From a virus: a stretch of DNA of 64,000 bases. Shown here piece by piece: positions 1 to 64,000 of this stretch. Each line of letters opens with the position of its first letter. The stretch's first letter is position 1. Made by a program: the position numbers and the translations under genes. Where the stretch lies: the IMG/VR virus record IMGVR_UViG_3300029267_003762, positions 28,247 to 92,246 of that record. The stretch is one strand, 5' to 3'. A model generated the notes under the pieces. It did not search any database, was not told the DNA's origin, and saw only the letters and a list, made by a program, of their open reading frames with translations.

Positions 1-351
1 TGCCACACCGCAGGCCCGGGACGGCCGGCTGGCTCCATCTGGTACGACGATGGCCTGACCGTCGCCGACGTCACCAAGAAGGGCTTGGTCGTCTCCCCCC
101 GCGCCGACGTTGCCGGCACCGTGACGATGGACGCCAACGGCATCTATCAGGCTCTTTCGGCCACAGCTCCGTACTCCTGGACAGCCAAAGGGGGAGGGGG
201 AGGGGTGCCCCCGACCGTTCCTTTGCGGCTGAGCACCTTGGACAGGCTTGCGCTTTCCCCGAGCGACGGGACGCTCGTCTACGACTTGGACGAGCGGAAA
301 CTCTACATCTACCAGTTCGACATCGATTGGCCCACGTGGTCGGAGGTTTGA
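1..351 (+). CDS. C-terminal end of a phage virion or tail protein (5' truncated)
   Basis: The reading frame is open from the first base and ends at TGA 349-351, so only the last 116 residues are present. A Gly run (about residues 60-65 of the fragment) precedes a compact C-terminal part with Tyr/Asp-rich strands. The next gene starts one base after the stop. The large downstream neighbour looks like an adhesion or virion protein, so a tail-fibre or baseplate role is possible. No family is recognised. Confidence 0.6.
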   Translation, partial: CHTAGPGRPAGSIWYDDGLTVADVTKKGLVVSPRADVAGTVTMDANGIYQALSATAPYSWTAKGGGGGVPPTVPLRLSTLDRLALSPSDGTLVYDLDERKLYIYQFDIDWPTWSEV

Positions 352-352
352 C

Positions 353-694
353 ATGGGAACCATCACTACTCAGTACGCCGTAGGCGACTCGGTTTTCGTC
401 CTCACTCAGGTTCGTGAGGAAGTTCCGGTGGACTGCGACATCTGCCGCTCCACCGGGAAGGTCACGTTGTCCGATCGGGAGTTCCGATGCCCGGCTTGTG
501 GGGGACAGACTGTGAAGTCGGAGCAGTCCGAAGTGGTGGCCGTCTCGGCCACAGTGCTTCGGGTGCAAGCTTCCGCTTGTACGGACACGTGCTCCGTCAA
601 GTACACGCTGAATGTTGGATACGGCGTCGTGCGTCGGGAAGAGACGGAAGTGTACGCTTCCGAAGCTGCGGCGAGGGCCGCGTTGGGAGTCTGA
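353..694 (+). CDS. Small zinc-ribbon-like protein
   Basis: A 113-residue protein starts at ATG 353, just after the preceding stop. It has a DnaJ-like pair of Cys motifs, CDIC near residue 28 and CPAC near residue 47, which should bind one zinc. The rest is beta-rich (VSATVLRV, VKYTLNVGYGVV). It lies between two virion-type genes with one base on each side, so it is translated with them. Function unknown; possibly a virion accessory protein. Confidence 0.65.
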   Translation: MGTITTQYAVGDSVFVLTQVREEVPVDCDICRSTGKVTLSDREFRCPACGGQTVKSEQSEVVAVSATVLRVQASACTDTCSVKYTLNVGYGVVRREETEVYASEAAARAALGV

Positions 695-695
695 C

Positions 696-2042
696 ATGGC
701 TTACAACTGGGGAGGCGTTCTCAAGGCGCCCTCACCGTTCGACGGGCAAGTGTGGGTCGACCAGGACTTGCACGTGTGGCAGTGGAACTCGGCTAGCCAA
801 GCATGGAACCGGGCACCGCACATCCAGATGCAACGCGCCTACTCTCGTTTTCACCCGATCGGGGGCAGGCCGGTGGGTTACGACTTCCTGCCGGACGGGG
901 CCGAGCCGGCTCCGAAAGCCGGCAGGCTCGGCCGTGTGTGGGACGAGGCGTACGAGCTGTCGTTCGTGGAGGTGCGAGGGGCGGCAAGCGGCACCTTGTA
1001 CGGACGGCGAGCCCACATGTCTCGCGCCGAGATGCTGGCCTGGGTGGGCAGTGTCGTGCCTGCGCCCCCCAACTACACCGACAACATCGTCTTGACCGTG
1101 TACGAGGCGGTGGACACAGTCGCCGAGATGCCCAAGTGGCACGTGTGGAACGGTCTGTACTCTTCTTTCCGAGGAAGAGAGTGCTACTTCGGGGCGAACG
1201 GGCACGGGCGCTCTACCCTTCCCGCTCGAGCAGGCTACAGCCCCGACTTCGCCACCTATCACGGGGTCGACTTGGAGTACTTCCTGCTTGCCCGGTTCTA
1301 CGGCAAGGTCCCCGCGAGTCCCCAGCCGCGCGTGTGCTGGTCGACGAACGCACGGCGTGGCGTGTACAGGCACCCCAACAACACCACTGCCCGGGTGACT
1401 TGCGACGACAGCTCCAAGTACGTGTGGAACAACGCGACGGACTCGTGGGAACCCTCTCCTGTGGGGGACGAGTACGTGCACGACCCTACGGCCGGCAGCA
1501 ACCCGCTGCTGTTGTGGCGATCCCCTGACAGTACCATCCTGCATCTCGAAAGCATGACGAGCGCAGTGCGGGGGTTGAGCGGCATCCTCGGGGAGGGAGT
1601 CGAGGGTCGGGAGGCTGTTGTTGTGCGGGCCATGCGCAACAGGAGCAACAACAACCTGAAGGCGTTCGTCATCAAGCCTTACGGGGTGACGGCCGCGGCC
1701 TGGAACATGACGGCCGGCAACGCGGATCTCTTGGCGCTGTCCGAGTACGACGGGTGCGCCACCGGCGGGGTCAACGCCTACAACCTGACTCGCAACGGTC
1801 TCGTGGAAGAGAGGGGTGAGCGGGGGCTTCGGTACAACCTGACGAGGATGTACAGCGCGCTGTACGTCGGGCACAGCTCCCCTTATCTGCTCACGCACGA
1901 CACCCCGGTGGTACCTGAGGAGGTACGGTTCTACCTACGTGACCGGACCACAGGCGTGCGAAGCCCGACATCTCGCCAGTGCCTGTACTTGGAGAGGCGC
2001 CGGGCGACGGTGCCCGTCGCCATCATGTTCCGCCACAGTTGA
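696..2042 (+). CDS. Large hypothetical protein, probable tail or adhesion protein
   Basis: A 448-residue protein; ATG 696 is chosen because it follows the upstream stop immediately. It is rich in Tyr, Trp, Asn and Arg with many short beta-type stretches (WVDQDLHVWQW near the start, YNLTR twice near the C-terminus), as in phage fibre or receptor-binding proteins. No recognised domain. It is the last large gene before the tRNA region. The assignment rests on composition and context only. Confidence 0.6.
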   Translation: MAYNWGGVLKAPSPFDGQVWVDQDLHVWQWNSASQAWNRAPHIQMQRAYSRFHPIGGRPVGYDFLPDGAEPAPKAGRLGRVWDEAYELSFVEVRGAASGTLYGRRAHMSRAEMLAWVGSVVPAPPNYTDNIVLTVYEAVDTVAEMPKWHVWNGLYSSFRGRECYFGANGHGRSTLPARAGYSPDFATYHGVDLEYFLLARFYGKVPASPQPRVCWSTNARRGVYRHPNNTTARVTCDDSSKYVWNNATDSWEPSPVGDEYVHDPTAGSNPLLLWRSPDSTILHLESMTSAVRGLSGILGEGVEGREAVVVRAMRNRSNNNLKAFVIKPYGVTAAAWNMTAGNADLLALSEYDGCATGGVNAYNLTRNGLVEERGERGLRYNLTRMYSALYVGHSSPYLLTHDTPVVPEEVRFYLRDRTTGVRSPTSRQCLYLERRRATVPVAIMFRHS

Positions 2043-2080
2043 CCGGCTACTTTCGCGGTGCTACCTTCCGGATGGGTGAC

Positions 2081-2163
2081 CTGCTCAAGGTGTCACCGCA
2101 ACTTGCGGAGCCTGCTCAAGGTGCTCTGGCCACGAGGGCGACCTGCTCAAGGTGTCGCCGCAA
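2081..2163. repeat. Three copies of a 12-mer at exact 31-bp spacing
   Basis: CTGCTCAAGGTG occurs at 2081, 2112 and 2143, exactly 31 bp apart. Copies 1 and 3 extend to CTGCTCAAGGTGTC(A/G)CCGCAA. A small hairpin (CCGCA/TGCGG) lies between copies 1 and 2. The block sits in the non-coding gap after the 448-residue gene and before the 37-residue membrane peptide, so an operator or RNA-element role is possible. Confidence 0.8.
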
Positions 2164-2165
2164 AC

Positions 2166-2196
2166 GAAGCCTCCTCCCCTAAAGGGCGGGGGCTTC
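2166..2196 (+). terminator. GC-rich stem-loop upstream of the small membrane peptide
   Basis: GAAGCC at 2166-2171 pairs with GGCTTC at 2191-2196, and CCTCCCC pairs with GGGCGGG inside, giving a long stem with a TAAA loop. No T-run follows, so it may be a weak terminator, a processing site or a leader structure for the gene that starts 20 bases downstream. Confidence 0.5.
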
Positions 2197-2215
2197 ACCC
2201 GTTCTGGAGGTGCCG

Positions 2216-2329
2216 ATGAACCCCACGCTCAAGAAGATCGTCTTCAACCGTCCAGTCTTCTACGCTTCGATCGTTCTGTGCGTCCTGGTCGTCATCGGGC
2301 TGCTCGTCTACGGTCAGTTCTTCGAGTAG
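2216..2329 (+). CDS. 37-residue single-pass membrane peptide
   Basis: ATG 2216 is preceded by a good ribosome site (GGAGGTG, 4 bases upstream). The peptide has a basic N-terminus (MNPTLKKIVFNRP) and one hydrophobic helix (residues about 15-34, IVLCVLVVIGLLVYG) ending in QFFE. This fits a small inner-membrane phage protein. Its role (holin-like, regulator or exclusion) cannot be decided. Confidence 0.6.
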   Translation: MNPTLKKIVFNRPVFYASIVLCVLVVIGLLVYGQFFE

Positions 2330-2342
2330 CTAAAAAAAGGGG

Positions 2343-2370
2343 TTGACCGTCTTTGAGGAGAGGTTACTCT
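2343..2370 (+). promoter_or_regulatory. Probable promoter for the tRNA region
   Basis: TTGACC at 2343-2348 and TACTCT at 2365-2370 are separated by 16 bp, a sigma70-like arrangement. It follows the TAG of the 37-residue gene and an A-run, and points towards the two tRNA-like genes. The same -35 hexamer occurs at 12842 and 51332. Confidence 0.5.
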
Positions 2371-2426
2371 TTGAACCGTGATCGACCTCCGACCTCGTCA
2401 TTGACAGTCAGCCCCTCGAGGGCCCC

Positions 2427-2468
2427 CAACGCCCGGCGCCTCAGCCCCCCAATAGCGACCGGGCGTTG
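2427..2468. other. Perfect 10-bp inverted repeat before tRNA 1
   Basis: CAACGCCCGG (2427-2436) and CCGGGCGTTG (2459-2468) are exact inverted copies with a 22-base loop. In RNA this is a stable hairpin ending 20 bases before the first tRNA acceptor stem, so it could be a processing site or an attenuator. As DNA it could bind a dimeric regulator. Confidence 0.65.
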
Positions 2469-2488
2469 CCGTGCTCGGAGGTCGACAT

Positions 2489-2561
2489 CGCTCCGTGGCC
2501 AAGTGGCAAGGCACCGTCCCTAATGACGGCGGGATCGGAGGTTCGAATCCTCCCGGAGCGG
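2489..2561 (+). tRNA. tRNA-like gene, Gln-type body, abnormal anticodon arm
   Basis: The acceptor CGCTCCG/CGGAGCG (7 bp) and T-arm GGAGG-TTCGAAT-CCTCC (5 bp) are perfect. The D-arm GCCAAGTGGCAAGGC is like bacterial tRNA-Gln. The anticodon region CCGTCCCTAATGACGG does not form 5 bp plus 7 bases: the best fold is CCGTC/GACGG with a 6-base loop CCTAAT; alternatives give 8 or 9 bases. The loop contains CTA (would read UAG) and TAA. No CCA is encoded. Anticodon left unassigned. Confidence 0.75.
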
Positions 2562-2624
2562 CAGGCCGAGCAGCGGGTAAGAGCGTGTACGGGAAAGCTG
2601 CTAGGACGGCACGCCAGCACTCAA

Positions 2625-2703
2625 GGACGGGTAGCTCAATCGGTAGAGCGTCGATATGACCAATGGTCCCGCTATGATGGGGGTTCGATCCCTCCCCCGT
2701 CCG
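2625..2703 (+). tRNA. tRNA-like gene, possible Val (GAC), weak anticodon stem
   Basis: The acceptor GGACGGG/CCCGTCC is perfect, the D-arm is GCTC...GAGC, and the T-arm is GGGGG-TTCGATC-CCTCC with one G-T pair. At the standard position the loop ATGACCA would give anticodon GAC, but only 3 of 5 stem pairs form and about 11 bases remain for the variable region. A competing hairpin GACC-AAT-GGTC covers the loop. It may be decayed or specialised. The 3' end abuts the stop codon of the convergent gene. Confidence 0.65.
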
Positions 2704-2892
2704 CTACAGCGAAGCACGCACGGCGGCGTCCTTGGCCACCAGCAGCATCTGCAGAGCGAACGTGCGCTGGTTGCAAGCGGGCAGCTCCTCGAAGAGCTTC
2801 TTGGCGAGCTCGCCGAACGGCTTGCTCACCTTCTGGAGCTTCTCGGGCAGGTGCTCGTAGTCGAAGTACAGCATCAGTTCCGCGTCCATCAT
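2704..2892 (-). CDS. Acb2/Tad1-hairpin-like small protein, candidate anti-CBASS sponge
   Basis: A 62-residue protein, ATG 2892 (or the adjacent ATG 2889), with RBS AAGGGAGAAGG. It is two amphipathic helices: residues about 14-36 (LPEKLQKVSKPFGELAKKLFEE) and 43-60 (RTFALQMLLVAKDAAVRA). The spacing and the P-x-N/E-R-x-x-AL-x-x-LL-x-AKDAAVRA pattern resemble the Acb2/Tad1 hairpin family, whose known members bind cyclic nucleotides and block CBASS or Thoeris. Last gene of a six-gene leftward operon. Family assignment is from memory of the pattern. Confidence 0.55.
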   Translation of the reverse strand: MMDAELMLYFDYEHLPEKLQKVSKPFGELAKKLFEELPACNQRTFALQMLLVAKDAAVRASL

Positions 2893-3140
2893 CCTTCTCC
2901 CTTCTCCTCGGCCCCAGTTTCCTGGTCCAGTTGGTACGTGCCTGCATCGCCAGGATCGTTCGCCACCTTTTCGAGCTTGCTCTTGAGCATCTGGAAGAGT
3001 GGGTCGTCATCCATGAGACGGCCCCCCTCTGTTCGGTCGAGCACGTAGCTGATGAGGTAGAGCGCCACTTTGGCCACGTTGCGTGGCGTTGTGAGCTTCG
3101 CCTCAACCGTCTTCTCGAGTACTTCGAATGGTACAGGCAT
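2889..3140 (-). CDS. Hypothetical 83-residue protein
   Basis: ATG 3140 follows RBS GAAGGAGAG. The stop overlaps the next start (ATGA, 2889-2892), so the two are translationally coupled. Mostly helical (VEAKLTTPRNVAKVALYLISYVLD, residues about 12-35) with an acidic, Gly-rich tail. No family recognised. It precedes the Acb2-like gene. Confidence 0.7.
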   Translation of the reverse strand: MPVPFEVLEKTVEAKLTTPRNVAKVALYLISYVLDRTEGGRLMDDDPLFQMLKSKLEKVANDPGDAGTYQLDQETGAEEKGEG

Positions 3141-3539
3141 CTATCTCTCCTTCGTAAGCTCACTGAGCTGGTCGATGGTGTCCTGCTGCTTCTTCGAAAA
3201 CACTTGGAGCTCCTCGTAGTCCTTGCGGGGCACGTAGTCCTGCTTCTTGATGACGCTCACGGCCGCCGGCTCGTACTGCAGTTTGGCGGCCAGGTCGGCG
3301 ATGGTGGATATGAGCACGTGCGGATCGTCTCCACGTCGCAAGCACACTTTGCGGCTGACACGGGTCGCCCCATCGGTCAGCTCGAAGACGAGCTCCACGT
3401 ACTCGCTGTCCGGCGTGGGCTCGTAGTGCACGATGCGGCCGCTGGCATCGTGGATCTTGGTGGTGTCCCGCCCTGCGCCCCACGCCGTGACGATGATCTG
3501 GTACTTCTCGTTGTCGACAGTCGGCATCCAATCCTCCAT
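3141..3539 (-). CDS. Hypothetical 132-residue protein with C-terminal coiled coil
   Basis: Two starts are possible: ATG 3539 (RBS AAGGGA) or ATG 3527, which has GGAGG 5 bases upstream. The N-terminal 75 residues are beta-rich (KYQIIVTAWG, VELVFELTDG). The end, from about residue 100, is a Gln/Lys/Glu helix likely to form a coiled coil. Adjacent genes abut, which indicates one operon. Function unknown. Confidence 0.7.
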   Translation of the reverse strand: MEDWMPTVDNEKYQIIVTAWGAGRDTTKIHDASGRIVHYEPTPDSEYVELVFELTDGATRVSRKVCLRRGDDPHVLISTIADLAAKLQYEPAAVSVIKKQDYVPRKDYEELQVFSKKQQDTIDQLSELTKER

Positions 3540-3941
3540 CTATCCCTTCCCTCCTGGGGGTGTTGCCCAGTTCGTTCCCGCCGGCGCCCGAATCCACCAC
3601 CAGTCTTCGGGCCAGTCGTCCCCCTCGCTGATGGTGTCGCGCTCGTCACGCGAACGGAGTCCTGGCCGGGCGCCGAGATGCACGTAGTAGGCGTGTTTGG
3701 TCTCGCACGTGCCGCACACGGCTTCGATGCCGTCAGCGGTCGGCCGCAGGACCACGATGATCGAGGTCTTGTAGATGTCGATGCGGGGGTCTGTGCTCTT
3801 CCAGCCGCCGACGAGAAGCGCCCTGTTCTCTCCTTGCACTTCGGCCATGGCAGCACGGGAGCTAGCCAGGTTTGCCCTGAGCTGTTGAACTTCCTTCTCG
3901 AGTTCGTTGATCTGCCGTTCAGCTTCGTCTCGGTCACGCAT
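3540..3941 (-). CDS. Hypothetical 133-residue protein with N-terminal coiled coil
   Basis: ATG 3941 has GGAGGAG upstream. Residues 3-40 form a heptad helix (AERQINELEKEVQQLRANL). The C-terminal domain contains one CxxC (CGTC, about residue 76) and a Trp-rich segment (DDWPEDWWWIRAP). Its N-terminal coiled coil could pair with the C-terminal coiled coil of the next gene product. Function unknown. Confidence 0.7.
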   Translation of the reverse strand: MRDRDEAERQINELEKEVQQLRANLASSRAAMAEVQGENRALLVGGWKSTDPRIDIYKTSIIVVLRPTADGIEAVCGTCETKHAYYVHLGARPGLRSRDERDTISEGDDWPEDWWWIRAPAGTNWATPPGGKG

Positions 3942-4286
3942 CTACTCCTCCTCGAAGCTGTCGGGCATGGCGCCTCCTGTGGCTGCTGCGGCAATGGGAG
4001 GCTCCGCATACTCGGCGAACGTGAGCACGAAGCTCTTGTTGCGAAGCCAACAGCGGGAGTCCACCTCTCGGTCGAAGTCGGCCACCAAGATCTCCTCGCC
4101 CATCATTCCGCACATCATCGTGTGCTCGCCCCGCCCTTTCTCTGCGTAGCAGCAGGGGCAGGCAAAGCAGTTCGTGATGAACTGTTCGTCGTACGGTTGT
4201 TCGTCTGTGTTCGAGCCCTTGCCTACCGCGGCGTAGCCAATGGCGATCTCGTTGGTGGCGTCGACTGCGGATTCGTCTTTCCCCAT
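3942..4286 (-). CDS. Cys-rich hypothetical protein
   Basis: A 114-residue protein, ATG 4286 with RBS GGAGG. It contains a Cys cluster C-x2-C-x-CC (CFACPCC, about residues 40-46) followed by MMCGMMG, then a beta-type domain. It starts MGKDE like the upstream gene, although the rest differs, perhaps by partial duplication. Metal binding is likely; role unknown. Confidence 0.7.
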   Translation of the reverse strand: MGKDESAVDATNEIAIGYAAVGKGSNTDEQPYDEQFITNCFACPCCYAEKGRGEHTMMCGMMGEEILVADFDREVDSRCWLRNKSFVLTFAEYAEPPIAAAATGGAMPDSFEEE

Positions 4287-4289
4287 GAC

Positions 4290-4751
4290 CTAGTCCTCCG
4301 TCGTGCTGAGCATCAGGATGTGGTGCTTCTTCTTGAGCGGGCACTCGGGGTCGACCTGTTCGGAGGTGTCCACCGTGATCTCGTGCTGAACGATGAACTT
4401 GCGCCCCCTGCGATCCGTGCCTTCAGTCTCGGGTGGCATGAGCGAGCAGAGCTTGTCGTCTTCGACGACGAGGCAGGGGCAGTCGTCGCAGCACTTCACC
4501 AGCACCTGTTCGATCTCTTCGGGGACCGGGTAGTTGCGAGGGCTCGCCTCCTTCACGAACTTGCTCAGCCGAACCCCGCCCATCTTCTCGATACCATCGA
4601 GGTCCATGTAGCCACCGTCCTGCTCCGGCAGCTCGAGCCCGAGTGCAGTAGCGGCGTCGCAGATCGAGTTCCACATGTCGCCCATGTGGTCCGCCAGGCA
4701 GGCGTCGCGCGCCATGCACAGCAGCATCTTCTTCATCTCGTCTTTACCCAT
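4290..4751 (-). CDS. Cys-rich hypothetical protein, first gene of a leftward operon
   Basis: A 153-residue protein, ATG 4751, RBS GGGAGGA. The cluster CCDDCPC (about residues 87-93), another Cys a few residues later and CPLKKKHH near the C-terminus suggest a metal site. It resembles its neighbour in the N-terminal MGKDE and in the Cys-dense middle. Its start lies 12 bases from the start of the divergent peptidyl-tRNA hydrolase, so their translation-initiation regions interleave. Confidence 0.7.
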   Translation of the reverse strand: MGKDEMKKMLLCMARDACLADHMGDMWNSICDAATALGLELPEQDGGYMDLDGIEKMGGVRLSKFVKEASPRNYPVPEEIEQVLVKCCDDCPCLVVEDDKLCSLMPPETEGTDRRGRKFIVQHEITVDTSEQVDPECPLKKKHHILMLSTTED

Positions 4752-4762
4752 GAGGTCCTCCC

Positions 4763-5092
4763 ATGAAGCTCTACATCGTCGTCCGCAACGATCTCGCCCC
4801 TGGCCTTCAGGCCGCGCAGGCCGTCCACGCCAAGGAGCTGTTCACCCACGAGCACTCCGAGCTCAATGCCGAGTGGTACGAGAAGTCGAACAACATCGTT
4901 CTGCTTCAGGTGCCGAGCAAGGAAGAGCTCGTGGCGCTTGCGTATCGCATGACGACCCAGTCGATCCAGACGAGTCTGTTTCGGGAGCCGGATCTGGGGA
5001 ACGAGCCGACTGCGATCGCAGTTGGGCCTGATGGCGCTCGGCTGCTTTCGACGTTGCCTTTGGCTCTGCGTGATATCCGTCAAGCTGCTTGA
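4763..5092 (+). CDS. Peptidyl-tRNA hydrolase, Pth2-like
   Basis: A 109-residue protein, the usual Pth2 length. The family pattern is clear: MKLYIVVRNDL-P-GLQAAQAVHA at the N-terminus, SNNIVLLQVP in the middle, then FREPDLGNEPTAIAVGP. Pth2 enzymes release tRNA from stalled peptidyl-tRNA; phage copies probably recycle tRNA during infection. RBS GAGGT precedes ATG 4763. It is a lone rightward gene inside leftward operons, and its 3' part overlaps the convergent zinc-ribbon gene by up to 230 bases. Confidence 0.85.
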   Translation: MKLYIVVRNDLAPGLQAAQAVHAKELFTHEHSELNAEWYEKSNNIVLLQVPSKEELVALAYRMTTQSIQTSLFREPDLGNEPTAIAVGPDGARLLSTLPLALRDIRQAA

Positions 5093-5330
5093 TGGCGTTG
5101 GGGCTCAAGTGGAACTTCGGTTCGTCTGACCCCACCTCGAACAGCACTTTGGCCATGGGGGCGTACACGGCGCCGACGTAGGCGTCCTCCTTCTGCTGGT
5201 CGGTCACCTGGTGCTCGTGACCAGCGCCGCAGTTCGGACACTCCCGAGGCGGGTTGCGCTGCATCTTGAACTCGTAGCGCTCCCAGTGCTTACCGCACTT
5301 CTTGCACACGTAGAAACTCGGCTCACCCAT
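4863..5330 (-). CDS. Zinc-ribbon protein with a 3' overlap into Pth2
   Basis: ATG 5330 overlaps the end of the upstream gene by 8 bases. The N-terminal half looks real: CKKC (about residue 9) and CPNC (about residue 31) form a zinc ribbon. From about residue 88 the frame runs antisense to Pth2 and becomes Ser/Pro/Arg-rich, as expected for a shadow. Either the tail is an accidental extension, since no stop arises, or a frameshift is present. The N-terminus is solid and the C-terminus doubtful. Confidence 0.6.
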   Translation of the reverse strand: MGEPSFYVCKKCGKHWERYEFKMQRNPPRECPNCGAGHEHQVTDQQKEDAYVGAVYAPMAKVLFEVGSDEPKFHLSPNAIKQLDGYHAEPKATSKAAERHQAQLRSQSARSPDPAPETDSSGSTGSSCDTQAPRALPCSAPEAERCCSTSRTTRH

Positions 5331-6849
5331 CGTCTTCTTCCTTCGTCAGCTCGAGCTTCTTGACCGCATCGAGGTTCATCAGGCAGGAGCACAGAAGCTC
5401 GCCATCCTCGTACCTGAGCGCGGCGGTCAACCTCTCGCCCTTGGCCGTCAGCCCTTGGCTGCCGTAGAAGATCTTCATGGGCATGTACCCGCGCCCGCAC
5501 AGGTCGGGCACCCATATCTCGTCGCCCTCTTTCAGTTCCTCGCCCTCTTTGACGCTTTGGAGCTCTCCTTCTCCCTTCGGCCAGAAGACAGGTACGCCGT
5601 TCCTCTCCGTCACCATGAACCCGATCTTGTGTTCGCTTTCGCTCCTCGGAATGACGTGCAGAGCGCCGGAGTCCATGATGGGCTTGCCGATGTACTTGGG
5701 CTTGCCGGCGACGTAGCGAGTCCCGTCCCCGAGCTTCTTGACGTGCTCGCACGGCATGTCATCGCCGCTACGCTGGCACAGCGGGCACCAAGGTGCCCCC
5801 ACGCTACAGCCCATGGACACGCCGCCCTCGAGCACCCGCTTGAGGTTGTCCTTGTGCACGACCACCTTGTCGAGAGGGATGGAGCCGACAGTCCGGCCGA
5901 ACACAGGAAACTCGTCGCCGTTCTTGTTCGGCCCTTCCGTGATACCCAACACAGTGGAGACGGGTGTCTTGCCCGGGGCGTACTTGAAGCGGTCCTCCAC
6001 CTCCTCCGGCTCCTCCGGCTCCTCCATGAACTGCCCCAGGTACTCGGTGGCGAACTTCTTCGGCATCCCGTTCGTCGTCTCGTTGCGCAGCACGTCGCGC
6101 AGCCACTTCTCCGACTTGACGCACTCCCTGCACCCGGCGTGGTCTTGAAGGAAGTCGATGGGCTGCCTGCCGTGCTTCGGGCAGTCGACCATCGTGGGCC
6201 CGGTCTTGGCGTAGAACTCACGACGCGTCTGCGCGGCCTCCTTCATGAGCGTGTGCTGCCGGAGCAGGCGGTCGACGCGCATGAGCATCTTCTCGCTCAG
6301 GATCTTGCGCAGGGTGCGCTCGAGCCAGTCGGCCTCTTCTATGACGGCGATCTCGGCCATGTCCGAGTACGGGCGCCCGAAGATGCCGGCGTCGGGGATA
6401 CCCAGACCGGCGAAGATCTGCTTGCGCAGGTAGGCGATGTCCCGGTCGAAGTCGGACTGGAAGAGGCCGCTGTTCTCCATCCTGCGCATCTCCGCGTCGA
6501 GGCCGGCGAGGATGGGGGTGTCTTCCCCGTCCATGAACTGCTTGGCCGCATCTGCCTCGACCTTTCGCAGCCAAGCCTCATCCTGCTCGAGTCCGTCGAG
6601 CTCCTCCTTGCGCATGAACATGCGGTTCGTGATCTCGTGCAAGGAATCGTCCTTTTCTTGCACGGGCGCGCCCAGGTAGATCAGGTCGCCCGCTGTCTTT
6701 TGCAGCTCGGGGCCGACCAGGTCGCCGTTGAGAACTTCTCGAAGGAAGATGAACGGGCCCTCGATGCGGGTCACCTGGAACTGCGCTCCGGAGCTCATCT
6801 GGAGCTTGTCGCCGGCACGTAGGCCGGAGCTGTTCGTTTCATCTGTCAT
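5323..6849 (-). CDS. 508-residue protein with a prohead-protease-like Cys/Ser module
   Basis: ATG 6849 (RBS GGAGG) is preferred over upstream starts that run into the neighbour. Residues about 308-315 (NKNGDEFP), H332 (VVHKDN) and S345 in VSMGC, then CPLC-x8-CEH (355-369), parallel the NGDWFP, AHH, DVSMGC and CSIC elements of the prohead protease at 24695. Residues about 135-200 (DIAYLRKQIFAGLGIP...) faintly resemble a phage portal segment. A second Cys/His site (CPKH...CREC) lies at 223-243. Function unknown; the module match is my reading, not a search. Confidence 0.6.
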   Translation of the reverse strand: MTDETNSSGLRAGDKLQMSSGAQFQVTRIEGPFIFLREVLNGDLVGPELQKTAGDLIYLGAPVQEKDDSLHEITNRMFMRKEELDGLEQDEAWLRKVEADAAKQFMDGEDTPILAGLDAEMRRMENSGLFQSDFDRDIAYLRKQIFAGLGIPDAGIFGRPYSDMAEIAVIEEADWLERTLRKILSEKMLMRVDRLLRQHTLMKEAAQTRREFYAKTGPTMVDCPKHGRQPIDFLQDHAGCRECVKSEKWLRDVLRNETTNGMPKKFATEYLGQFMEEPEEPEEVEDRFKYAPGKTPVSTVLGITEGPNKNGDEFPVFGRTVGSIPLDKVVVHKDNLKRVLEGGVSMGCSVGAPWCPLCQRSGDDMPCEHVKKLGDGTRYVAGKPKYIGKPIMDSGALHVIPRSESEHKIGFMVTERNGVPVFWPKGEGELQSVKEGEELKEGDEIWVPDLCGRGYMPMKIFYGSQGLTAKGERLTAALRYEDGELLCSCLMNLDAVKKLELTKEEDDG

Positions 6850-7165
6850 CTTTTGCCTCCTTCGGCTTCTCCACAGTACCTGTGGTATCGAGAAGCCACT
6901 TGGCGTACTTGTCCCCGCATGACGCCTTGTACAGGTTTTCAGCTCCATTCGGATGAAGAGCACATTCCCAGAGGGTGCCGAGAGGCGTCTCGATGACCAG
7001 CTTGATCTCGTTCTGTTCTGCTGCCCCGACCTCTCGCCCGTGCCCGTCCTTGAGGGAGACGTGGTGTGACCAATGCCGCACTCCAACGACTTTCACTTTC
7101 CCCTTTTCGAGCCACTTGTTGATCTTGGCGGTCAGGTCCATGGACTGTGCTTCGGTTAGAGCCAT
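6839..7165 (-). CDS. Hypothetical 108-residue protein
   Basis: ATG 7165 has an excellent RBS (AAAGGAGG). A helical N-terminus (AQSMDLTAKINKWLEKGKVKV) is followed by beta strands with His pairs (RHWSHHVSL). The stop overlaps the 508-residue gene by 11 bases. First gene of the leftward unit that starts in the 82-bp divergent region. No family recognised. Confidence 0.65.
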   Translation of the reverse strand: MALTEAQSMDLTAKINKWLEKGKVKVVGVRHWSHHVSLKDGHGREVGAAEQNEIKLVIETPLGTLWECALHPNGAENLYKASCGDKYAKWLLDTTGTVEKPKEAKDDR

Positions 7166-7232
7166 CTTTTTGCCTCCTTTGGCAGTAGTAGCAGAAGTAA
7201 GAAGAAGTCGGTAGATGCAAAGTAGCCGTCCG

Positions 7233-7241
7233 TGCTAGCCT
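7233..7241 (+). promoter_or_regulatory. Extended -10 element 6 bases before an ATG
   Basis: TG-C-TAGCCT ends at 7241 and the ATG of the CHAP hydrolase starts at 7248. There is no ribosome site between them, so transcription would begin at or next to the A of ATG. Nearly the same layout occurs at 60437-60452. No good -35 is seen, as expected for an extended -10. Confidence 0.45.
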
Positions 7242-7247
7242 TGCACC

Positions 7248-8927
7248 ATGGAGTCGCTAGGAAAAAGGGCGCTGGATGTGGCCTTCAAGGAGCTTGGGGT
7301 GGCGGAGGATCCGCCGCGCTCGAACACTGGGCCGCGGATCCGTGAGTACCTCGAGCCGTGTGTGCGGGGCGACCGCAACGTGAAGCTCGGGCTCAAGGCC
7401 TCGAACTGGTGCTTCACAGGAGACACCGAGATTCTGACGGAAGAGGGGTGGATGCGTTTGGATGACGTGTCCGAAGACGTTCAGGTAGCGCAGGTACATC
7501 CAAGGTCGATGCGCATCTCCCTCACCAGGACGGTCGCGGTCATCCACAAGGCGCACAAGGGCGCTCTGGCGGTCATGAGTCGGCGATCTCTGCGTTTGGT
7601 GTCCGACCCGGAGCATAGGTACTTCGGCAAGTGGTGGGTGAGCGCTAGGAGTGGAAGAAAGGACGTACCGGAGGTGGAGCTGCGCCCCGTAGCAGACCTG
7701 ACGGGTGCAGCAACGAAGCTGGTCGTTCCGCCCAGCCGCGGTCACTTCGAGTACGAAAGTGGGTGGAGCAGGCGTGACTTGAAGCTGTTGGGAGCGTTCT
7801 TGGCAGACGGCAGCATCGTCAACGGGAAGTTGCAGTTTCAGGTCAGCAGGGCGGACAAGATAGCGATGTTGCACGAGCTGGAACCTGACCGAGTCTGGGA
7901 AGCTCCCATGCCGTACGGGCCTAGGTCGAAGGAGGCTCTGACCAGTTTCTTCTTCGAGATGCCGTCGGAGTTTGCGGAGGCGTTCGATAAGTACAAAGTG
8001 CTGTCCCCCCGATTCATGTGGAACCTTCACAGGGAGCAGGCTGCTCTCGTGCTCGACACATGGGCGTCCTATGACGGCAGTGCTCGAGGCGGGTCCATTC
8101 GGCTGTCGCAGGCGTCCAAGGACAGGATCGACACGGCCCAGATGCTGGCCGTACTGGCTGGGTATTCCGGTCAGACACAGAAGCCGAAACAGCTCGGTGA
8201 GTTCGGTTCGACCATGCACTTTCTGACGTACGTCAAAGGCCCGCGTAACACGGAGATCCTCGACAAGAACGTCCGCTTGACCGAAGAGCAAGAAGTAGAC
8301 TTGTACTGCGTTCAGGTCCCCAGCGGGCTGATCATCGTCCGCCCTTCTGGGTACGGTAGGGCGCTGGTGGTAGGCAACTGCATGGCGTTCTCGAGCTGGT
8401 GCATGACCGAGGCCCTCGAGGACGGCGAGGTCCCCCCTCACGGCTACCGTGCGGGGGTCGTCGAGGCTGTGGCTGACGTGCGCAGCCCGCACGCCAAGTT
8501 CTCGGGCGTTTGGCACCCGGTCGAGACGGTAAGAAAGAAGCTCTGGACGCCGTTCGAAGGAGACCTGGCCATCTGGGACCGGTCGACCACAGATCCGAAC
8601 ACGTCTTGGTGGCGGCACGTGAACCGGGTCGTGAAGTACGACGCCGGTGTCGGCGAGTTCGACACCATCGGCGGCAACGAACGGGACCAGGTGCGGGTCG
8701 CCGCACACCACGTGTCCGAGATCAAGCTGCTCGGCTTCATCGCCTACCCGCAGCCCGAGGACAAGCCCGAGCCCAAGCAGATCGACGCGCTGACGCACGC
8801 CAACCTGCTCGGACTCGTGGCCCGTACCATCGACGGAATGTTGCGCGACTCGCACACCGAGATGATGGAGTCGCACCACATGGACGACGACGACGACGAC
8901 GACTACGACGACGACTACGACGACTAG
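7248..8927 (+). CDS. CHAP/NlpC-P60-like cell-wall hydrolase split by an intein
   Basis: The 559-residue precursor contains an intein at residues 55-377; the spliced product is 236 residues. The exteins join as KASNW|CMAFSSWCM, the catalytic-Cys signature of CHAP/NlpC-type hydrolases (family form WCAxFVxWC). H in WWRHVNRV and the GGNERDQV motif also fit. The N-extein (ALDVAFKELGV...GPRIREYL) matches the usual helical start. The C-terminus is an almost pure Asp/Tyr tail. The likely role is peptidoglycan cleavage at lysis or entry. Neighbours are unrelated leftward genes. Confidence 0.8.
   Translation: MESLGKRALDVAFKELGVAEDPPRSNTGPRIREYLEPCVRGDRNVKLGLKASNWCFTGDTEILTEEGWMRLDDVSEDVQVAQVHPRSMRISLTRTVAVIHKAHKGALAVMSRRSLRLVSDPEHRYFGKWWVSARSGRKDVPEVELRPVADLTGAATKLVVPPSRGHFEYESGWSRRDLKLLGAFLADGSIVNGKLQFQVSRADKIAMLHELEPDRVWEAPMPYGPRSKEALTSFFFEMPSEFAEAFDKYKVLSPRFMWNLHREQAALVLDTWASYDGSARGGSIRLSQASKDRIDTAQMLAVLAGYSGQTQKPKQLGEFGSTMHFLTYVKGPRNTEILDKNVRLTEEQEVDLYCVQVPSGLIIVRPSGYGRALVVGNCMAFSSWCMTEALEDGEVPPHGYRAGVVEAVADVRSPHAKFSGVWHPVETVRKKLWTPFEGDLAIWDRSTTDPNTSWWRHVNRVVKYDAGVGEFDTIGGNERDQVRVAAHHVSEIKLLGFIAYPQPEDKPEPKQIDALTHANLLGLVARTIDGMLRDSHTEMMESHHMDDDDDDDYDDDYDD
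7410..8378 (+). mobile_element. Intein (323 aa) with LAGLIDADG homing-endonuclease domain
   Basis: Block A starts with Cys1 (CFTGDTEIL). Block B has His in DPEHRYF. Dodecapeptide-like motifs are LLGAFLADGSI and VLDTWASYDGS. Block F contains DLYCVQV. It ends VVGN followed by extein Cys. The penultimate residue is Gly instead of the usual His, which occurs in some active inteins but may slow Asn cyclisation. Insertion is exactly before the catalytic Cys codon (8379-8381). Confidence 0.88.
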
Positions 8928-8929
8928 CC

Positions 8930-10189
8930 CTACCTCTGAGTCGCCCTCTTGATGATGTCGCTGAACTTCCTGACGTCCGGCGACTCCATCTTCGGATCCC
9001 TGATCACTGCGGTCAGGGCGTTCTCGAGCTCGGTGATGCGCTTCGAGCGCGCCTCGTTGCTCTCCCGAAGTTGCCTGATCGTCTCGATGTTGTTGGACAG
9101 CTCTGTTGCGTTGGCGTTGAGGGACTCGTGGAGCTTCTCGATGCGCCCGTCCATCTCTGTGACGGTCGTCTGCAACTTCGTGTTCTTCTCCTTGAGCTTG
9201 CCGATACCCCTGCGGATCCTTGAGAACGCCTGCTCAACGGACTCTTCCTCGTCGGGAAGCGCGAGCTGGGACTGCACTCTCATGAGGTGGGCCTCGAGCT
9301 CGTTGCGGATGACGTCGACGACCGGCGTGAGCCTCAAGAGGCCCGTGCCGGTACCGCCAAGCGAGTGGTACACCTCCTCCAGTGTGCCGGCGATGCGCTC
9401 GTAGGCTTCCACGGCGCTCTCATCCGGCCTGCTCTTCCCGATGGCGTCGCCAATGGACACCAGTTGCGACATGAGCTTGCCGCTTGCCACCTTCTGGTTC
9501 TCGAGGTCTTGCACGACTCGTGCAGCGGCCTTGTCGACGAACTCGTCCCTGTGGGCCCCCAGGGTTGCGCGCGTGCGCCTCAGCACGTCGTGGTTCCATG
9601 AGTCGGTGTTCGGGTCCACCTCGATTGGCCTCTTCGCGAGCTCGTTGGCCGCCTCCATCGGGCCCTTGAGGTACTTCTCCAGCAGCCTGAAGTTGCCGTC
9701 GAGGTGGTCGCATGGAACGATGCCGCAGTGCTTGACCAGCGTTCGGACCTCGTAGTTGAGCGCTTCGATGTGCCCGTTGAGCAGTTGCGACAGTCCGGCG
9801 GCGCTGGTGACTGGGAGCTCTTGAGGCTCCTTGCCGACGTGCTTGAGCCCGTTGGTGATCGAGATGAGCGAGTCCTCCAGGGCCCCAACGAGCTTCTCAT
9901 GCGTCTCCCTGCCCGACATCTTCTTGAGCTCCTCGATCTTCTCGACGAGCTGCCTCTCGTTGGAGTTCGGTTGGAGCCCAGCTGCGACGTTGACACGCTG
10001 GATGGCGGCGGAGAGCGTCGTGTGCATGGCTTGGTAGAGCCGAACGTGGTCTTTGAGGAGGTCCACTTGCTCAACGAGCTCATCGACCCGTGCGAGCTTT
10101 GCCCGCACGTACGCCCCGGTGACATCGACTTCGATGAAGTCCTTGTCGCCTTTGAGGGCCTCGAAGCCCTCTTTCGTTTTCTCTGTCAC
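8930..10189 (-). CDS. Long coiled-coil protein
   Basis: A 419-residue protein, ATG 10189, 11 bases after the stop of the preceding gene. Predominantly helical with heptads: residues about 30-60, 70-95 and especially 310-400 (KLKEKNTKLQTTVTEMDGRIEKL...). Cys appears only in HCGIVPCDH near residue 155. The stop falls 2 bases from the stop of the convergent hydrolase. No recognised family; a structural or DNA-organising role is possible. Confidence 0.65.
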   Translation of the reverse strand: MTEKTKEGFEALKGDKDFIEVDVTGAYVRAKLARVDELVEQVDLLKDHVRLYQAMHTTLSAAIQRVNVAAGLQPNSNERQLVEKIEELKKMSGRETHEKLVGALEDSLISITNGLKHVGKEPQELPVTSAAGLSQLLNGHIEALNYEVRTLVKHCGIVPCDHLDGNFRLLEKYLKGPMEAANELAKRPIEVDPNTDSWNHDVLRRTRATLGAHRDEFVDKAAARVVQDLENQKVASGKLMSQLVSIGDAIGKSRPDESAVEAYERIAGTLEEVYHSLGGTGTGLLRLTPVVDVIRNELEAHLMRVQSQLALPDEEESVEQAFSRIRRGIGKLKEKNTKLQTTVTEMDGRIEKLHESLNANATELSNNIETIRQLRESNEARSKRITELENALTAVIRDPKMESPDVRKFSDIIKRATQR

Positions 10190-10200
10190 TGCTTCCTCCT

Positions 10201-11094
10201 TCAGCTGACGCGGCCAGCAGTCTGCGTGTCATTCGAGGTGATGACGTCCTTGCGGGCGACCTTGCGTGCGGCCCTGCCCCTCGCAGGTGCCTTCGTAGTC
10301 TTCTTGGCCGCCGTCTTCTTCTCCTTGGGTTCTTTGCCGGCGACGCCGTCCTGCACCTTCTCGACGTTGACGAGGCGGAACTTGCCCTCGCCGATGGAGC
10401 GGTCGGCCCACAGCCCATTCTCCTGGGCCAGGGTGAGGATGCGGACGAGCTCCTCCTCCTTGATGTGGCGCGTGTCGGCGGGGTGCGTGGGGGCGACCCA
10501 CCAGTCGAACGTGCAGTACACGTCTGTGAGGTAGTCGGTCTTCTTGATCGCGGTCCTCGGGCCCTGCATGGTCATGACCTGGATCGCCCGCTCCTCGCAG
10601 CCGTCCGGCTCGGTCACGTACATGCGGCCGGCAGTGGTGATGCGGTAGAACAGAAGCTGGTTGCCGTGGTCCAGCCCCTCGGGCTTGATCTCGGTGCCGT
10701 GCTTGAGGTGTTCGGTCTTCGGGCGGTCCTGCAGGATCCTGTGCACCGAGACCGTCTCTTTGATGCACGCCTTCGGGCAGCGGGCGAACATGTACATCTG
10801 GCCCTCGGAGTTCCTGGGAAAGCCGATCCAGGAGCGCTCCTCCTTCTCCTGCCCCTCGATGGCCTCGAGGTTCTCTTCGTCCTGCTGCTCGGTGAGCTCG
10901 TCACGCTCTTTCACCTTCGTCTTGAGCTCGGCGTAGCTCTTCTTCGGCTTCTTCGCCTGCTGGTCGCCGGCGATGACGAGGGGGTTCAGGGGGTGGCCGC
11001 CGATGATGCGGTTCGGCGCCTCGACGACGATCGTGATGCGGTAGACGTCGTAGAACTGCTTGGGGCTGGTGTCGTACTTGTCGAGTAGGTTCAT
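10201..11094 (-). CDS. Hypothetical 297-residue protein with basic tail
   Basis: ATG 11094 has RBS GAAGGAGA. The central part (residues about 85-210) is a mixed fold with three Cys (ARCPKAC, DGCEE, VYCTFDWW). The last about 45 residues are Lys/Arg/Ala-rich (KKTAAKKTTKAPARGRAARK) as in nucleic-acid-binding tails. It is the first gene downstream of the 1-kb pentad array in the leftward direction, so it may depend on or regulate that array (inference). Confidence 0.65.
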   Translation of the reverse strand: MNLLDKYDTSPKQFYDVYRITIVVEAPNRIIGGHPLNPLVIAGDQQAKKPKKSYAELKTKVKERDELTEQQDEENLEAIEGQEKEERSWIGFPRNSEGQMYMFARCPKACIKETVSVHRILQDRPKTEHLKHGTEIKPEGLDHGNQLLFYRITTAGRMYVTEPDGCEERAIQVMTMQGPRTAIKKTDYLTDVYCTFDWWVAPTHPADTRHIKEEELVRILTLAQENGLWADRSIGEGKFRLVNVEKVQDGVAGKEPKEKKTAAKKTTKAPARGRAARKVARKDVITSNDTQTAGRVS

Positions 11095-11163
11095 CTTCTA
11101 TCTCCTTCAGGTAGTGATTGGTTCAAGGAAGAAGTAAGGAAGCTGCTTGGACAGGCTAGGCCT

Positions 11164-12203
11164 GTCGCCAGGGTTGCCGTGACCAGGCGCGTCGATCGGC
11201 AAGGGGAGGTGTGGCAAGTCACTGGCACCGGTTCAGGCGGGTAGGTCGATTGGTTTGGTCAGAAGTGGTGAGGCATGTCGCACGGGTGGGATGGAGCGGG
11301 CACGGTTCGTCGGGCGGCAAGGTGAGGTGCGAGAAGGCACGTCGGCGGGCACGAGAAGGTCCGGCGCAGTGCGTCGACCGAGTGGGCATGACTTGGCTGA
11401 TCGATAGGGACGGCCCGACCAGGCTCGTCGGACGAGAAGGAATGGCGCGGTATGTCGTACGGCATGATGTGGGCTTGGCGGGATTGGGGTGAATAGTCGA
11501 CCAGTTCGGATGAATCAGGCACGTCGAAGAGTCCGGTAAGGCATGGCCCGTCGTGTGTCCTGGTCTGCCTTGGCATGTCCTGCGATGGGGCGTGCATCGG
11601 TTCGTCGCAAAGCTGGGCGTGGTTCGGTTCGTCGACCGGAGTGATTCGTTGAGGAACGGATTGTCGATCGTGTCTGGTCGGGACCGGTTTGGGCCGTCGC
11701 ATGAACCTGAACTGGGAAGGCATGTCGACTGGTCCGGCGAGGTAAGGTACGTCGGATGGGCCGGATGAGTGGGGCACAGCTCGTCGCGTGAGTCGTAAGA
11801 CACGAACTGGTGAGGCATGGGTTGTCGAGCGGGCCGGTACGACTTTAGCACGGAACGTCGAATGGCCAAGCAAGGTACGGTTTGTCGCATGGGAAGGCTG
11901 GGAACGGATCGATGGTGGTCAGTCGCGTGGCGTGGTGCGGGTCGGATCGGATGGTTCAGCCCTGGCCAGTCGAAGGATCGGGAGTGGTGGGGCCTGTCGG
12001 CTGGGACGGGTCGGAAGGGTTTGGTGAGTCGCCTGGGCTGGCATGTGCGGGTCCGGAGTGTCAGACGGTTTGGCGTGGTCAGTCCCCTAGTTCGATACGG
12101 AGTGTCGGACGGGTGGACCGGGAGTGGCCCGTCGGATGGACTGGAGAGGAGTGGGCGGGTTCGGAGTGTCGGTAGGGTCGGTGCGCCGCAGCGAGGCATG
12201 TCA
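11164..12203. repeat. Non-coding array of 34 degenerate units: GTCG marks spaced 27+5n, filled with NNGGN pentads
   Basis: GTCG (sometimes GTCA, GTCC or ATCG) recurs at 11164, 11191, 11218, 11245, 11277, 11309, 11341, 11373, 11400, 11427, 11454, 11496, 11523 and so on to 12200. I count 15 spacings of 27, 10 of 32, one each of 37 and 42, a few off by one (28, 33, 38) and three irregular. Inside units GG sits every 5 bases (pentads NNGGN), then two bases and GTCGN. 27 and 32 are not both multiples of 3, so this is not coding. The array fills the gap between two leftward genes. The other bases vary freely. Confidence 0.9.
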
Positions 12204-12509
12204 AAAGGGCGGCTCCTCGTCACCGTCTACCACAGGCAGGTCCCGGAGGTAGTCATCGAGCTCGAGGGGCCATGGTGGCAATCCGCTACCGCATCGGCCG
12301 CTGCCGTGGCGGTGCGGGAAAGGGTAAGCATCACAGCCGCAGACTCCGTACTTGTCGAACTGCACGGTCCTCATCCACTTGCAGAGAGGGCGGCCCGGTC
12401 GGCACTCCGGCATGTGCACGACCACGGTCCTGTTCACCACGTAGCACCTCCCGCCGCCTGCCTCGAGCTCGCGGGTGGTTCGCGCCCTCTTGTGAACGAG
12501 CTTACTCAT
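12201..12509 (-). CDS. Cys/His-rich small protein
   Basis: A 102-residue protein starting at ATG 12509 inside the end of the upstream gene (8-base overlap). Cys at CRPGRPLC (about residues 36-43) and CGCDAYPFPHRH (about 57-68) suggests a zinc site. An acidic end (VVDGDEEPPF) runs to the edge of the pentad array. Function unknown. Confidence 0.6.
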   Translation of the reverse strand: MSKLVHKRARTTRELEAGGGRCYVVNRTVVVHMPECRPGRPLCKWMRTVQFDKYGVCGCDAYPFPHRHGSGRCGSGLPPWPLELDDYLRDLPVVDGDEEPPF

Positions 12510-12756
12510 TCTTCGTTGCGAGGTTCATCTTGCTGATTGGGATGTTGAGGTACTCACGTACCTTCTCCGATTCCTCGTGCGAAAGGGCCCGCGGAACGCC
12601 CTCGCACAGGTGCTTGCCGATGGCGTAGTGCCTGTCGACGTCGTTCCTCAACAGCCGTCCGCATCGCGGGCAATAGTACATCGGACGGCTGTCCTTGCGG
12701 GCAGCGTTGTACGCCATCCGAAGGTGATTCCTCGGATACACGGACAGGTTGAGCAT
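12502..12756 (-). CDS. Zinc-finger protein, 84 residues
   Basis: ATG 12756 with RBS AAAGGAGG. CPRCG (about residue 29) plus H...GKHLC (43-51) forms a C2HC zinc finger, followed by a helical end. It is the first gene of a short leftward unit and is preceded by the repeated 18-bp element at 12789. A DNA- or RNA-binding regulator is plausible. Confidence 0.65.
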   Translation of the reverse strand: MLNLSVYPRNHLRMAYNAARKDSRPMYYCPRCGRLLRNDVDRHYAIGKHLCEGVPRALSHEESEKVREYLNIPISKMNLATKNE

Positions 12757-12788
12757 GGTTCCTCCTTTCGTGAGGTAGGGGCTGAGAG

Positions 12789-12806
12789 CGCTGCTCTTAT
12801 GCCCCC
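12789..12806 (-). promoter_or_regulatory. Repeated 18-bp element upstream of a leftward unit (copy 1)
   Basis: On the minus strand the sequence is GGGGGCATAAGAGCAGCG, identical to 60389-60406. Both copies lie 27-33 bases before the start of a leftward gene with a strong RBS, and both have CAAAAA(A)G about 10 bases further upstream. CATAAG may serve as the -10. The exact duplication between two unrelated loci indicates a phage promoter or regulator site. Confidence 0.65.
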
Positions 12807-12841
12807 AGTCTTCTTCTTTTTGCGCAGAAACAGAACAGAGG

Positions 12842-12870
12842 TTGACCGGACGGGCAAGACGACCTACGCT
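12842..12870 (+). promoter_or_regulatory. Promoter for the transglycosylase gene
   Basis: TTGACC (12842-12847), 17 bp, TACGCT (12865-12870). The predicted start near 12877 is followed at once by a terminator hairpin (12895-12915) and then the gene at 12931, which suggests attenuation or timing control. Confidence 0.55.
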
Positions 12871-12894
12871 GCGCTCAATCCAACCGTACCGAAG

Positions 12895-12915
12895 GCCTTC
12901 TCAGGAAGGCTTTTT
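12895..12915 (+). terminator. Intrinsic terminator in the leader of the transglycosylase gene
   Basis: GCCTTC-TCAG-GAAGGC is followed directly by TTTTT: a textbook rho-independent terminator for rightward transcription. It lies between the promoter at 12842 and the start codon at 12931 and would have to be bypassed for expression. Confidence 0.7.
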
Positions 12916-12930
12916 GCGTAGGAGAGCACC

Positions 12931-13803
12931 ATGTTGAGCAAGTTCGCTGAGATGATCTTCACTCTTCTTCTGGCTTTCGGTGGCGAGAAGTACGCAGGCA
13001 ACAGTCCGTACAGCTTCGAGATCGCTCAGGGCTGTGGGACGAACCAGGGCTCGCCGGCGTGCGCGCTCACGCCTCAATGCGAGGTCAAGGCTTGGAGGTG
13101 TGCGCCGCCGCGCTGGTCTCCGGCCCGGGAGGCTTGGGTCCTTCCTGAGAGCAGCGCGAAGGCCAAGGAGCGGTACCACAAGATCGCCGAGTCGATCGCC
13201 AGGGTGTCGTTCTGGCATGCCAGGTGCCGGGATGAATGGGGAACCGTGAGGGAGGACTGCACGCCCAGCGGCTGGCCCGAGGGGCCCGAAAGCCTGGCGC
13301 GCGTCGCGGCCACAACAGCCTTGTGGGAGAGCGGCCTGCGGGAGGACATCATGTTCGGGCACGCCCCGATGGGCCGCGGCGCCATGGGGGAGACGTGCCT
13401 CGCCCAGATCATGCCCAACCAGATCCGTCAGTTCGCCTCGTGGATACCCCAGGATGAGCTCGACACCTACGACAAGCTGCCGCTCGGCAAGGAGCGGGCC
13501 GAGTGGGACGAGAAGTGGGCGCAGCGGATGCTCGGCGACTCCCCACAAGAACTCGATCGGTGCTTCGACGTCGCGCTGCGCGCACTCGCTCGGGCCCGAG
13601 GGGCCTGCGTCGGTCGACAGGGCGGCGGATGGGCCTACAAGATGTGGGCGATGTACGGCACGGGCAACCGCTGCTCGAGCTTCGGCATCCACGACGACTT
13701 CGCCGCCAAGCGCGCCAGCACCTATCACCGGATGAAGAGCTACAAGCCCTCCCCTGGCGCCGCCCCGCAGACCCCCGTTCCGGAGAAAACCGCTTCAAAC
13801 TAG
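12931..13803 (+). CDS. Secreted or membrane-anchored lytic transglycosylase-like protein
   Basis: A 290-residue protein, ATG 12931 after RBS AGGAG. The N-terminus (MLSKFAEMIFTLLLAFGG) is a weak signal or anchor. The core has a lysozyme-like signature: WESGL with the candidate catalytic Glu (about residue 133), GETCLAQIMP (about 153-162) matching the SLT motif, and a later GGGWAYKMWAMYG. Several Cys pairs suggest a periplasmic, disulfide-bonded fold. Likely cleaves peptidoglycan at lysis. Independent unit with its own promoter and terminators. Confidence 0.7.
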   Translation: MLSKFAEMIFTLLLAFGGEKYAGNSPYSFEIAQGCGTNQGSPACALTPQCEVKAWRCAPPRWSPAREAWVLPESSAKAKERYHKIAESIARVSFWHARCRDEWGTVREDCTPSGWPEGPESLARVAATTALWESGLREDIMFGHAPMGRGAMGETCLAQIMPNQIRQFASWIPQDELDTYDKLPLGKERAEWDEKWAQRMLGDSPQELDRCFDVALRALARARGACVGRQGGGWAYKMWAMYGTGNRCSSFGIHDDFAAKRASTYHRMKSYKPSPGAAPQTPVPEKTASN

Positions 13804-13815
13804 GAGTTAGAGAAA

Positions 13816-13833
13816 GGGCGGCCGGGGCCGCCC
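13816..13833. terminator. GC hairpin between convergent genes
   Basis: GGGCGGCC-GG-GGCCGCCC is an 8-bp perfect stem in the 34-bp gap between the convergent transglycosylase and leftward genes. No T-run is present on either side, so it probably works as a bidirectional pause or weak terminator. Confidence 0.55.
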
Positions 13834-13837
13834 GCGC

Positions 13838-14149
13838 TTACCTGTGGCGAGGCCACAGGCAGTCGTAGTCGTTTCTGACTACCTGTTGGCAGGTCTCCGG
13901 CAGATCCTCGAACCGTATCTTCTTGCCCAGATGCCTGTATCTTGGTCTGTCGATCTGCACGTCACTGAACCCGTGCATGCCGATGCCTTGTGGATGGGTT
14001 GGGTATGGTGACATTCCCAAGTACATGAACTGGCCGCCCACACGCTTTCGCGTGAAGACTACCGTGTACCTGTCAGCAGTGGTGCCGCCATTGTCGTAGC
14101 AGCGCACGTATCTCGGGCTCACAGCTCCAATCTCCTCGAGGCTTTTCAT
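13838..14149 (-). CDS. Conserved-type phage protein of unknown function
   Basis: A 103-residue protein; ATG overlaps the upstream stop (ATGA). It shows a compact pattern that I associate with a family common in large phages: RYTVVFTRKR, YLGMSPYPTHPQGIGMHGFS, HLGKKIRFEDLPETCQ, DYDCLW. Function is not established. Last gene of a leftward operon of six. Confidence 0.7.
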   Translation of the reverse strand: MKSLEEIGAVSPRYVRCYDNGGTTADRYTVVFTRKRVGGQFMYLGMSPYPTHPQGIGMHGFSDVQIDRPRYRHLGKKIRFEDLPETCQQVVRNDYDCLWPRHR

Positions 14150-14679
14150 GTGGTCAGCTCCTCATAGAGCTTGTAGATTCGATGGATGTTGCGGGCGATC
14201 ATGGGTCTTCCGCGTTTGAACTGCAGTCTTGAGGTCTTGTACCCGAGCTTCTCTGCGAGGAAAGCCTCGGTGTAACCCTCGTTTTTGAGCAGTTCGAGCT
14301 TTCGCAGGGCCCTGGTGGAGCCCATGATGGTCACTTCGTTGGGAACGTCCGCAGTCACGGCGAGAATGGCCTCTTCGGTCTTCTTGCGAATCTGCTTCTT
14401 CGTGCCGTTGCGGATGCGTCGAAGTGTGGTGTCACCGACTCCGGAGATGTCCTGGATGGTCCGTCGGCCGATGCCCTTCTTCGAGAGTTTGAGCATGTGC
14501 GCCCGGGCCTTGTCGGCCGGCACGAGGCCATTCCAGTCCCCGCCACGGTTGTACTTCTGCCTCATGCGCGCGTAGGAACGATTGGCCTCGCTGCACGGCT
14601 CACAGCGACACCCCGTGACGTAGCGCGCCCGCGTCCCGTGCTCAAACCGCTCGGGACCGGGCATGTCCTTGGGCCTCAT
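14146..14679 (-). CDS. Helix-turn-helix DNA-binding protein with Cys motif
   Basis: A 177-residue protein. The N-terminus HGTRARYVTGCRCEPCSEANRSY resembles the Cys segment of small actinophage-type regulators. Two HTH-like regions follow: residues about 67-95 (GIGRRTIQDISGVGDTTLRRIRNG) and 134-165 (GYTEAFLAEKLGYKTSRLQFKRG). It probably acts as a transcription regulator. Coupled by ATGA overlaps on both sides. Confidence 0.65.
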   Translation of the reverse strand: MRPKDMPGPERFEHGTRARYVTGCRCEPCSEANRSYARMRQKYNRGGDWNGLVPADKARAHMLKLSKKGIGRRTIQDISGVGDTTLRRIRNGTKKQIRKKTEEAILAVTADVPNEVTIMGSTRALRKLELLKNEGYTEAFLAEKLGYKTSRLQFKRGRPMIARNIHRIYKLYEELTT

Positions 14680-15410
14680 ACCTCGTAGACGTCGCTGTGG
14701 ACCGGGCGGCGAAGATGCCTATAGACCACGATGACTCGGTCCAGATGTACCTCAATGCGGTCGACCGGAGCCACGACGGAGTCGATGATGGACAACACGA
14801 GCTCGTAGTGTTTGGAATTGGGGGGCAGAGGTTCGTTGTTCAGCATCCACGAGTTCGGGTTTTGGAGGGTCGTGGCGACGTCCCCAGGCACGATGACCTG
14901 GAAGCCCTTGATGGAGGCCACGTAGGAGACCACTCGAGGGTCGCGGGTGACTGGCTGGAACTCGTTCTGGTGGTCGAGCACCTCCTGGATCTGCGGCGGT
15001 TGCCAGTTCGGCGGCTTGAGCCACTTGCCATCCTCGCGCTTGGTGGCGCCGGGGCCGAACTTGGCCATGTTGGCCCGATGGACCTCGGCGGCGATGCGCG
15101 GGCCGTGGATGCCGAACGTCTGCCTGGCGCCTTCTACGACGTAGTCGATGTCCGCCAGCGCGTCGGCCACGAGGCAGACGTCCCATTCGTCGTCGGGCGC
15201 CTCTTCGAGCAGCTCCTCGACGGAGTCGCGCACGTTCGTCACGAGGTGCGGCGCCCCGCCCATGTAGCAGGCGTCCAGCAGCTCCGTGCACTCTTCGCAG
15301 ATGAGGCGCAGGCGCAGGATGATCTCGTCCTTGGTAGGCTTGCGGGGGCTGTCGTAGCAGGGCTGATCAGCCTTCTTCATGAACTCGCGTACTTGCTGCC
15401 TGATGTTCAC
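14676..15410 (-). CDS. MazG-like NTP pyrophosphohydrolase with an extra C-terminal module
   Basis: GTG 15410 is chosen for its RBS (AAAGGAGA) and GTGA overlap with the upstream stop; the longer frame upstream is not needed. In the 244 residues, EECTEL (about 31-36), DDEWD and DALADIDYVVEGA form the all-alpha MazG/PRA-PH core, which hydrolyses (d)NTPs or alarmones. From about residue 150 a separate module follows (SYVASIKGFQVIVPGD...DRIEVHLDRVIVVYRH), also seen in the gene at 15828. In phages this class adjusts nucleotide pools or ppGpp. Confidence 0.75.
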   Translation of the reverse strand: MNIRQQVREFMKKADQPCYDSPRKPTKDEIILRLRLICEECTELLDACYMGGAPHLVTNVRDSVEELLEEAPDDEWDVCLVADALADIDYVVEGARQTFGIHGPRIAAEVHRANMAKFGPGATKREDGKWLKPPNWQPPQIQEVLDHQNEFQPVTRDPRVVSYVASIKGFQVIVPGDVATTLQNPNSWMLNNEPLPPNSKHYELVLSIIDSVVAPVDRIEVHLDRVIVVYRHLRRPVHSDVYEV

Positions 15411-15847
15411 TTCTGTCTCCTTTCCGTTGGAAGGTCGTCCAAGATGGCCTGGATGTAGTCGCTCTTGAACTTCTCCCTCTTTCTGTTCGTGTAGTCGGCG
15501 TCGTTGAGCTTCCTCGCGATCTCCTTGAGCGAGTAGTGCCCAAGCATCCTTTTGATGAGAACGATGATGTTCTGCTCGTACGGGTGGCTGACGAGCATGG
15601 TTCCGTGGTTGCTTTCTCGGTACCGATAGCCGTACGGAGGCTTGAACCTGACGGGGGCCTTCGTTCCGCCGTACCACCCGACGTACAGCTTCTTGTGCCA
15701 CTCGTTGCCAGGCGGGTAGATGTCCAGCAGCTCGAACAAGGCGAGCTCGGCATCTACCTTGTTGTGGAACGTCCTTGGGAAGTACGGTCGGCGGTTGTGC
15801 ATCACCGCCCAGCCCGGCCCAACGACGTCATCCTCTTTGGGAGGCAT
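15407..15847 (-). CDS. Protein with serine-recombinase 'Recombinase'-type domain, no catalytic domain
   Basis: A 146-residue protein, ATG 15847. Residues about 72-140 follow the C-terminal Recombinase-domain pattern of large serine integrases: PYGYRYRE, EQNIIVLIKRMLGHYSLKEIARKLNDADYTNRKREKF, then YIQAILDD. The N-terminal catalytic serine domain is absent; residues 1-70 are unrelated. It may be a DNA-binding protein derived from a recombinase. The assignment is by motif only. Confidence 0.55.
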   Translation of the reverse strand: MPPKEDDVVGPGWAVMHNRRPYFPRTFHNKVDAELALFELLDIYPPGNEWHKKLYVGWYGGTKAPVRFKPPYGYRYRESNHGTMLVSHPYEQNIIVLIKRMLGHYSLKEIARKLNDADYTNRKREKFKSDYIQAILDDLPTERRQK

Positions 15848-16124
15848 GCTCTAGCACCATGGCCACGTCGCACTCCCGGCGCGCCGAGGACTTGTAGATG
15901 ACGATGACGATGGCTTGGTGGACTTCGACACGCTCGACGGGGGAGCTCGTTTCTGTGAGAAGCGCGTCCACAGCCTCTCTCCATTCCGCCCCCGGGGTGT
16001 CGCGGCTGTAGCAGTAGCCGCGGAAGGCCCTGTTCTTGCCCTTCATGTCAGGGGCCAGCCACACTTCTGTTCCCCACAGGACGAACACTTCGGGCGGAGC
16101 TACATTCTCTTTCTTTCTGCTCAT
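15828..16124 (-). CDS. Small protein sharing the MazG C-terminal module
   Basis: ATG 16124 has GGAGG 3 bases upstream and is preferred over the upstream TTG. In the 98 residues, the C-terminal half (SPVERVEVHQAIVIVIYKSS) matches the end of the 14676-15410 protein (APVDRIEVHLDRVIVVYRH) in order and spacing. The N-terminal part contains VFVLWGTEVWLAP and GYCYSRDTPGAEW. It overlaps the next gene by 20 bases. Function unknown. Confidence 0.65.
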   Translation of the reverse strand: MSRKKENVAPPEVFVLWGTEVWLAPDMKGKNRAFRGYCYSRDTPGAEWREAVDALLTETSSPVERVEVHQAIVIVIYKSSARRECDVAMVLEHASQRG

Positions 16125-16141
16125 CTTCCTCCACAAACGAC

Positions 16142-16164
16142 AAAAGGCGCCCTTGCGAGGCGCC
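16142..16164 (-). terminator. Leftward intrinsic terminator
   Basis: GGCGCC occurs twice (16146-16151, 16159-16164) and pairs across a 7-base loop. On the minus strand the stem is followed by TTTT. It sits just after the 50-residue gene and before the next leftward gene, so it would act as a partial terminator inside this leftward unit. Confidence 0.55.
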
Positions 16165-16199
16165 CTCGGTCTTTCGTTCGGGGTTTTCAGTCTACGAGG

Positions 16200-16352
16200 T
16201 CATGCGGCCGTCTTGTAGTTCCGGCTGCGCTCTTCGAGCCGCTTCTGCAACTCGGACTGACGCTCGAGGAGCATCAGGAGCTCTTGGCCACTCGCGGTAA
16301 CGAGCGCCTTTTCAACCTCGGCCAACTGCTTGCGTACGATCTGTTGCATCAT
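16200..16352 (-). CDS. 50-residue coiled-coil peptide
   Basis: ATG 16352 follows RBS GGAGGTG. The whole peptide is one Glu/Leu/Arg helix (QLAEVEKALVTASG, ELLMLLERQSELQKRLEE), ending RNYKTAA. A clear promoter lies 37 bases upstream (16389-16416). It may be a dimerising regulator or anti-terminator. No family recognised. Confidence 0.6.
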   Translation of the reverse strand: MMQQIVRKQLAEVEKALVTASGQELLMLLERQSELQKRLEERSRNYKTAA

Positions 16353-16388
16353 GGCCCACCTCCGGGTTGGGGCCTACTTTCTACTTCT

Positions 16389-16416
16389 AGTATACGAGTA
16401 GTTGACGTGAGTACAA
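16389..16416 (-). promoter_or_regulatory. Sigma70-type leftward promoter
   Basis: On the minus strand TTGTAC (16416-16411), 16 bp, TATACT (16394-16389). The -10 is the best match to consensus that I see in the window. It drives the 50-residue gene and, if the terminator is bypassed, the MazG-containing operon. Confidence 0.65.
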
Positions 16417-16448
16417 GACCCCGTCAAGGGGAAAAACGAGGGGATTCG

Positions 16449-16700
16449 TTACTTTTTCAAGGCGCTGTTTGGAGGAAGAATGTCTGCCAGACTTTCCTCG
16501 TCCAAAAGTACGCCCAGGGGCCTGAAAACGTACTCTTTGCCATCTTTTGTGACGCTGCACATGACAGGGATGTCACCCCCGGTCACCCTCGTGCAGTGAA
16601 CAAGAGCAAGATGCCCGTCCCGAGCGGCCGAGAGCAGGGCTTCGAGCGGCTCTTTGAACGGCTCGAGGTACGCGTCGTTCGTCTTGACGGTATCAGCCAT
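16449..16700 (-). CDS. Conserved-type small phage protein
   Basis: An 83-residue protein, ATG 16700 with RBS GGAGAGG. The core LLSAARDGHLALVHCTRVTGGDIPVMCSV followed by YVFRPLGVLL resembles a short, widespread phage family of unknown function. It overlaps the upstream gene by 8 bases. Last gene of the ligase operon. Confidence 0.7.
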   Translation of the reverse strand: MADTVKTNDAYLEPFKEPLEALLSAARDGHLALVHCTRVTGGDIPVMCSVTKDGKEYVFRPLGVLLDEESLADILPPNSALKK

Positions 16701-17067
16701 CGTTCCTCTCCGTCAGTTCCGGTTTCCGGCAGACCCTTCGAATCTCTTTGACGAGCTCGTCGGCGTCCTCGAGTGGGCAGATGCCTTCACGTTGACTGTT
16801 GCGAGGTGAGCTGAACAGGGCGACGTTGCCCTCGACGCGCACGGCGCACCGTCGGAACGACACGCTGCCGCGCTCCTCGATAGCTTCTGCGATGGCCAAC
16901 ATCTCGGAAGCCGTTCCTTCAACTTCGGCGTCACTGATCCGGCCAGAATGCTGAAAGCTGGCCGTTCCAGGGCACAGAGAGTCAGCTTCGAACCAGCTTT
17001 TCCCTTCGTGTTCCGCTCGTTCGACGACGTACCAATCATACCCGCAGTCGCGGATCGTCAACTTCAT
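16693..17067 (-). CDS. Hypothetical 124-residue protein
   Basis: ATG 17067 overlaps the preceding gene's stop by 4 bases; RBS GAAGGA. Mixed alpha/beta (MKLTIRDCGYDWYVVERAE, then EGTASEMLAIAEAIEERGSVSF). Cys at positions 8, 32 and near the end. No family recognised. Confidence 0.65.
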   Translation of the reverse strand: MKLTIRDCGYDWYVVERAEHEGKSWFEADSLCPGTASFQHSGRISDAEVEGTASEMLAIAEAIEERGSVSFRRCAVRVEGNVALFSSPRNSQREGICPLEDADELVKEIRRVCRKPELTERNDG

Positions 17068-17375
17068 TTGCTTCCTTCTTTCTCCAAGTACTCGAACACA
17101 CGGTCCATCGACTCGGCGTGGTAGATGCGCAGGCTCGGGTGCGCTTCCATGAACGGGATGAGCATCTCGTCCCGCACCCGAACCAACTGGTGGTAGTCCA
17201 TGTCGCCGAGCTCTTTGGCCGCCGGGTACCCCTCGGGCACCGCCGGTGGGTCGTTTCTAGCCTCGGCGATGATGTACGGCGCGATGAGGTGCCCGAACAG
17301 CTTTGCGCGGGCCGCCCCGTCTTTCTTCTTCAGTCTGCTCTTGAGCCACTTGCTTGTGTCTTTCTTCTTCATCAT
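17064..17375 (-). CDS. Hypothetical 103-residue protein
   Basis: Starts at one of two adjacent ATGs (17375 or 17372) after GAGGAG. A Lys-rich N-terminus (KKKDTSKWLKSRLKKK) precedes a helical body. It overlaps the upstream gene by more than 100 bases in another frame, which is unusual here; one of the two ends may be wrong. Confidence 0.6.
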   Translation of the reverse strand: MMKKKDTSKWLKSRLKKKDGAARAKLFGHLIAPYIIAEARNDPPAVPEGYPAAKELGDMDYHQLVRVRDEMLIPFMEAHPSLRIYHAESMDRVFEYLEKEGSK

Positions 17376-17595
17376 CTCCTCGAACGTTGGTGATGTTGAT
17401 GGTTACCCCTGGCCGGGGTCGGATGACGACGCTGCGGGAGGCGCCGTGCTTCCACTCGACGGGCTCTGCGTCGATGGCTCCGCTCAGGTTGCCCTTGTTG
17501 CTCTTCCAGAGCACCCCGATGGGGATGAACCGGGTACCGTCCCTGTCGTCTGTGTTGATGACGGCGACGATGTCCGCCACTGGTTCCTTGGACAT
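17257..17595 (-). CDS. Hypothetical protein with long 3' overlap
   Basis: ATG 17595 has RBS AAAGGAGA. Residues 1-72 (DIVAVINTDDRDGTRFIPIGVLW..., SRSVVIRPRPGVTINI) look like a real beta-rich domain. The last 40 residues are His/Arg/Glu-rich and overlap the next gene by 119 bases, so the true C-terminus is uncertain. Confidence 0.6.
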   Translation of the reverse strand: MSKEPVADIVAVINTDDRDGTRFIPIGVLWKSNKGNLSGAIDAEPVEWKHGASRSVVIRPRPGVTINITNVRGDDEEERHKQVAQEQTEEERRGGPRKAVRAPHRAVHHRRG

Positions 17596-17608
17596 GCGCG
17601 TCTCCTTT

Positions 17609-18874
17609 CTACTTGTCTGCGGGGTTGCGGAAGCGCTTGAAGACGGGGAACCGCAACTTACCATCGTCCGTCATCTCCTGGGCCTCCACTTCTGCGATGG
17701 CGCCCCAGTAGCACTTCGGGTTGTCCTCGAGGTCCGCGGTGATGTCCTTTCGCTGCTGATCGGTGAACCCGCCGCCCACGGACGTGACGACGTCACCGAT
17801 GCGCACCTTGAAGGCAGCGAACACCCCGCTCAACCGGCCTTTGCCGAACTCGTGCCCGACGACCTGCCCTTCCCAGGTACTCTTGGGTTTGACCTTGAGG
17901 ATGGCGTTCGAGCGCTTGAACTCGTAGGGGGCATTCGGATCTTTGATCATCGCACCTTCGAAGCCCATATTGACGAAGTGTGCGAACTGCTCGAGCAGCT
18001 GCTCGTTGTCGTGCACATACCCTCCCGGCACGGGCACGACGTTGAAGACGCACCAGGGAGGCTGCTCGATCTCGTTTCTCCTTTCCGCGTACGACAGGGA
18101 CTTGCCTTGGCTCTTCCACACCTCAAGCGGGATCTTGTCGAAGATGTGGTAGACGGCTTGTGCGTCGCTGACGGTGTTGACCTTGGAGAACACAAGCGAC
18201 TGCGTCTCGTTCCAGTTGTTCTTCATCACTTCCCCGTCAAGCACGTAGTCGCCCTTCGGCAGAGACCGAACGCCCTCTTCGATCGTGGGCAGTGTGTCGA
18301 CCGTCTGCCCGCCGCGTGTGACCATCTTCACGCTGTCCCCTTCGCGAATGGCCACGAGGCGGATGCCGTCGAGCTTGCGGTCGCACCACACCGGGAAGTT
18401 GATCTTCTCCCGAATGGTGATGTTGCCCTCGAGGTCGCGTGCGCAGTCGAGCTCGTTGGCGAGCATCACCTCGAACACCGGCACCATGTCGGGGAAGACC
18501 TTGTTGACGGTCTTGGCCTCGACGCCGCACCTGAGCTTCTTCTGTACGATGCGCGCGGCCCACTTGCGCATCTCCGACGGCATGTCCCCGAGGATCTCGT
18601 TGAGGTAGTGCTTGGCGGCGTTGCCGGTGATCTCTCTCGTGTTGAGCCTCTCCAAGAAGTTGAGGAACACGAACCAGGACATCTCATCGTCGTTGAATGC
18701 GAACGTCGTACGGGGGGTAGAAGGAAGGCGCACGTCTTGGATGTAGTAGGGCTTGTAGGGGTCCAGCGCTGCGATCAGAAGGACGCGGAGCAGTGCGGTC
18801 GACCCCTCGAGGATGGCTTCTTTCTCTTTCCTGCTGTTCGTGGCCTCGAGGGCCTCGAGCTGTTCAACAATCAT
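17609..18874 (-). CDS. ATP-dependent DNA ligase
   Basis: A 421-residue protein. The nucleotidyltransferase motif I is C-D-R-K-LDGIR with the adenylated Lys about residue 167. DGEVM (motif III), FEGAMIKDP (motif IV) and LKVKP (motif V) follow. The C-terminus has an OB-fold-like segment. The N-terminal helical part (FVFLNFLERLNTREITGNAAK) is as in phage and viral ligases. It seals nicks in replication and repair. Leftward operon; ATG 18874 lies inside the previous gene (11-base overlap). Confidence 0.92.
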   Translation of the reverse strand: MIVEQLEALEATNSRKEKEAILEGSTALLRVLLIAALDPYKPYYIQDVRLPSTPRTTFAFNDDEMSWFVFLNFLERLNTREITGNAAKHYLNEILGDMPSEMRKWAARIVQKKLRCGVEAKTVNKVFPDMVPVFEVMLANELDCARDLEGNITIREKINFPVWCDRKLDGIRLVAIREGDSVKMVTRGGQTVDTLPTIEEGVRSLPKGDYVLDGEVMKNNWNETQSLVFSKVNTVSDAQAVYHIFDKIPLEVWKSQGKSLSYAERRNEIEQPPWCVFNVVPVPGGYVHDNEQLLEQFAHFVNMGFEGAMIKDPNAPYEFKRSNAILKVKPKSTWEGQVVGHEFGKGRLSGVFAAFKVRIGDVVTSVGGGFTDQQRKDITADLEDNPKCYWGAIAEVEAQEMTDDGKLRFPVFKRFRNPADK

Positions 18875-19493
18875 TCGGGTCCTCCATGAGCTGCCTGACG
18901 AGGGCCAGGTTGCTCTCCAGTTGCTTTTCTACTTCCTTCAGGGCGGTGTACTCGCGACGCGCGTGCGGAAGCGCCCTTTCGATGGCGGCTTCGGGGGCCG
19001 TCACCTGCCTTATGCCCTGAATCAGGTGCTTGATGACGCGGATCTCCCTGTCCTCGGCATACAGGAAGGCAGTCCTTCCCTCAACGTCCCAGCCGATGTC
19101 CAGGTAGTTGGCCAGCGCCTCGGCCGCTTGCTCGTCGTCTTCGAAGCGCCCGCACTGGTCGCACTTCTGGACGATGACCTGGCCGTCGTCGGCCATGTCA
19201 TCGTTGAAAGGGCACAGCGCCCCTGGGATGATCTCGCCGGCGCAGTGACACCCGACGTGCTCTTCCCAGTCCGAGAGCTGGAAGCCGAGCGCGCCCGCAG
19301 ATGCGCGCCTGACCTTTCCGCGATGCTTTTCGTCGTAGAGCATTCCTTTGGTGACGCCTCGCCCGCGCAGGAACGGGGGCACGTCCATCTGGTTCACGTC
19401 GGTGCGCTTCAGGCCCCGGCTCTCCGCGCCTTCGCGCAGCCAGCTGGTCAGCTTGTCGATCCCGTGAAGGATGGTCTTGTCGTCATCGGACAT
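18864..19493 (-). CDS. Hypothetical protein with two Cys motifs
   Basis: ATG 19493 (RBS AGGAG) is preferred over upstream starts inside the neighbour. In the 209 residues, CHC...C (about 81-93) and CDQCG (about 109) may bind zinc. The C-terminal third is helical (REYTALKEVEKQLESNLALVRQLM). It is directly upstream of the ligase and overlaps it by 11 bases, so it may act with it. Confidence 0.65.
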   Translation of the reverse strand: MSDDDKTILHGIDKLTSWLREGAESRGLKRTDVNQMDVPPFLRGRGVTKGMLYDEKHRGKVRRASAGALGFQLSDWEEHVGCHCAGEIIPGALCPFNDDMADDGQVIVQKCDQCGRFEDDEQAAEALANYLDIGWDVEGRTAFLYAEDREIRVIKHLIQGIRQVTAPEAAIERALPHARREYTALKEVEKQLESNLALVRQLMEDPNDC

Positions 19494-19887
19494 CTTCGCA
19501 CTCCTGTCTGAAGTCCTCGAGCGCGTCGGAGTACTTCTTGGCCATCTCTTCGTCTCCGAGGGCCACGTGGGCGTCGTGGAGGTCGTAAAGAGCGGCGGCG
19601 AGCCTCTCACGAAGGCTGCGTCGGTGCAGAGTGAGCTCCGAGCACCGCAGCTGTGTGAGGCGCAAGTTCTTCGCCATGGCTGCCCCCTCCGGTATGGTGT
19701 GAGTCAAGCCGAACTCGAAGATGACTGCGTCCGCCGCGTGCTGCGCCTCTGAAAGCTTGATGGACCAGCCGATATTATCCAGCGCGCTGAGAACCCGCTC
19801 TCGCGGGCTGCGGCTGTCGTTCGCCTCCAGTAGCTTCAGGCGCTTTTGTGAGTACGCGTGCGCGAGCTCCATGTTCACGTCTGTCAT
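19483..19887 (-). CDS. Hypothetical helical protein
   Basis: ATG 19887 has RBS CAGGAGA. In the 134 residues, mostly helical: LAHAYSQKRLKLLEA, RLTQLRCSELTLHRRSLRERLAAALYDLHDAH. It starts the ligase operon or follows the 69-residue gene at 19932 after a 44-base gap. No family recognised. Confidence 0.65.
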   Translation of the reverse strand: MTDVNMELAHAYSQKRLKLLEANDSRSPRERVLSALDNIGWSIKLSEAQHAADAVIFEFGLTHTIPEGAAMAKNLRLTQLRCSELTLHRRSLRERLAAALYDLHDAHVALGDEEMAKKYSDALEDFRQECEDVR

Positions 19888-19931
19888 CTGCTGTCTCCTG
19901 TCTGTTAGGCGTACTGTTTGCTCCGCTACCC

Positions 19932-20141
19932 TTATCGCTTCGAACGGGCCTTTCTTGTCAGGTGAATCTCGATGTGGTGCTTGTCGACCTTGGCCCGCTT
20001 GACGGACATCTTGTTCTCTCTGAACCACGCACGGATGTACGCCAACAGAAGCGCCTTCGACTTCGTCACTACCGGCTCAGTCAACTGAAAAGACAAGTAC
20101 CATCCGCTCTCGGTTGGCCGTAGGGTGTACTGGCCGCTCAT
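19932..20141 (-). CDS. Small basic protein divergent from terminase
   Basis: A 69-residue protein. Its ATG (20141-20139) and the terminase ATG (20140-20142) share the palindrome CATG. RBS CGGGAG. Content: beta (YTLRPTESGWYLSFQL) then helix (KSKALLLAYIRAWFRENKM) and a basic strand ending KARSKR. The fold pattern suggests a small nucleic-acid-binding protein; function unknown. Confidence 0.55.
   Translation of the reverse strand: MSGQYTLRPTESGWYLSFQLTEPVVTKSKALLLAYIRAWFRENKMSVKRAKVDKHHIEIHLTRKARSKR
20126..20133 (+). promoter_or_regulatory. -10-like element 6 bases before the terminase ATG
   Basis: TG-TACTGG ends at 20133; ATG is at 20140, the same distance as at 7248 and 60452. No ribosome site is seen at the usual place. 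Weak on its own; it counts mainly because the layout repeats. Confidence 0.3.
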
Positions 20142-22047
20142 GGAAACTCCCGAACGATTGATCGACCCCCACAACCCGCCCGCCAGCTTCTTCATGCCGG
20201 GCTCTCTGTCTCCTGACTTCTTGAACGAGGAGCTGTTGGATGACTTCGCCGGCGACCCGGAACTGTCATCGCTCGACGGCGACTGGTCTGCCGAGTACGG
20301 ACCTTCGATCGAGTATGAGGACCCAGGGGCCATAGCCAAGAGGATACAGGAAAAAGGCAGGGTCCAACTCTTCCCGACCGACTTCGTGCACGCCGCCTTC
20401 AAGATGCCGAAGTCAGACGGGGGTTACGAGGACTTCTCGTTCGAGGGCCGCAGGCACATCCTGAGTCCGTACAACACGCAGGCCAAGCGCGTGCTTCTGG
20501 TGTGCGCCCGTCAGACCGAGAAGTCGACGCTGCTCGGCAACTTGGCGCTCACGTACTCGTGCCTCGTTCCGGCCTTCAAGACCTTGTACGTGTCGCCGTC
20601 GGCGATGCAGACCAAAACGTTCTCGAACGACCGCGTCAAGGAGCCGATCGAGACGAGCCCCATCCTGCGGGCCTACACGACGCACAAGCTCAGCCAGAAC
20701 ATCTTCGAGAAGCAGTTCATCAACCGGTCGAAGATCACGCTTCGCTACGCGTTCCTCAACGCCGATCGTGTCCGCGGCATCCCGGCCTGGATGCTGCTGA
20801 TCGACGAGATCCAGGACATCATCTCGGACAACATCCCGGTCATCGAGCACTGCCTGTCCCACGCCCCGAAAGAGTGGCGCCGGTTTGTGTACTCCGGCAC
20901 CCCGAAGTCGCTCGACAACACCATCGAGTGGTACCGCGCCAACAAGTCGACTCAGGGCGAGTGGATGGTGCCGTGCGACCGCTGCGGGAGCAACGCCAAG
21001 GGGGCCGCTGGGCGCTTTTGGAACATCCTCGGCGAGAAGAACATCGGCAACAAAAGTCTGATCTGTGAGAAGTGCGGAGAGCAGCTGTACCCGATGCACG
21101 AGGACGCCCAATGGGGGCACCACGTAGCCTGGCACCCGAAGTACGCCCCGTTCGAGAGCTACCGCATCAACCAGCTCATGGTTCCGTGGAAGGACTGGGA
21201 CGAGCTGCTGTACGAGTACCACAACAACCCGCGAGCGAAGTTCCTCAACGAGTCGCTCGGCATCTCCTACGACTCCGGTCTTCGGCCTCTCACGCTCGGT
21301 CAGGTCAAGAACGAGTGCAACCCGGCCATCACGATGGCGGAGAAGGAGGTCAAGAAGTACCGCCAGATCGGCCTCGTGAACCCCATCTTCATGGGCATCG
21401 ACTGGGGGACCGGCGAGAACACGTATACCGTGATCACGCTCGGTACGTACGTCGACATGAAGCTGCGGGTCTTCTATGTGCACCGCTGCACGGGCGATCT
21501 TCTCGAGCCTCCGAAGCAGCTCGCGTTCATCAAGAAGCTGGTGCAGCAGTTTCACGTTCGGGTCATCGGCACCGACTACGGTGGCGGCTACGACCGCAAC
21601 GACGACTTGATGCGGGCGTTCGGCCCCGACCGACTCGTGAAGTACCAGTACCTCCCGCGCTCTCGTCAAAAAGTCAGCTGGCAGGGCAAGCTCGGCCGGT
21701 TCATCGTGTCGCGCACCGAGGTGATGAGCGACATCTTCAACGCCATCAAGCGTCACCAGTTCGAGTTCCCTCGATGGGAGGAGTTCCACGCCGGGGGCAA
21801 CGCTCCGTACGCCGGCGACATGCTCAACATCTACAGCGAGTACGACGAGCAGCGCCACCAGATCGTCTACAAGCACGCCCCCGACAAGCCGGACGACACT
21901 TTCCACTCACTTCTGTACATGACGCTCGGTTCGATGCTCATTCGGCCAAGGCCGGACATCGTCACGCCTAGAAAAGAAGTTTCTGGCGAAGGAAGGGGGC
22001 ACCCGATGTTCGATGGGGACTATGATGGGACAGTAGATCAGGATTGA
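20140..22047 (+). CDS. terL: Terminase large subunit
   Basis: A 635-residue protein. Walker A is an unusual ARQTEKST (about 123-130), Walker B LLIDE (about 219-223). The zinc-like insert CDRCG...CEKCG lies near 280-310. The RNase-H-like nuclease shows GIDWGTG, GTDYGGG and DKPDDTFHSLLY. It cuts and translocates DNA into proheads. ATG 20140 fits; GTG 20125 is possible. Its 3' end overlaps a leftward gene by 80 bases. It opens the head gene block. Confidence 0.93.
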   Translation: METPERLIDPHNPPASFFMPGSLSPDFLNEELLDDFAGDPELSSLDGDWSAEYGPSIEYEDPGAIAKRIQEKGRVQLFPTDFVHAAFKMPKSDGGYEDFSFEGRRHILSPYNTQAKRVLLVCARQTEKSTLLGNLALTYSCLVPAFKTLYVSPSAMQTKTFSNDRVKEPIETSPILRAYTTHKLSQNIFEKQFINRSKITLRYAFLNADRVRGIPAWMLLIDEIQDIISDNIPVIEHCLSHAPKEWRRFVYSGTPKSLDNTIEWYRANKSTQGEWMVPCDRCGSNAKGAAGRFWNILGEKNIGNKSLICEKCGEQLYPMHEDAQWGHHVAWHPKYAPFESYRINQLMVPWKDWDELLYEYHNNPRAKFLNESLGISYDSGLRPLTLGQVKNECNPAITMAEKEVKKYRQIGLVNPIFMGIDWGTGENTYTVITLGTYVDMKLRVFYVHRCTGDLLEPPKQLAFIKKLVQQFHVRVIGTDYGGGYDRNDDLMRAFGPDRLVKYQYLPRSRQKVSWQGKLGRFIVSRTEVMSDIFNAIKRHQFEFPRWEEFHAGGNAPYAGDMLNIYSEYDEQRHQIVYKHAPDKPDDTFHSLLYMTLGSMLIRPRPDIVTPRKEVSGEGRGHPMFDGDYDGTVDQD

Positions 22048-22720
22048 GCAGGAGCATGGTGGACATGATGCGGGAGTCCAGCCCGGCGTCGGCAGGCCCC
22101 CGCGCATCTCCACCGAGCTCGTACAGTAGGACGGTCGCCTTGAGCGCCGTGCGGGCGCGCAGGATCAACGGGCGCAGGTAGAGCTGGTGTGCCGGCAGGT
22201 GTGCCTGCAGGTGCCGGCTCAGGTTCATGAGTGAGGCCCACGGCCGCGCGTTCGTGAGCGGCTCGGCCCGTCTGAAAAAGGCCTGGTCGATGTTCATGAA
22301 CACCCGGCACCACCGAATGACCTCGGTGGCATCCAAGGGCAGCTCGTCGACGTCCGAGTTCGCCTTGTGGATCAACGCCAACATGGGTTGGCGTTCGGTT
22401 GGGATCTCGTACGGCACCATGCCGATGACGAAGGAGACGTTGCGCACTTCGTCTTCCAGCTGCGCGATCTTGGCTTTGAGCAGGGACACGTCGTCGGCAA
22501 GCGCGCCGCTCCTTCTGTACCTCTGCTTCTCCCTCTCTTCTTTTAGCTTCTTGATGTCCTCGACGTGGAAGACGTACTTCGCTCGGCTGCCTGGGAAGAG
22601 CTTCTTGTACTCTTCGATTGGTACTTTTCTTAGTACCCCTTCTTCCGCCATGCGCGACAGAAGAGAGTACCGACAGCCGAGCAGTCGAGCCGCTTTGTAC
22701 GCCGTGATGACCTTGTCCAT
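21968..22720 (-). CDS. HTH-containing hypothetical protein antisense to the terL end
   Basis: A 250-residue protein. The N-terminus (ITAYKAARLLGCRYSLLSRMAEEGVLRKV) is a MerR/excisionase-like winged-helix start. A Lys/Glu coiled coil (DIKKLKEEREKQRYRR) and a helical body follow. The last about 25 residues overlap terL and are Ser/His/Leu-rich. ATG 22720, RBS GGGAAAG. It is a lone leftward gene in the head block, so a regulator is plausible. Confidence 0.65.
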   Translation of the reverse strand: MDKVITAYKAARLLGCRYSLLSRMAEEGVLRKVPIEEYKKLFPGSRAKYVFHVEDIKKLKEEREKQRYRRSGALADDVSLLKAKIAQLEDEVRNVSFVIGMVPYEIPTERQPMLALIHKANSDVDELPLDATEVIRWCRVFMNIDQAFFRRAEPLTNARPWASLMNLSRHLQAHLPAHQLYLRPLILRARTALKATVLLYELGGDARGPADAGLDSRIMSTMLLLNPDLLSHHSPHRTSGAPFLRQKLLF

Positions 22721-22744
22721 GACTTTCCCTTCGCGACAGAAGCG

Positions 22745-22753
22745 TGGTACTAC
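22745..22753 (+). promoter_or_regulatory. Possible extended -10 promoter before head genes
   Basis: TG-G-TACTAC ends 20 bases before ATG 22774, which has its own AGGAG site. It lies in the 53-bp divergent region between the HTH gene and the head genes. Moderate evidence only. Confidence 0.4.
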
Positions 22754-22773
22754 TTGGCGAACAGGAGTGGTCC

Positions 22774-24042
22774 ATGAGTGAGCTGCATCGTCAAGGTATC
22801 TTTCAACAGAGGCACGCGCGGCCCGTCAGTGGAGAAGACCTGGAGGTGCTTGGGAAGCAGGCTTCTGCTTGTTGGTACGAGAGGAAAGACAGTGGATGCG
22901 GCCCCTCGACTCTTGGTGAGGCGGTAGTCGAGACGGTGAAGAAGGCAGGGCTCAGCCCCGAGCAGGTTCGCCGTGTGGTGGAGTTCGCCAACACCGACGC
23001 CTTCCTCCGGGAGTTCCACAAGCTGTCGAGCGGCCACAAGTACGTGGACTTCGGCGGGGGCGTGCTCGCCGACCCTTCCGACGTGCTTCGGGACCTGAAC
23101 GACGGGGGCGGGGGGACGGTGTTCGACGCCGGCACCGGCGACTACGACCAGCCTCCGGAGGAGAAGCAGGCAAGCCTTGGGTTCGGCGGTTGGGACACGA
23201 GTGAGGGCGCCATCGCTGGTATGTTCGGCGCCGACCCGTCTCCGTACGAGTTCGAGGAGCCCCTCCGGCCGTTCTGGGACGCGCGCGACAAGCTCGCGGG
23301 CATGCACGCCCATGTGAGCTCCGAGCTCAGTTCCACCGAGGTGCTGTACGACAGCATCGCCCGCGAGCTCGAGCACCAGACCAAGCAGGCCGCGCTCGAG
23401 GGCACGAGCCTCGGTCAGGTCGTTCAAGCTTGGTCGTCGATTACGGACAACCCCGCGTTCATCAAGGCCGCCTTCGAGCGCATCACCCCCGGCCTGGTCG
23501 AGGACGAGGTCTTTCCGTCGTACGACGCCGTCGGCGCCTCGATCGAGAAGGTCGGCGCGGCGCGGGTCGCCAACCCGCACCATCCGCTGGTCGAGACATT
23601 CCACGAGTACTGCGACGCGCTCGTGAAGATCGCTGAGCTGCGCTACCAACAGCAGGGCCTCGGCATCAAGTTGGCGCAGCTCGAGGAAGGCCTCAAGACC
23701 GCGAACATCGGCAAGCTCGTTGAGATGGCGGGTAAGGGGATGAGCGCGGTCGGCAAGGCCAGCAAGAAGGGCCGGGAGTTCGTCGAGCGGACGACACAGA
23801 GCCCGGCCTTGGGCGCCGCCACGGAGTGGGGAATCAAGGGCGCTCCTGTTGCCGCTGGTCTTCTCGGTGCCAAAGCTCTATCCGATCAGGTATCCACCAG
23901 CTACCCGCTCCAGGCGTCGCTCCCGTACTTGCCTGGGTCTCAGCAGTACAAGGCGCGGATCGCCAGGCGGCAGCAGGAGAACAATCCCGAGTACCGCGCC
24001 ATGATGGCCGCGCAGGGAATGCCCATGGGAGGCTTGTTCTGA
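22774..24042 (+). CDS. Virion or head-assembly protein, unknown
   Basis: ATG 22774 after ACAGGAG. In the 422 residues, the N-terminal half is acidic with Gly runs (GGGV, DGGGG). The middle is helical (residues about 180-310). The C-terminus has a Gly/Ala hydrophobic segment (APVAAGLLGAKAL, about 370-383). In many phages the portal lies here, but no portal pattern is visible. It is coupled to the next gene (TGATG). Confidence 0.65.
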   Translation: MSELHRQGIFQQRHARPVSGEDLEVLGKQASACWYERKDSGCGPSTLGEAVVETVKKAGLSPEQVRRVVEFANTDAFLREFHKLSSGHKYVDFGGGVLADPSDVLRDLNDGGGGTVFDAGTGDYDQPPEEKQASLGFGGWDTSEGAIAGMFGADPSPYEFEEPLRPFWDARDKLAGMHAHVSSELSSTEVLYDSIARELEHQTKQAALEGTSLGQVVQAWSSITDNPAFIKAAFERITPGLVEDEVFPSYDAVGASIEKVGAARVANPHHPLVETFHEYCDALVKIAELRYQQQGLGIKLAQLEEGLKTANIGKLVEMAGKGMSAVGKASKKGREFVERTTQSPALGAATEWGIKGAPVAAGLLGAKALSDQVSTSYPLQASLPYLPGSQQYKARIARRQQENNPEYRAMMAAQGMPMGGLF

Positions 24043-24698
24043 TGGACCCCATCAAAGACTTCGTCAAGTTCGCCTTTGACCAGGGTATGGGCAAGGAGGC
24101 GGTGCCGGCTTGGATGAGCAGCCCGGCCGCGAAGGCCGTCGGCACGGCCGCGGGCATCGCCTTGGCCGCCCCGATCGCCGGTGCCGCTGTCGGAGGTATC
24201 GGGGATCTGGCGGGCATGGCCTACAACGCCGTCACCAAGAAGCGCGACTTCAACCAGATGCTCGAGTTCAATCAGGACCTGCGGCAGATGCACAAGCAGG
24301 ACCCGAAGATGGTCAACGCCGCGTTCTCGACGCTGCGTCGGATCAACCCGAAGTACTCCAGGGACCCGCTCGTCGCCGGCGCGTTCGTGCGCAACCTCAA
24401 CGAGGCCCCAGAAGGCGCATTCAATGCGGCGAACACGGCGGCAAGTGCTCGGATGCCCGAGACCATGCTGCAACAGGGCTACATGGGCAACATCGGTAAG
24501 GGCACGGAGATGGGCATGAAGCACCTGACCGATGTGCCCAGAGATGACCCGACGCAGGACTACGCGCGGAAGATGCAGCTCGCCAGGGAGCAACGTCGGA
24601 TGCAGATCGAGACGGATCCGAGGGCCTACAGAGGTCGCGGGGTAGGTAACGTGTCGATGAAACCGGAGTACAGCCACGCCCTGGGACGTCTTGGATGA
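24042..24698 (+). CDS. Virion protein with glycine-zipper membrane segment
   Basis: A 218-residue protein with a start overlapping the previous stop (TGATG). Residues about 33-60 (AVGTAAGIALAAPIAGAAVGGIGDLAG) form a small-residue hydrophobic helix. A Met/Gln/Asn-rich helical region follows. The ATGA overlap with the protease gene shows tight coupling to prohead assembly. Confidence 0.65.
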   Translation: MDPIKDFVKFAFDQGMGKEAVPAWMSSPAAKAVGTAAGIALAAPIAGAAVGGIGDLAGMAYNAVTKKRDFNQMLEFNQDLRQMHKQDPKMVNAAFSTLRRINPKYSRDPLVAGAFVRNLNEAPEGAFNAANTAASARMPETMLQQGYMGNIGKGTEMGMKHLTDVPRDDPTQDYARKMQLAREQRRMQIETDPRAYRGRGVGNVSMKPEYSHALGRLG

Positions 24699-27589
24699 TC
24701 AAGGCAGCCTTCTTCCCCGGCATCGATAAGCACGGGCAACACGTCTTTCCTCTGCACAACACGAGGACGGACGCGCTGTTCGAGAAGATCGCTGCGCCGA
24801 CGTTGCTGCCCGACGTGCTGGACTACATCGACCAGCTGACCCCGCAGAACAACTCGCAGTACGCGCTGCTCAACGCCATGGCGGCGGGCGAGTACTTCGG
24901 GTCCAACATCAACGGCGACTGGTTCCCTGAAGAGGCGCTCATCCACAAGCCGGACACGTGGACCGGCGTTCCCGAGTTCGATCGCGTCCTCGCGCAGAGC
25001 TGGCCGTACGGCTTCCCGACGTTCTACAACGCCGGCGTCTTCGCCCACCATCGCAACAAGGACATGACCAAGTCGTTCGGTGCCGTCGAGCTCGCCTCGT
25101 GGCACCCGGACATGAAGCGCGTCGAGCTCGTCATTCGGCTCGACAAGGAGCCGTGCTACCGCTTTGGTGGCACCGGTCTTTGGGACAAGCTCGCGGCCGG
25201 GCAGATGTTCGACGTGAGCATGGGCTGCAAGGTCCCGTTCGACACTTGTTTTCCTGCGGGCACGCTGGTGCGCACGGAGCTGGGCAACAAGCCCATCGAG
25301 CAGGTTGTCGTCGGGGAGTGCGTACTGGCTGATGGCGGGCAGTACCTGCCCGTCACTGCTGTGATGAAGAGATCAGCCGACGACTTGCTGAGGATCGTCG
25401 CATCCGGCTTGCCCGCGATCACTCCAACCAGCAACCACCCGTTTCTCATAGTACGGCGCGAGGAGGTGCGTGCCTGCAAGGGCACGGCAAACGGGCGTCG
25501 TTGTCGACACTCCCCCGACAAGAACTACGCGCGGCTTTGCCAGAGATGTGGTGCGGAGCTGCACTTCCGGATGACCTGGGCGGCTGCGGCCGACGTACGT
25601 CCGGGCGACTACATGGTGGTGCCCGCCCAACCGTCGCCCAGCCGTGTCGATGTGCCGCTGCCGCGCGCACGGATGCTCGGTTACTACTTGGGGGACGGGT
25701 ACATCATCAAGCAGCGCACCGGCAAGAAGAAGGATGGCGAGTACCGCGACATGGGCGTGGGCTTTTCCGTGGGCTCCTCGGAAGAAGAGCATCTACGCCG
25801 TCTGCTTTTGACACTGGCAGAGGCCGGGCTACAGAACGAGCCATGCGTGTACGATGCGGGATGCAGCCGGAAGGCGCGCATCGTTTCTGTGTACGACCAG
25901 GAAGCGGCTGCATGGTTGCAGGAAGTGGGCGGCCGTGGAGGCCGCGGTAAGCGTCTGGACGAGCAGGTGTTCGACTGGCCGCTGGAAGCCAAGCTCGAAC
26001 TCGTAGGCGCCTACATCGACACGGACGGCTCGTTTGACGAGGACAAAGGGCAGGTTCGTATCGCGTCGGTAAACCGCGGGCTGCTCTTGGACGTGCAGCG
26101 GCTACTTCTGCAGGAACGTATCACCGCAACCGTGTGCTATGCGGGGAGTGGGTCCGGCTACGAAAACAGCGATGCTTGCTGGTACTTGGTACTGGCTGCG
26201 GCACAGGCGCAGAAGTTTCTAGGTAGGTCAACCAAGGTCAAGCCCCGAGAAGTGGGCTGGGAGTCGCCGAAGTCGTTGTTCTGGGAGGGGTACTGGCTGA
26301 CGCCGGTGACGTCCATTGAAGAGCTGGACGGCGAGCAGGAGGTCTACAACCTGTCGGTTGAGAAGATGGAGCAGTACGTCGCCGAAGGACGAGTCGTCCA
26401 CAACTGCTCCATCTGCCTAGACTGGCCGCTGTACCGGGAAGCCCAGGCGACGTTCGACCCCGGGGTCCACAAGCACCCCGGTCAGGCCGTCCTCGAGTTC
26501 CATCGCAAGCTCATTGCCCAGCGCGGGCAGGGCATCCGAGGTCTGGCGATCACACGCAAGGACTACTGCGTGCACGCCAAGACCATGATGAACCGGATCT
26601 TCCCGGATGGGCGCAGGGTGTTCGTGTACAACGACTACCCTCGCTTCTTCGACATCTCGGGCGTGTTCATCGGCGCGGACAAGACCGCCAAGGCCATGCT
26701 CAAGATCGCGGAGGCGGCGGAGCGCAGCTACCACTTCTTCTGGTCTCGTCCGTCGGCGGAAGTAGCCGAGGACCTGGGGTACACAGAGGGGTGGTCGGAG
26801 AAGGCCGCGGCTGCCGTGCTCACGCCCCAGCAGCTCGCCGACGATCTACTCAAGCAAGCCTTCATGGGCAAGGGTGCCAAGCTCAAGCGCGCCGAGATCA
26901 CCAAGGACGTCGTGCCCTCACAGTTCGCCGCGTCGGCGGTCCCTCTCTTGACCCACAGGGAGCCGTCGCTGTCGAACGACCTTTTGGACCGGCTGGCGAA
27001 GAAGCCGATGCGGGACGTTCTATCTACCTCCGGCGGGCTGGGCATGGTGATGCGCCCTCGGGAGTTCCAGCGGCTCATGCTGTCCCGGCTCGGACTCGGA
27101 AGAGAAGCCGATGACCTGGACCGCCGCAACATTGTTTTTCCACGAGTCGAAGAAGAGGAAGAAGTAGGGCTGTCGAAAGAGCGATTCAGCCCACTGATAG
27201 CCAAACTGCTTCAACCCTTCTTTGACTCGCGCTCTTCTTTCGGTCCTGCAGTAGAGAAGAGGGTGACCATCATCATGGTCGGGGACCGCGGTGGAAAGAA
27301 TAGACCCGCTTCCCAACTCTCCCCTCTTCTGCATAAGATAGGAGCCGCGTACAACGGGTACAGGAAGTCGCTCATGCAATTCGTCCCAGAAGCAGTTGAA
27401 GTCGGTCAACAGACCGGAGCTCCTGAAGAGCTGCACAAGTGCGCGTCCGCACCCGTTGAACAACTTTTCACCCCGCTCTCGGTGGCGTACGTCAAGAACG
27501 CCTTTTGGGACGAGGTGGGTATCAACCAGGCACAGGCCACAACGGTCGGCGTGGAGAGGGACTACCCTCGAGGAACACGTGTGCTTTGA
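24695..27589 (+). CDS. Prohead maturation protease split by an intein
   Basis: The precursor has 964 residues; the spliced product has 578. N-extein marks: NINGDWFPEEAL (about 71-82), the candidate catalytic His in FAHHRNKD (118/119) and Ser175 in DVSMGC. The C-extein begins CSICLDWP and continues FFDISGVFIGADKTAKAMLKIA, as in large-phage prohead core proteases. The enzyme trims scaffold and capsid proteins. ATG overlaps the previous stop. Located between terL and capsid genes, as expected. Confidence 0.85.
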   Translation: MIKAAFFPGIDKHGQHVFPLHNTRTDALFEKIAAPTLLPDVLDYIDQLTPQNNSQYALLNAMAAGEYFGSNINGDWFPEEALIHKPDTWTGVPEFDRVLAQSWPYGFPTFYNAGVFAHHRNKDMTKSFGAVELASWHPDMKRVELVIRLDKEPCYRFGGTGLWDKLAAGQMFDVSMGCKVPFDTCFPAGTLVRTELGNKPIEQVVVGECVLADGGQYLPVTAVMKRSADDLLRIVASGLPAITPTSNHPFLIVRREEVRACKGTANGRRCRHSPDKNYARLCQRCGAELHFRMTWAAAADVRPGDYMVVPAQPSPSRVDVPLPRARMLGYYLGDGYIIKQRTGKKKDGEYRDMGVGFSVGSSEEEHLRRLLLTLAEAGLQNEPCVYDAGCSRKARIVSVYDQEAAAWLQEVGGRGGRGKRLDEQVFDWPLEAKLELVGAYIDTDGSFDEDKGQVRIASVNRGLLLDVQRLLLQERITATVCYAGSGSGYENSDACWYLVLAAAQAQKFLGRSTKVKPREVGWESPKSLFWEGYWLTPVTSIEELDGEQEVYNLSVEKMEQYVAEGRVVHNCSICLDWPLYREAQATFDPGVHKHPGQAVLEFHRKLIAQRGQGIRGLAITRKDYCVHAKTMMNRIFPDGRRVFVYNDYPRFFDISGVFIGADKTAKAMLKIAEAAERSYHFFWSRPSAEVAEDLGYTEGWSEKAAAAVLTPQQLADDLLKQAFMGKGAKLKRAEITKDVVPSQFAASAVPLLTHREPSLSNDLLDRLAKKPMRDVLSTSGGLGMVMRPREFQRLMLSRLGLGREADDLDRRNIVFPRVEEEEEVGLSKERFSPLIAKLLQPFFDSRSSFGPAVEKRVTIIMVGDRGGKNRPASQLSPLLHKIGAAYNGYRKSLMQFVPEAVEVGQQTGAPEELHKCASAPVEQLFTPLSVAYVKNAFWDEVGINQAQATTVGVERDYPRGTRVL
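25247..26404 (+). mobile_element. Intein (386 aa) with LAGLIDADG endonuclease domain
   Basis: Starts Cys1 (CFPAGTLVRTELG). Block B is TPTSNHPFLIV. Dodecapeptides are MLGYYLGDGYI and LVGAYIDTDGSFDED. Blocks F/G are EVYNLSVE and VVHN, followed by extein Cys (26405). An insert with CKGTANGRRC...CQRCG near residue 75-100 of the intein looks zinc-binding. All splicing residues are canonical. Confidence 0.92.
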
Positions 27590-27615
27590 TTCGAATCCAG
27601 TGAAGGAGTGAAGAC

Positions 27616-28497
27616 ATGAACGAGTTCCTCGCACAGTACTTCGGTACGAACGCCACCCCGGACATGATCGAAGAGCAGACGAAGCAGGCCGAGGCCGAGA
27701 CCTTCGTCCAGCTCGCCAAGGAGGCCGGGGTGCCCCTGCACCAGATGACCGACGCGCAGATCGCCGAGCTCTACGAGCACGTCATGGGCAAGACCGCCTC
27801 TGACGACGGCGATGAGGACGACGAAGAGGAGAAGAAGCGCAAGGCGGCCGAGGAGTACGCGTCCAAGAAGGAATCCCACGTCAAGTTCGCCGAGGCCACC
27901 GAGATGGGTCAGATCATGGCCCACAGCTTCTGGAACGAGCTCGGTGAGATCGAGAAAGAAGCCGGGCGCGGCAGCGAGTTCCTCAACAAGGCCAAGGGCA
28001 AGGCCATGCGCATTGGCGGAACTGCGGCAGGCTACGGGGCTGAGGCTCTTTCTGCCCTTACCGGAAGCACCGGACGCAGCAAGGCCAAGCTCCTCAAGGA
28101 GCTCAAGGGTCGCACTGGCCACGTTCCGGGCGGCGCGAAGATCGAGAAGAACCTCGCCAAGGAGATCGCGGCCCACAAGGCCCGTTCTCTCAAGGCTCGC
28201 CTTGCCGCTGGAGGCGGCGCTGCGGCCCTCGGCGGCACGGGTTACGCTCTCGCCGGTCGCGAGAAGGATTCGGCGGCGGCGCTCAACGAGCTCGCTCTCG
28301 AGCTTGCCGTCGAGAAGTGCGCGTCCGCCGGCTGGGATGCTGATGAGGCGTCGACGCGCATCGTTTCCGCCATCAACCTCGATCTCGTCGACGAGGACAA
28401 CACCAAGATCGCGTATGCGAACGACGTCGACGGCGCCGTCGAGATTCGTTCGTTGGAGCTCATCGAAGCGGCCGGCTACCCGGTCACGTGGGAGTAA
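27616..28497 (+). CDS. Probable scaffold or head-core protein
   Basis: ATG 27616 after GAAGGAG. A 293-residue protein with an acidic run (DDGDEDDEEEKKRK, about 62-75) and a helical, charged body. A Gly/Ala hydrophobic segment (LAAGGGAAALGGTGYALAG, about 195-213) precedes a folded C-terminal domain. The place between protease and capsid suggests a scaffold or core protein cleaved at maturation. Confidence 0.65.
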   Translation: MNEFLAQYFGTNATPDMIEEQTKQAEAETFVQLAKEAGVPLHQMTDAQIAELYEHVMGKTASDDGDEDDEEEKKRKAAEEYASKKESHVKFAEATEMGQIMAHSFWNELGEIEKEAGRGSEFLNKAKGKAMRIGGTAAGYGAEALSALTGSTGRSKAKLLKELKGRTGHVPGGAKIEKNLAKEIAAHKARSLKARLAAGGGAAALGGTGYALAGREKDSAAALNELALELAVEKCASAGWDADEASTRIVSAINLDLVDEDNTKIAYANDVDGAVEIRSLELIEAAGYPVTWE

Positions 28498-28520
28498 GGG
28501 CGAGCCCTTAGGAACACCCA

Positions 28521-30062
28521 ATGGCAGCGACAGGAGTAGGCATGGTCAACAACCCGGAAGGCACCGCTCAGGTGGCGCCGACCGCGACCATGTCTCCCCT
28601 GCCTGCAGTTCAAGTACCGACCACACCTGCTCCCAAGCTGACGGCTGATCTCAGCAAGAAGCCGGGGAGCGCGCAGGTCGGGGCTCGAACCAACTACTCC
28701 CGAGTGAACACCGGTGCCCCGATGGCCTCTGATGCAGGAGAGAGTTCTCAGAAGTCACTTCAGCCGAAGATGGCCGGGGCGTTTTTCAAGTCGCAAAGTG
28801 AGGTTCCTATGACACACGCAGCTGCACGTCCGACGCTTCAGCAGATGTTGAAGCACGCGATGGCAGGGGCAACGTCTGCGATCGACTCTGGTCAGATCGC
28901 TGCCGCGGCTCGTTCGCAGCTCGAGGTCGGAGGGAACCGGAAGGAGGCGAGCGCGCCTCCGGAGGGCCAGCCGATCTCACGAGAGTACGCGCACAAGCTC
29001 GCCTCTGCTGTCGACTACTACGCCGAAGTGACGTTCGGTAAGGTAGCGCAGGACGCACCCACGTCGCCGGGTCACGGACCTGGCGCACTCGACGTCACCG
29101 AGTCCATGGATGGCCCGCCCATCAGTGAGGACTCTGGGCAGGCGACGTCGGGCAACCAACCGCCCATGAACCCAGGCACCGGCAAGGTGGCTCCCAATGC
29201 CGTCGATGCCGCTACCGCCCTGGACAACGATGCAGACCACCGGCCTGGCGCCGACGCGGAGAAGTCCTGGTCTCCTGACGGGGACAGCACTCGCTTCTCG
29301 AAGGTCTCGCAGATCGAGCGCATTCGGAAACTCGCCGCTGGGCGCGTCGTCGATGAGCAGAGGCAGCAGGCCATGGGACGCATCATGGCCACCGCCGAGG
29401 AAAAGCTCGATCGAGACCGCGCACGGGCGGGAGAGAAGTCCTACGTCCCCTTTGAGGGCAAGAAGGGTCGCAACGCTCCGAAGCCCTCCGCTGCTCCGAA
29501 GCCCTCCGCTCCGAAGCCGTCGGCCGCCCCCAAGGTCAAGCCGTCGGATGTGAGGAAGGGCGTGGGCATCGTCGAGCGTATCCGCAACATGAGCGGACGC
29601 AACAAGGCGCTTGCTGGGGCCGCTCTCGGACTCGGTACTCTTGGGGCCGGGTACGGGGCGTACCGGGCTCTTTCGGGCAAAGAGAAGGCCGCGTCTTCGC
29701 AGATCGGTCTCATCCGCAAGCTCGCGGAAGACGCGATCAACCCTGCGCACATCACGGCTGCGCACAACGCTCCCGAGCCCCAGACGCTCGAGGCGTCCGA
29801 CCCCGGGCCGTCCGGGGAGAACAAGGGGATGCTTCCGACCACTCCTGAGGGCGTCGCAGACGCCACCAAGCGGTCGGTCAAGGCCCCCTTCGTGAAGAAG
29901 GACATGCCGGACTACGTCGACGAGCCTGCTTTCTCGGCGCCTCACGACAAGGTCTTGCAGAACGCCTTCGCCAAGACGGACGAGTCCGGTGCGAAGATCT
30001 CTTCGATCGACGCGACCTCGGCCGCCCGCGCGCTCTTCAACCGACTGGCAGAGGAGGCCTGA
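28521..30062 (+). CDS. Disordered virion-associated protein with KPSA repeats
   Basis: A 513-residue protein, Pro/Ala/Thr-rich throughout. Lys-Pro-Ser-Ala repeats (KPSAAPKPSAPKPSAAPK) lie around residues 323-340. A hydrophobic Gly-rich stretch (ALAGAALGLGTLGAGYGAYRAL) is near 370. Short IGLIRKLAE and IERIRKLAAG motifs recur. It is probably an internal head or scaffold component; no family recognised. Confidence 0.6.
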   Translation: MAATGVGMVNNPEGTAQVAPTATMSPLPAVQVPTTPAPKLTADLSKKPGSAQVGARTNYSRVNTGAPMASDAGESSQKSLQPKMAGAFFKSQSEVPMTHAAARPTLQQMLKHAMAGATSAIDSGQIAAAARSQLEVGGNRKEASAPPEGQPISREYAHKLASAVDYYAEVTFGKVAQDAPTSPGHGPGALDVTESMDGPPISEDSGQATSGNQPPMNPGTGKVAPNAVDAATALDNDADHRPGADAEKSWSPDGDSTRFSKVSQIERIRKLAAGRVVDEQRQQAMGRIMATAEEKLDRDRARAGEKSYVPFEGKKGRNAPKPSAAPKPSAPKPSAAPKVKPSDVRKGVGIVERIRNMSGRNKALAGAALGLGTLGAGYGAYRALSGKEKAASSQIGLIRKLAEDAINPAHITAAHNAPEPQTLEASDPGPSGENKGMLPTTPEGVADATKRSVKAPFVKKDMPDYVDEPAFSAPHDKVLQNAFAKTDESGAKISSIDATSAARALFNRLAEEA

Positions 30063-30063
30063 C

Positions 30064-30426
30064 ATGCAACCCAAGTTCAGCGCAGCCGAAGCCAAGTACA
30101 TGCTGAAGACCGCTGCCCAGACCATCCGGGCTCTATCGGATGAGAACACTGCCCTTCGTACGAAGGTGGCCAACATGGAGCAGCACGAGCGCTCCACGAA
30201 GCTCGCCGAGCAGATGCACGCGAAGGGCATCGATCGTGACGTGCCCGTCGACCGGCTGGCTGACAACCTCGACCAGATGGCCGAACAGGGCAAGTTTGCG
30301 GAGTATCAACGCGCCGTGGAGATGGTCGGCCCCGACATGGGTGTCGGCATGGCTCTCCGGGGCGAGGGAACTGAAACAGGGTCGTCTGACCAGCTGACTT
30401 CTTGGCTGACCGGTCAGATCGACTGA
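30064..30426 (+). CDS. Small helical head protein
   Basis: ATG 30064 follows the previous stop at once. In the 120 residues, the N-terminal 60 are a coiled coil (AQTIRALSDENTALRTKVANMEQHE). Then a GMALRGEGTETGSSDQLTSWLTGQ end. Located two genes before the major capsid protein, as for scaffold or chaperone proteins. Confidence 0.6.
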   Translation: MQPKFSAAEAKYMLKTAAQTIRALSDENTALRTKVANMEQHERSTKLAEQMHAKGIDRDVPVDRLADNLDQMAEQGKFAEYQRAVEMVGPDMGVGMALRGEGTETGSSDQLTSWLTGQID

Positions 30427-30451
30427 TTGCTCGTGACCTGGAGGATCCAGA

Positions 30452-30991
30452 ATGAGTGTTGCAAAGGTCAATTTCGAGCTGAAGTCGGACCTCATGGCCG
30501 TTCAGCGTCGAGACATCCCCGTTGCGGACAAGAACCTCACCAACCCGTACCACGCGGCAGCGTTGTTCGATGGTGAGTGGCTGACGATCAATGCCGCTGG
30601 CAAGCTCGTCAGGTCCGCCGACATCACACAGGCTGCAGGCACCGCCGCCGCAGGCGACGCCGTGTACCTGTCCTGCCCGCTCTTCGCCGAGCGCGGCCGC
30701 TACGACGTTCGCGCGAACGCCGAGAACAAGATGCCGGTCTTCTGGCTCGCCAACGAGCAGTACGAAGCGCAGACCCGCATCTTCGACGCCGCCCTTGGGG
30801 CAGGCATCACCGCTGTCGGTCAGCCTCTCAAGGTGGCCGTCATCGAGCTCACGACCAACGGAGCGACTCGCAAGTACTCGGGACTCATGCGCCACGGCGG
30901 GGCCGGCGATGCCGCGCCCGTCTTCGGGTACGTCACCAAGTTGCCGACGAACGGCTGGCTCCGGTTCAAGTCTGGAACCCGCAACTTCTGA
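30452..30991 (+). CDS. Probable capsid decoration or head structural protein
   Basis: ATG 30452 after GGAGG. A 179-residue beta-rich protein (YHAAALFDGEWLTINAAGKLV..., AVIELTTNGATRKYSGLM...). It lies immediately before the major capsid gene, the usual place of a decoration protein. Family not confirmed. Confidence 0.6.
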   Translation: MSVAKVNFELKSDLMAVQRRDIPVADKNLTNPYHAAALFDGEWLTINAAGKLVRSADITQAAGTAAAGDAVYLSCPLFAERGRYDVRANAENKMPVFWLANEQYEAQTRIFDAALGAGITAVGQPLKVAVIELTTNGATRKYSGLMRHGGAGDAAPVFGYVTKLPTNGWLRFKSGTRNF

Positions 30992-31033
30992 TGACCGGGA
31001 CGATCCCAGGGTTTCAGTGAAAGGAGATACAAG

Positions 31034-32158
31034 ATGAGCGTTCCGGCACGTGTCCTCAATGAGATGTTCATGAACAAGATCTCGAGCCCCGAGGGCCGAG
31101 AGAAGGCCGCCGAGTACGGTGGGTCCTACGTTCGTGACCGCCTGCGCGAAGTCGCGTACTCGCGCAAGGTGATCCCCCCGCAAAACGTCACCCGCGCCGA
31201 CTGCCAGCGGTCCGTCAACCATGACACCCTCGTGAAGATCGTGGACATCGAGCCGCAGAGCCGCGCCATGGCGATGACCTTCCGGGGTCAGCCCGAGGCC
31301 CGGTTCATCCGTGGTGAGCGTTTCGAAGTCGCCTTCTTCACCATCTCTTCGGAGATGTTCCAGAAGACGGAACAGGAACTGTCCGCCTACGAGATGCCCA
31401 TCACCAAGATCATCGAAGAGAACTCGGTGAAGGACATCCAGGAGATCGAGGACCGCGAGTTCACGCTTCACATCGAAGCGGCGGTTCAGGCTCTCCAGCA
31501 GGAGGCCAATGGCGGCGTCGTCAAGACCCTCGACTCCGTGCAGATCGCTGCCGGCAACGTCGTCGAGTTCTCCGTCCGCAAGGGCGAGCTCGCGCGTCAG
31601 GCCGCTGGCGTCCCGAACCAGACGGTTCTTCCGCTTCAGCGGCCCGACCTGGTCAACCTCTTCAAGATGCTCGACGGCAACCGCCTTCGCTCCGACCGCA
31701 TCTTGCTGACGGAAGTCGACTGGGACGACATCCTGCAGTGGACGGTCGAGGACTTCGGCGACAAGCTCCAGTCCGAGACGACGACCGACGGGTACAAGTA
31801 CAACTTGCTGCTCGGCCGCGCGTACATCCGCACGATCAAGACGGACATCCTCCGTCCGGGCAACCTGTACGTGTTCACCAAGCCGGACTTCTTCGGGAAG
31901 TTCTACATCCTCAACAACACCAAGTTCTACATCGACAAGGTGGCCAACAACATCTTCTGGCAGGCGTGGGAAGACATCGCCATGTGCGCTGCGAACATCG
32001 CCTCCGTCCGGAAGATGGAGTTGTACTCTGCCGACGCGACGTCGAACGACGCACAGGGTCTCCTGACCAACTTCGTGCCGGTGGACGAGGACGCGCTCGG
32101 TGCGGTCAACAACCGCGTGGACCAGGGCCTGAAGTTCCCGCAGATCGACTCCTTCTGA
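31034..32158 (+). CDS. Major capsid protein, HK97-type
   Basis: ATG 31034 has AAGGAGA. A 374-residue protein with an N-arm helix, an E-loop-like segment (EARFIRGERFEVAFFTISSEMFQK), and A/P-domain strands (RILLTEVDWDDILQW, YIRTIKTDILRPGNLYVF). It is followed by strong hairpins that should limit read-through, fitting a highly expressed gene. Assignment rests on length, position and pattern. Confidence 0.8.
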   Translation: MSVPARVLNEMFMNKISSPEGREKAAEYGGSYVRDRLREVAYSRKVIPPQNVTRADCQRSVNHDTLVKIVDIEPQSRAMAMTFRGQPEARFIRGERFEVAFFTISSEMFQKTEQELSAYEMPITKIIEENSVKDIQEIEDREFTLHIEAAVQALQQEANGGVVKTLDSVQIAAGNVVEFSVRKGELARQAAGVPNQTVLPLQRPDLVNLFKMLDGNRLRSDRILLTEVDWDDILQWTVEDFGDKLQSETTTDGYKYNLLLGRAYIRTIKTDILRPGNLYVFTKPDFFGKFYILNNTKFYIDKVANNIFWQAWEDIAMCAANIASVRKMELYSADATSNDAQGLLTNFVPVDEDALGAVNNRVDQGLKFPQIDSF

Positions 32159-32167
32159 TCAGCGGGC

Positions 32168-32229
32168 CCACGCGCATAGCGTGGTATCATGGAGAGCGTC
32201 GGTGCCGGCAGATGGTGCCGGCGCTCTTT
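32168..32229 (+). terminator. Tandem hairpins after the major capsid gene
   Basis: First stem: CCACGC-gcata-GCGTGG (32168-32184). Second stem: AGAGC (32193-32197) with GCTCT (32223-32227), holding an inner TGCCGGCA/TGCCGGCG pair, then TTT. The second is a usable intrinsic terminator. It separates capsid from the next gene, which has its own RBS. Confidence 0.65.
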
Positions 32230-32245
32230 CCATTGGAGGGAAGCT

Positions 32246-32914
32246 ATGGAGCAGTTCTTGTTGGTGAACACATCGCGCGGTCGTCATACACGTACGGCGC
32301 GGGCGACCAACCCGACGCACAAGGGGTTGGCGCAAAAGCTCGACAACGGGGTGCGTGTGCTGAGGGGAAGGCCCACGCCCGTCGGGCTCGAGACTCTCAA
32401 GAAGATCCTGCCCGACGTGCTCAGGCGAGAGTTGGTCGGCATCCTTGAGGTACGATCGATGGACGGCAGGCGGGTCAGGTTCAAGGAGGACGGCTCGTTC
32501 TCTGTCGACCCGGCCCCAAAGCCCCCGCCGATCCCGTTCGCATCTGATGGGGGGATGAAAGTCGACCTCATTGGTAAGGAGCAGATGGAGCACTTCGATG
32601 CGAAGAGCATCGGCGAAGAGGCGGACATCACGGGCGACCTCGATCTGCCGAAGCCCGCCATTGCCTCTCGGGAGAAGATCGTCGATGAGGATCTCGACGA
32701 GCTCAAGCTGCCACCGGCGCACGGCAGTGATACGATGCCGGCGACGAGTCAGGAAGACGAGGACAGCGCTGAGGCCTTCGAGGCTGAAGCGGAGGAATCC
32801 GAGGAGGCCGAAGAGGAAGAGCCCGAACAGCCGGCGGAGCAGGAGAAGCCGGATCCAGCGAGGGCCCGATCCACCAAGCGGCAGTCTCGAAAGGCGCGTA
32901 GAAGGAGCAGCTGA
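32246..32914 (+). CDS. Acidic head-associated protein
   Basis: ATG 32246 after GGAGGG. In the 222 residues, the N-terminal 80 are folded (HKGLAQKLDNGVRVLRGRPTPVGLETLKKILPDVLR). The C-terminal half is very Glu-rich (EEAEEEEPEQPAEQE) with a final Lys/Arg cluster (KRQSRKARRRSS). TGATG overlap with the next gene. Possibly a DNA- or capsid-associated linker. Confidence 0.6.
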   Translation: MEQFLLVNTSRGRHTRTARATNPTHKGLAQKLDNGVRVLRGRPTPVGLETLKKILPDVLRRELVGILEVRSMDGRRVRFKEDGSFSVDPAPKPPPIPFASDGGMKVDLIGKEQMEHFDAKSIGEEADITGDLDLPKPAIASREKIVDEDLDELKLPPAHGSDTMPATSQEDEDSAEAFEAEAEESEEAEEEEPEQPAEQEKPDPARARSTKRQSRKARRRSS

Positions 32915-33408
32915 TGTCGCTAGAAGGAATCCCCGGGATGTCGCGCACGTTCATCATGTTCGTGCACCAAGTTCGGGTGTTCCTTCGCGACTACCCCGAG
33001 CTCAATCGGTTGGTGCGGGGCGTCGAGTCGTCGGATCGTCAGATTGCTTGGGCGGTCATGGACGCCGTCGAGGACTTCAACGGCACCCCGCACTTTACCG
33101 AGTACACGCTCGAGCAGCTTCTCGCGAAGCACCAGGGGCACCTTCTCACGCGGATGACCGCCATCAACTTGATCGAGTCGGTGGGGCTGCTTCAAACGCG
33201 CAACCACATCAACTACAGTGACGGTGGTTTGAACGTCGGCGCCAACGACAAGACGGGTCTTCTGATGAACTGGTTGCAGCTCTTCAAGAACGAAACAGAG
33301 CAGAAGAAGACCAGGGCCAAGGTCGGCATGAACATCGAGGACGCCATGGATTCGTACGGAGTGGCGAGCGAGTACTGGGCGACGAATGCCACGTACGCGA
33401 GCTATTGA
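32914..33408 (+). CDS. Neck or head-completion candidate
   Basis: A 164-residue protein starting within the previous stop. It has helical DYPELNRLVRGVESSDRQIAWAVMDAVEDFN, then NHINYSDGGLNVGANDKTGLLMNWLQLF. The order (after capsid, before tail) suits a neck protein. No family proof. Confidence 0.6.
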   Translation: MSLEGIPGMSRTFIMFVHQVRVFLRDYPELNRLVRGVESSDRQIAWAVMDAVEDFNGTPHFTEYTLEQLLAKHQGHLLTRMTAINLIESVGLLQTRNHINYSDGGLNVGANDKTGLLMNWLQLFKNETEQKKTRAKVGMNIEDAMDSYGVASEYWATNATYASY

Positions 33409-33442
33409 CCGGAGCATTCTCGACGAGAACTGAGGCAAGGAC

Positions 33443-33904
33443 ATGGCATTCAAGACGCGCAAGTTCAGCAGCATGTTGCACATGGACACGTTCCTGAACG
33501 GTGGAATCATCTGCGGAAACAACAAGGCTGTGCAGGGGATCGAGGGGCTCGTCGGCAAGACCCTTACGTTCACCGCCCCCGCCGGCGCTGTTACGTTCGC
33601 TGCGGTACCCGGCCGGAACAACCCGAACAAGCTCCTCGTCGAGGACATCCATGCTCAGATCGCGGCCGTGCCTGCCCTGGGGGACGTGGTGGTCTTCGCC
33701 GTGGACGGGTGCGTGGCCTTTGGGAGGAGCACGCCAGGGCAAGTTGTCGCGCTTTCCGCTGGGCCGGAGGATTCTCGCCCCTTGCTCGGCCTGTCCAGGA
33801 GTGGGGCGGTCAGCGGCGTCGTCCACAACCCACCCACCACCGTTCCGTACGTGTTCTGGATGCATGAGACGAACGGGGCCTGGGTCGTCTGCACCGTGGA
33901 GTGA
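33443..33904 (+). CDS. Beta-rich virion protein
   Basis: A 153-residue protein, ATG 33443. Mostly beta strands (TLTFTAPAGAVTFAAVPG, VVVFAVDGCVAFG, VPYVFWMHETNGAWVVC). It is in the head-to-tail gene run. The next gene starts within or just after its stop. Function unknown. Confidence 0.6.
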   Translation: MAFKTRKFSSMLHMDTFLNGGIICGNNKAVQGIEGLVGKTLTFTAPAGAVTFAAVPGRNNPNKLLVEDIHAQIAAVPALGDVVVFAVDGCVAFGRSTPGQVVALSAGPEDSRPLLGLSRSGAVSGVVHNPPTTVPYVFWMHETNGAWVVCTVE

Positions 33905-33906
33905 TC

Positions 33907-36027
33907 ATGAACGACTTCGAACGAGCGATCGTCGGCGACCTGCCCTTGAGCTTCAAGGCGGACGCCTGGTTCAGTGTCAAGCACGCTGCGATCGGAGACC
34001 CGCCAGACACGACCGGGGCCATCGAGGGGCAGTTCCCTGTCCCCGTCGCCCAAGTGCTTGAGGGTCTTGCGGAGATGGTCAAGGCCAAGATGACCATCAT
34101 GTACGCGTACGCTACGTACTCTCAGACCATCCGTGGGCCTTTCCGCGGCGAGCTCGCGGAGAACTTCCAGGAGTTTGCCGAGGACGACCTCGAGGACCTT
34201 GAGTGGTACCTGCGTCGCATGTCGAGTCTCGGTGGAGGGGCCCACCTTCCGCAGATTGATCCTCCGCCGGCGACGACCGACCCGATCGAGGCCATCAAGA
34301 TCACTCTTCGGCTGGAGCAGGAGACTGTGGCCAAGCTCGCGGCTCTTCGCAACCTCGTCGGGGACAACCCGATGAAGTTCGACCTCGAGGCCTTTATGGC
34401 GGAAGAGCAGATGCACGTCGATCGGCTGTGGCAGCTTCTCCCCTACGAGGCGGACCCGGAGGAGATGGCCGAGCAGGACGGGAAGGAGCCGCTTTCCATG
34501 GAGCAGAAGGCAGCCTCCATGCGGATGCGGGTCGGGTTCATGAAGCTCGGCGAAGGCATGTCCAGGCGGGAGCTCAAGCGCCTGCAGAAGGAACAGGAGG
34601 ACATTCATGAGCTCCGAGGGAGTCTGATGGCGTCCTCGAGCCCAGAGACCAAAGCGTATGCTCGGAAGAAGAAGGTCGTTGGGGCGCTGTCAGGAGGGCT
34701 GAAAGGCGGCCTACTTGGTACCGGCATTGGGGCGGCCATTGGCTACGGCACCAAGCGCGGTCCTCGCGCCGCGAAGGCGTTGGCGGCACTTGGAGGTCTT
34801 GGCGGTGCTGCTGTGGGCGGCACTGCTGGGCACGAGCTCGCCGGCGCTCAGGCTCACAAGACCATCTCCAAGGCGGCGATGATTCGAAACATCAAGCTCG
34901 CCTTCGACGACATGGCCCAAGGGGACGACAACCTGGCGGCCTCTGCGGCTCATGGGGACAATCCGCAAGGCGACTCGAGTGAGCGCATCAACCAGCCTCC
35001 GATGGTCGACCCGACCAGGTACCTCGAGGGTACCGGCGCTCTTGGGGTCGATCCGGCCCTGTCCGACTACATCGAGAAGGAGCGGGAGGGGCAAGACGCG
35101 GAGGAGCGCGCGAGCTCCGACTACTACAAGCAGGTGGCCGACATGGCCACGCAAGAAGCCCAGGCAGCGCAGTCGCAGCTCGGAGAGGCGCAGCAGCAGG
35201 CCATGATGGCTCAGCAGCAGGCCGCGGCGCTTCAACAGCAAGTGCAAGACACGCAGCAGCAGGCGCAGGCGGTGCAGCAACAAGCAGTGCAAACGGCCGC
35301 CATGGCTCAGTCCACGGCTGCCAACTCCCAAGCGCAGGCCATCAAGGCCATGCAGGACGTGCTGCTCCACAAGCAGCTCGCCGCGAACATGCGCCAAGGT
35401 GTCTTGGCAATGAAGGACCAGATTCAATCCGTCCTCATGTCCGACCCCACTGCTGGGGCGGAAGCACAGATTGCGGGCCCCCCTCCCGGCCCGCCTCCCG
35501 GGTCTCCTGGCGGGGAAGTTCCCAGCGAAGGGTCCCCTCCCCCTGAGCAGGGTCCGGCAGCCGGTTCCCCTGCGCCCCCGACTGCACCCGCCGGGGGACC
35601 CACTTCTTCTGGTCAGCCCCCCGGGCAGGTGCCGGGGCAACAGGGGCAGGCCACTCCGGAGCAGAAGCAGGCATCGGCCGCCAGCAAGATGCTCGAGGTG
35701 GCCAAGAAGCGAGCTCCCTACGCCGTACCGGGCGCGCTCCTCGCCGGCGGGCTCACGTACGCCTCCATCAAGGGCGGCGCCACCAAGAAGCTCCAGGAGA
35801 AGGTCGACGAGCAGAAGCGCAAGTCGAAGCGGGGTGAGCTCGGCACCAGCGGGGAGTCGGAGCTCGCCCGCGACAAGATGCGGCTCGCCTACTCCGAGTT
35901 CGCGGACAAGAACCCGAGGGCGGCGACAGCGACGGGTGCGGCCATCGGGGCCGGTGCGGCGGCGGCGGCGGGTCCCCCTCTCAAAACCATCGGCAAGTTC
36001 GTCAAAACCAGGCTGGGTCGGAGGTAG
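33907..36027 (+). CDS. Virion protein with ferritin-like domain fused to Gln/Pro-rich and glycine-zipper regions
   Basis: ATG 33907 (RBS GGAG) is preferred to GTG 33901. In the 706 residues, about 45-180 form a four-helix ferritin-like domain: YAYATYSQ, AEDDLEDLEWYL (92-102), then canonical EExxH at 166-170 (AEEQMHVDRLW). A Gly zipper follows (near 255-285), a Gln-rich coiled coil (near 410-465), a Pro/Gly-rich linker and two more Gly/Ala hydrophobic segments. Di-iron binding is possible but the first EExxH is degenerate. A structural or ejected protein is likely. Confidence 0.65.
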   Translation: MNDFERAIVGDLPLSFKADAWFSVKHAAIGDPPDTTGAIEGQFPVPVAQVLEGLAEMVKAKMTIMYAYATYSQTIRGPFRGELAENFQEFAEDDLEDLEWYLRRMSSLGGGAHLPQIDPPPATTDPIEAIKITLRLEQETVAKLAALRNLVGDNPMKFDLEAFMAEEQMHVDRLWQLLPYEADPEEMAEQDGKEPLSMEQKAASMRMRVGFMKLGEGMSRRELKRLQKEQEDIHELRGSLMASSSPETKAYARKKKVVGALSGGLKGGLLGTGIGAAIGYGTKRGPRAAKALAALGGLGGAAVGGTAGHELAGAQAHKTISKAAMIRNIKLAFDDMAQGDDNLAASAAHGDNPQGDSSERINQPPMVDPTRYLEGTGALGVDPALSDYIEKEREGQDAEERASSDYYKQVADMATQEAQAAQSQLGEAQQQAMMAQQQAAALQQQVQDTQQQAQAVQQQAVQTAAMAQSTAANSQAQAIKAMQDVLLHKQLAANMRQGVLAMKDQIQSVLMSDPTAGAEAQIAGPPPGPPPGSPGGEVPSEGSPPPEQGPAAGSPAPPTAPAGGPTSSGQPPGQVPGQQGQATPEQKQASAASKMLEVAKKRAPYAVPGALLAGGLTYASIKGGATKKLQEKVDEQKRKSKRGELGTSGESELARDKMRLAYSEFADKNPRAATATGAAIGAGAAAAAGPPLKTIGKFVKTRLGRR

Positions 36028-36029
36028 TC

Positions 36030-36755
36030 ATGCTCGACGTGTTCCTGAAGGCTGCGTATGCGCGATCGGAGAAAGAGAAGCAGATCGACAAGGTTGCCTC
36101 CCACTCGTCCTTCTTCTCCACCAACATGGGCCGTGGGGGCGGAGGCCCCGACGACTGGCTCGACAAGTTCAAGGGCACGCCTCTTCTGCCGAAGGCGCTC
36201 GGTCTGCTTCAGCAGGAGATCCAGCTTGACCAACAGGACATGGCGACGCGCGAGCAGCGCGACGCGGAGATGGAGTCCTCGAGGCAGCTCTGGAAGATGC
36301 GAGACGCGGTCTGTCTGCAGAAGCGGATGCTCGACCTCGAGCTCGCCTCGTCCGAGCTTGTTGGCTTCCCTACCGCGCCCCCGCCGGTTGGCATGATGCC
36401 AGAGCCACCTCCGGAGGCCGTGGAAGTGGCCGCGGCCCCCGAGGGTATGCCGGAGACGCCGAGTCCCAAAGAGGCAGCCATGCGAATGAAGATGGCCGCT
36501 CAGCTGATGCGGATGAAGGAGGCGGCGGGGGTCTTGGGTCTCCCCAAGGCCGTCTTGGGTGGTATGCGCCAGGTTGGCCGATCTGCCTCGAAGGGCTACG
36601 GTAAGGAGGGGCTCAAAGGCGCTCTGACCCAAGGCTCCAAGCGGTTCTCGACCATTGCGAAGATGAGCCCGGCTACGGCTGCAGGCATGGTGGCTGTCCC
36701 CGCAGCAGCCGTCGGCGCCGCAGGTCTCGGCGCTGGGTACATGGCCGGGCGATGA
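36030..36755 (+). CDS. Virion protein with C-terminal glycine-zipper segment
   Basis: A 241-residue protein, ATG 36030 with GGAGG. Residues about 55-105 form a Gln/Glu helix. A Pro/Met linker follows (PPPVGMMPEPPPEAV). The C-terminus is hydrophobic Ala/Gly (AAGMVAVPAAAVGAAGLGAGYMAG). Coupled to the next gene by ATGA. Same layout as several neighbours. Confidence 0.6.
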   Translation: MLDVFLKAAYARSEKEKQIDKVASHSSFFSTNMGRGGGGPDDWLDKFKGTPLLPKALGLLQQEIQLDQQDMATREQRDAEMESSRQLWKMRDAVCLQKRMLDLELASSELVGFPTAPPPVGMMPEPPPEAVEVAAAPEGMPETPSPKEAAMRMKMAAQLMRMKEAAGVLGLPKAVLGGMRQVGRSASKGYGKEGLKGALTQGSKRFSTIAKMSPATAAGMVAVPAAAVGAAGLGAGYMAGR

Positions 36756-37654
36756 AGCAGGTCGGCATCACGGTCGTTGACGCGAAGGTCCGCTCACTGG
36801 ACCTCGACTTCCACGAGCTGTCTTGGAAGATCCGGACGACCATTGCCGACATCTACGACCACACCTTCACCATCCACCGCTCGGAGTCTCCGGAGGGGCC
36901 GTGGACCCGCATCACGGAGCCTTTCGAAGACCAGTACATCTTCATCGACACGCAGCTTCAAGTCGCGCACCGGTGGCGGCGGTACTACTACCGCATCCAG
37001 GTGACGCGAAAGAGCGATGAGGCCACCGCGGACTTCGGGCCCTTCTCCAACACCCCGGAGCCGGACCTCATCGCCATGGAGATTCGTCGCCACATCCACC
37101 TGCTCATGCAAGAGTTCGCTGGCAGGCGGCTGTGGATCTTGCCGGTCCGGACCTTTGGGCAGCGCTGCCCTACCTGTTGGAACCCCAAGCTCAACAAGAG
37201 GCGGCAGAGCGGGTGCAGAGACTGCTTCGACACAGGGTTCCTTGGGGGGTACATGCACCCCATCGAGGCGTGGGCGCAGATCGACCCCTCTACGAAGTCG
37301 CGTCAGGTGCTCAACGTGCACAAGACGCAGCAGTCGAACACGACCATGAGGATGCCCAACTTCCCTGAGCTCAAGCCTGATGACCTGGTCATCGAAGCAG
37401 AGAACAGAAGGTGGCGCGTCGAGACGGTCAGTCAAACGGAGAAGCACCGTGCGGGCCTTCACCAAGAGATAGGCATGCACGAGCTCGAGCCCAAGGACAT
37501 CGAGTTCTCGGTCCCGCTGCTGATGGACAGAGCGCTTCGGGACGTCTACCTGTCGCCGGCGCGTAACTTCTCCAACCCGCACAACTTTGCGAACTTCGAG
37601 TCGGATGAGGTGCCCTCTATCTTCGACTTGTACTCTAGTTGGAGGAGCAGGTGA
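36752..37654 (+). CDS. Neck or tail-connector protein with zinc ribbon
   Basis: A 300-residue protein. The N-terminal beta domain resembles a fibronectin-type fold (FTIHRSESPEGPWTRI, YYYRIQVTR). A Cys cluster CPTC...CRDC (about 145-162) is placed centrally. DVYLSPARNF is near the C-terminus. It sits just upstream of sheath-type genes. Probable structural role. Confidence 0.6.
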   Translation: MKQVGITVVDAKVRSLDLDFHELSWKIRTTIADIYDHTFTIHRSESPEGPWTRITEPFEDQYIFIDTQLQVAHRWRRYYYRIQVTRKSDEATADFGPFSNTPEPDLIAMEIRRHIHLLMQEFAGRRLWILPVRTFGQRCPTCWNPKLNKRRQSGCRDCFDTGFLGGYMHPIEAWAQIDPSTKSRQVLNVHKTQQSNTTMRMPNFPELKPDDLVIEAENRRWRVETVSQTEKHRAGLHQEIGMHELEPKDIEFSVPLLMDRALRDVYLSPARNFSNPHNFANFESDEVPSIFDLYSSWRSR

Positions 37655-38526
37655 GCCACAGAGTCACAAGAACGGACCCATGTGAGCAGCACGACCTGTT
37701 CAGGGCGTCTCCGATCGAGTTCGTGCGCGAGACGCTCATCGACTTCTTGCAGACGCTCTTCTCCTACCAGCCGAAGGGCAGTTATCACTGGTCCCCCGAC
37801 GAGGAGACGGACATCGTCATCCAAGACGAAGCCCCCGTGAAGACGGAGGACATCGGCACCCGTCCGGCCATCGCCCTGACGCGAGCTCCGATGCGAATGC
37901 AGACGCTCGGACTCGATGACATGGCCAGTTTGGACCTGCGAACTGGGGCGAAGACGAAAGCCGTCGTCGTGCCTGGCACCATGGTCATGAACTGCTGCTC
38001 GAGGGTTCCGCTGGAGTCCGAGAGGCTCGCCTTCCACGCCGGCGAGCACATCTGGATCCTTCGGGACGTCCTCCAGAAGTCCGGCTTCTATCAGATCGGG
38101 CAGGACATCGGCTACGGCTCACCGTCCCCTGCCGGCGCCATCGTAGCCGGAGACGGGGCGGATGGGTGGTACGCCACGTCCGTCACGCTTCCATTCCAGG
38201 TGCAAAGAACCGCCAGGCTCACCCCGCTTGGCGTCATGATGGCCCGTGCCATTCAAGTGCGCATCCTTGGGCTGTCTCGCACTGCCTCCTCCTCCTCCGA
38301 GGAGCAGCGCTACTCGCTCGAGCCGGGCGTGTCGTCCAGTGGGGACGCCTACACACCGGCGCCGAGCTCACTTACCGGGCCGGGGGTGGAGCCCTACCCA
38401 GACATCCAACGCCGTAACGGTCTCCGGGCCCCGCGCATCAAGGGTCGGCAGCTTCCCATAATCGGGTCCAGCGTGCCAGAATCTTCGGAGCGTGGGCTAG
38501 ATGGCCCCCTCACGGTGAAAGTGTAA
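37651..38526 (+). CDS. Structural protein upstream of the sheath
   Basis: GTG 37651 is chosen because GGAGG precedes it and it overlaps the previous stop. In the 291 residues, N-terminal EFVRETLIDFLQTLF helix, central beta region (AVVVPGTMVMNC, EHIWILRDVLQKSGFYQIG), and Ser/Pro-rich C-terminus. Probably a tail-completion protein by position. Confidence 0.6.
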   Translation: MSHRVTRTDPCEQHDLFRASPIEFVRETLIDFLQTLFSYQPKGSYHWSPDEETDIVIQDEAPVKTEDIGTRPAIALTRAPMRMQTLGLDDMASLDLRTGAKTKAVVVPGTMVMNCCSRVPLESERLAFHAGEHIWILRDVLQKSGFYQIGQDIGYGSPSPAGAIVAGDGADGWYATSVTLPFQVQRTARLTPLGVMMARAIQVRILGLSRTASSSSEEQRYSLEPGVSSSGDAYTPAPSSLTGPGVEPYPDIQRRNGLRAPRIKGRQLPIIGSSVPESSERGLDGPLTVKV

Positions 38527-38541
38527 TGAAAGGAGCCAGTA

Positions 38542-41481
38542 ATGGCTGACGAACTGAAGCAACCGGGGATCGAAGTACTGCAGGTCTTCGAGGAAGTCAC
38601 TCCGGCTGTCATCGTTCCCACGCTGGGGGCGTGTCCGATCGGTAAGTGCGTACAGGTCGTGGAAGTTCTGGAGTCCGACGGCGCTGGCGGTCAACAGCTG
38701 AACTCGGATGCCGCCGTGGCCGTCCCTGCCTTCTTCGAATCGAAGGCGGCGCAGTCCTGGCCCTTCGCGGACTTCGATGGCAAGACGTTGTACTTCGAGA
38801 TCAACAACGGCCCTCCCGTCCCGGTGCTGTTCACGGCTTCGGCGAACCTGAGCGCGAAGAAGATCGCGGGCGCCCTCAACGACGCCTTCATTGCCAACAA
38901 CGTGTACGCCTCGGTGTACGCCGAGGCGGTGCTGACGGACGGCACGACGGACCCCAAGACGTACAAGTTGCGCGTGCGTACTCGCGCCGGGGGCAACCTG
39001 CAGAACATCAAGGTCTACGTGACCTCGGTGGCCGATCGCAGCATCCTCACGTCGCTTGGCGTACCGGAGGGCAAGACCTTCACGGGACTTTCGGCGTACG
39101 AGCAGTCCCTCGTCAAGGTGCCGACGTTCGCCTTCCCGGACCCCCGGGGCAACCTCGACGACCTGGTGTTCGACAAGGAGACCATCCGCGCCTTCATGTA
39201 CATGGGCACGGGGCTGAGTCTTCAGGAGGGCTTCCAGAACCAGGCGCTGCTTCGGTATGGGGACACGGCCGGCATCCTCTTCGATTGTACGGACATCAAG
39301 GTCATCGATGACGGCAACGGCGATACGCTGTCGCCCATCATCGAACTCACGGGCGAAGATCTGACTGCGGCCAGTGCGGCCATCGTCGCCACCGGCGCCG
39401 CCGCCGGTGCCGGTCCGTACGCCTTGACCGGCCTGACCATCGCTCTCGACTTCGGTCAGGGGATGCAGGAGTACACGTTCATCGAAGACCCGGTGGACAT
39501 GGCAGCCGTTGCGACCTTGCTCGACGACATCTTCGGCGCCGCTGCCGGGGGCAAGTTGTCCTTTGCGGCGGTCGGCGCTCTCCTCGACGAGCTCGAGATA
39601 ACCACCACGGATACGGGCGCGGATGCGTACCTGCACATCGGGGACTCGACCACGATCGGCACGGCGCACACGATCCTTGGTCTCACCGCGGCGGCGCTCG
39701 ACAACAAGGTGTATCGCGGCGACAAGCAGGACAGCAGCGGCACGGCCTTGGATACGCAGCCGCACCCCGTCAAGCCGGGTGACGAGCTCTACCTCGATGG
39801 CATCTTCGCAGGCACCGTGGTCAAGGTGGACCCGACCGGCACCAGTACCGCGCAGGTGCGTGTGGACCAGCAGCACGCCATCACGGCCACCGGCTACGCC
39901 GCGACCTACTACATCGTGGCCAAGAACCTGCCGCCGCCCAACGTTTCGTACGATCGGCCGGATGCGGACGGCATCGTGGACGACAACACGGGGGACGTGA
40001 CGATCAAGCACTCGCTCGTGCGTCAGACGACCGGGTATGCGACCGACCCCGTCAGCGCGCCCGTGTACGTGCTGTACGAGGCCCTGCGGCGCGACGTCGC
40101 TCCTCTCGGGGTGAAGCCGAGCCTCTTGCAGATCGACAACACGAACCAGCTCGAGGCGCTGCTCGAGCCGATCAACCCGGCCAACCCGCTCGCCCTCGGC
40201 TTCTACTTTGCCCTTCTCAACGCGTCGGGCAGCCGCGTGTACGGCATGGGTGTCGACGAGTACTCCGACGACGAGCCGTGGGGTACTTCCGACGCCTTCC
40301 AGCGCGTTTTTTCCTTCCTCGAGTCGAAGGAAGTCTACGGCATCGCGCCGCTCACCGACGACATCGTCGTCGCACAGCTCGGCAACATCCATGCCTTGAA
40401 CATGGCTGACCCGGAGATGAAGGGTGAGCGCGTGTGCGTCGTCAGCCTTCCGCGCCCGACCCGTGACGTGGACGTGGTGGTGGCCTCTGGTACTCGGGGC
40501 AACTCTGGTAACCAGGCGGCGCCGAACACGCTGTTCTACACGAGCGTCAGTAACCTGTCTGCGTTGCTGCTCGCGAAGGGCATCGATCCTGCCAGCACTA
40601 TCCCTGTGGATTCCGGCGTCTTCCTCGACATCGAGGACGATGCCGGCATCTATTCGGTCAAGCAGGTCATCGGCGGCGCCGTGCTCGTGCGGCAGACGGC
40701 CGGTGAGTTCGCCCCTGGGGAGAACGACGACGGGTTCTACACGGAGACCGGGTACCCCGTCGGCACCCCGTTCATCAACGCGTCGTTCTCCATCAAGGTT
40801 CGCGGCGCCGAGCTCGTCGACCTCAACGGAGACCCTGACGCGGACAAGATCGCGAACGCCTACCAGGACATCGGCAAGTCGTTTGGTAGCCGTCGCCTGT
40901 GGAACCTCGTCGTCGACAACCTCTACGCTCCGTTCGACGGAGTCGACCAGGTTCTGCCGGGCTTCTACGCTGCGGCGGCGTACGTCGGCCTCATCAGCGG
41001 CCAGCCCCCGCAACAGTCGTTCACCAACTTCCCCATCGTCGGCTTCACCCGCATCGACGGAACGAACGATTACTTCGGCACGCGACAGCTCGACCGCATC
41101 GCTGCCGGGGGCAACACCATCATCGTGCAGGACCCGCCCGACAACGGGCCGATCTTCCCGCGCATGGCCCTGACGACGGATCTCTCATCGATCGAGACAC
41201 GCACCGACTCCATCACGAAGGTGCTCGACTTCTCGGCAAAGACCATCCGCGTCGGTCTGCGCAACTTCATCGGCAAGTTCAACATCACGCAGTCGTACCT
41301 CGACACGTTGAGCACGGTGCTCCAAGGACTCATCGAGTTCTTGATCAGCAACAACGTGCTGGTGGACGCCGAGATCAACAACCTGATTCAGGACGAGGAC
41401 ACACCGGACACGGTGCTCGTCGACATCACCGTCGACGTCCCGTACCCCTGCAACTACATCCGTGTGCGTTTGATCGTCTGA
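38542..41481 (+). CDS. Contractile tail sheath protein
   Basis: A 979-residue protein, ATG 38542 with AAAGGAG. The N-terminal QPGIEVLQVFEEVTPAVIVPTLGACPIG is typical of sheath starts. The C-terminal region has AAAYVGLISG, then an insertion-helix-rich end (RVGLRNFIGKFN..., ISNNVLVDAEINNL, VDITVDVPYPCNYIRVRLIV), the conserved sheath end that interlocks subunits. It is followed by the probable tube gene. It proves a myovirus architecture. Confidence 0.85.
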   Translation: MADELKQPGIEVLQVFEEVTPAVIVPTLGACPIGKCVQVVEVLESDGAGGQQLNSDAAVAVPAFFESKAAQSWPFADFDGKTLYFEINNGPPVPVLFTASANLSAKKIAGALNDAFIANNVYASVYAEAVLTDGTTDPKTYKLRVRTRAGGNLQNIKVYVTSVADRSILTSLGVPEGKTFTGLSAYEQSLVKVPTFAFPDPRGNLDDLVFDKETIRAFMYMGTGLSLQEGFQNQALLRYGDTAGILFDCTDIKVIDDGNGDTLSPIIELTGEDLTAASAAIVATGAAAGAGPYALTGLTIALDFGQGMQEYTFIEDPVDMAAVATLLDDIFGAAAGGKLSFAAVGALLDELEITTTDTGADAYLHIGDSTTIGTAHTILGLTAAALDNKVYRGDKQDSSGTALDTQPHPVKPGDELYLDGIFAGTVVKVDPTGTSTAQVRVDQQHAITATGYAATYYIVAKNLPPPNVSYDRPDADGIVDDNTGDVTIKHSLVRQTTGYATDPVSAPVYVLYEALRRDVAPLGVKPSLLQIDNTNQLEALLEPINPANPLALGFYFALLNASGSRVYGMGVDEYSDDEPWGTSDAFQRVFSFLESKEVYGIAPLTDDIVVAQLGNIHALNMADPEMKGERVCVVSLPRPTRDVDVVVASGTRGNSGNQAAPNTLFYTSVSNLSALLLAKGIDPASTIPVDSGVFLDIEDDAGIYSVKQVIGGAVLVRQTAGEFAPGENDDGFYTETGYPVGTPFINASFSIKVRGAELVDLNGDPDADKIANAYQDIGKSFGSRRLWNLVVDNLYAPFDGVDQVLPGFYAAAAYVGLISGQPPQQSFTNFPIVGFTRIDGTNDYFGTRQLDRIAAGGNTIIVQDPPDNGPIFPRMALTTDLSSIETRTDSITKVLDFSAKTIRVGLRNFIGKFNITQSYLDTLSTVLQGLIEFLISNNVLVDAEINNLIQDEDTPDTVLVDITVDVPYPCNYIRVRLIV

Positions 41482-41524
41482 GGTGGCCGCGCACTCAACC
41501 GGAGGCAAGTAAGGAGAGACATTC

Positions 41525-42289
41525 ATGGCAGGCAACTTCAGCGACTGGGCGCCGTACCAACAGTACGTACAAAGCGGGCTGGCGGACGGCGCGTACGCGC
41601 ACGGTGGCTTCACCATGCTCGCGGCCGGGCCTCCTCGGCTTTCGGACATTGGTGGGACGGTCTCCGTGCAGTCCGCTCTGGCGAGTGGTGGGGCCGCGGC
41701 CAACCAACTCGTACTGCCGATGGGCATCGTGCAGAACCTCAACGTCACCCAGACGCGAGCGTTCAGCCGGGTGTTCGAGCTTGGCAGTGAGCGGAGCTAC
41801 TTCATCTCGGGTCGAACGGTGGGCCAGATCGGCCTGGGGCGCGTCTACTACCATGGCGCGTCCCTGCTTCGACTTCTGTACGCCTACTACCAGGACCTTC
41901 TCCCTGGCGGCGGTGTGCTCGTCCGTCCGATGTTCCCGAACCAGGCCGTGCAGAACACGCCGAACCCGCACGACGTGATCATCCCGCCGGGGTACGAGAA
42001 CATCTACATGAACCTCGCGTCCGATCTGTTCTCGCAACCGATCGGCATGCTCATGTACATCCGCGACTCGAATCTGCGGACGCTCGGCTCGATGTACTTC
42101 GAGCATGTCATCGTTCCCAACCACTCCTTCGCTGTCGACGCTCAGGGCGTGATGATTCAGGAGTCGGTCGGCATGCAGTACGAGCGCATCCTGCCGGTTG
42201 CGGTGACCGACGTCGCGCTCGTCACCAACTCCACCCCGTACACGGGTGGCTCGGCGCGCACCGGCCAGTTCATCCAAACGGCGGGGTAA
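41525..42289 (+). CDS. Probable tail tube protein
   Basis: A 254-residue protein, ATG 41525 with AAGGAG. Directly follows the sheath gene, the classic order. Beta-rich with LPMGIVQNLNVTQTRAFSRVFELGSERSYFISG. It ends in a Gly/Thr-rich strand. Assignment mainly by position and size. Confidence 0.7.
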   Translation: MAGNFSDWAPYQQYVQSGLADGAYAHGGFTMLAAGPPRLSDIGGTVSVQSALASGGAAANQLVLPMGIVQNLNVTQTRAFSRVFELGSERSYFISGRTVGQIGLGRVYYHGASLLRLLYAYYQDLLPGGGVLVRPMFPNQAVQNTPNPHDVIIPPGYENIYMNLASDLFSQPIGMLMYIRDSNLRTLGSMYFEHVIVPNHSFAVDAQGVMIQESVGMQYERILPVAVTDVALVTNSTPYTGGSARTGQFIQTAG

Positions 42290-42298
42290 GGAGGCGTC

Positions 42299-42676
42299 AT
42301 GGCCGACGATATTCCCTACGTCCTGGAGCTCTCACTCAAGCTCCCGCCGGATGAGACCGGAGAGCCGGTCCCGATCATCCTCAACTACGCGGGCAAGGCG
42401 GACAGCGTCGTCCGCTACCGTTTGGAGCTGACCGGTTCAGGCACCAAAACGCTCGACTTCGGTACCACGCCGGTTGCGGGGGCGCAGCTGGTTCTCGTGA
42501 AAGTGTTCCAAGGGACAGACCCGGTCTTGGTATACGTAAACGGATCTGCTACTCCTGAAGAGATTGCCGTTGGCGGGGGCAAGTTCATCTTGTCTCCTAC
42601 ACCCGTGAATGGCGTCACTTCCATGGTGTTGGAGCACACAGCTGATTCGTCCGTATCCGTATGGGTTCTTGGCTAG
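42299..42676 (+). CDS. Small beta-sandwich virion protein
   Basis: A 125-residue protein, ATG 42299 with AAGGAGG. Almost all beta (VVRYRLELTGSGTKTLDFG, AQLVLVKVFQGTDPVLVYVNG, SMVLEHTADSSVSVWVLG). Likely a tail or baseplate accessory protein. Family unknown. Confidence 0.6.
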   Translation: MADDIPYVLELSLKLPPDETGEPVPIILNYAGKADSVVRYRLELTGSGTKTLDFGTTPVAGAQLVLVKVFQGTDPVLVYVNGSATPEEIAVGGGKFILSPTPVNGVTSMVLEHTADSSVSVWVLG

Positions 42677-42708
42677 GGGGGTGATGTCAATGCTTTTCGC
42701 GAGGCACC

Positions 42709-43248
42709 ATGTCGACCGATCTCATCCAAGTAGGAATCACGACGCTCGCATCGGGGGGCATCGCGGCCATCACCGCGTACGTGACCATCGTCTGGAGGCT
42801 TTCGCATAGGGTCTCGCAGCTCGAGGAGAAGGTCAACGAGGTCGTCAAGACCGCTGCGGAGCTGAAAGAAGGGCAGAAGAGCGGCGACCAAACGGTTCGA
42901 GAGGAGTTCGAGAAGGAGCTCAAGCACCTGAAGACCGATGTGATGGACGCGCGGGACTCTTTGAAGGAGTCCGCGGCCGCTATGGATGAGGCAAAGAAGG
43001 AGATCCTTATCAGCGTTTCTGCACTGAGTACGGAACTGTCGAACTTCAAGATCGCCTGTGCGGAGAATAGAGCCAAGCAGGTGACAGAAAAGCGATGGGC
43101 GGAGTACACTAGGGAGCAGGCGGCAAAGTGGGAAGACTTCAATCGGATACTCGGGAAGCTGGAAGGGCACCTGTCCAAGATGGGGTCGACCAAGACAAGC
43201 AGCCCGAACTTGCGCGCTGCGGATCTTGCTCGAGGTACCAGAAGGTAG
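42709..43248 (+). CDS. Membrane-anchored coiled-coil protein
   Basis: A 179-residue protein. One transmembrane helix at residues about 5-29 (LIQVGITTLASGGIAAITAYVTIVW) is followed by a long heptad coiled coil (SQLEEKVNEVVKTAAELKEG...). It could be a holin/spanin-like lysis protein or tail-associated. RBS GAGG. Its 3' end overlaps the next frame by 121 bases. Confidence 0.6.
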   Translation: MSTDLIQVGITTLASGGIAAITAYVTIVWRLSHRVSQLEEKVNEVVKTAAELKEGQKSGDQTVREEFEKELKHLKTDVMDARDSLKESAAAMDEAKKEILISVSALSTELSNFKIACAENRAKQVTEKRWAEYTREQAAKWEDFNRILGKLEGHLSKMGSTKTSSPNLRAADLARGTRR

Positions 43249-43460
43249 ACGAGGAACTCCGCGCCTACCTTGCCAGCGAGAGTGAGTTGGACGCCATCAC
43301 GGGTATCCACGAGGCCCCCGAGCTGCCCGCGGAAGACTTCGAAGAAGAAGAGCCCGGCACCGTCACTTCAGCCATCGACGCTCTCAACAAGGCCCAGGAC
43401 AAGGCCTATGACAAGATCCATCAGTTGTGTGCTAGCCTGGACGCGCTATGGGAAGGCTGA
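43128..43460 (+). CDS. Acidic protein overlapping the coiled-coil gene
   Basis: GTG 43128 is the only start in frame near the overlap. In the 110 residues, CGSCSRYQ (about 31-38), then an acidic helical C-terminus (EDFEEEEPGTVTSAIDALNKAQDKAYDKIHQL). It lies in the -1 frame of the upstream gene, so a frameshift fusion is conceivable, but no good slippery site is seen. Confidence 0.5.
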   Translation: MGRLQSDTREAGRAPVQDGVDQDKQPELARCGSCSRYQKVDEELRAYLASESELDAITGIHEAPELPAEDFEEEEPGTVTSAIDALNKAQDKAYDKIHQLCASLDALWEG

Positions 43461-44824
43461 AGACAGCAGGTAGGGTCCGCAACGTTCAGTTTGTGCGTGC
43501 GGGAGGGATGGCGGGCCAGATGGGCCGTGACCTCGCGCGGGAGGCGATGAAGGTCGCCTTCATCCACGCCGGGATGGACAAGGAGGCGCTGCTTGCCGCC
43601 GGGGCCGGTCAAAAGGTCCTGAACTTCGGCAGGAAGCTCCTCGGCAAGGCCAAGTCGGCGCCGAGGTCGGCTCCTTCCATTCCCAAGGCCGTGCCCTACT
43701 CGACCCCGAAGCCGCAGCAGTGGGCGCATGTACCTGCTGACGCGCCGAGGATGACCGGGGGAGCGACAACGACCATGGTAGCCCCTCCGAGCGGGGGGCA
43801 GACCATGTTCCAAGCCCCCGCCCAATGGCCGCAGCCACAGCAAAGGGGCCGAGCTCCGAGGTCCATGTCTCAGGACCCGACGTTGTCCCAGCTTGTGGCA
43901 CCTGAAGCTCGATGGAATCCTGCAACGGCGCAACGGGCCACGCCGAGGTCAAGTGGCCGTGGCCGAGAGGGACTGCGAAGGCCTGAGAGTGTTCCGTGGG
44001 GCGGTGAGTCCCCTCCGGCACGTGCATCGGGGGGACAAGTCAAGAAGCCGGCCTCTCGCTCGCAGTTGCGCAGACCTGAGAGCGTGACGTTCGACACGCC
44101 TGCACCGGCTGGGCAGGTCAGGCCCTCGCCTTCGGCTTCGGCCCCGCCGCCGCCTTCTACCCGTAGGCGGGGATCGGTTGAGGCGCCGGCCACTAAGCGG
44201 TCGCCAGGCCAGCCTTCTGGGAAGGTACGTCGGGCGGGTACGGCCGGCGGGTCCCCGTACCGGCAACAGGGGGGCGTGCCCGCAACGCAGCCGCAGCCTA
44301 CGGCCCCCGCTACCGTGCCGCAGCAGCCTCAGGTGTCACCGCCCGTCCCGGGCCCCCGGCTCGCGCCGCCGACAGGCACTGTGGCCCCGCCCCCGACCCA
44401 GCGCGCGTCGGCTACGTCTGCTGGTGCTGTGCAGCCTTCTGCCGCCGGCGCGTTGCCAGCGCTCAGGACCCCCGCATCTCAACCTCTCCCTCGTTTCGGC
44501 GAGGGCGATGCAGTCATCGGCGGCAAGGCTACGACGGTCGGCGGGGCACCGGTTCCCGCCGCCACCCCGACCCCCATTCAGGCGCCGGTTGCCGCCCCGG
44601 AGGCCGCGCCAGGTCTCTGGCAAAAGGCGAAGCCGTACGTCATTGGAGGCGGAGCTCTTGGAGCTCTCGGCATCTACGGAGCGGGGTCCACCATGTCCTC
44701 GCTCGCCAACACAGGCCTCCAGGCCCTTGGCGGGCATCCGGGCATGTACCCCGCACAGGTGGGGGCGGCGTTGCCGGCGGAACCTAGCCAATACGGCTAC
44801 GTTGGCGGCCCGATGCTGATGTAG
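43448..44824 (+). CDS. Proline/alanine-rich disordered virion protein with RRPESV repeats
   Basis: A 458-residue protein. The N-terminal 80 residues may fold (MAGQMGRDLAREAMKVAFIHAG). The middle is Pro/Ala/Gln disorder with RRPESV twice (LRRPESVPW, LRRPESVTF). The C-terminus has a hydrophobic Gly segment (YVIGGGALGALGIYGAG). It ends inside the antisense phosphatase gene (41-base overlap). Confidence 0.6.
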   Translation: MGRLKTAGRVRNVQFVRAGGMAGQMGRDLAREAMKVAFIHAGMDKEALLAAGAGQKVLNFGRKLLGKAKSAPRSAPSIPKAVPYSTPKPQQWAHVPADAPRMTGGATTTMVAPPSGGQTMFQAPAQWPQPQQRGRAPRSMSQDPTLSQLVAPEARWNPATAQRATPRSSGRGREGLRRPESVPWGGESPPARASGGQVKKPASRSQLRRPESVTFDTPAPAGQVRPSPSASAPPPPSTRRRGSVEAPATKRSPGQPSGKVRRAGTAGGSPYRQQGGVPATQPQPTAPATVPQQPQVSPPVPGPRLAPPTGTVAPPPTQRASATSAGAVQPSAAGALPALRTPASQPLPRFGEGDAVIGGKATTVGGAPVPAATPTPIQAPVAAPEAAPGLWQKAKPYVIGGGALGALGIYGAGSTMSSLANTGLQALGGHPGMYPAQVGAALPAEPSQYGYVGGPMLM

Positions 44825-45251
44825 CGAACTGCTTCAGGTACGAAGTGAAGCTCTTGTTGAAAAGCGCCTGGGGGCGCGCTTTCCGTATCGTTCTCACCGC
44901 GTCTTGAGGCGGCATCTTGTGCTTCTTGCTGTGGATGAGGGCAAGAGCGGAGATGAGCCCAGAGCGATTCAGGCCGGCGACGCATGTCACGAGGACATCC
45001 CTGCCCTCGTCCAACTCTTTGGCGACCTCCTTGCCGGCCACGAGGGCGAGCATCTTCTCCTCGTCCGTGATGTCGGAATCGGAGTAGTCGTTCAGGGGCA
45101 CCCGGATCGTCTTGATGCCCCCGACGTCGGGTTGGTACTCGTTGGCCGACAGAACGAGCACGTCAAAGACCCCACGTACCCACGCCATGTCGTCTTTGGC
45201 CGGCTTCGACCCCTGGTAGAGGTGGTCAACGATTCTGCTTGCGTCCATCAT
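44784..45251 (-). CDS. Dual-specificity protein phosphatase
   Basis: A 155-residue protein, the typical length. The catalytic CX5R is C90-VAGLN-R96-SG (DVLVTCVAGLNRSGL). The candidate general acid Asp is in PLNDYSDSD (about 55-60). N-terminal DASRIVDHLYQGSKP matches the family opening. It should dephosphorylate Ser/Thr/Tyr or other phosphates. Last gene of a leftward cassette with a C1 protease and a lipoprotein. Confidence 0.85.
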   Translation of the reverse strand: MMDASRIVDHLYQGSKPAKDDMAWVRGVFDVLVLSANEYQPDVGGIKTIRVPLNDYSDSDITDEEKMLALVAGKEVAKELDEGRDVLVTCVAGLNRSGLISALALIHSKKHKMPPQDAVRTIRKARPQALFNKSFTSYLKQFATSASGRQRSRIG

Positions 45252-45729
45252 CTTCTCGCAGCCACCAGTACGGGGGCAAGTTGTGTTCGGGTTCTGCGGA
45301 GGGCCTGGGGGGCATGGGCGCCAGCTTCCTCACGACGTTGCGGAGGATCCTCTTTTGATCCCGAACCTGTTCTTGGGGCTTCACGGGAGTAGTAGCGTAC
45401 ACGGTGGCGGCGATGTCGAGGAGGCGCCGTTCGTCGTCAGTCAGCGCGTCGTAGGTGCGGGCTCCGGATGCAAGGTCAGAGAGGACCTGCATCGTGTCTT
45501 GGCTGTACAGTTCCGGCCTCTCCCTCGAGTCGAAGTACAACACCCCAGCTTCCCCCGCCAAGAGCTGCTGGAAGAGCCCTTTTCTTGTTCCAGTCGCTCG
45601 CTCGTCCGGCAGGAAGGTCGCGGGGTTGGGAAGTTCTGGGAGCGCGGGCATCTTCGGGCCCATGGCCTGCAGAGCTGACTCGACAAAGTCGTTGAAAGGC
45701 ATGGGCCTTTTGGGCTTGGGCTCGCTCAT
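45226..45729 (-). CDS. Hypothetical 167-residue protein
   Basis: ATG 45729. Pro-rich N-terminus (PKPKRPMPFNDF, PALPELPNPATF), helical middle (LFQQLLAGEAGVLYFDSRE, DERRLLDIAATVYA), basic end. It overlaps the phosphatase start by 26 bases and the preceding gene's frame by about 250. Function unknown. Confidence 0.6.
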   Translation of the reverse strand: MSEPKPKRPMPFNDFVESALQAMGPKMPALPELPNPATFLPDERATGTRKGLFQQLLAGEAGVLYFDSRERPELYSQDTMQVLSDLASGARTYDALTDDERRLLDIAATVYATTPVKPQEQVRDQKRILRNVVRKLAPMPPRPSAEPEHNLPPYWWLREDDGRKQNR

Positions 45730-45916
45730 GGATGATCCTGTCGCCGTTCTGCAGAAGGAAGTCTACCACGATGGCCGAGATCATCAGCGACCGCACCCGA
45801 GACTTGAACTCTAGGTTGTACGGTACCCCGTACTTGAGCGAGAGCAGGCCGCCGTACATGTCCAGCAAGCGAACCTGCTCTTTCGTCAACCGAAGGTCGG
45901 GTCGGAGCAGCCTCAT
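45476..45916 (-). CDS. Hypothetical protein with doubtful C-terminus
   Basis: ATG 45916 overlaps the protease stop (ATGA). Residues 1-65 look real (KEQVRLLDMYGGLLSLKYGVPYNL, SLMISAIVVDFLL). After about residue 65 the frame runs through the next gene and becomes Arg/Gly/Pro-rich. The real product may end early or shift frame into the next gene. Confidence 0.5.
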   Translation of the reverse strand: MRLLRPDLRLTKEQVRLLDMYGGLLSLKYGVPYNLEFKSRVRSLMISAIVVDFLLQNGDRIIHERAQAQKAHAFQRLCRVSSAGHGPEDARAPRTSQPRDLPAGRASDWNKKRALPAALGGGSWGVVLRLEGEAGTVQPRHDAGPL

Positions 45917-46788
45917 GCCACCAGCAAGATAGGGTCCATGCGGGTAGGGACGGTCAGGTCACGCGTCTCGTCGCTGAGCATCCATTCCTCGCTCATCCAG
46001 AAGTGGCCCGCGAGCTCGTCGCTGAGCCCGCCAAGGCCCCAAGAGTTGCGGATGAGGAACTCGTACTTGCCGTCCGCGCGCCGACGGTAGCCGACGATGA
46101 TCATCGCGTGCCGGCCAACGGAGCTCTTCGGCAAAGCAAGTGCGTCGTCTCCGTTGTGCTGCCTGCGGAAGTAGTACTGTAGGGCCTCGTCGACGGCCGT
46201 AGCGAACGGGATCGGATGGTTGTTCCGGATCGCGTGTACGATCTCCTCGATGCGCGAGCTGCGACTGGACGCGACGTGGTAGTACTCCTTGATCTTGTTG
46301 TCGTAGCCGTACTGGTAGCAGCGCGTGTTCGGCTGCGTGAAGACCTTGCCGATCAGGTACGGCCAGGCGCCCTTCTTCCCGCCGAGGTCGGCCGGGTCCT
46401 CCGGGCAGACGCCGTGCTTGCGCAGCGCGTCCGCGGCGGCGCGCATGTACGTGCCCTTGTCCCAGTTGGTTTCCTTGTGCTCGGCACGCGCGTTCCAATA
46501 GATGAACAGGCGGCTGAGCTGCACCACTTTCTTGCCCTCGATGCCGAGAAGGATCTCGAGCGCGTCGGCCCATGCGTTGGCGACGCAGGAGCCCAGCGCG
46601 CCCTGGTTGGACACGGGCGTGAACTCCTTGATGACGTGCTCGTCCGCGTTGTCCCAGGAGAACTGCCCGGCCTTGATGGCCTTCTCCATGGCGTACTCGA
46701 GGTCTTTCATGCTGGGCGGGTTGTCCCGGCACGTGAACTTGACTTGGTCAGGGTGGAACCCGAGGTCATGAACGATGGCGGGCATCAC
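45913..46788 (-). CDS. Papain-like (C1 family) cysteine protease
   Basis: A 291-residue protein. The oxyanion Gln62 and catalytic Cys68 are in SNQGALGSCVANAWADA. The catalytic His is in GRHAMIIVGY (about 228) and Asn in IRNSWGLGG (about 247). No signal peptide is seen, so it acts in the cytoplasm or within virions. Known in some large phages; substrates unknown. Lies between a lipoprotein gene and a phosphatase gene. Confidence 0.88.
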   Translation of the reverse strand: MMPAIVHDLGFHPDQVKFTCRDNPPSMKDLEYAMEKAIKAGQFSWDNADEHVIKEFTPVSNQGALGSCVANAWADALEILLGIEGKKVVQLSRLFIYWNARAEHKETNWDKGTYMRAAADALRKHGVCPEDPADLGGKKGAWPYLIGKVFTQPNTRCYQYGYDNKIKEYYHVASSRSSRIEEIVHAIRNNHPIPFATAVDEALQYYFRRQHNGDDALALPKSSVGRHAMIIVGYRRRADGKYEFLIRNSWGLGGLSDELAGHFWMSEEWMLSDETRDLTVPTRMDPILLVA

Positions 46789-47090
46789 TGGTCCCCTTCG
46801 TTGGAGTACGTGCAGTCATCGATCTGCTCGCACGTCGTGAGCTCGGCGACGCAGCGGGGGTTGAGCATGATGGTGCCCTGTTCATGCGTCTCCTTGCAGA
46901 ACACGTTGTAGGGGGTGCCGCCGGGCGTGAACGCCTCCTCGCACCCTTTCGCCTTCAGGTTCTCGAACGCCGGGTCGCAGAACTCTGTGTCGTCGACCTC
47001 CGGCGTCGGTCGGGGCCCGGGGCCTTTGGGGCCGCACGCCGTGACCAGCAGAGCCCCCATCAGCGCGCCCAGTAGAAGCCTCTTCTTCAT
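46785..47090 (-). CDS. Lipoprotein with Cys-rich mature domain
   Basis: A 101-residue protein. Signal: MKKRLLLGALMGALLVTAC with lipobox LVTAC, Cys19 the lipidation site. The mature part is Pro-rich then has six Cys (CDPAF, GCEEAF, VFCKE, RCVAEL, TCEQIDDC), a pattern I associate with periplasmic lipoproteins of Myxococcota-like bacteria and phages. It may mediate superinfection exclusion or act as a spanin partner. ATGA overlap with the protease gene. Confidence 0.8.
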   Translation of the reverse strand: MKKRLLLGALMGALLVTACGPKGPGPRPTPEVDDTEFCDPAFENLKAKGCEEAFTPGGTPYNVFCKETHEQGTIMLNPRCVAELTTCEQIDDCTYSNEGDQ

Positions 47091-47100
47091 CTATTCCTCC

Positions 47101-47131
47101 TGTGGTACGACTGTCGGAAGAACCTACCACA
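47101..47131. promoter_or_regulatory. Inverted repeat with face-to-face promoter elements
   Basis: TGTGGTA (47101-47107) and TACCACA (47125-47131) are perfect inverted copies 17 bp apart, between the divergent lipoprotein gene and the gene at 47144. Each arm contains TG-G-TA, an extended -10 start (TACGAC rightward, TAGGTT leftward). This could be a dimer operator that controls both directions. Confidence 0.5.
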
Positions 47132-47143
47132 AGGAGATAGAAG

Positions 47144-47581
47144 ATGCGATACATCCTTCACCCCATGCTTTCTGACTGGGAAGACCCCATCAAGAGCGGC
47201 GGAGACATGCGTTCGTGGTTCTTCTTCTACAAGTGGCGGGCGGGGGTTACCTCCATCAAAGCGGACGATGCGTACAACGACCACGTCCAAAAGGGGGACC
47301 ACTTGGTCTTCTGCATGGACGGTGCAATCATCGCTGTCGCGAAGGTGCTCAACGTCGAGTACTGCATCACGTGGGGCCGCAACGAGGTGTACTTCGACTC
47401 GGACACCATGTTGATCCCAGCGTGCTTCGAAAACATGGGCATGCTTGGGTACAGCGCAGAGTCGAGCGAGGGAAGGCACATGGACGACGTCATGGAGAGC
47501 GCGGTACCCTTGAGCGATATCCCGGAAGGAGCGGAACCGGAATGGCTCAAGAACAACTTCCTCATGAAAAGACCCCGGTAA
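47144..47581 (+). CDS. Hypothetical 145-residue protein
   Basis: ATG 47144 with AAGGAGA. N-terminal WFFFYKWRAGVTSIKADDAYNDHVQKGDHLVFCMDGAIIAVAKVLN resembles a PUA/EVE-type beta barrel, but this is weak. The C-terminus overlaps the muramidase start by 40 bases. Function unknown. Confidence 0.6.
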   Translation: MRYILHPMLSDWEDPIKSGGDMRSWFFFYKWRAGVTSIKADDAYNDHVQKGDHLVFCMDGAIIAVAKVLNVEYCITWGRNEVYFDSDTMLIPACFENMGMLGYSAESSEGRHMDDVMESAVPLSDIPEGAEPEWLKNNFLMKRPR

Positions 47582-48228
47582 CCCGGCAGCAGATGGCGGA
47601 CGCCATGTACACGGCGTGGGTCCGCTACTTCGGAACGACCCCCTCGAAACCTACCATCCAGGTGCTCATGGCTCAGTGGGCTCTCGAGACGGGCGAGGGC
47701 AAGTCGATGCACAACTTCAATGTGGGCAACGTCAAGAGCCGCGAGGGCGACGGGCACAACTTCACCTACTTCGCCTGTTGGGAGAGGCTGTCGAAGGCGA
47801 GCGCCGAGGCAATGCAGGCCGCCGACCCGAAGCGCGTGAAGATCACCAGGTACTACCCTGACGGTAAGTGCAAGGTGTGGTTCTACCCGGAGCACCCGGC
47901 CTGCCGCTTCCGCGCCTTCAAGACGCTCGAGCGAGGGCTGATCGACCACCTCGCCATCTTGAGCAACCACAAGGCCTTCAAGAAGGCGTGGCCGGCCGTG
48001 CGCGCCGGTGACCCCAAGCTGTACGCCAAGCTGCTCAAGGAGGCCCGCTACTACACGGCCCCGCTACACGACTACACCAAAGGCGTGATGTTCTGGTTCC
48101 AGGTCTACAACAGCATCGAGCTGCCCGAGGCCCCCATGATGTCGAAAGAGGAGCAAGAGCAGATCAAGGGGTGGATCTCTCGCAGCCTGCAAAGAGTCTC
48201 TTCTGCTGGCAGAACAGAAGAGGAATAG
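47542..48228 (+). CDS. GH73-like glucosaminidase/muramidase
   Basis: ATG 47542 (AAGGAG 12 bases upstream) is preferred; ATG 47593 is an alternative. In the 228 residues, VLMAQWALETGEGKSMHNFNVGNVK (about 44-68) carries the candidate catalytic Glu, as in GH73 endo-beta-N-acetylglucosaminidases. YYTAPLHDYTKGVMFWFQVY is near the C-terminus. A peptidoglycan-degrading enzyme, third in the window. Confidence 0.7.
   Translation: MAQEQLPHEKTPVTRQQMADAMYTAWVRYFGTTPSKPTIQVLMAQWALETGEGKSMHNFNVGNVKSREGDGHNFTYFACWERLSKASAEAMQAADPKRVKITRYYPDGKCKVWFYPEHPACRFRAFKTLERGLIDHLAILSNHKAFKKAWPAVRAGDPKLYAKLLKEARYYTAPLHDYTKGVMFWFQVYNSIELPEAPMMSKEEQEQIKGWISRSLQRVSSAGRTEEE
48198..48222 (+). other. 8-bp stem-loop at the end of the muramidase gene
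   Basis: CTCTTCTG-(9)-CAGAAGAG, perfect, overlapping the last codons of the gene. No T-run follows. It may protect the mRNA 3' end or cause pausing before the next gene. Confidence 0.5.
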
Positions 48229-48286
48229 GCTGGACACAGGTAGGCCACTGAAGTAGAAGAATAGAACGCCCAAAGGCCGATAACTC

Positions 48287-48637
48287 ATGCGAAAAGCAGC
48301 TGCAACGAAGGTGCTCAAGCAGTACTTCATCCGTCCAGGTGACAAGCTCTGGGCAACTATCGTCGCCATCGTCCGAAGGGACGTGAAGAAGGACGACAGA
48401 ACGCGCAGCTACATCAACGTGGAGCTCACGGTCGGGCAGAAGAAACTTGCTATTCCGCACAGGTACGTCAGTGAGATCGGAGAGGCGCTGATTCGTGCGG
48501 GTACCGAGTGCAAGGCCTATCTGAAAGGAAAGAAAGATGGCGTACACAAAGCTGACCGCGAGGCGCTGGATTCAACTGCTGAAGGACAAGGCGTACAAGA
48601 GCGCGAGCTCTGCGAAGAAGGGCATCGGTCGGATTGA
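48287..48637 (+). CDS. Hypothetical basic protein
   Basis: ATG 48287 with a weak AAAGG. Residues 1-85 (VLKQYFIRPGDKLWATIVAIVRRDVKKDDRTRSYINVELTVG) form an OB-like beta region. The last 30 residues overlap the next gene by 101 bases and may not be selected. Function unknown. Confidence 0.5.
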   Translation: MRKAAATKVLKQYFIRPGDKLWATIVAIVRRDVKKDDRTRSYINVELTVGQKKLAIPHRYVSEIGEALIRAGTECKAYLKGKKDGVHKADREALDSTAEGQGVQERELCEEGHRSD

Positions 48638-49196
48638 CTGGCCTCCCGAGGCCAAGAAGCTCGGGCGCGACATCATCGACGCGTACTACGTTGGGAAGAA
48701 GATCACCGAGGCCGACATCAAGGCCCTCGAGAAGCTCGTCCCCGATGTGGAGGAGGAAGAGCCGAAGCCGCGTCCGAAGCCGCAACGGGTGAGCAAGTCG
48801 AACGGCCGGTCGCACCCTACCCCGGCTCGCACGCCCGTGACCGCCCCCATGTTCGACGCGCCGAAGGGCCTCGTCGAGATGCACGAGCTCAAGCTGGCCG
48901 CCGAGGTCGTGGGCAAGCTCACCACGACGTACGGCGAGATCTTTGAGTTGTGCGAGGGCGCGCAGGAGAAGGGCCTTGATGGCTCTTACGCTGCGGCTGT
49001 CGTTGAGAGCATCCCTGCTCTCATCACCACCGCCGACAGGCTCCGCGACAGGGCGTTGCGGGCATCGGAGAAGTTCGTGGACAAGTCGTTTCTCGAGAAG
49101 GTCGAAGAGACTTTCGAGAAGGTCACCGAAGAGCAGCAGCAGCTGTTCGATAAGGCGAAGCCCAAGGACCCGTTCAAGCCGGGCGCAACGAACTGA
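48537..49196 (+). CDS. Hypothetical helical protein
   Basis: A 219-residue protein, ATG 48537 with GAAAGG. Basic N-terminus, acidic/Pro linker (VEEEEPKPRPKPQRVSK), then a helical C-terminal half (ALRASEKFVDKSFLEKVEETFEKVTEEQQQLF). It ends inside the antisense gene at 49174 by 23 bases. Confidence 0.6.
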   Translation: MAYTKLTARRWIQLLKDKAYKSASSAKKGIGRIDWPPEAKKLGRDIIDAYYVGKKITEADIKALEKLVPDVEEEEPKPRPKPQRVSKSNGRSHPTPARTPVTAPMFDAPKGLVEMHELKLAAEVVGKLTTTYGEIFELCEGAQEKGLDGSYAAAVVESIPALITTADRLRDRALRASEKFVDKSFLEKVEETFEKVTEEQQQLFDKAKPKDPFKPGATN

Positions 49197-49599
49197 GCAG
49201 GCCCGTCTCCCCCTTCGATTCGATGATGCGGGCCAGTGTCCTCCGACTATTGCCGCAAGGAAGGATGTCGCAGGTCCAGCTGACGGCCCCGTCGTCCGAC
49301 TCGAACGAGGCGAGCACTCGCCCCGGTTCTTGCCACAACACCAGCACGGCGCACGGGCGCACCTTCTGTGCAGCGTCTCGAAGGAAGGTCTGTCGGATGT
49401 CCGGATTGTCCGGCAGCGGCACCATCACCAGGTCATCGATGATGCCCTTGCCGTCGTCCGTCTTGACCGCTTGGCCAGCCCAAAGAAAGGCGATTGCGGG
49501 GACTCTTCCTTTGATCTTCCACACGTCGTAGATCTTGTGGACGGCGGATCTTGCGCGCCGAAGAAGAATCTTGTGTACTATCTTCTCTGGTTTTCTCAC
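49174..49599 (-). CDS. Leftward hypothetical protein
   Basis: GTG 49599 is the likely start, although no clear RBS is visible. In the 141 residues, the core AIAFLWAGQAVKTDDGKGIIDDLVMVPLPDNPDIRQTFLRDAAQ with AVLVLWQEPGRVLASFESDDG looks well folded. Start is 10 bases from the divergent gene at 49609. Convergent with the 48537 gene (23-base overlap). Confidence 0.5.
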   Translation of the reverse strand: MRKPEKIVHKILLRRARSAVHKIYDVWKIKGRVPAIAFLWAGQAVKTDDGKGIIDDLVMVPLPDNPDIRQTFLRDAAQKVRPCAVLVLWQEPGRVLASFESDDGAVSWTCDILPCGNSRRTLARIIESKGETGLLSSLRPA

Positions 49600-49608
49600 G
49601 GAGGAAGT

Positions 49609-49899
49609 ATGGACCTGCGCGGACAGAAGTTGCAAGGACTCAGAAGGCGCATGGGTGCGTGGAGAAGCAGGCTTCGTGCCGCCACCGGCGCGTACGCTGT
49701 CGACTTTCCCAACAGGTCGGATGGATCTTTCGACGTGGTCATCAAGTGGAGGACCAGACAGGGGGAGCTCGGGCACTACGCACGCACCTTCGACGAGGGC
49801 ACCGTCTTCCCCCCAGGCGGTGCCGTTCCCATGCACAAGCCCTGCGACTACGTGCGGCAGATCATCAAAGCCGTGCTCGACTTGCGGGGCGTCACCTGA
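49609..49899 (+). CDS. Small hypothetical protein
   Basis: ATG 49609 with GGAGGAA. 96 residues: basic N-terminal helix (LRGQKLQGLRRRMGAWRSRLRAATG), then a beta part (AYAVDFPNRSDGSFDVVIKWRTRQGELGHY). Might be DNA- or RNA-binding by charge. Opens a rightward gene run. Confidence 0.6.
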   Translation: MDLRGQKLQGLRRRMGAWRSRLRAATGAYAVDFPNRSDGSFDVVIKWRTRQGELGHYARTFDEGTVFPPGGAVPMHKPCDYVRQIIKAVLDLRGVT

Positions 49900-49917
49900 G
49901 GCTGGTAGGTAAAAAGA

Positions 49918-50298
49918 ATGCCGGACATCACGCTGTCGCAACAGGAGTACGAGGATCTGGTGACCCTCGCGAAGAGGACCCTGAACACGCCGGAGCTGCG
50001 CGCTTTCGAGTCGAGCATGGCTGTGATCGAGCGCCGCAATGGCGTCGAGGTCAGCCTGTTGGCGCTCAGGTGGACCGAGGCGGGGGCGCCCAACCCACCG
50101 CACTACACGTTCCCTCAGTCGTGGCCCCCTGAGCAGGAGGCCGTGATGCGCAAGGTCGGCGGCCCCATCACCCGCGAGGAGGTCGAGGCCGAGCTCGAGG
50201 CGCGGGCCAAGGTGCCGGTCACCGTTCTCGTTTCCCCTGACCCCGGCGCCGAGCTCGGATGGACGACGCTCGACGACTTCTTCAAAGTTGGGCCATGA
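49918..50298 (+). CDS. Hypothetical 126-residue protein
   Basis: ATG 49918. N-terminal helices (LSQQEYEDLVTLAKRTLNTPELRAFESSM), then beta (VEVSLLALRWTEAG). It ends overlapping the next gene (ATGA). No family recognised. Confidence 0.6.
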   Translation: MPDITLSQQEYEDLVTLAKRTLNTPELRAFESSMAVIERRNGVEVSLLALRWTEAGAPNPPHYTFPQSWPPEQEAVMRKVGGPITREEVEAELEARAKVPVTVLVSPDPGAELGWTTLDDFFKVGP

Positions 50299-50534
50299 CA
50301 GAGAAGTACATCAAAGTCGAGGTAACCTCGACGCTCGGAGCTTCCTACGTGTTCCCGGACATGCCCTTCGGTCAGCTCAAGCTCTTCATGGAGAACATGG
50401 CGGGCGCGTCCGACACGCTCGTTTTGGCCAACTTGAGCGGGGCAACCATGACGATCCCCAAAAGGATCATCGCTACTTTGAAAGTGAACGGCAAGACGGT
50501 ATGGACACGCCAGACCCCAAGATCCGGTGCATGA
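50295..50534 (+). CDS. Small beta protein
   Basis: ATG 50295 overlaps the previous stop. 79 residues: IKVEVTSTLGASYVFPDMPFGQLKLFMENM, LVLANLSGATMTIPKRIIATLKVNGKTVW. Overlaps the next gene by 34 bases in another frame. Function unknown. Confidence 0.6.
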   Translation: MTEKYIKVEVTSTLGASYVFPDMPFGQLKLFMENMAGASDTLVLANLSGATMTIPKRIIATLKVNGKTVWTRQTPRSGA

Positions 50535-50860
50535 ACTGCGGAGAGATGACCCTTCCCAAAGACGGGGACCTGTACCTGGGGGTGTTCGTGTGCCCCATGT
50601 GCAAGGGGGTCGCTGAGATTCTGCGCAAGCGGGCGCGCAAGGAGCTCAAGCACCTGCTCACCTTGCTGGACGAGACCATTCGACTTGCGCTCGTGGAGGG
50701 CCGGCTCAAGCTGGGAGAGCAGGACCCCCAGGGGGACAAGCGCAAGGTGCTGATGACCATCGTCGATCTGTTGGAGGCGAAGAATGGTACAGGAATCGAA
50801 GGGCGGAGCTTTCACGGGGCCGGACGACGTTCAGTACAAGGCGAAGTGCCAGAACTCTAA
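50501..50860 (+). CDS. Zinc-ribbon protein
   Basis: 119 residues. CMNCG (about 10) and CPMC (about 31) form a zinc ribbon. Then a helical part (EILRKRARKELKHLLTLLDETIRLAL). The last 25 residues overlap the next gene and may be incidental. One of a run of small zinc proteins. Confidence 0.6.
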   Translation: MDTPDPKIRCMNCGEMTLPKDGDLYLGVFVCPMCKGVAEILRKRARKELKHLLTLLDETIRLALVEGRLKLGEQDPQGDKRKVLMTIVDLLEAKNGTGIEGRSFHGAGRRSVQGEVPEL

Positions 50861-51056
50861 TTGCGAGTGGACCAAGATCTTGTGGCGCACTTCCGGCATC
50901 GGCTGGAAGGTGGGCGACATGCTTCCTCCCAACCCTGAGAAGCCGGAGGAGACGCGATGTGTGAAGTGCGGAACGTACAGCCTGATGATCATCGAGGTCC
51001 CACAATCTCAGCCGATCCAGGGGCCGAAGGGCTTCTGGTGTTTGCCGACCACCTGA
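50784..51056 (+). CDS. Zinc-ribbon protein
   Basis: 90 residues. C-x4-C (CQNSNC, about 22-27) and CVKCG (about 59) frame a ribbon-like domain with WTKILWRTSG between. ATG 50784. Overlaps both neighbours in other frames. Confidence 0.6.
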   Translation: MVQESKGGAFTGPDDVQYKAKCQNSNCEWTKILWRTSGIGWKVGDMLPPNPEKPEETRCVKCGTYSLMIIEVPQSQPIQGPKGFWCLPTT

Positions 51057-51340
51057 CGCTTGAGGTGCCGGGCATCGCCGGCATTGCCGGGTTGGTAGAG
51101 GAGCTCGAGGAGACGGGCACCGACGTCGTCTTCAAGAACGTCAGGCTTACCCACGCCGCGCACATGAAGGTCATCAATGGCATCACCTTCATGCAACTGT
51201 TCTCGTTCTTCACTGTCCGGCGCGGAGACCAGGTCGTCGGGTCCCACCGCGAACTGCGGGTAATCGGTGGGGGTCTGCCCCCGGTCTACAAGGTCCCCTT
51301 CGTCTACCCCCGCGTTCTATTCAGAAAGAAGTTGACCTGA
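50957..51340 (+). CDS. Hypothetical beta-rich protein
   Basis: ATG 50957 has a strong RBS (GGAGGAG, 5 bases), but overlaps the previous gene by 100 bases; GTG 51038 is an alternative. The conserved-looking part is FADHLTLEVPGIAGIAGLVEELEETGTDVVFKNVRLTHAAH and the C-terminus PPVYKVPFVYPRVLFRK. Function unknown. Confidence 0.55.
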   Translation: MCEVRNVQPDDHRGPTISADPGAEGLLVFADHLTLEVPGIAGIAGLVEELEETGTDVVFKNVRLTHAAHMKVINGITFMQLFSFFTVRRGDQVVGSHRELRVIGGGLPPVYKVPFVYPRVLFRKKLT

Positions 51341-51360
51341 GCAAAAGAGCCAGGTAGGTC
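51332..51360 (+). promoter_or_regulatory. Promoter before the tail chaperone genes
   Basis: TTGACC (51332-51337), 17 bp, TAGGTC (51355-51360). Predicted start near 51367, inside the tandem 11-mer. It would give the chaperone/tail genes their own transcript. Confidence 0.5.
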
Positions 51361-51362
51361 TT

Positions 51363-51384
51363 GGCGTACAACAGGCGTACAACA
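51363..51384 (+). repeat. Tandem 11-mer directly before the chaperone ATG
   Basis: GGCGTACAACA occurs twice in tandem (51363-51373, 51374-51384), ending 2 bases before ATG 51387. There is no Shine-Dalgarno there, so the repeat may serve as an operator, a translation-control site, or a start-selection feature. Confidence 0.8.
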
Positions 51385-51386
51385 CC

Positions 51387-52607
51387 ATGGCAAGAAAAGA
51401 CCCACGACCTGAGCTCTCCCCAAACGCCCCGATCCCCGAGCCGACGGGCGAAACGGTGGAGATGCCGAACAACCCACCCTACGTTGACCCGCGTCTGCTG
51501 CACCCAAAGGCGCGGGCGTATCAAGAGCAACTGCAGAAAGCTCGAGGAGGCGAGCAGGTAGGCGTCACGCCGAAGCCGCCCATCCCGCGTCTCGACCAGT
51601 ACGACGAGAGCGCCAACAAGGGCCGCACCATGGCCCAGTCCGCTATGGGCGGCGACACGCAGACTGTGGTCGACATCTACCCGACCGACATCTTGCACGA
51701 AGACGCGAGGCGCGACCCCAAGTTCATTCAGGGGCAGGGCGACATGTTGGCGATGAACCAGCCATCGCTGGCGCTCAAGTACGGCATCATGCGCAAGGGG
51801 GAGTACGTGCCCGGCACATCCCTCGTGCGGCGTCCGGAGGGCCAGCTCAAGCAGCTGCGTCCGGAGACAGTTGAGGGCTTGGAGAGATTGCAGCGCGAGC
51901 AGCAGGAGCAACAGCAGGCAGCCCGCGCCGCGGCTCAGCATGGTGAGCAAGTCGTCAAGGACATGGAAGGGCAGGTGGCCGAATCCCAGGCCAGTAACGC
52001 CGCCGGCGGCGCCGCGGCCCGGTTGGGAGGTCGGCCCATCGAAGGGGAGAAGGCTCCGACGGAGGAGGACGAGCGCAAGCTCAAGGAGGGCGACCTCGAT
52101 CACCTCGACACGCTCGACTTCGGAACCATTCGGCAGATGATGGTCCGCAACCTGCTCAACAACGAGAAGCAGCGCGAGATCGTCGAGGGCCGGATCAAAG
52201 ACGAGATCCGCATCAGCGACATGCTGATCAACGGCTACGCCAAGCAGCGGGTTCCCATCATCCCGGGGGAGTTCGAGCCGACCTTCATGACCGTGGGCGG
52301 CGACATCGAGCTCGAGCTCAAGGCCATGCTCTCGGAGGAGGCACGCACCTACGAGTACACGGAGCAGTACTTCCTCGACAAGTACTCCCTGATGGCTCTG
52401 GCGGCGGGGTTGCACTCCATCAACGGGGAGAAGCTGCCGAGCCACATCAACAATGACGGGGACCTCGACCGGGAACTGTTCTGGAAGAAGTTCAAGAAGG
52501 TCGCCAAACTCCCGCTGCCCATGCTGGCTAGCCTTGGAACGCACTACTTCTGGTTCGACGTCAGGTGTCGCCGGAAGTTCGTAGCTGGAGAACTGGGAAA
52601 TGGCTGA
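51387..52607 (+). CDS. Tail assembly chaperone, G-like (zero-frame product)
   Basis: A 406-residue protein. N-terminal 230 residues Gln/Pro-rich and charged. The C-terminal domain (about 245-405: LDFGTIRQMMVRNLLNNEKQREIVEGRIKDE..., KYSLMALAAGLHSINGEKLP, LPMLASLGTHYFWFDVRCRRKF) resembles a large-phage tail protein family of chaperone type. The last codons hold GGGAAAT just before TGA, so part of the ribosomes should shift -1 into the next frame and make a G-T fusion. Confidence 0.75.
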   Translation: MARKDPRPELSPNAPIPEPTGETVEMPNNPPYVDPRLLHPKARAYQEQLQKARGGEQVGVTPKPPIPRLDQYDESANKGRTMAQSAMGGDTQTVVDIYPTDILHEDARRDPKFIQGQGDMLAMNQPSLALKYGIMRKGEYVPGTSLVRRPEGQLKQLRPETVEGLERLQREQQEQQQAARAAAQHGEQVVKDMEGQVAESQASNAAGGAAARLGGRPIEGEKAPTEEDERKLKEGDLDHLDTLDFGTIRQMMVRNLLNNEKQREIVEGRIKDEIRISDMLINGYAKQRVPIIPGEFEPTFMTVGGDIELELKAMLSEEARTYEYTEQYFLDKYSLMALAAGLHSINGEKLPSHINNDGDLDRELFWKKFKKVAKLPLPMLASLGTHYFWFDVRCRRKFVAGELGNG

Positions 52608-53029
52608 GGACTCCCGAAGGGTGGACCAGGGCCAAGCTCCTGCTCCACACGATACGCAGACCGCCCAGCATTGGGTCAGTTCGGGAGTCCATACTTCGTC
52701 TGCTTCTTCAACGACTGGAGGAGATCGAGCATTACCGGTTCACCGCGATGTTCACGGCGATACTCGACTCGGAGGAGAAGAAGAAAGCGATAGAGGCCTA
52801 CGAGGCCTACTTCAAAACGGCGTTCCCGTACATTGAGACGGACGAGAGGCGCACCGATGAGAAGCTCATCGACTTCCTGCGCAAAGAGGTCGAACGCGGG
52901 CCGCTCGAGATCAAGCCGCTCGACATGGGGGTGCGCAGCCGCATGGCCAGTCGCAAACGGCGGGCCGACCCGGAGCTTCTCAAGCGCTCCGGCAAGATCT
53001 TGAAGAAGATCGGAAGGACGCTGGAATGA
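52565..53029 (+). CDS. Tail assembly chaperone T-like extension, expressed by -1 frameshift
   Basis: The frame is open from 52565; the natural product begins at TGG 52601 after slip. About 142 residues: KLLLHTIRRPPSIGSVRESILRLLLQRLEEIEHYRF, EEKKKAIEAYEAYFKTAFP, then a basic end (RMASRKRRADPELLKRSGKILKKIGRTLE). No good independent start. By analogy with lambda GT it binds the tape measure. Confidence 0.7.
   Translation: MSPEVRSWRTGKWLRTPEGWTRAKLLLHTIRRPPSIGSVRESILRLLLQRLEEIEHYRFTAMFTAILDSEEKKKAIEAYEAYFKTAFPYIETDERRTDEKLIDFLRKEVERGPLEIKPLDMGVRSRMASRKRRADPELLKRSGKILKKIGRTLE
52595..52601 (+). promoter_or_regulatory. Programmed -1 frameshift site GGGAAAT
   Basis: In zero frame it reads G GGA AAT, the X-XXY-YYZ form (lambda uses GGGAAAG). 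Slip gives GGG AAA then TGG, entering the 52565 frame. Zero-frame stop TGA follows 3 bases later (52605-52607). Fusion product about 547 residues. Confidence 0.75.
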
Positions 53030-53424
53030 GCAAGGAAGAAGTCTACGTTTGCCCGCAGTGCAACAGCCCGGCTCTCGACGTTCCGCAGCTCGTTGGGTCG
53101 CGCGCTCAGTGCCGCAAGTGCGGGTGGAAGGGCCCCGTGCAGGACTTGGTTGGGGTGGCCATGGACATCCAAGGAGGACTTGGGGGCGACTCGCAGGAGG
53201 AGCTGACGCGCCAGTACATGACCGACGTGCGCAACACCATCGCCAAGGACTGCGCGCTTCCGATCGGCCGCCTTCTGGTCAAGTACGGGTTCGTCGACTC
53301 CGAGAACATAGACAAGAAGGTCATGGCCGCCTACTTGGTCGCCGTCGCCCGTGCGGTAGCGGTGACGCTGCTGGAGACCAGGGACAAGATCGAGACGGAG
53401 GGCATCAATGCAGTCGTCAACTGA
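53026..53424 (+). CDS. Zinc-ribbon protein
   Basis: 132 residues, ATG overlaps the previous stop (ATGA). CPQC (about 9) and CRKC (about 29) ribbon; then a helical part (VMAAYLVAVARAVAVTLLETRDKIE). Adjacent to the chaperone genes. Function unknown. Confidence 0.65.
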   Translation: MSKEEVYVCPQCNSPALDVPQLVGSRAQCRKCGWKGPVQDLVGVAMDIQGGLGGDSQEELTRQYMTDVRNTIAKDCALPIGRLLVKYGFVDSENIDKKVMAAYLVAVARAVAVTLLETRDKIETEGINAVVN

Positions 53425-53689
53425 CCAAGACAGGCCGTACTTCGCGCCCGCGCCGGTGCGCAAGGCGGACGAAGAGTCCCTGTTCTGCTTCCTCAACCCC
53501 GAGAGGGAGTGCGACTCGACGTGCATGGCGTTCAACATAAACGTCCCCAACCAGCCGGAGTACCGGGGCTCCTGGGCGCAATGCAAGCTGCTCATCAGCG
53601 CACATCAGATCGCCAAGCACATGACCATCGTGGCGCAGCAGGCGAAGAACCACGTCGACGATTCTCGCAGGAAGGCAGGTGCCCCATGA
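53408..53689 (+). CDS. Cys-containing small protein
   Basis: 93 residues. C at FCFLNPERECDSTCMAF (27-39) and AQCKLL (about 59), possibly an iron-sulfur or zinc site with four Cys. A helix follows (HQIAKHMTIVAQQAKNHV). Coupled to neighbours by overlaps. Confidence 0.6.
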   Translation: MQSSTDQDRPYFAPAPVRKADEESLFCFLNPERECDSTCMAFNINVPNQPEYRGSWAQCKLLISAHQIAKHMTIVAQQAKNHVDDSRRKAGAP

Positions 53690-54108
53690 CCCCGGTAACC
53701 CTTCAGGTGCAGGTCATGAAGATCGTCGAGGAGCTCGACATCTCTACGGGCATCACCGAGCGGTTCTTGCTCGTCAACTTCCTCGGGCAGGAGGCGAGGT
53801 TCAAGGCCAACGACGGCGTCATCGAAGCAGTCATGGCGCGGTCGGTTGCTGGTGCCTCTCAGCCCGCTGCGCCCCCCGAACCGGGCAGGCCCTCAGAGTT
53901 CGAGGACTGGGCAGCCGAACCCCCGGGCCCCCCGCCGGCGCCGAAGAGCTTGCACGAGGCCTTCGACGGGCCCCCTCGGCCCCCGCCCCGCCCTAGGACC
54001 ATTCAGGCAGATGCGCGCGGCAACCCCATCGTCCTCCCTGAGCACCGCGTCGATGGAAGTGGCGGCGTCATGGAGCGCGATGACGAGGAAGGTACAGCGT
54101 CGATATGA
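53686..54108 (+). CDS. Protein with Pro-rich tail
   Basis: ATG 53686 overlaps the previous stop. In the 140 residues, 1-55 are folded (LQVQVMKIVEELDISTGITERFLLVNFLGQEARFK). The rest is Pro/Glu-rich (EPPGPPPAPKSLHEAFDGPPRPPPRPR). Function unknown. Confidence 0.6.
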   Translation: MTPVTLQVQVMKIVEELDISTGITERFLLVNFLGQEARFKANDGVIEAVMARSVAGASQPAAPPEPGRPSEFEDWAAEPPGPPPAPKSLHEAFDGPPRPPPRPRTIQADARGNPIVLPEHRVDGSGGVMERDDEEGTASI

Positions 54109-54560
54109 TCGTCTTGTGCTCCAGGTGCGGCGCCGTGTTTCGGGTCATGGGGGATCCGGACACGGTTGCCAACTTGGTCGGGCGGAACACCGAGTACTGG
54201 CCGAACGGGTACAAGTGCGCGCTGTGCGGGGGCACGTGCGCGGCCACGGAAGGGGCCAGCCGAGAAGTGCTGTCGATGGCCACCAAACGCTTCGAGCTCG
54301 AGCCGCAGGAGGCCCTCATGGGGCTCGTGGCCGGCCTTGGCCTGCCGGAGGAGCGCGAGCTCGGCGATGTGAAGGGTGCCCTCGAGGGCAAGACGATTGA
54401 CTCTGTTCACGGCTACATGATGGGCGGGCGCTTCGTGATTGAGCACTTGGACGTTGCGGGTCTTCGCCTCTTCCTTGCCGGCTCTGCGACTGGCGCCCTC
54501 GTGTACCGCGTCAAGGACCTGAAGAAGTTCGAGTTCACGGAGAAGGCCGATGGCGGATGA
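54105..54560 (+). CDS. Zinc-ribbon protein
   Basis: 151 residues. CSRCG (about 5) and CALCGGTC (about 38-45) form a ribbon. The body is alpha/beta (MGLVAGLGLPEERELGDVKGALEG). ATGA overlap with the previous gene. Role unknown. Confidence 0.65.
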   Translation: MIVLCSRCGAVFRVMGDPDTVANLVGRNTEYWPNGYKCALCGGTCAATEGASREVLSMATKRFELEPQEALMGLVAGLGLPEERELGDVKGALEGKTIDSVHGYMMGGRFVIEHLDVAGLRLFLAGSATGALVYRVKDLKKFEFTEKADGG

Positions 54561-54876
54561 CAGGCTCGTGCTGGAGTACAAGCGCAAGATCAGCGAGGGC
54601 GGCAAGTGCTCGGGGCGCGTCGTCAGGTACGAGAACGACGAACCCTCCTCTACCTTGTTCGCCGACGTGTCCTTCAAGGAGATGCTCGAGGTCTTCGCTT
54701 GGGAGGTGCAGCGCCGCCCTGACCTTCCCCTCTTCTACAAACGCATCGACCACCTCGGGTTCGAAGAACAACCATGGGACCCCGCGCATGTGTCCGCGTT
54801 TCGCGGCGACAGTGCCAAGGTCATCGAAGAACTGAGCACCCCTCGGGTGTACGGAAAGGAACTGAAGAATGGCTGA
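54550..54876 (+). CDS. Hypothetical 108-residue protein
   Basis: ATG 54550 with GGAGAAGG. Alpha/beta: DRLVLEYKRKISEGGKCSGRVVRYENDEPSS, FKEMLEVFAWEVQRRPDLPLFYKRI. Overlaps neighbours by about 10 bases each. No family recognised. Confidence 0.6.
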   Translation: MADDRLVLEYKRKISEGGKCSGRVVRYENDEPSSTLFADVSFKEMLEVFAWEVQRRPDLPLFYKRIDHLGFEEQPWDPAHVSAFRGDSAKVIEELSTPRVYGKELKNG

Positions 54877-55240
54877 CCCTACCAGCATCAAGCCCCTCGG
54901 GGTTCGCACGCCTCCCGGCCAGCAGGACGCGCGAGAGCAGTACCACGAGCAGACCATGCGGCAGATGGGCAAGCCCAAGACCGTCGTGTCGATTCAGAAG
55001 ATGGACACCTACGTGATCCAGTTCTTCGACGCCAAGGGAGAGGCGCACACGGCGCTGCTGCATCACACCGGCGACCAGCTGCTCATGCACAAGGCCGACG
55101 AAGCCTGGGCCAAGGACCTGCGCACCGTCATGCCGTGGGTCGAGGAGCAGGCCAAGAAGCTCGTGCCGGCGTTCGCCGCCAACGACATCAAGGCGGATAC
55201 CGGCGTCGACATCATGGAGGAGGACGATGGAGGCAACTGA
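54869..55240 (+). CDS. Hypothetical 123-residue protein
   Basis: ATG 54869. KTVVSIQKMDTYVIQFFDAKGEAHTALLHHTGDQLLMH looks like a small beta domain; helical end (EEQAKKLVPAFAANDI) and acidic tail. Overlaps the GroES-like gene by 14 bases. Confidence 0.6.
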   Translation: MADPTSIKPLGVRTPPGQQDAREQYHEQTMRQMGKPKTVVSIQKMDTYVIQFFDAKGEAHTALLHHTGDQLLMHKADEAWAKDLRTVMPWVEEQAKKLVPAFAANDIKADTGVDIMEEDDGGN

Positions 55241-55604
55241 CCCCAGGGTGGCCGTCGTCGAGAAGGACGGAAAGGCCGTCAAGTTCCGCCTCCTCAGTGA
55301 CTGGATCTACGTGCGCATTCACGAGCCCAAGAAGCAGAAGGGCAGCGTCATCCTGCCTGACACCGTGGCTCCGGATCTGCATGTCGGAACTGTGCTGGCC
55401 CGCGGTCCTGGCAAGGACGCATCCAACGGCTCTCGCATCCCTGTAGGGGTGGAGCCGGGGGAGGTCGTTGCCTTCCATCGGTGGAACGTCGAGCACCGAC
55501 ATGGCCAAGCCATCAGCCAGTATCTGGAAGAGGGTGCCGGGCTCATTCGTGGCGATGACGTGCTCGTCGTCTTCCCGCCGGGCTCCGAGCCGGAGATCTG
55601 GTGA
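55227..55604 (+). CDS. GroES-like co-chaperonin
   Basis: 125 residues. RLLSDWIYVRIHEPKKQKGSVILPD (about 22-46) matches the GroES start; VGTVLARGPG, VGVEPGEVVAFHRWNVE and DDVLVVF follow in order. The mobile loop is about residues 35-45. It would work with host GroEL, as gp31 of T4 does for capsid folding. Embedded in the tail gene run. Confidence 0.8.
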   Translation: MEATDPRVAVVEKDGKAVKFRLLSDWIYVRIHEPKKQKGSVILPDTVAPDLHVGTVLARGPGKDASNGSRIPVGVEPGEVVAFHRWNVEHRHGQAISQYLEEGAGLIRGDDVLVVFPPGSEPEIW

Positions 55605-55870
55605 TGGACCTCGTGGTCGAAGCCGGTCCCAACACGTGGCAGATCGCGTACACGTGGCTGCCAACGTGGATTGGGATGAACAAGGCGCTCATGATGGAGC
55701 TCCAGCGCCACCTTCGAGACAAGTTCGAGGACATCCGGCCGGGCAAGCCGGGTCTGCAGGAAGAGCTCAACAACGAGGTCGCCAGCTGGCTTCAGGGCAA
55801 GTTCCCGAACATCGAGGGCCTCGAGGCGCACCTTCTCCACTTGATGTGGGTGAAGCCAAAGGACTGGTGA
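55604..55870 (+). CDS. Small helical phage protein
   Basis: ATG 55604 overlaps the previous stop (TGATG). 88 residues: WQIAYTWLPTWIGMNKALMMELQRHLRDKF, then NNEVASWLQGKFPNIEGLEAHL. It resembles small conserved phage proteins of unknown role. Coupled to the next gene by ATGA. Confidence 0.6.
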   Translation: MDLVVEAGPNTWQIAYTWLPTWIGMNKALMMELQRHLRDKFEDIRPGKPGLQEELNNEVASWLQGKFPNIEGLEAHLLHLMWVKPKDW

Positions 55871-56073
55871 TGAAAGAAGGGCGCATTCACATTCGATGTG
55901 ACGAGAAGTTGGCGAACCAGATGCGCAAGTACGCCAAGAAGAAGCGCACCACCCTGTCCGCTATCATAGAAGAGCACTTCCGGTTCCTGCTGGAGCTCGA
56001 GAAGGTCTCCAATGGGTTGCGAAAGGGAGAGCAAGGGGTAGCCCAACATGCGGTATCGAAAAGAAGCAGATAA
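55870..56073 (+). CDS. Ribbon-helix-helix DNA-binding protein
   Basis: 67 residues. RIHIRCDEKLANQMRKYAKKKRTTLSAIIEEHFRFLLE: a beta strand and two helices with the R-T-T-L-S-x-I-I-x-E-H pattern of MetJ/Arc regulators. It probably represses a phage or host promoter. ATG 55870. Confidence 0.75.
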   Translation: MKEGRIHIRCDEKLANQMRKYAKKKRTTLSAIIEEHFRFLLELEKVSNGLRKGEQGVAQHAVSKRSR

Positions 56074-56590
56074 GGTCGAGGTCCCCCCGGGCGCCGGCAC
56101 GGCCGGGTTCTTGGAGACCATCAAGCAGCTGCTCGAGCTCCGCGGCATCGACAACATTCACATCAGCGCGAAGGGCCTGGTGGAGTGGGAGCGTTGGGTG
56201 CCCAAGGACGGTCCGGAGGTTGAGCCGTTCGGCATCGACCTGTCCACGTTCACTCCGCACGACGCCATGCGCCGGGGCCTGATGAAGGAGATCGTCTTCG
56301 TCCCGGAGGAGAACGCTGCGGAGACCATCTGCAAGTGCTTCGTGGCCGCTCGGGTTGATGGGGTCGTGCCTATCTGCTTCGCCACTGGGCCCAACACCCT
56401 CTTGTGGAAGTGGTTTGCACGAAAGACCGCGGTCGTTGCCTCCCTTCCTCAGGACGAGTTCTTTGGCTTGCCGCTGCGCCGAGACTCGGGAGTTCCCAAC
56501 GAGGCGCTCGTCATGTTCGCGGGCTACGAGCGCACAGCGCAGCTCGTCGACTCCACCCACGTCTACAAGATCCCTCTGGTGCTTCAATGA
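56048..56590 (+). CDS. Hypothetical 180-residue protein
   Basis: ATG 56048 (RBS AAGGGG). Contains NIHISAKGLVEWERWVP, ICKCFVAARVDGVVPICFATG and LWKWFARKTAVVASLPQDEFFGLPLRRDS. The pattern suggests an alpha/beta fold. Overlaps neighbours; function unknown. Confidence 0.6.
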   Translation: MRYRKEADKVEVPPGAGTAGFLETIKQLLELRGIDNIHISAKGLVEWERWVPKDGPEVEPFGIDLSTFTPHDAMRRGLMKEIVFVPEENAAETICKCFVAARVDGVVPICFATGPNTLLWKWFARKTAVVASLPQDEFFGLPLRRDSGVPNEALVMFAGYERTAQLVDSTHVYKIPLVLQ

Positions 56591-57099
56591 GACACAAGAT
56601 CGCGGCCATCATCGCCAAGTCCGGCATCATCCCGGAGGAGACCCTTCGCCAGTACCAGAAGTGGGGTCTGCTGCCGGATGCCAAAAAGATTCCTCCTCCG
56701 AAGACGGCCGAGGAGTTCGTCACGCGGGTGCAGCGCGCGCTCGAGGAAGACAACATCGCCCTCGTCAAGGAGACGGACCTGGACATCGTCCCTCAGTATG
56801 TGAGGACGCAGGCCGTCGGCAGCTTGTACGTTGCGCACAACGAAGGGGAGATGCAGAAGGGGTTCGAGGTCGTCTTCGGTCGGACGCTCACCGGCGAGTT
56901 CATCTTGCCGTGGGGAGGGGACGACATCTCGGACCTGCTGACGAACGGTGTGACGCACCTGACCTTTGCAGTAGCGAACTCGTCGAGCAGGGGCGAGCCA
57001 CTTCGCCTGCTCAGCACCGTCTACTTCGACGAGGTGCGGGAGGTCTACTTTGGTGACCGGAAGGTGTTCATCGTCTGCCGGGGCAGGAAGGAGGAGTAG
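56587..57099 (+). CDS. Hypothetical 170-residue protein
   Basis: ATG 56587 overlaps the previous stop. N-terminal IAKSGIIPEETLRQYQKWGLLPD resembles an MerR-like helical start. Middle ALVKETDLDIVPQYVRTQ; C-terminal beta (VREVYFGDRKVFIVCRGR). Function unknown. Confidence 0.6.
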   Translation: MRHKIAAIIAKSGIIPEETLRQYQKWGLLPDAKKIPPPKTAEEFVTRVQRALEEDNIALVKETDLDIVPQYVRTQAVGSLYVAHNEGEMQKGFEVVFGRTLTGEFILPWGGDDISDLLTNGVTHLTFAVANSSSRGEPLRLLSTVYFDEVREVYFGDRKVFIVCRGRKEE

Positions 57100-57543
57100 A
57101 TGGCGAACGTTCTCGTAGGGGCGCTGGCACAGCGCGGGTTCGAGACGGTGGACGTCAAGTCCTCCCCGAACCGCGTCTACTTGCTTGGCAGGTGTCGGAG
57201 CAACATCCGGAACATGATGTCCGCGGTGCACAACATCTACTTGGCCGCGAACAACCAACCGTGGAGCGCGGACTTCTCCAAGTCCTTCCTGCTCAAGGGC
57301 GGCAACCTTGTGCATGCCTACCGCTTCATCTTCCAGAGCAAAGAGCCGATCGAGAAGTACCTGCCGATCATCTTGGCGGCCATCGCTAACGCCCCGGAGG
57401 TGGGCGTCACTGAAAGTGCAGGCAGCATGCCGCTGCACGGTGCCAGTGCGAATCGTAACGCCCCCGTCGAGTTCGGCGGCAAGGGGGCTGTGCCCTCGGG
57501 CAAGTTCATTCCCAAAGCCGCCATGGGCCGCATGGGAGGGTGA
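57100..57543 (+). CDS. Hypothetical 147-residue protein
   Basis: ATG 57100 follows a strong GGAGGAG. RVYLLGRCRSNIRNMMSAVHNIYLAANN, KGGNLVHAYRFIFQSKEPIEKYLP: alpha/beta. Gly/Ala-rich tail. One base after the previous stop. Function unknown. Confidence 0.6.
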   Translation: MANVLVGALAQRGFETVDVKSSPNRVYLLGRCRSNIRNMMSAVHNIYLAANNQPWSADFSKSFLLKGGNLVHAYRFIFQSKEPIEKYLPIILAAIANAPEVGVTESAGSMPLHGASANRNAPVEFGGKGAVPSGKFIPKAAMGRMGG

Positions 57544-57544
57544 G

Positions 57545-58174
57545 ATGTCCGTCGTAGAGAAGAAGTACCAGGAGCAGGTAGAGGAAGTGCAGCTCACCCC
57601 GCAGGAGCTGCAAGCCGTGCAGGAGCGCATCAAGGGGATGCGCGAGCTCACCAAGGACAAGACGCCCCGGGCGAAGTACAAGATCGAGATCCGCTTCTTC
57701 CGCAAGCGAACCTCCCGCGCCGCTACTCCCGGCTTCATGTCTTGGTGGCTCAGCGGCAAGAAGCTGCACGGCGGAGGCGACGAAAAGATGTACGTCTGCC
57801 CGAACTGCAACAGCTTCATCCTTGAGGACGGCAACGTCTCGTCCGTGCACTACTGCCATGGGTGCGGGCAGAGTTACGAGGCCGAGAAGGCGATCGGCGA
57901 GATCTACTTCAATCTCACGATGCAGAAGTGGGCCGAGGTCATCAACATGTGGTTCCACAAGCTCGGCGGGGACTGCGACATCTACCTCAAGCACAGTCCG
58001 GACGACATCCGAGCGCACTGCGAACGTGAGATGCTTCGCAAGGCCGGGGGCGACGTGCTCAACAAGATGCGCTCCGCGCGCGGCCTGTACATCTACCCTT
58101 TGGCGAACATCATCAAGGACCTTGGGGCCGGGGCCGACCCAGTCAAACGGTTCAAGGCCTTTCTGACGGCGTGA
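57545..58174 (+). CDS. Zinc-ribbon protein, 209 residues
   Basis: ATG 57545. YVCPNCNSFI (about 82) and YCHGCGQSY (about 103) form the zinc ribbon. The C-terminal half has a mixed domain (IYFNLTMQKWAEVINMWFHKLGGDCDIYLKHSPDDIR...). It looks like a conserved large-phage protein of unknown role. Confidence 0.65.
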   Translation: MSVVEKKYQEQVEEVQLTPQELQAVQERIKGMRELTKDKTPRAKYKIEIRFFRKRTSRAATPGFMSWWLSGKKLHGGGDEKMYVCPNCNSFILEDGNVSSVHYCHGCGQSYEAEKAIGEIYFNLTMQKWAEVINMWFHKLGGDCDIYLKHSPDDIRAHCEREMLRKAGGDVLNKMRSARGLYIYPLANIIKDLGAGADPVKRFKAFLTA

Positions 58175-58181
58175 GGGGACC

Positions 58182-58526
58182 ATGAACGACTACGAGAAGC
58201 TGGCCTACAAGCGCATCGTCATCAAGAACATCGCAATCTTCCTCGACAGGGCCGAGACCATGCACGAGGAGGACTTCCTTCCTTCGAGCAAGTCCGAGGT
58301 TCCTCAGGAGGTCTTGGAGGAGATGAAGGCGGAGTTCGACGCGTTTGCCGTCGAGCTCGAGCAGCAGCTCAGCTGTTACCAACTGGTGAGGATAGAGGAT
58401 GACCAACCGAAAGAACGGAAGTCGAAAGCCGCCCCAAAACGCAATGCCCCGAAGGCCCGGAAAGCCTCAGCCAAGCCTGGAGGAAAGGGTAAGGCAACTC
58501 GAGCAGCTCGTCGCAAGCCAGAGTAG
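58182..58526 (+). CDS. Hypothetical protein with very basic tail
   Basis: ATG 58182 with GAGGGG. Helical body (YKRIVIKNIAIFLDRAETM, LEEMKAEFDAFAVELEQQL), then a Lys/Ala/Pro-rich tail (KERKSKAAPKRNAPKARKA...). The tail overlaps the next gene by 128 bases in another frame; both seem used. Confidence 0.6.
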   Translation: MNDYEKLAYKRIVIKNIAIFLDRAETMHEEDFLPSSKSEVPQEVLEEMKAEFDAFAVELEQQLSCYQLVRIEDDQPKERKSKAAPKRNAPKARKASAKPGGKGKATRAARRKPE

Positions 58527-58893
58527 CCGCATCAAGACGGTCGAGGACGAGCTCGTTCGCATGGCGGGGGTCGTTGACAACAACGCGGCCATCCTTCGTG
58601 ACAGCTTCATGGCGCACGACGCTATGATCTTCGTGATGGACCTGATCGTTCGAGACGTCTGCAACGAGGGGCCGGAGTGTTTCGAGGACGGCACCATCGA
58701 CTACAACTTCTACATGGAGAAGTACCGAGAGAAGCTCGAGGCGGAAGCAGGGCAAGAAGATGTTGCGCCTGCCCCTGAGCAAGAAGTACCTTCTGAGCAG
58801 CCCATTACCCCTGCCGAACAGGCGGACGAGGGCGAGTACCCAGAGGGTGCGGTAGTCTTCGGAGGAGATCATGGCCAAACTGCAGAGGGGTAG
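58399..58893 (+). CDS. Coiled-coil protein overlapping the basic-tail gene
   Basis: ATG 58399. The N-terminal 25 residues are Pro/Arg/Asn-rich. A coiled coil follows (SLEERVRQLEQLVASQSSRIKTVEDELVRM) and an acidic end. The long overlap indicates dual coding of the 58399-58526 region. Confidence 0.6.
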   Translation: MTNRKNGSRKPPQNAMPRRPGKPQPSLEERVRQLEQLVASQSSRIKTVEDELVRMAGVVDNNAAILRDSFMAHDAMIFVMDLIVRDVCNEGPECFEDGTIDYNFYMEKYREKLEAEAGQEDVAPAPEQEVPSEQPITPAEQADEGEYPEGAVVFGGDHGQTAEG

Positions 58894-59068
58894 AGAGACT
58901 TCGCAGGGAGTCGTCGTCAAGCGGGAGAGTGAGAAGGAGCCCCTCGGGAAGCTCAGGTGCCCCCGGTGCAAGGGCGCTGCCATCAGCGTTGTGCAGCGCG
59001 GGGGCCAAAGCCTGATGTGCTGCCAGAGCTGCGGGCGCAAGTGGTCCGCCAAGGCCATGAAGGGCTAA
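58871..59068 (+). CDS. Small zinc-ribbon protein
   Basis: 65 residues. CPRCKG (about 30) and CCQSCGRKW (about 50-58): a classic small zinc ribbon, as in RNA-polymerase-associated or DNA-binding proteins. ATG 58871 with GGAGGAG. Last gene of the run before a hairpin. Confidence 0.7.
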   Translation: MAKLQRGRETSQGVVVKRESEKEPLGKLRCPRCKGAAISVVQRGGQSLMCCQSCGRKWSAKAMKG

Positions 59069-59106
59069 AAAAGGAGCGGGGACCCCGGCCGCTAGGGCCC
59101 CCGCTC
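59067..59106 (-). terminator. Strong hairpin terminator, leftward
   Basis: GAGCGGGG (59074-59081) pairs with CCCCGCTC (59099-59106), with inner CCC/GGG. On the minus strand TTTTTT follows (59072-59067). It stops leftward transcription from the 59.3-60.4 kb genes. It may also pause rightward transcripts. Confidence 0.7.
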
Positions 59107-59146
59107 AGGGTGAGCCGCACCATGCGCCACCCGGAGGGAGGTACAG

Positions 59147-59383
59147 GTGACGATCAAAGTGACGGCTGAGGGGCAGGACGGTGCGGCCCTTGAGGCGGAA
59201 GCCAACGAGGCCATCGACGCGTTCGACGACTGGTTTCAGGAGGAACTGCAGAACGCGCCGATGACCCCGAGCGAAGTCGCTGCGGTGAAAACGTTTCTGT
59301 GGTGGTCGATTCAGCGGGGTAGGGGGAACCCTAGACCCACTGTTTTGCCACCCAAGCCACGCCTTCCTTCACGAGGAGGATGA
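59147..59383 (+). CDS. Small hypothetical protein
   Basis: GTG 59147 after GGAGGGAGG. 78 residues: acidic helix (EAEANEAIDAFDDWFQEELQNAP), then MTPSEVAAVKTFLWWSIQRGRGNP and a Pro-rich tail. A conserved-looking phage type. Overlaps the leftward gene by 53 bases. Confidence 0.6.
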   Translation: MTIKVTAEGQDGAALEAEANEAIDAFDDWFQEELQNAPMTPSEVAAVKTFLWWSIQRGRGNPRPTVLPPKPRLPSRGG

Positions 59384-59867
59384 GCCCGTACGCCGTCACG
59401 GCGATGGCGACCGCGATGCCGGTGTAGAGGGCCACTCGTCCGATGTCGACGTTGATCGACAGGCCGTCCTTCGTCGAGACGAGCTCGGCGACAGCGGGGG
59501 CGCGGTTGAGGCTTGCTTCGAGCGCGCGGATCTCGCGCTGCATCTCGAGCTCGCTCGCGCGCTGTCCGTACTGTCCCGCCAACTGCTGCTGCTGCATCTC
59601 GCGGATCTGGCCCTGCAAGGCCATGAACTCCTTCATCTTGTCGGGGTCCAGTCCGGACACGGGCTGGGCGGTGGGGGGCGTCGACGCGGTGAAGCCGTTG
59701 ATCGCGTCCGCCACGCCGGGAGGCGGGGTCGCGGGCGCGTTGTTCTTGAGCGCCTCGGCCGCGCCGGCGTTGGCGTTCTGCTGGGCGAAGAAGCTCAGCA
59801 CCGGCTGGAGCTGCGTCTGGAAGCTGTCGAACTTTTCGCTGAGTTCTTTCACGGTCGGTGTGGTCAT
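59331..59867 (-). CDS. Tail-anchored coiled-coil membrane protein
   Basis: 178 residues, ATG 59867 with AGGAG. A Pro linker (ATPPPGVADAI) and a Gln-rich coiled coil (MKEFMALQGQIREMQQQQLAGQYGQRASELEMQ). One C-terminal membrane helix (GRVALYTGIAVAIAVTAYGLILLV). It could bridge cytoplasmic components to the membrane. Paired with the next gene. Confidence 0.65.
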   Translation of the reverse strand: MTTPTVKELSEKFDSFQTQLQPVLSFFAQQNANAGAAEALKNNAPATPPPGVADAINGFTASTPPTAQPVSGLDPDKMKEFMALQGQIREMQQQQLAGQYGQRASELEMQREIRALEASLNRAPAVAELVSTKDGLSINVDIGRVALYTGIAVAIAVTAYGLILLVKEGVAWVAKQWV

Positions 59868-59951
59868 CTGTTTCTATCTCCTGCTTGCAGGTTCTGGTTG
59901 CCCACGCGGCATGCGTAGGGCTGACGTCACTGTTCTTTTGACTGCTTTTCT

Positions 59952-60362
59952 TCAGATCTTGGTGCCAATCATCTTGTTCAAGCCGTGCGTGGCCTTGTCC
60001 TTCGTCATGACGACAGAAGAACATTCCGGGCACACGAGCCCATGCGCCCTCGCAATCTGCTCGAGCTTCTCTCCTCCCTTCAGTTGGCTCGCCATCATGT
60101 GCGCGAGGAAGACGGTGTCCTTCAGGCTCTTGCCAGGCTGAAGCCCCGCGAGCATCCGAGCCTTGAACAGCTCTAGAGCCTTCACGTCATCGGCCAGCGC
60201 GGCTTCGTTCACCACCATGGTCTCGAGCCCGCGGGCCTTGAGATCTTCGTTGAAGTCCTCGAGTGCCATGATGCGCTTGACCCGCGTCTCCATGGGGTTG
60301 AGCACTGTGGCCCCCAAGATCCCCGCGAGAAGCGAGCCGAGTAGGATGGTCAACGGATCCAT
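59952..60362 (-). CDS. N-anchored membrane protein with Cys motif
   Basis: ATG 60362 is chosen for its strong RBS (AAGGAGG). In the 136 residues, a hydrophobic N-terminus (LTILLGSLLAGILGATVL), a helical charged body, and CPEC near the C-terminus (GLVCPECSSVV). Preceded by the repeated 18-bp element at 60389. Confidence 0.65.
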   Translation of the reverse strand: MDPLTILLGSLLAGILGATVLNPMETRVKRIMALEDFNEDLKARGLETMVVNEAALADDVKALELFKARMLAGLQPGKSLKDTVFLAHMMASQLKGGEKLEQIARAHGLVCPECSSVVMTKDKATHGLNKMIGTKI

Positions 60363-60388
60363 TGGTTCTCTACCTCCTTGTATTGAAT

Positions 60389-60406
60389 CGCTGCTCTTAT
60401 GCCCCC
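60389..60406 (-). promoter_or_regulatory. Repeated 18-bp element upstream of a leftward unit (copy 2)
   Basis: Minus strand GGGGGCATAAGAGCAGCG, identical to 12789-12806. It lies 26 bases before ATG 60362 and its RBS. The upstream A-tract (TCAAAAAAG) is also shared in kind. See copy 1. Confidence 0.65.
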
Positions 60407-60416
60407 GTTTCATAGC

Positions 60417-60445
60417 TTTTTTGACTACTTGGCGTGTGCTACTCT
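60417..60445 (+). promoter_or_regulatory. Rightward promoter ending 6 bases before the giant ORF
   Basis: TTTTTT/TTTTTG region (60417-60423), about 17 bp, then TG-C-TACTCT (60437-60445). ATG is at 60452 with no ribosome site, as at 7248. This predicts a leaderless mRNA. Confidence 0.5.
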
Positions 60446-60451
60446 CGGCGC

Positions 60452-63400
60452 ATGTGGTCCCATGAGATCAGTGCGCTGAACGGGCAGTTCCAGCAGCAAG
60501 CCATGATGCAGACTGCGATGGCCCAGCAGATGACCATGGGGCGGATGCCCGGCGCGCAAGCGGACATGCTTACGGGCATGGCCGTCAACCACGCGCAGGC
60601 AATCGGGTCACCGATTCTGAGCACGGCGGCGGGGCTCACGGGGCTCGATAGCCCCATGTCCGGCGCCATCACCGGTGGCATGTTCGGCATGGCCCTTGGC
60701 CCGGTGGGGGCGGTTGCTGGGGCGGGTATCGGGGCAGGGATGGGGGCCATCGGCAGCGTGGGCATGGGTGCGGCGCAGTTCGCCGCCGGCAACTTCATGC
60801 AGGGCATGCAGCAGCAGCAGGGCCTGAACATGATGATGCGTCAGCAGTACGGCGGCATGGGGATGACCCGCAGTCAGATGGGCCAGACGGGGGCAGCCAT
60901 CAGAGAGATGACCCACGATGTCATGCCAGGCGGCCAGATGCTCGGTTATGAGCAGCTCCAGGGCCTCGCCAGCAACATGGGCCGGATGGGGTTCACGCAA
61001 ACCCTGACGGATGTGCGGCAGTTCAGTCAGAAGTTCAGGGAGATGATCGACACGCTCAAGACCGTCTCCCAGGACCTCGGCACGTCCCTCGAGAACGCTC
61101 AGCAGATGGTCGTGAGCATGAGGGGCTCGGGCCTGTTCCAGAAGGCCGACCAGCTGCGCATGAGCGCGCAGGTTCGCCAGAACGCTTTGAGCGGCGTCTC
61201 CATACAGGAGACCACGCAGATGGCCAACATCGGTTCGCAGATCTCTCGCAGCATCGGCGGGCTCGGCCGGCAGGGTGCTGTCGCCGGCGCCCGTACCATC
61301 GGACAGGTTGGTGCCGCGCAGCGGGCAGGCGTCATCAGCGAAGAGGACATCTACAACGTCACCGGCCTGACAGGTTCGGAGGGGCGCACCGCGTACGCGC
61401 AGCAGATGCTCTCGATGGACGCCCGGTTCCTGCGTGGAGGGCTCGGGCGCCGGCTGATGGCTTCCATGGCCTCGGAGAACGCCGGCGAGATCGATGAGGA
61501 AGCCTTCGACAGCTTCATGTCCGGCGGCTTCTCCACCGGCGAGACCATGGGGCAAGCTCGCCCACGCGCTGCTCGTCTCGGCCGCGCCTCGTTCATTCGT
61601 AACGAGGGGCGCCTCCGCGGTTCTCTGCTCGAGAAGGGCGGAGGCGGGCTGGCCCTGCGCGCCTTCCAGGGGTGGCTGGGTAGCCGGGGTATGGATGTCT
61701 ACGGCATGGACGACCGGGCCAAGATCTTCGCCCAGCGCCGCCTGGGACTCGGTCGGGAAGAGATCGACGTCATGACCCAGCAGCTCCGGCGTATGGGCGA
61801 CGTCAACCAGTTCATGGAGTCACAGCGCGAGCAGGACTCCTTCCAGCGCGAGCAGATCTCGGAGCGTAACCGCACAGGCGTCGAGGGCATGAAGCGGTCC
61901 TTCGACCAGTTCCGGCACCGAGTGCAGAGCTCCATCCAAGAGGTCGGCGCCAAGACGTACAACGACATGTCCGGGTGGGTAGAGGACCAGCTCAATCGGA
62001 TGTTCGGTACGTACAGTGAGGAGATCGACGCGCAGATGAACGAGGCTTTCGCGTCGTTCCGTTCGAGCAAAGGGCAGAGCTTCTACGCCAACCAGCGCAT
62101 CAACCAGCTCCAGACGGCCGCCGGCGGCTTCGGTCGCGGTATCAACGCCCCCACGCAGTTCAGTGCTGGTTTTGGAGGAGGGCCCACCGACGTCGACGCC
62201 TACAGGGCCATGGCGCAGGGCGGTTCCATGATGGGCCGGGTGCAGGGCTGGCTCAACGAGAACACGGCGCTTGGGATGCCGAACGCCGAGGAGCGAACGG
62301 GCTTCAGGTTCAAGTACGACCCCAGTAAGGGCGGGTCGGAGAGTGAGCAGTTCAGGTCGTTCAAGAGGCGAGTAACTGCCGCGAATCAGGGCGCCAGAGC
62401 TGTGATCGACAAGTCCGTTACCGCCTCCGCAGCGGCGGCGAGGGATCAGATCTGGAGCGTGGGCTTCCTGGACAAGCTCTCCAAGACGCAGGGCGAGGAC
62501 AAGCTCGCGTTGATCGAGTCGCAGATCGCAAACGTCCCGGGGATGGGGGACGTCAACAAGGAGATTGACCGCCTCAAGAGTGAGGGCAAGCGTCTGGACG
62601 CGGAGATCGAGAACACGAGGGACCCCGCCAAGAGGGCGGCACTTGAAGAGAAAAAGAACGGTCTTCTGGCCAGAAGGATGAACATCAGCCAGTCGGTGGC
62701 GGCTGGGGCTACAGGCGTCACCTCTCTTGGGTTCAGCGGCAAGTCACCGTTCGCCGCCATGGGTATGGCGGGGATGTCCCGGCGTGACCGAATGAGCGCC
62801 TACGGTGAGGCCATGATGTATGGCGACGACGCCATGAAGCGTGACGAGCAGATCGCCGGAGAAGGCGTGGATGCCCTGGCGCTGGGTGGGGCCGGCATGC
62901 TCCTTGAGCTGGGTGACAGGCTTGGCGTGTTCAGGGAGGGCAAGGACAAGGCGTTTTCGGCAGGTGGATGGAGGAAGGCTTTCGAGAGCACGCCAATGGG
63001 GGCGGCGTCTCCGGTCTTCAGCAAGGGCTTGGACTGGTTGAAGGGGGCCACTGCTGACGTACGCTCTAGGCTGCGTGGGGGCATGGGTCGCGGGGCCATG
63101 GAGAGCGAGCTCGCAGGTCTCATTACGGGCACGGAGGGCCGTGGGATGATGGCGACGGCCCTTACTGGTGGTGAGAGGCAGAGCCAGGCCCTATTGGCCA
63201 GAGTTCGGCGTGAGATGGCAGGGGAGGCAGGCAAGGACTCTGCGCGGAAGAAGATGCTCGGCATCATCGGAGCTGCCGCCGAGATACGAAAGATCAATGA
63301 CCCCACCAGCCGGTTGAGTAAGAAGGAGAAGCAGGAGCGACTGCAGAAGGTGGCCGAGGACTACGGCTTCGAAAGTGCCGACGAGATGCAGAACGTTGTG

Positions 63401-64000
63401 AACGCGGCCAGGGACGCGAACACCATGGAGTCCCGGCGCGAGATGGCCAAGGGCGCTCAGAAGTACGGCAAGATCGCTGAAAAGAAGATGGAGGAGTTTG
63501 CCGATCTTGGTGTGGTAGGCGCGGACGGCAAGCTGAGCAAGGAGTTCTTGAAGAGCCTGTCTCCGGAAGCCGCGCAGCTTGCTGGGGCCATGGTGGGCGC
63601 AGAGAGGGCCATGGCAGGAGGAGCGTTCGCTGACACCACGGACGAGGGCATGGCCATTGCTTCTGGAGCCTTCTCCGGCGCCGAGGAGCAGTACGGTCGG
63701 ATGGACCGGTTCCTTGCCAACGCATCTTCTGCTCAGCTCAAGGAGATGGAGGAGTCGTTCCGAGGCGCCGAGGGCGGTGCCTTTGGTTTGCGGGCGGTAC
63801 GGGGCGAGATGACGGGTCGCCGGGCGGCCATGCGGGCGACGAGAGGGGGCCGCGCCGCCGGGATGGACGCGGCTAAGATCTTCGGGGGCAACAAGAAAAC
63901 CCAGAGAGAGGTTCAGAATCTTGTTGCGTCCGGAAGGGTTGAGGAAGCCGTAGAGGTTCTATCCGCAGAAAGCGGAGCCGACTTCAGTACGGAAGAGCGC
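60452..64000 (+). CDS. Giant virion protein, probable tape measure (3' truncated)
   Basis: The frame is open for 1183 codons without a stop to the window edge; I translated it through. The N-terminal 60 residues are Met/Gln-rich; residues about 70-110 form a Gly/Ala/Met hydrophobic stretch (GMFGMALGPVGAVAGAGIGAGMGAIG). The rest is helical with many Gln/Arg/Glu heptads and repeated MxxG motifs. Length and downstream position of the G/GT chaperones suggest a tape measure. Other virion roles remain possible. Confidence 0.65.
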   Translation, partial: MWSHEISALNGQFQQQAMMQTAMAQQMTMGRMPGAQADMLTGMAVNHAQAIGSPILSTAAGLTGLDSPMSGAITGGMFGMALGPVGAVAGAGIGAGMGAIGSVGMGAAQFAAGNFMQGMQQQQGLNMMMRQQYGGMGMTRSQMGQTGAAIREMTHDVMPGGQMLGYEQLQGLASNMGRMGFTQTLTDVRQFSQKFREMIDTLKTVSQDLGTSLENAQQMVVSMRGSGLFQKADQLRMSAQVRQNALSGVSIQETTQMANIGSQISRSIGGLGRQGAVAGARTIGQVGAAQRAGVISEEDIYNVTGLTGSEGRTAYAQQMLSMDARFLRGGLGRRLMASMASENAGEIDEEAFDSFMSGGFSTGETMGQARPRAARLGRASFIRNEGRLRGSLLEKGGGGLALRAFQGWLGSRGMDVYGMDDRAKIFAQRRLGLGREEIDVMTQQLRRMGDVNQFMESQREQDSFQREQISERNRTGVEGMKRSFDQFRHRVQSSIQEVGAKTYNDMSGWVEDQLNRMFGTYSEEIDAQMNEAFASFRSSKGQSFYANQRINQLQTAAGGFGRGINAPTQFSAGFGGGPTDVDAYRAMAQGGSMMGRVQGWLNENTALGMPNAEERTGFRFKYDPSKGGSESEQFRSFKRRVTAANQGARAVIDKSVTASAAAARDQIWSVGFLDKLSKTQGEDKLALIESQIANVPGMGDVNKEIDRLKSEGKRLDAEIENTRDPAKRAALEEKKNGLLARRMNISQSVAAGATGVTSLGFSGKSPFAAMGMAGMSRRDRMSAYGEAMMYGDDAMKRDEQIAGEGVDALALGGAGMLLELGDRLGVFREGKDKAFSAGGWRKAFESTPMGAASPVFSKGLDWLKGATADVRSRLRGGMGRGAMESELAGLITGTEGRGMMATALTGGERQSQALLARVRREMAGEAGKDSARKKMLGIIGAAAEIRKINDPTSRLSKKEKQERLQKVAEDYGFESADEMQNVVNAARDANTMESRREMAKGAQKYGKIAEKKMEEFADLGVVGADGKLSKEFLKSLSPEAAQLAGAMVGAERAMAGGAFADTTDEGMAIASGAFSGAEEQYGRMDRFLANASSAQLKEMEESFRGAEGGAFGLRAVRGEMTGRRAAMRATRGGRAAGMDAAKIFGGNKKTQREVQNLVASGRVEEAVEVLSAESGADFSTEER

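What the first reader, a model, noticed from the sequence alone, without database searches (positions are those of the whole stretch)
11164..12203. A 1-kb non-coding array of GTCG marks spaced 27+5n bases with GG every 5 bases
I read 34 units. Spacings between GTCG marks are mostly 27 or 32 (25 of 34), with single 37 and 42, and a few off by one. Within units the pattern is GTCGN, then 4 or 5 pentads NNGGN, then two bases. Other positions are free. A 5-base grain that sets both the GG phase and unit length is neither codon-like nor CRISPR-like nor a simple tandem repeat. It is under selection for spacing, not sequence. Candidates: a multi-site protein-binding platform (origin, partition or packaging), or a multi-site RNA decoy.
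Basis: seen in the sequence. Interest (0 to 1): 0.92.

Follow-up and report, generated by a model that had tools for sequence, protein, structure and literature searches.

The report
Phage guide-RNA array of a VIPR system
The odd 1-kb repeat is almost certainly a bank of guide RNAs for a small CRISPR-related phage protein encoded right beside it (a "VIPR" system, first described in an April 2026 preprint); this is a further and unusually dense example of that new kind of RNA-guided weapon between phages, not a new kind of system.

Summary
From 11149 to 12203 the + strand is built of GG words and GTCG marks separated by exactly three free bases: GTCG-N3-(GG-N3)4-5, hence spacings of 27 and 32. 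GG autocorrelation at lags 5, 27 and 32 is 6.6-8.2 s.d. above dinucleotide shuffles, GTCG at 27/32 about 15 s.d.. The same grammar occurs in 67 distinct arrays from other viral contigs and two actinobacterial genomes.

The gene beside it (10201-11094, minus strand) encodes a RAMP-fold protein. Its family profile's best PDB match is the SUSP1 Vipr protein, and its AlphaFold model matches Cas7/Csm3/Cmr subunits. Searching by that protein alone recovered arrays beside it in 23 of 34 viral loci, always on the opposite strand. This matches VIPR (PMC13142463): RAMP protein plus guide RNAs with conserved GG(Y) alternating with hypervariable NN that read DNA with a one-base skip.

So it is a member of a known, very recent kind. 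It differs from the characterised type II form: no per-guide tail, antisense orientation, dense GTC(G) marks, probably the "staggered" arrays the preprint mentions briefly. Targets were sought and not found. How the marks work remains inferred.

The parts
11149..12203 (+). vrRNA-like guide array: units GTCG-N3-(GG-N3)4 to 6, about 30 units; G-rich strand is the guide strand by analogy with SUSP1 (where the G-rich strand is the vrRNA)
   Evidence: autocorrelation vs shuffles; unit decoding; same grammar in 67 distinct arrays
10201..11094 (-). vipr: RAMP-family (Cas7-like) protein, 297 aa, with glycine-rich loop GLWADRSIGEGKF
   Evidence: family adjacent to arrays; best PDB profile hit SUSP1 Vipr 36pp; AlphaFold2 model pLDDT 79.6 and Foldseek hits to Cas7/Csm3/Cmr RAMPs
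11100..11107 (-). putative ribosome-binding site of vipr (AAGGAGAT), between vipr start and array
   Evidence: read directly from sequence
12200..12203 (+). terminal GTCA mark overlapping the TGA stop codon of the neighbouring gene 12201-12509(-); the same arrangement is seen at the ends of several other arrays
   Evidence: sequence; array ends

Best explanation
The window carries a VIPR (Viral Interference Programmable Repeat) locus of an uncultivated myovirus: a vipr gene on the minus strand and, divergently on the plus strand, a dense array of guide RNAs. The array transcript is bound by Vipr subunits, each gripping a GG(Y) every 5 nt and presenting the two hypervariable bases before the next GG. 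Serial dinucleotides (5-8 per unit, more if guides run across a mark) base-pair with DNA of a competing phage or satellite with one base skipped between pairs, and block its transcription. GTC(G) marks delimit units, probably for processing or as the start/end of staggered, overlapping guides. Shown here: the grammar, its recurrence, the tight linkage to a RAMP family that includes SUSP1 Vipr at profile level, the fold, the opposite-strand layout, and turnover of array content. Taken from the preprint: RNA binding, one-base skip, DNA repression. Inferred: that they apply to this array, the role of the mark, and the target class.
For: Grammar and statistics (over 578 distinct units the first G is 97% G, the second 82%, the two N positions near-uniform, 0.19-0.32 each base). 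The protein family sits beside arrays in 50 loci. Found by sequence alone, 23 of 34 loci have an array next to vipr (22 of them within 1.3 kb; in L334 2.9-4.4 kb away), all on the opposite strand, while 792 kb of control strands give 0 arrays. Profile hit to SUSP1 Vipr in PDB (E 0.0029) and to the SUSP1 gene itself, aligning the G-loop. RAMP fold: Foldseek 6s6b Cmr-beta E 5e-6, type VII Cas7 and Csm3 E about 1e-5 to 1e-4; PADLOC Csm4 0.0013. SUSP1 vrRNAs re-read here show the same lag-5/10/15 GG phasing. Content turns over faster than genes: L306 and L308 are about 99.9% identical over vipr but differ by an in-array deletion of about 210 bp; L306 and L309 Vipr are 93% identical yet their arrays do not align. 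Homologous units differ at NN (23 substitutions/226 sites) but never at the first G (0/96). Preprint.
Against: No natural target was found for any unit. The Y after GG is weak in the pooled arrays (C+T 47%, G 36%). Units between marks hold 5-8 dinucleotides, fewer than the 9-16 of SUSP1/P. fulva vrRNAs, and there is no per-unit tail. The array is antisense to vipr, unlike SUSP1. No vap gene was identified. Sequence similarity to SUSP1 Vipr is remote. Eleven of 34 vipr-like loci had no array by the strict detector; some are cut by contig ends.
Confidence: 0.93

Rival explanations
1. Double-stranded DNA platform: a replication origin, partition or packaging site bound by a multimeric phage protein with a 5-bp grain.
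For: Dense, strictly spaced short motifs in an intergenic region; strong local GC skew (0.31).
Against: Always strand-polar with respect to a RAMP gene whose fold binds RNA guides; content differs completely between near-identical relatives, whereas an origin or pac site would be conserved; a GG every 5 bp alternates faces of the duplex; the same layout matches an experimentally shown guide-RNA system.
Confidence: 0.03
2. RNA sponge or decoy, or a structural RNA: Vipr coats the RNA but it guides nothing.
For: No targets found; many words are degenerate in this array (second G 82% overall).
Against: NN positions are near-uniform and differ freely between homologous units while G1 is invariant, and arrays turn over by unit loss and replacement, as expected of a guide bank; the related SUSP1 system is shown to guide DNA binding.
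Confidence: 0.03
3. C-rich leader or rut-like region on the minus-strand mRNA between gene 12201-12509 and vipr.
For: The array lies between two minus-strand genes; that strand is C-rich and less structured than shuffles (z +2.5).
Against: In many relatives the array lies downstream of vipr rather than upstream; the strict 3-base gaps and GTCG marks have no role in Rho loading; the SUSP1 guide strand is the G-rich one.
Confidence: 0.01

Closest known systems
VIPR type II of Escherichia phage SUSP1 (PMC13142463; PDB 36pp)
   Same: Phage-encoded small RAMP protein with G-loop; neighbouring intergenic RNA of 5-nt repeats with conserved GG and two hypervariable bases; profile-level homology of the proteins.
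   Different: SUSP1 has four separate vrRNAs of about 100 nt, each with a long structured tail, on the same strand as vipr, plus vap1. Here about 30 short units separated by 3-4 nt GTC(G) marks, antisense to vipr, no per-unit tail, no recognised vap.
VIPR 'staggered arrays with overlapping vrRNAs' (named in one sentence of PMC13142463, fig. S18 not readable here)
   Same: Probably this architecture: closely packed, tail-less units.
   Different: Could not be compared: the figure and supplement are not held.
Class 1 CRISPR-Cas (Cas7/Csm3/Cmr4 backbone and crRNA array)
   Same: RAMP fold of the protein; array of variable units between constant marks; unit deletion between near-identical relatives.
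   Different: Mark is 3-4 nt, not a 20-50 nt repeat; variable bases are interrupted by GG every 5 nt; no other cas gene was recognised in the neighbouring genes tested.

Membership tests
VIPR (general) | Vipr protein: RAMP homologue with RRM core and glycine-rich loop | tested here: met
   Best PDB profile hit is SUSP1 Vipr; hmmsearch against the SUSP1 gene aligns the G-loop; AF2 model matches Cas7/Csm3/Cmr RAMPs
VIPR (general) | Intergenic tandem pentanucleotides next to vipr: conserved GG alternating with hypervariable NN | tested here: met
   (G1 97%, G2 82%, NN near-uniform)
VIPR (general) | Pyrimidine after GG (GGY) | tested here: inconclusive
   76% Y just before marks in the window, but 47% over all arrays with G at 36%; the preprint allows 'a related consensus' in other types
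VIPR (general) | Carried mainly by phages and proviruses | tested here: met
   Virus record with terminase, major head protein and tail sheath; relatives mostly IMG/VR contigs
VIPR (general) | vrRNA transcribed and bound by Vipr | not testable with these tools
   Needs RNA sequencing and pull-down
VIPR (general) | NN series match DNA targets with a one-base skip | tested here: inconclusive
   574 units against 6.5 Mb of held sequence, both strands counted: no excess over reversed-order controls; three long guides from relatives against all IMG/VR gave only hits without neighbouring-unit support
VIPR (general) | Accessory vap gene | tested here: inconclusive
   No neighbour family shared across array loci except vipr; some clade-specific neighbours
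VIPR type II | Each vrRNA has 9-16 YNNGG repeats followed by an invariable structured 3' tail | tested here: not met
   5-8 dinucleotides between marks, no repeated tail; hence not filed as type II
CRISPR-Cas | Long direct repeats separating unique spacers | tested here: not met
   Only a 4-nt mark recurs; TRF finds no tandem repeat here
CRISPR-Cas | Neighbouring cas genes (effectors, adaptation) | tested here: not met
   PADLOC on six neighbouring proteins: only a weak Csm4-like RAMP signal in vipr itself

The most novel reading that the evidence does not exclude
This is a distinct VIPR architecture in which a 3-4 nt GTC(G) mark replaces the long vrRNA tail, the array is always antisense to vipr, and each unit is read twice as neighbouring guides overlap across the mark, so that tens of guides are packed into 1-2 kb and exchanged like CRISPR spacers.
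Probability: 0.35. Interest if true: 0.7.

Novelty: new member of a known kind. Interest (0 to 1): 0.52.

Why it matters
VIPR is proposed as the forerunner of CRISPR. The characterised examples have a few long guides; this layout packs dozens of short ones with minimal marks and shows unit loss and replacement between near-identical phages, the dynamics expected of a step towards CRISPR arrays. It also shows that the strict three-base-gap grammar alone is enough to find such loci in raw sequence.

Tried and rejected
Rfam search of 10000-13500: nothing. RNA folding of either strand: no structure beyond shuffles; minus strand less folded than shuffles. Tandem repeats: none. Coding on the minus-strand 334-aa ORF: rejected, unit lengths break the frame. 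sigma70 promoter/terminator scan: nothing convincing. Targets: exact 6-8-dinucleotide matches at skips 0-3 over held loci showed no excess over reversed-order controls; genome-scale scans with 8-dinucleotide guides of L148, L338 and L320 gave 10, 5 and 18 hits, none supported by adjoining units or the rest of the guide, so treated as chance. Origin/partition/packaging reading rejected because array content is not conserved between 93%-identical systems.

Full report
What is in the sequence. The window lies in a 92,246-base uncultivated virus record with terminase, major head protein and tail-sheath genes, so a myovirus. Between a minus-strand gene ending at 12201 and a minus-strand gene starting at 11094, the plus strand from 11149 to 12203 is made of GG and GTCG words separated by exactly three bases. 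34 GTCG are present (11164-12203) where shuffles of the slightly larger region 11121-12210 give 18; spacings 27 and 32 are about 15 s.d. over shuffles; GG pairs at lag 5, 27 and 32 are 8.2, 8.0 and 6.6 s.d. over, and lags 2, 3 and 7 are depleted. Most irregular intervals become regular when degenerate marks (GTCA, GTCC, ATCG) are admitted.

Same grammar elsewhere. Pattern scans of IMG/VR followed by a detector for phased GG anchored on GTC[GA] found the same construction in dozens of other viral contigs; after merging duplicates 67 distinct arrays are held. Two variants exist: unit length 5n+2 (as here, GTCG-N3-GG) and, more often, 5n+3 (GTC-GGY-NN-GG or GTCG-N4-GG). Arrays range from 8 to about 50 units. 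Over 578 distinct units the first G is 97% conserved, the second 82%, the base after GG is C/G-biased, and the two bases before each GG are nearly uniform.

The partner gene. The gene beside the window array (10201-11094, minus) has no PHROG or convincing Pfam match, but its relatives sit beside the arrays in 50 loci. Conversely, searching IMG/VR with the window's protein clade alone returned 34 loci, of which 23 carry an array next to the gene by a strict detector (22 of them within 1.3 kb; in L334 the arrays lie 2.9-4.4 kb away), in every case with the G-rich strand opposite to the gene, upstream or downstream of it; 792 kb of control strands gave none. One named phage, Microcystis phage Mae-JY09 (PP395641), and two actinobacterial genomes carry the pair.

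What the protein is. The conserved C-terminal motif G(I/L)GAxRSQGxG(R/K)(F/Y) is a RAMP glycine-rich loop. The family profile's best hit among all PDB sequences is 36pp, 'SUSP1 Vipr protein' (E 0.0029), followed by Csm4, Cas7 and Cmr6 RAMPs. The AlphaFold2 model (pLDDT 79.6, pTM 0.70) matches Cmr, type VII Cas7 and Csm3 subunits by Foldseek (best E 5e-6). Run directly on the SUSP1 locus, the profile matches the gene at 28474-29061 and aligns its G-loop; the neighbouring SUSP1 intergenic DNA shows the same GG phasing at lags 5, 10 and 15.

Known system. A preprint dated April-June 2026 (PMC13142463) reports VIPR: a phage RAMP (Vipr) with vrRNAs of alternating GGY/NN; NN dinucleotides pair with double-stranded DNA with one base skipped, repressing competing phages; seven types, some with 'staggered arrays with overlapping vrRNAs'. 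No other paper in the library uses the term. The window locus fits this kind. It is not the characterised type II form: there is no tail per guide, units between marks hold 5-8 dinucleotides instead of 9-16, and the array is antisense to vipr. Whether it is the preprint's staggered type cannot be checked because the figure is not held.

Array dynamics. L306 and L308 are about 99.9% identical over vipr and differ by a deletion of about 210 bases inside the array. L306 and L309 have 93% identical Vipr proteins but arrays that do not align. L309 and L310 are about 91% identical over vipr and share only short array segments. Among 17 closely similar unit pairs, substitutions fall on NN (23/226 sites) and the second G (10/112) but never on the first G (0/96). 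The pairs are few and not independent, so this is suggestive. A group of related contigs with partly homologous arrays (L232, L319, L320, L323, L330, L332, L335, L338; several carry non-metagenome IMG identifiers) shares a tail-like sequence after the last mark (GGCTAGCCG..CGGCGTCGCAGA), which may correspond to the published vrRNA tail; the window array has none that is evident.

Targets. With the published one-skip rule, 574 distinct units were tested against 6.5 Mb of held sequence (both strands counted) at skips 0-3, without excess over reversed-order controls. Three long guides from relatives were scanned through all of IMG/VR; none of the hits extended to the rest of the guide or to neighbouring units. 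This is a weak test: one guide per scan, unknown hosts, unknown reading across the mark. The guide function of this particular array is therefore inferred from homology.

Most likely mechanism. Plus-strand transcript of the array; Vipr subunits bind a GG every 5 nt; NN dinucleotides address competing DNA; GTC(G) marks separate or stagger guides. Two adjoining units hold 10-16 dinucleotides, the range of published vrRNAs, so overlapping guides spanning one mark are plausible, but this is arithmetic, not evidence. The loose second G and the degenerate words in this array suggest either tolerance or partial decay.

Verdict. A real, striking feature, correctly spotted, now explained as a guide array of a VIPR locus: a new member of a very recently described kind, in an architecture that the preprint mentions only in passing if at all.

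Noticed in passing
L232, L319, L320, L323, L330, L332, L335, L338 (reverse complement, just after last mark): A related group of contigs (several with non-metagenome IMG identifiers) shares a conserved hairpin-like tail GGCTAGCCG-N8-CGGCGTCGCAGA after the last array mark, possibly the vrRNA tail or array terminator.
   Followed up: partly
L332 unit 14 and L338 unit 18: Homologous guides GA-TC-GA-CG-GT-AT-CT and GG-TC-GA-AG-GT-AT-CT; read as first two codon bases, the fourth change CG to AG can be synonymous (Arg), as if tracking a coding target. One example only.
   Followed up: no
L339 (PP395641, Microcystis phage Mae-JY09): Genome is 72.3% GC, which to my knowledge is far from the roughly 42% of Microcystis; the host label may be wrong (a heterotroph in the culture).
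   Followed up: no
window 7248-8927: Single ORF with weak CHAP-domain signal (371-477) preceded by an intein-like N-terminal block (CFTGDTEILTEEGW...VVGNC): probable intein in a cell-wall hydrolase.
   Followed up: partly
window 24695-27589: 964-aa ORF with Hint/intein-splicing and LAGLIDADG matches: another intein with homing endonuclease, a few kb from the terminase gene.
   Followed up: no
L311, L307 and L334: Two separate arrays flank vipr in L307 and L311; L334 carries array-like sequence over about 4 kb with 107 GTCG.
   Followed up: partly
Array ends in window, L133, L331 and others: The last mark is often GTCA and its complement supplies the TGA stop codon of the adjacent minus-strand gene, so array and gene end are fused.
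   Followed up: no
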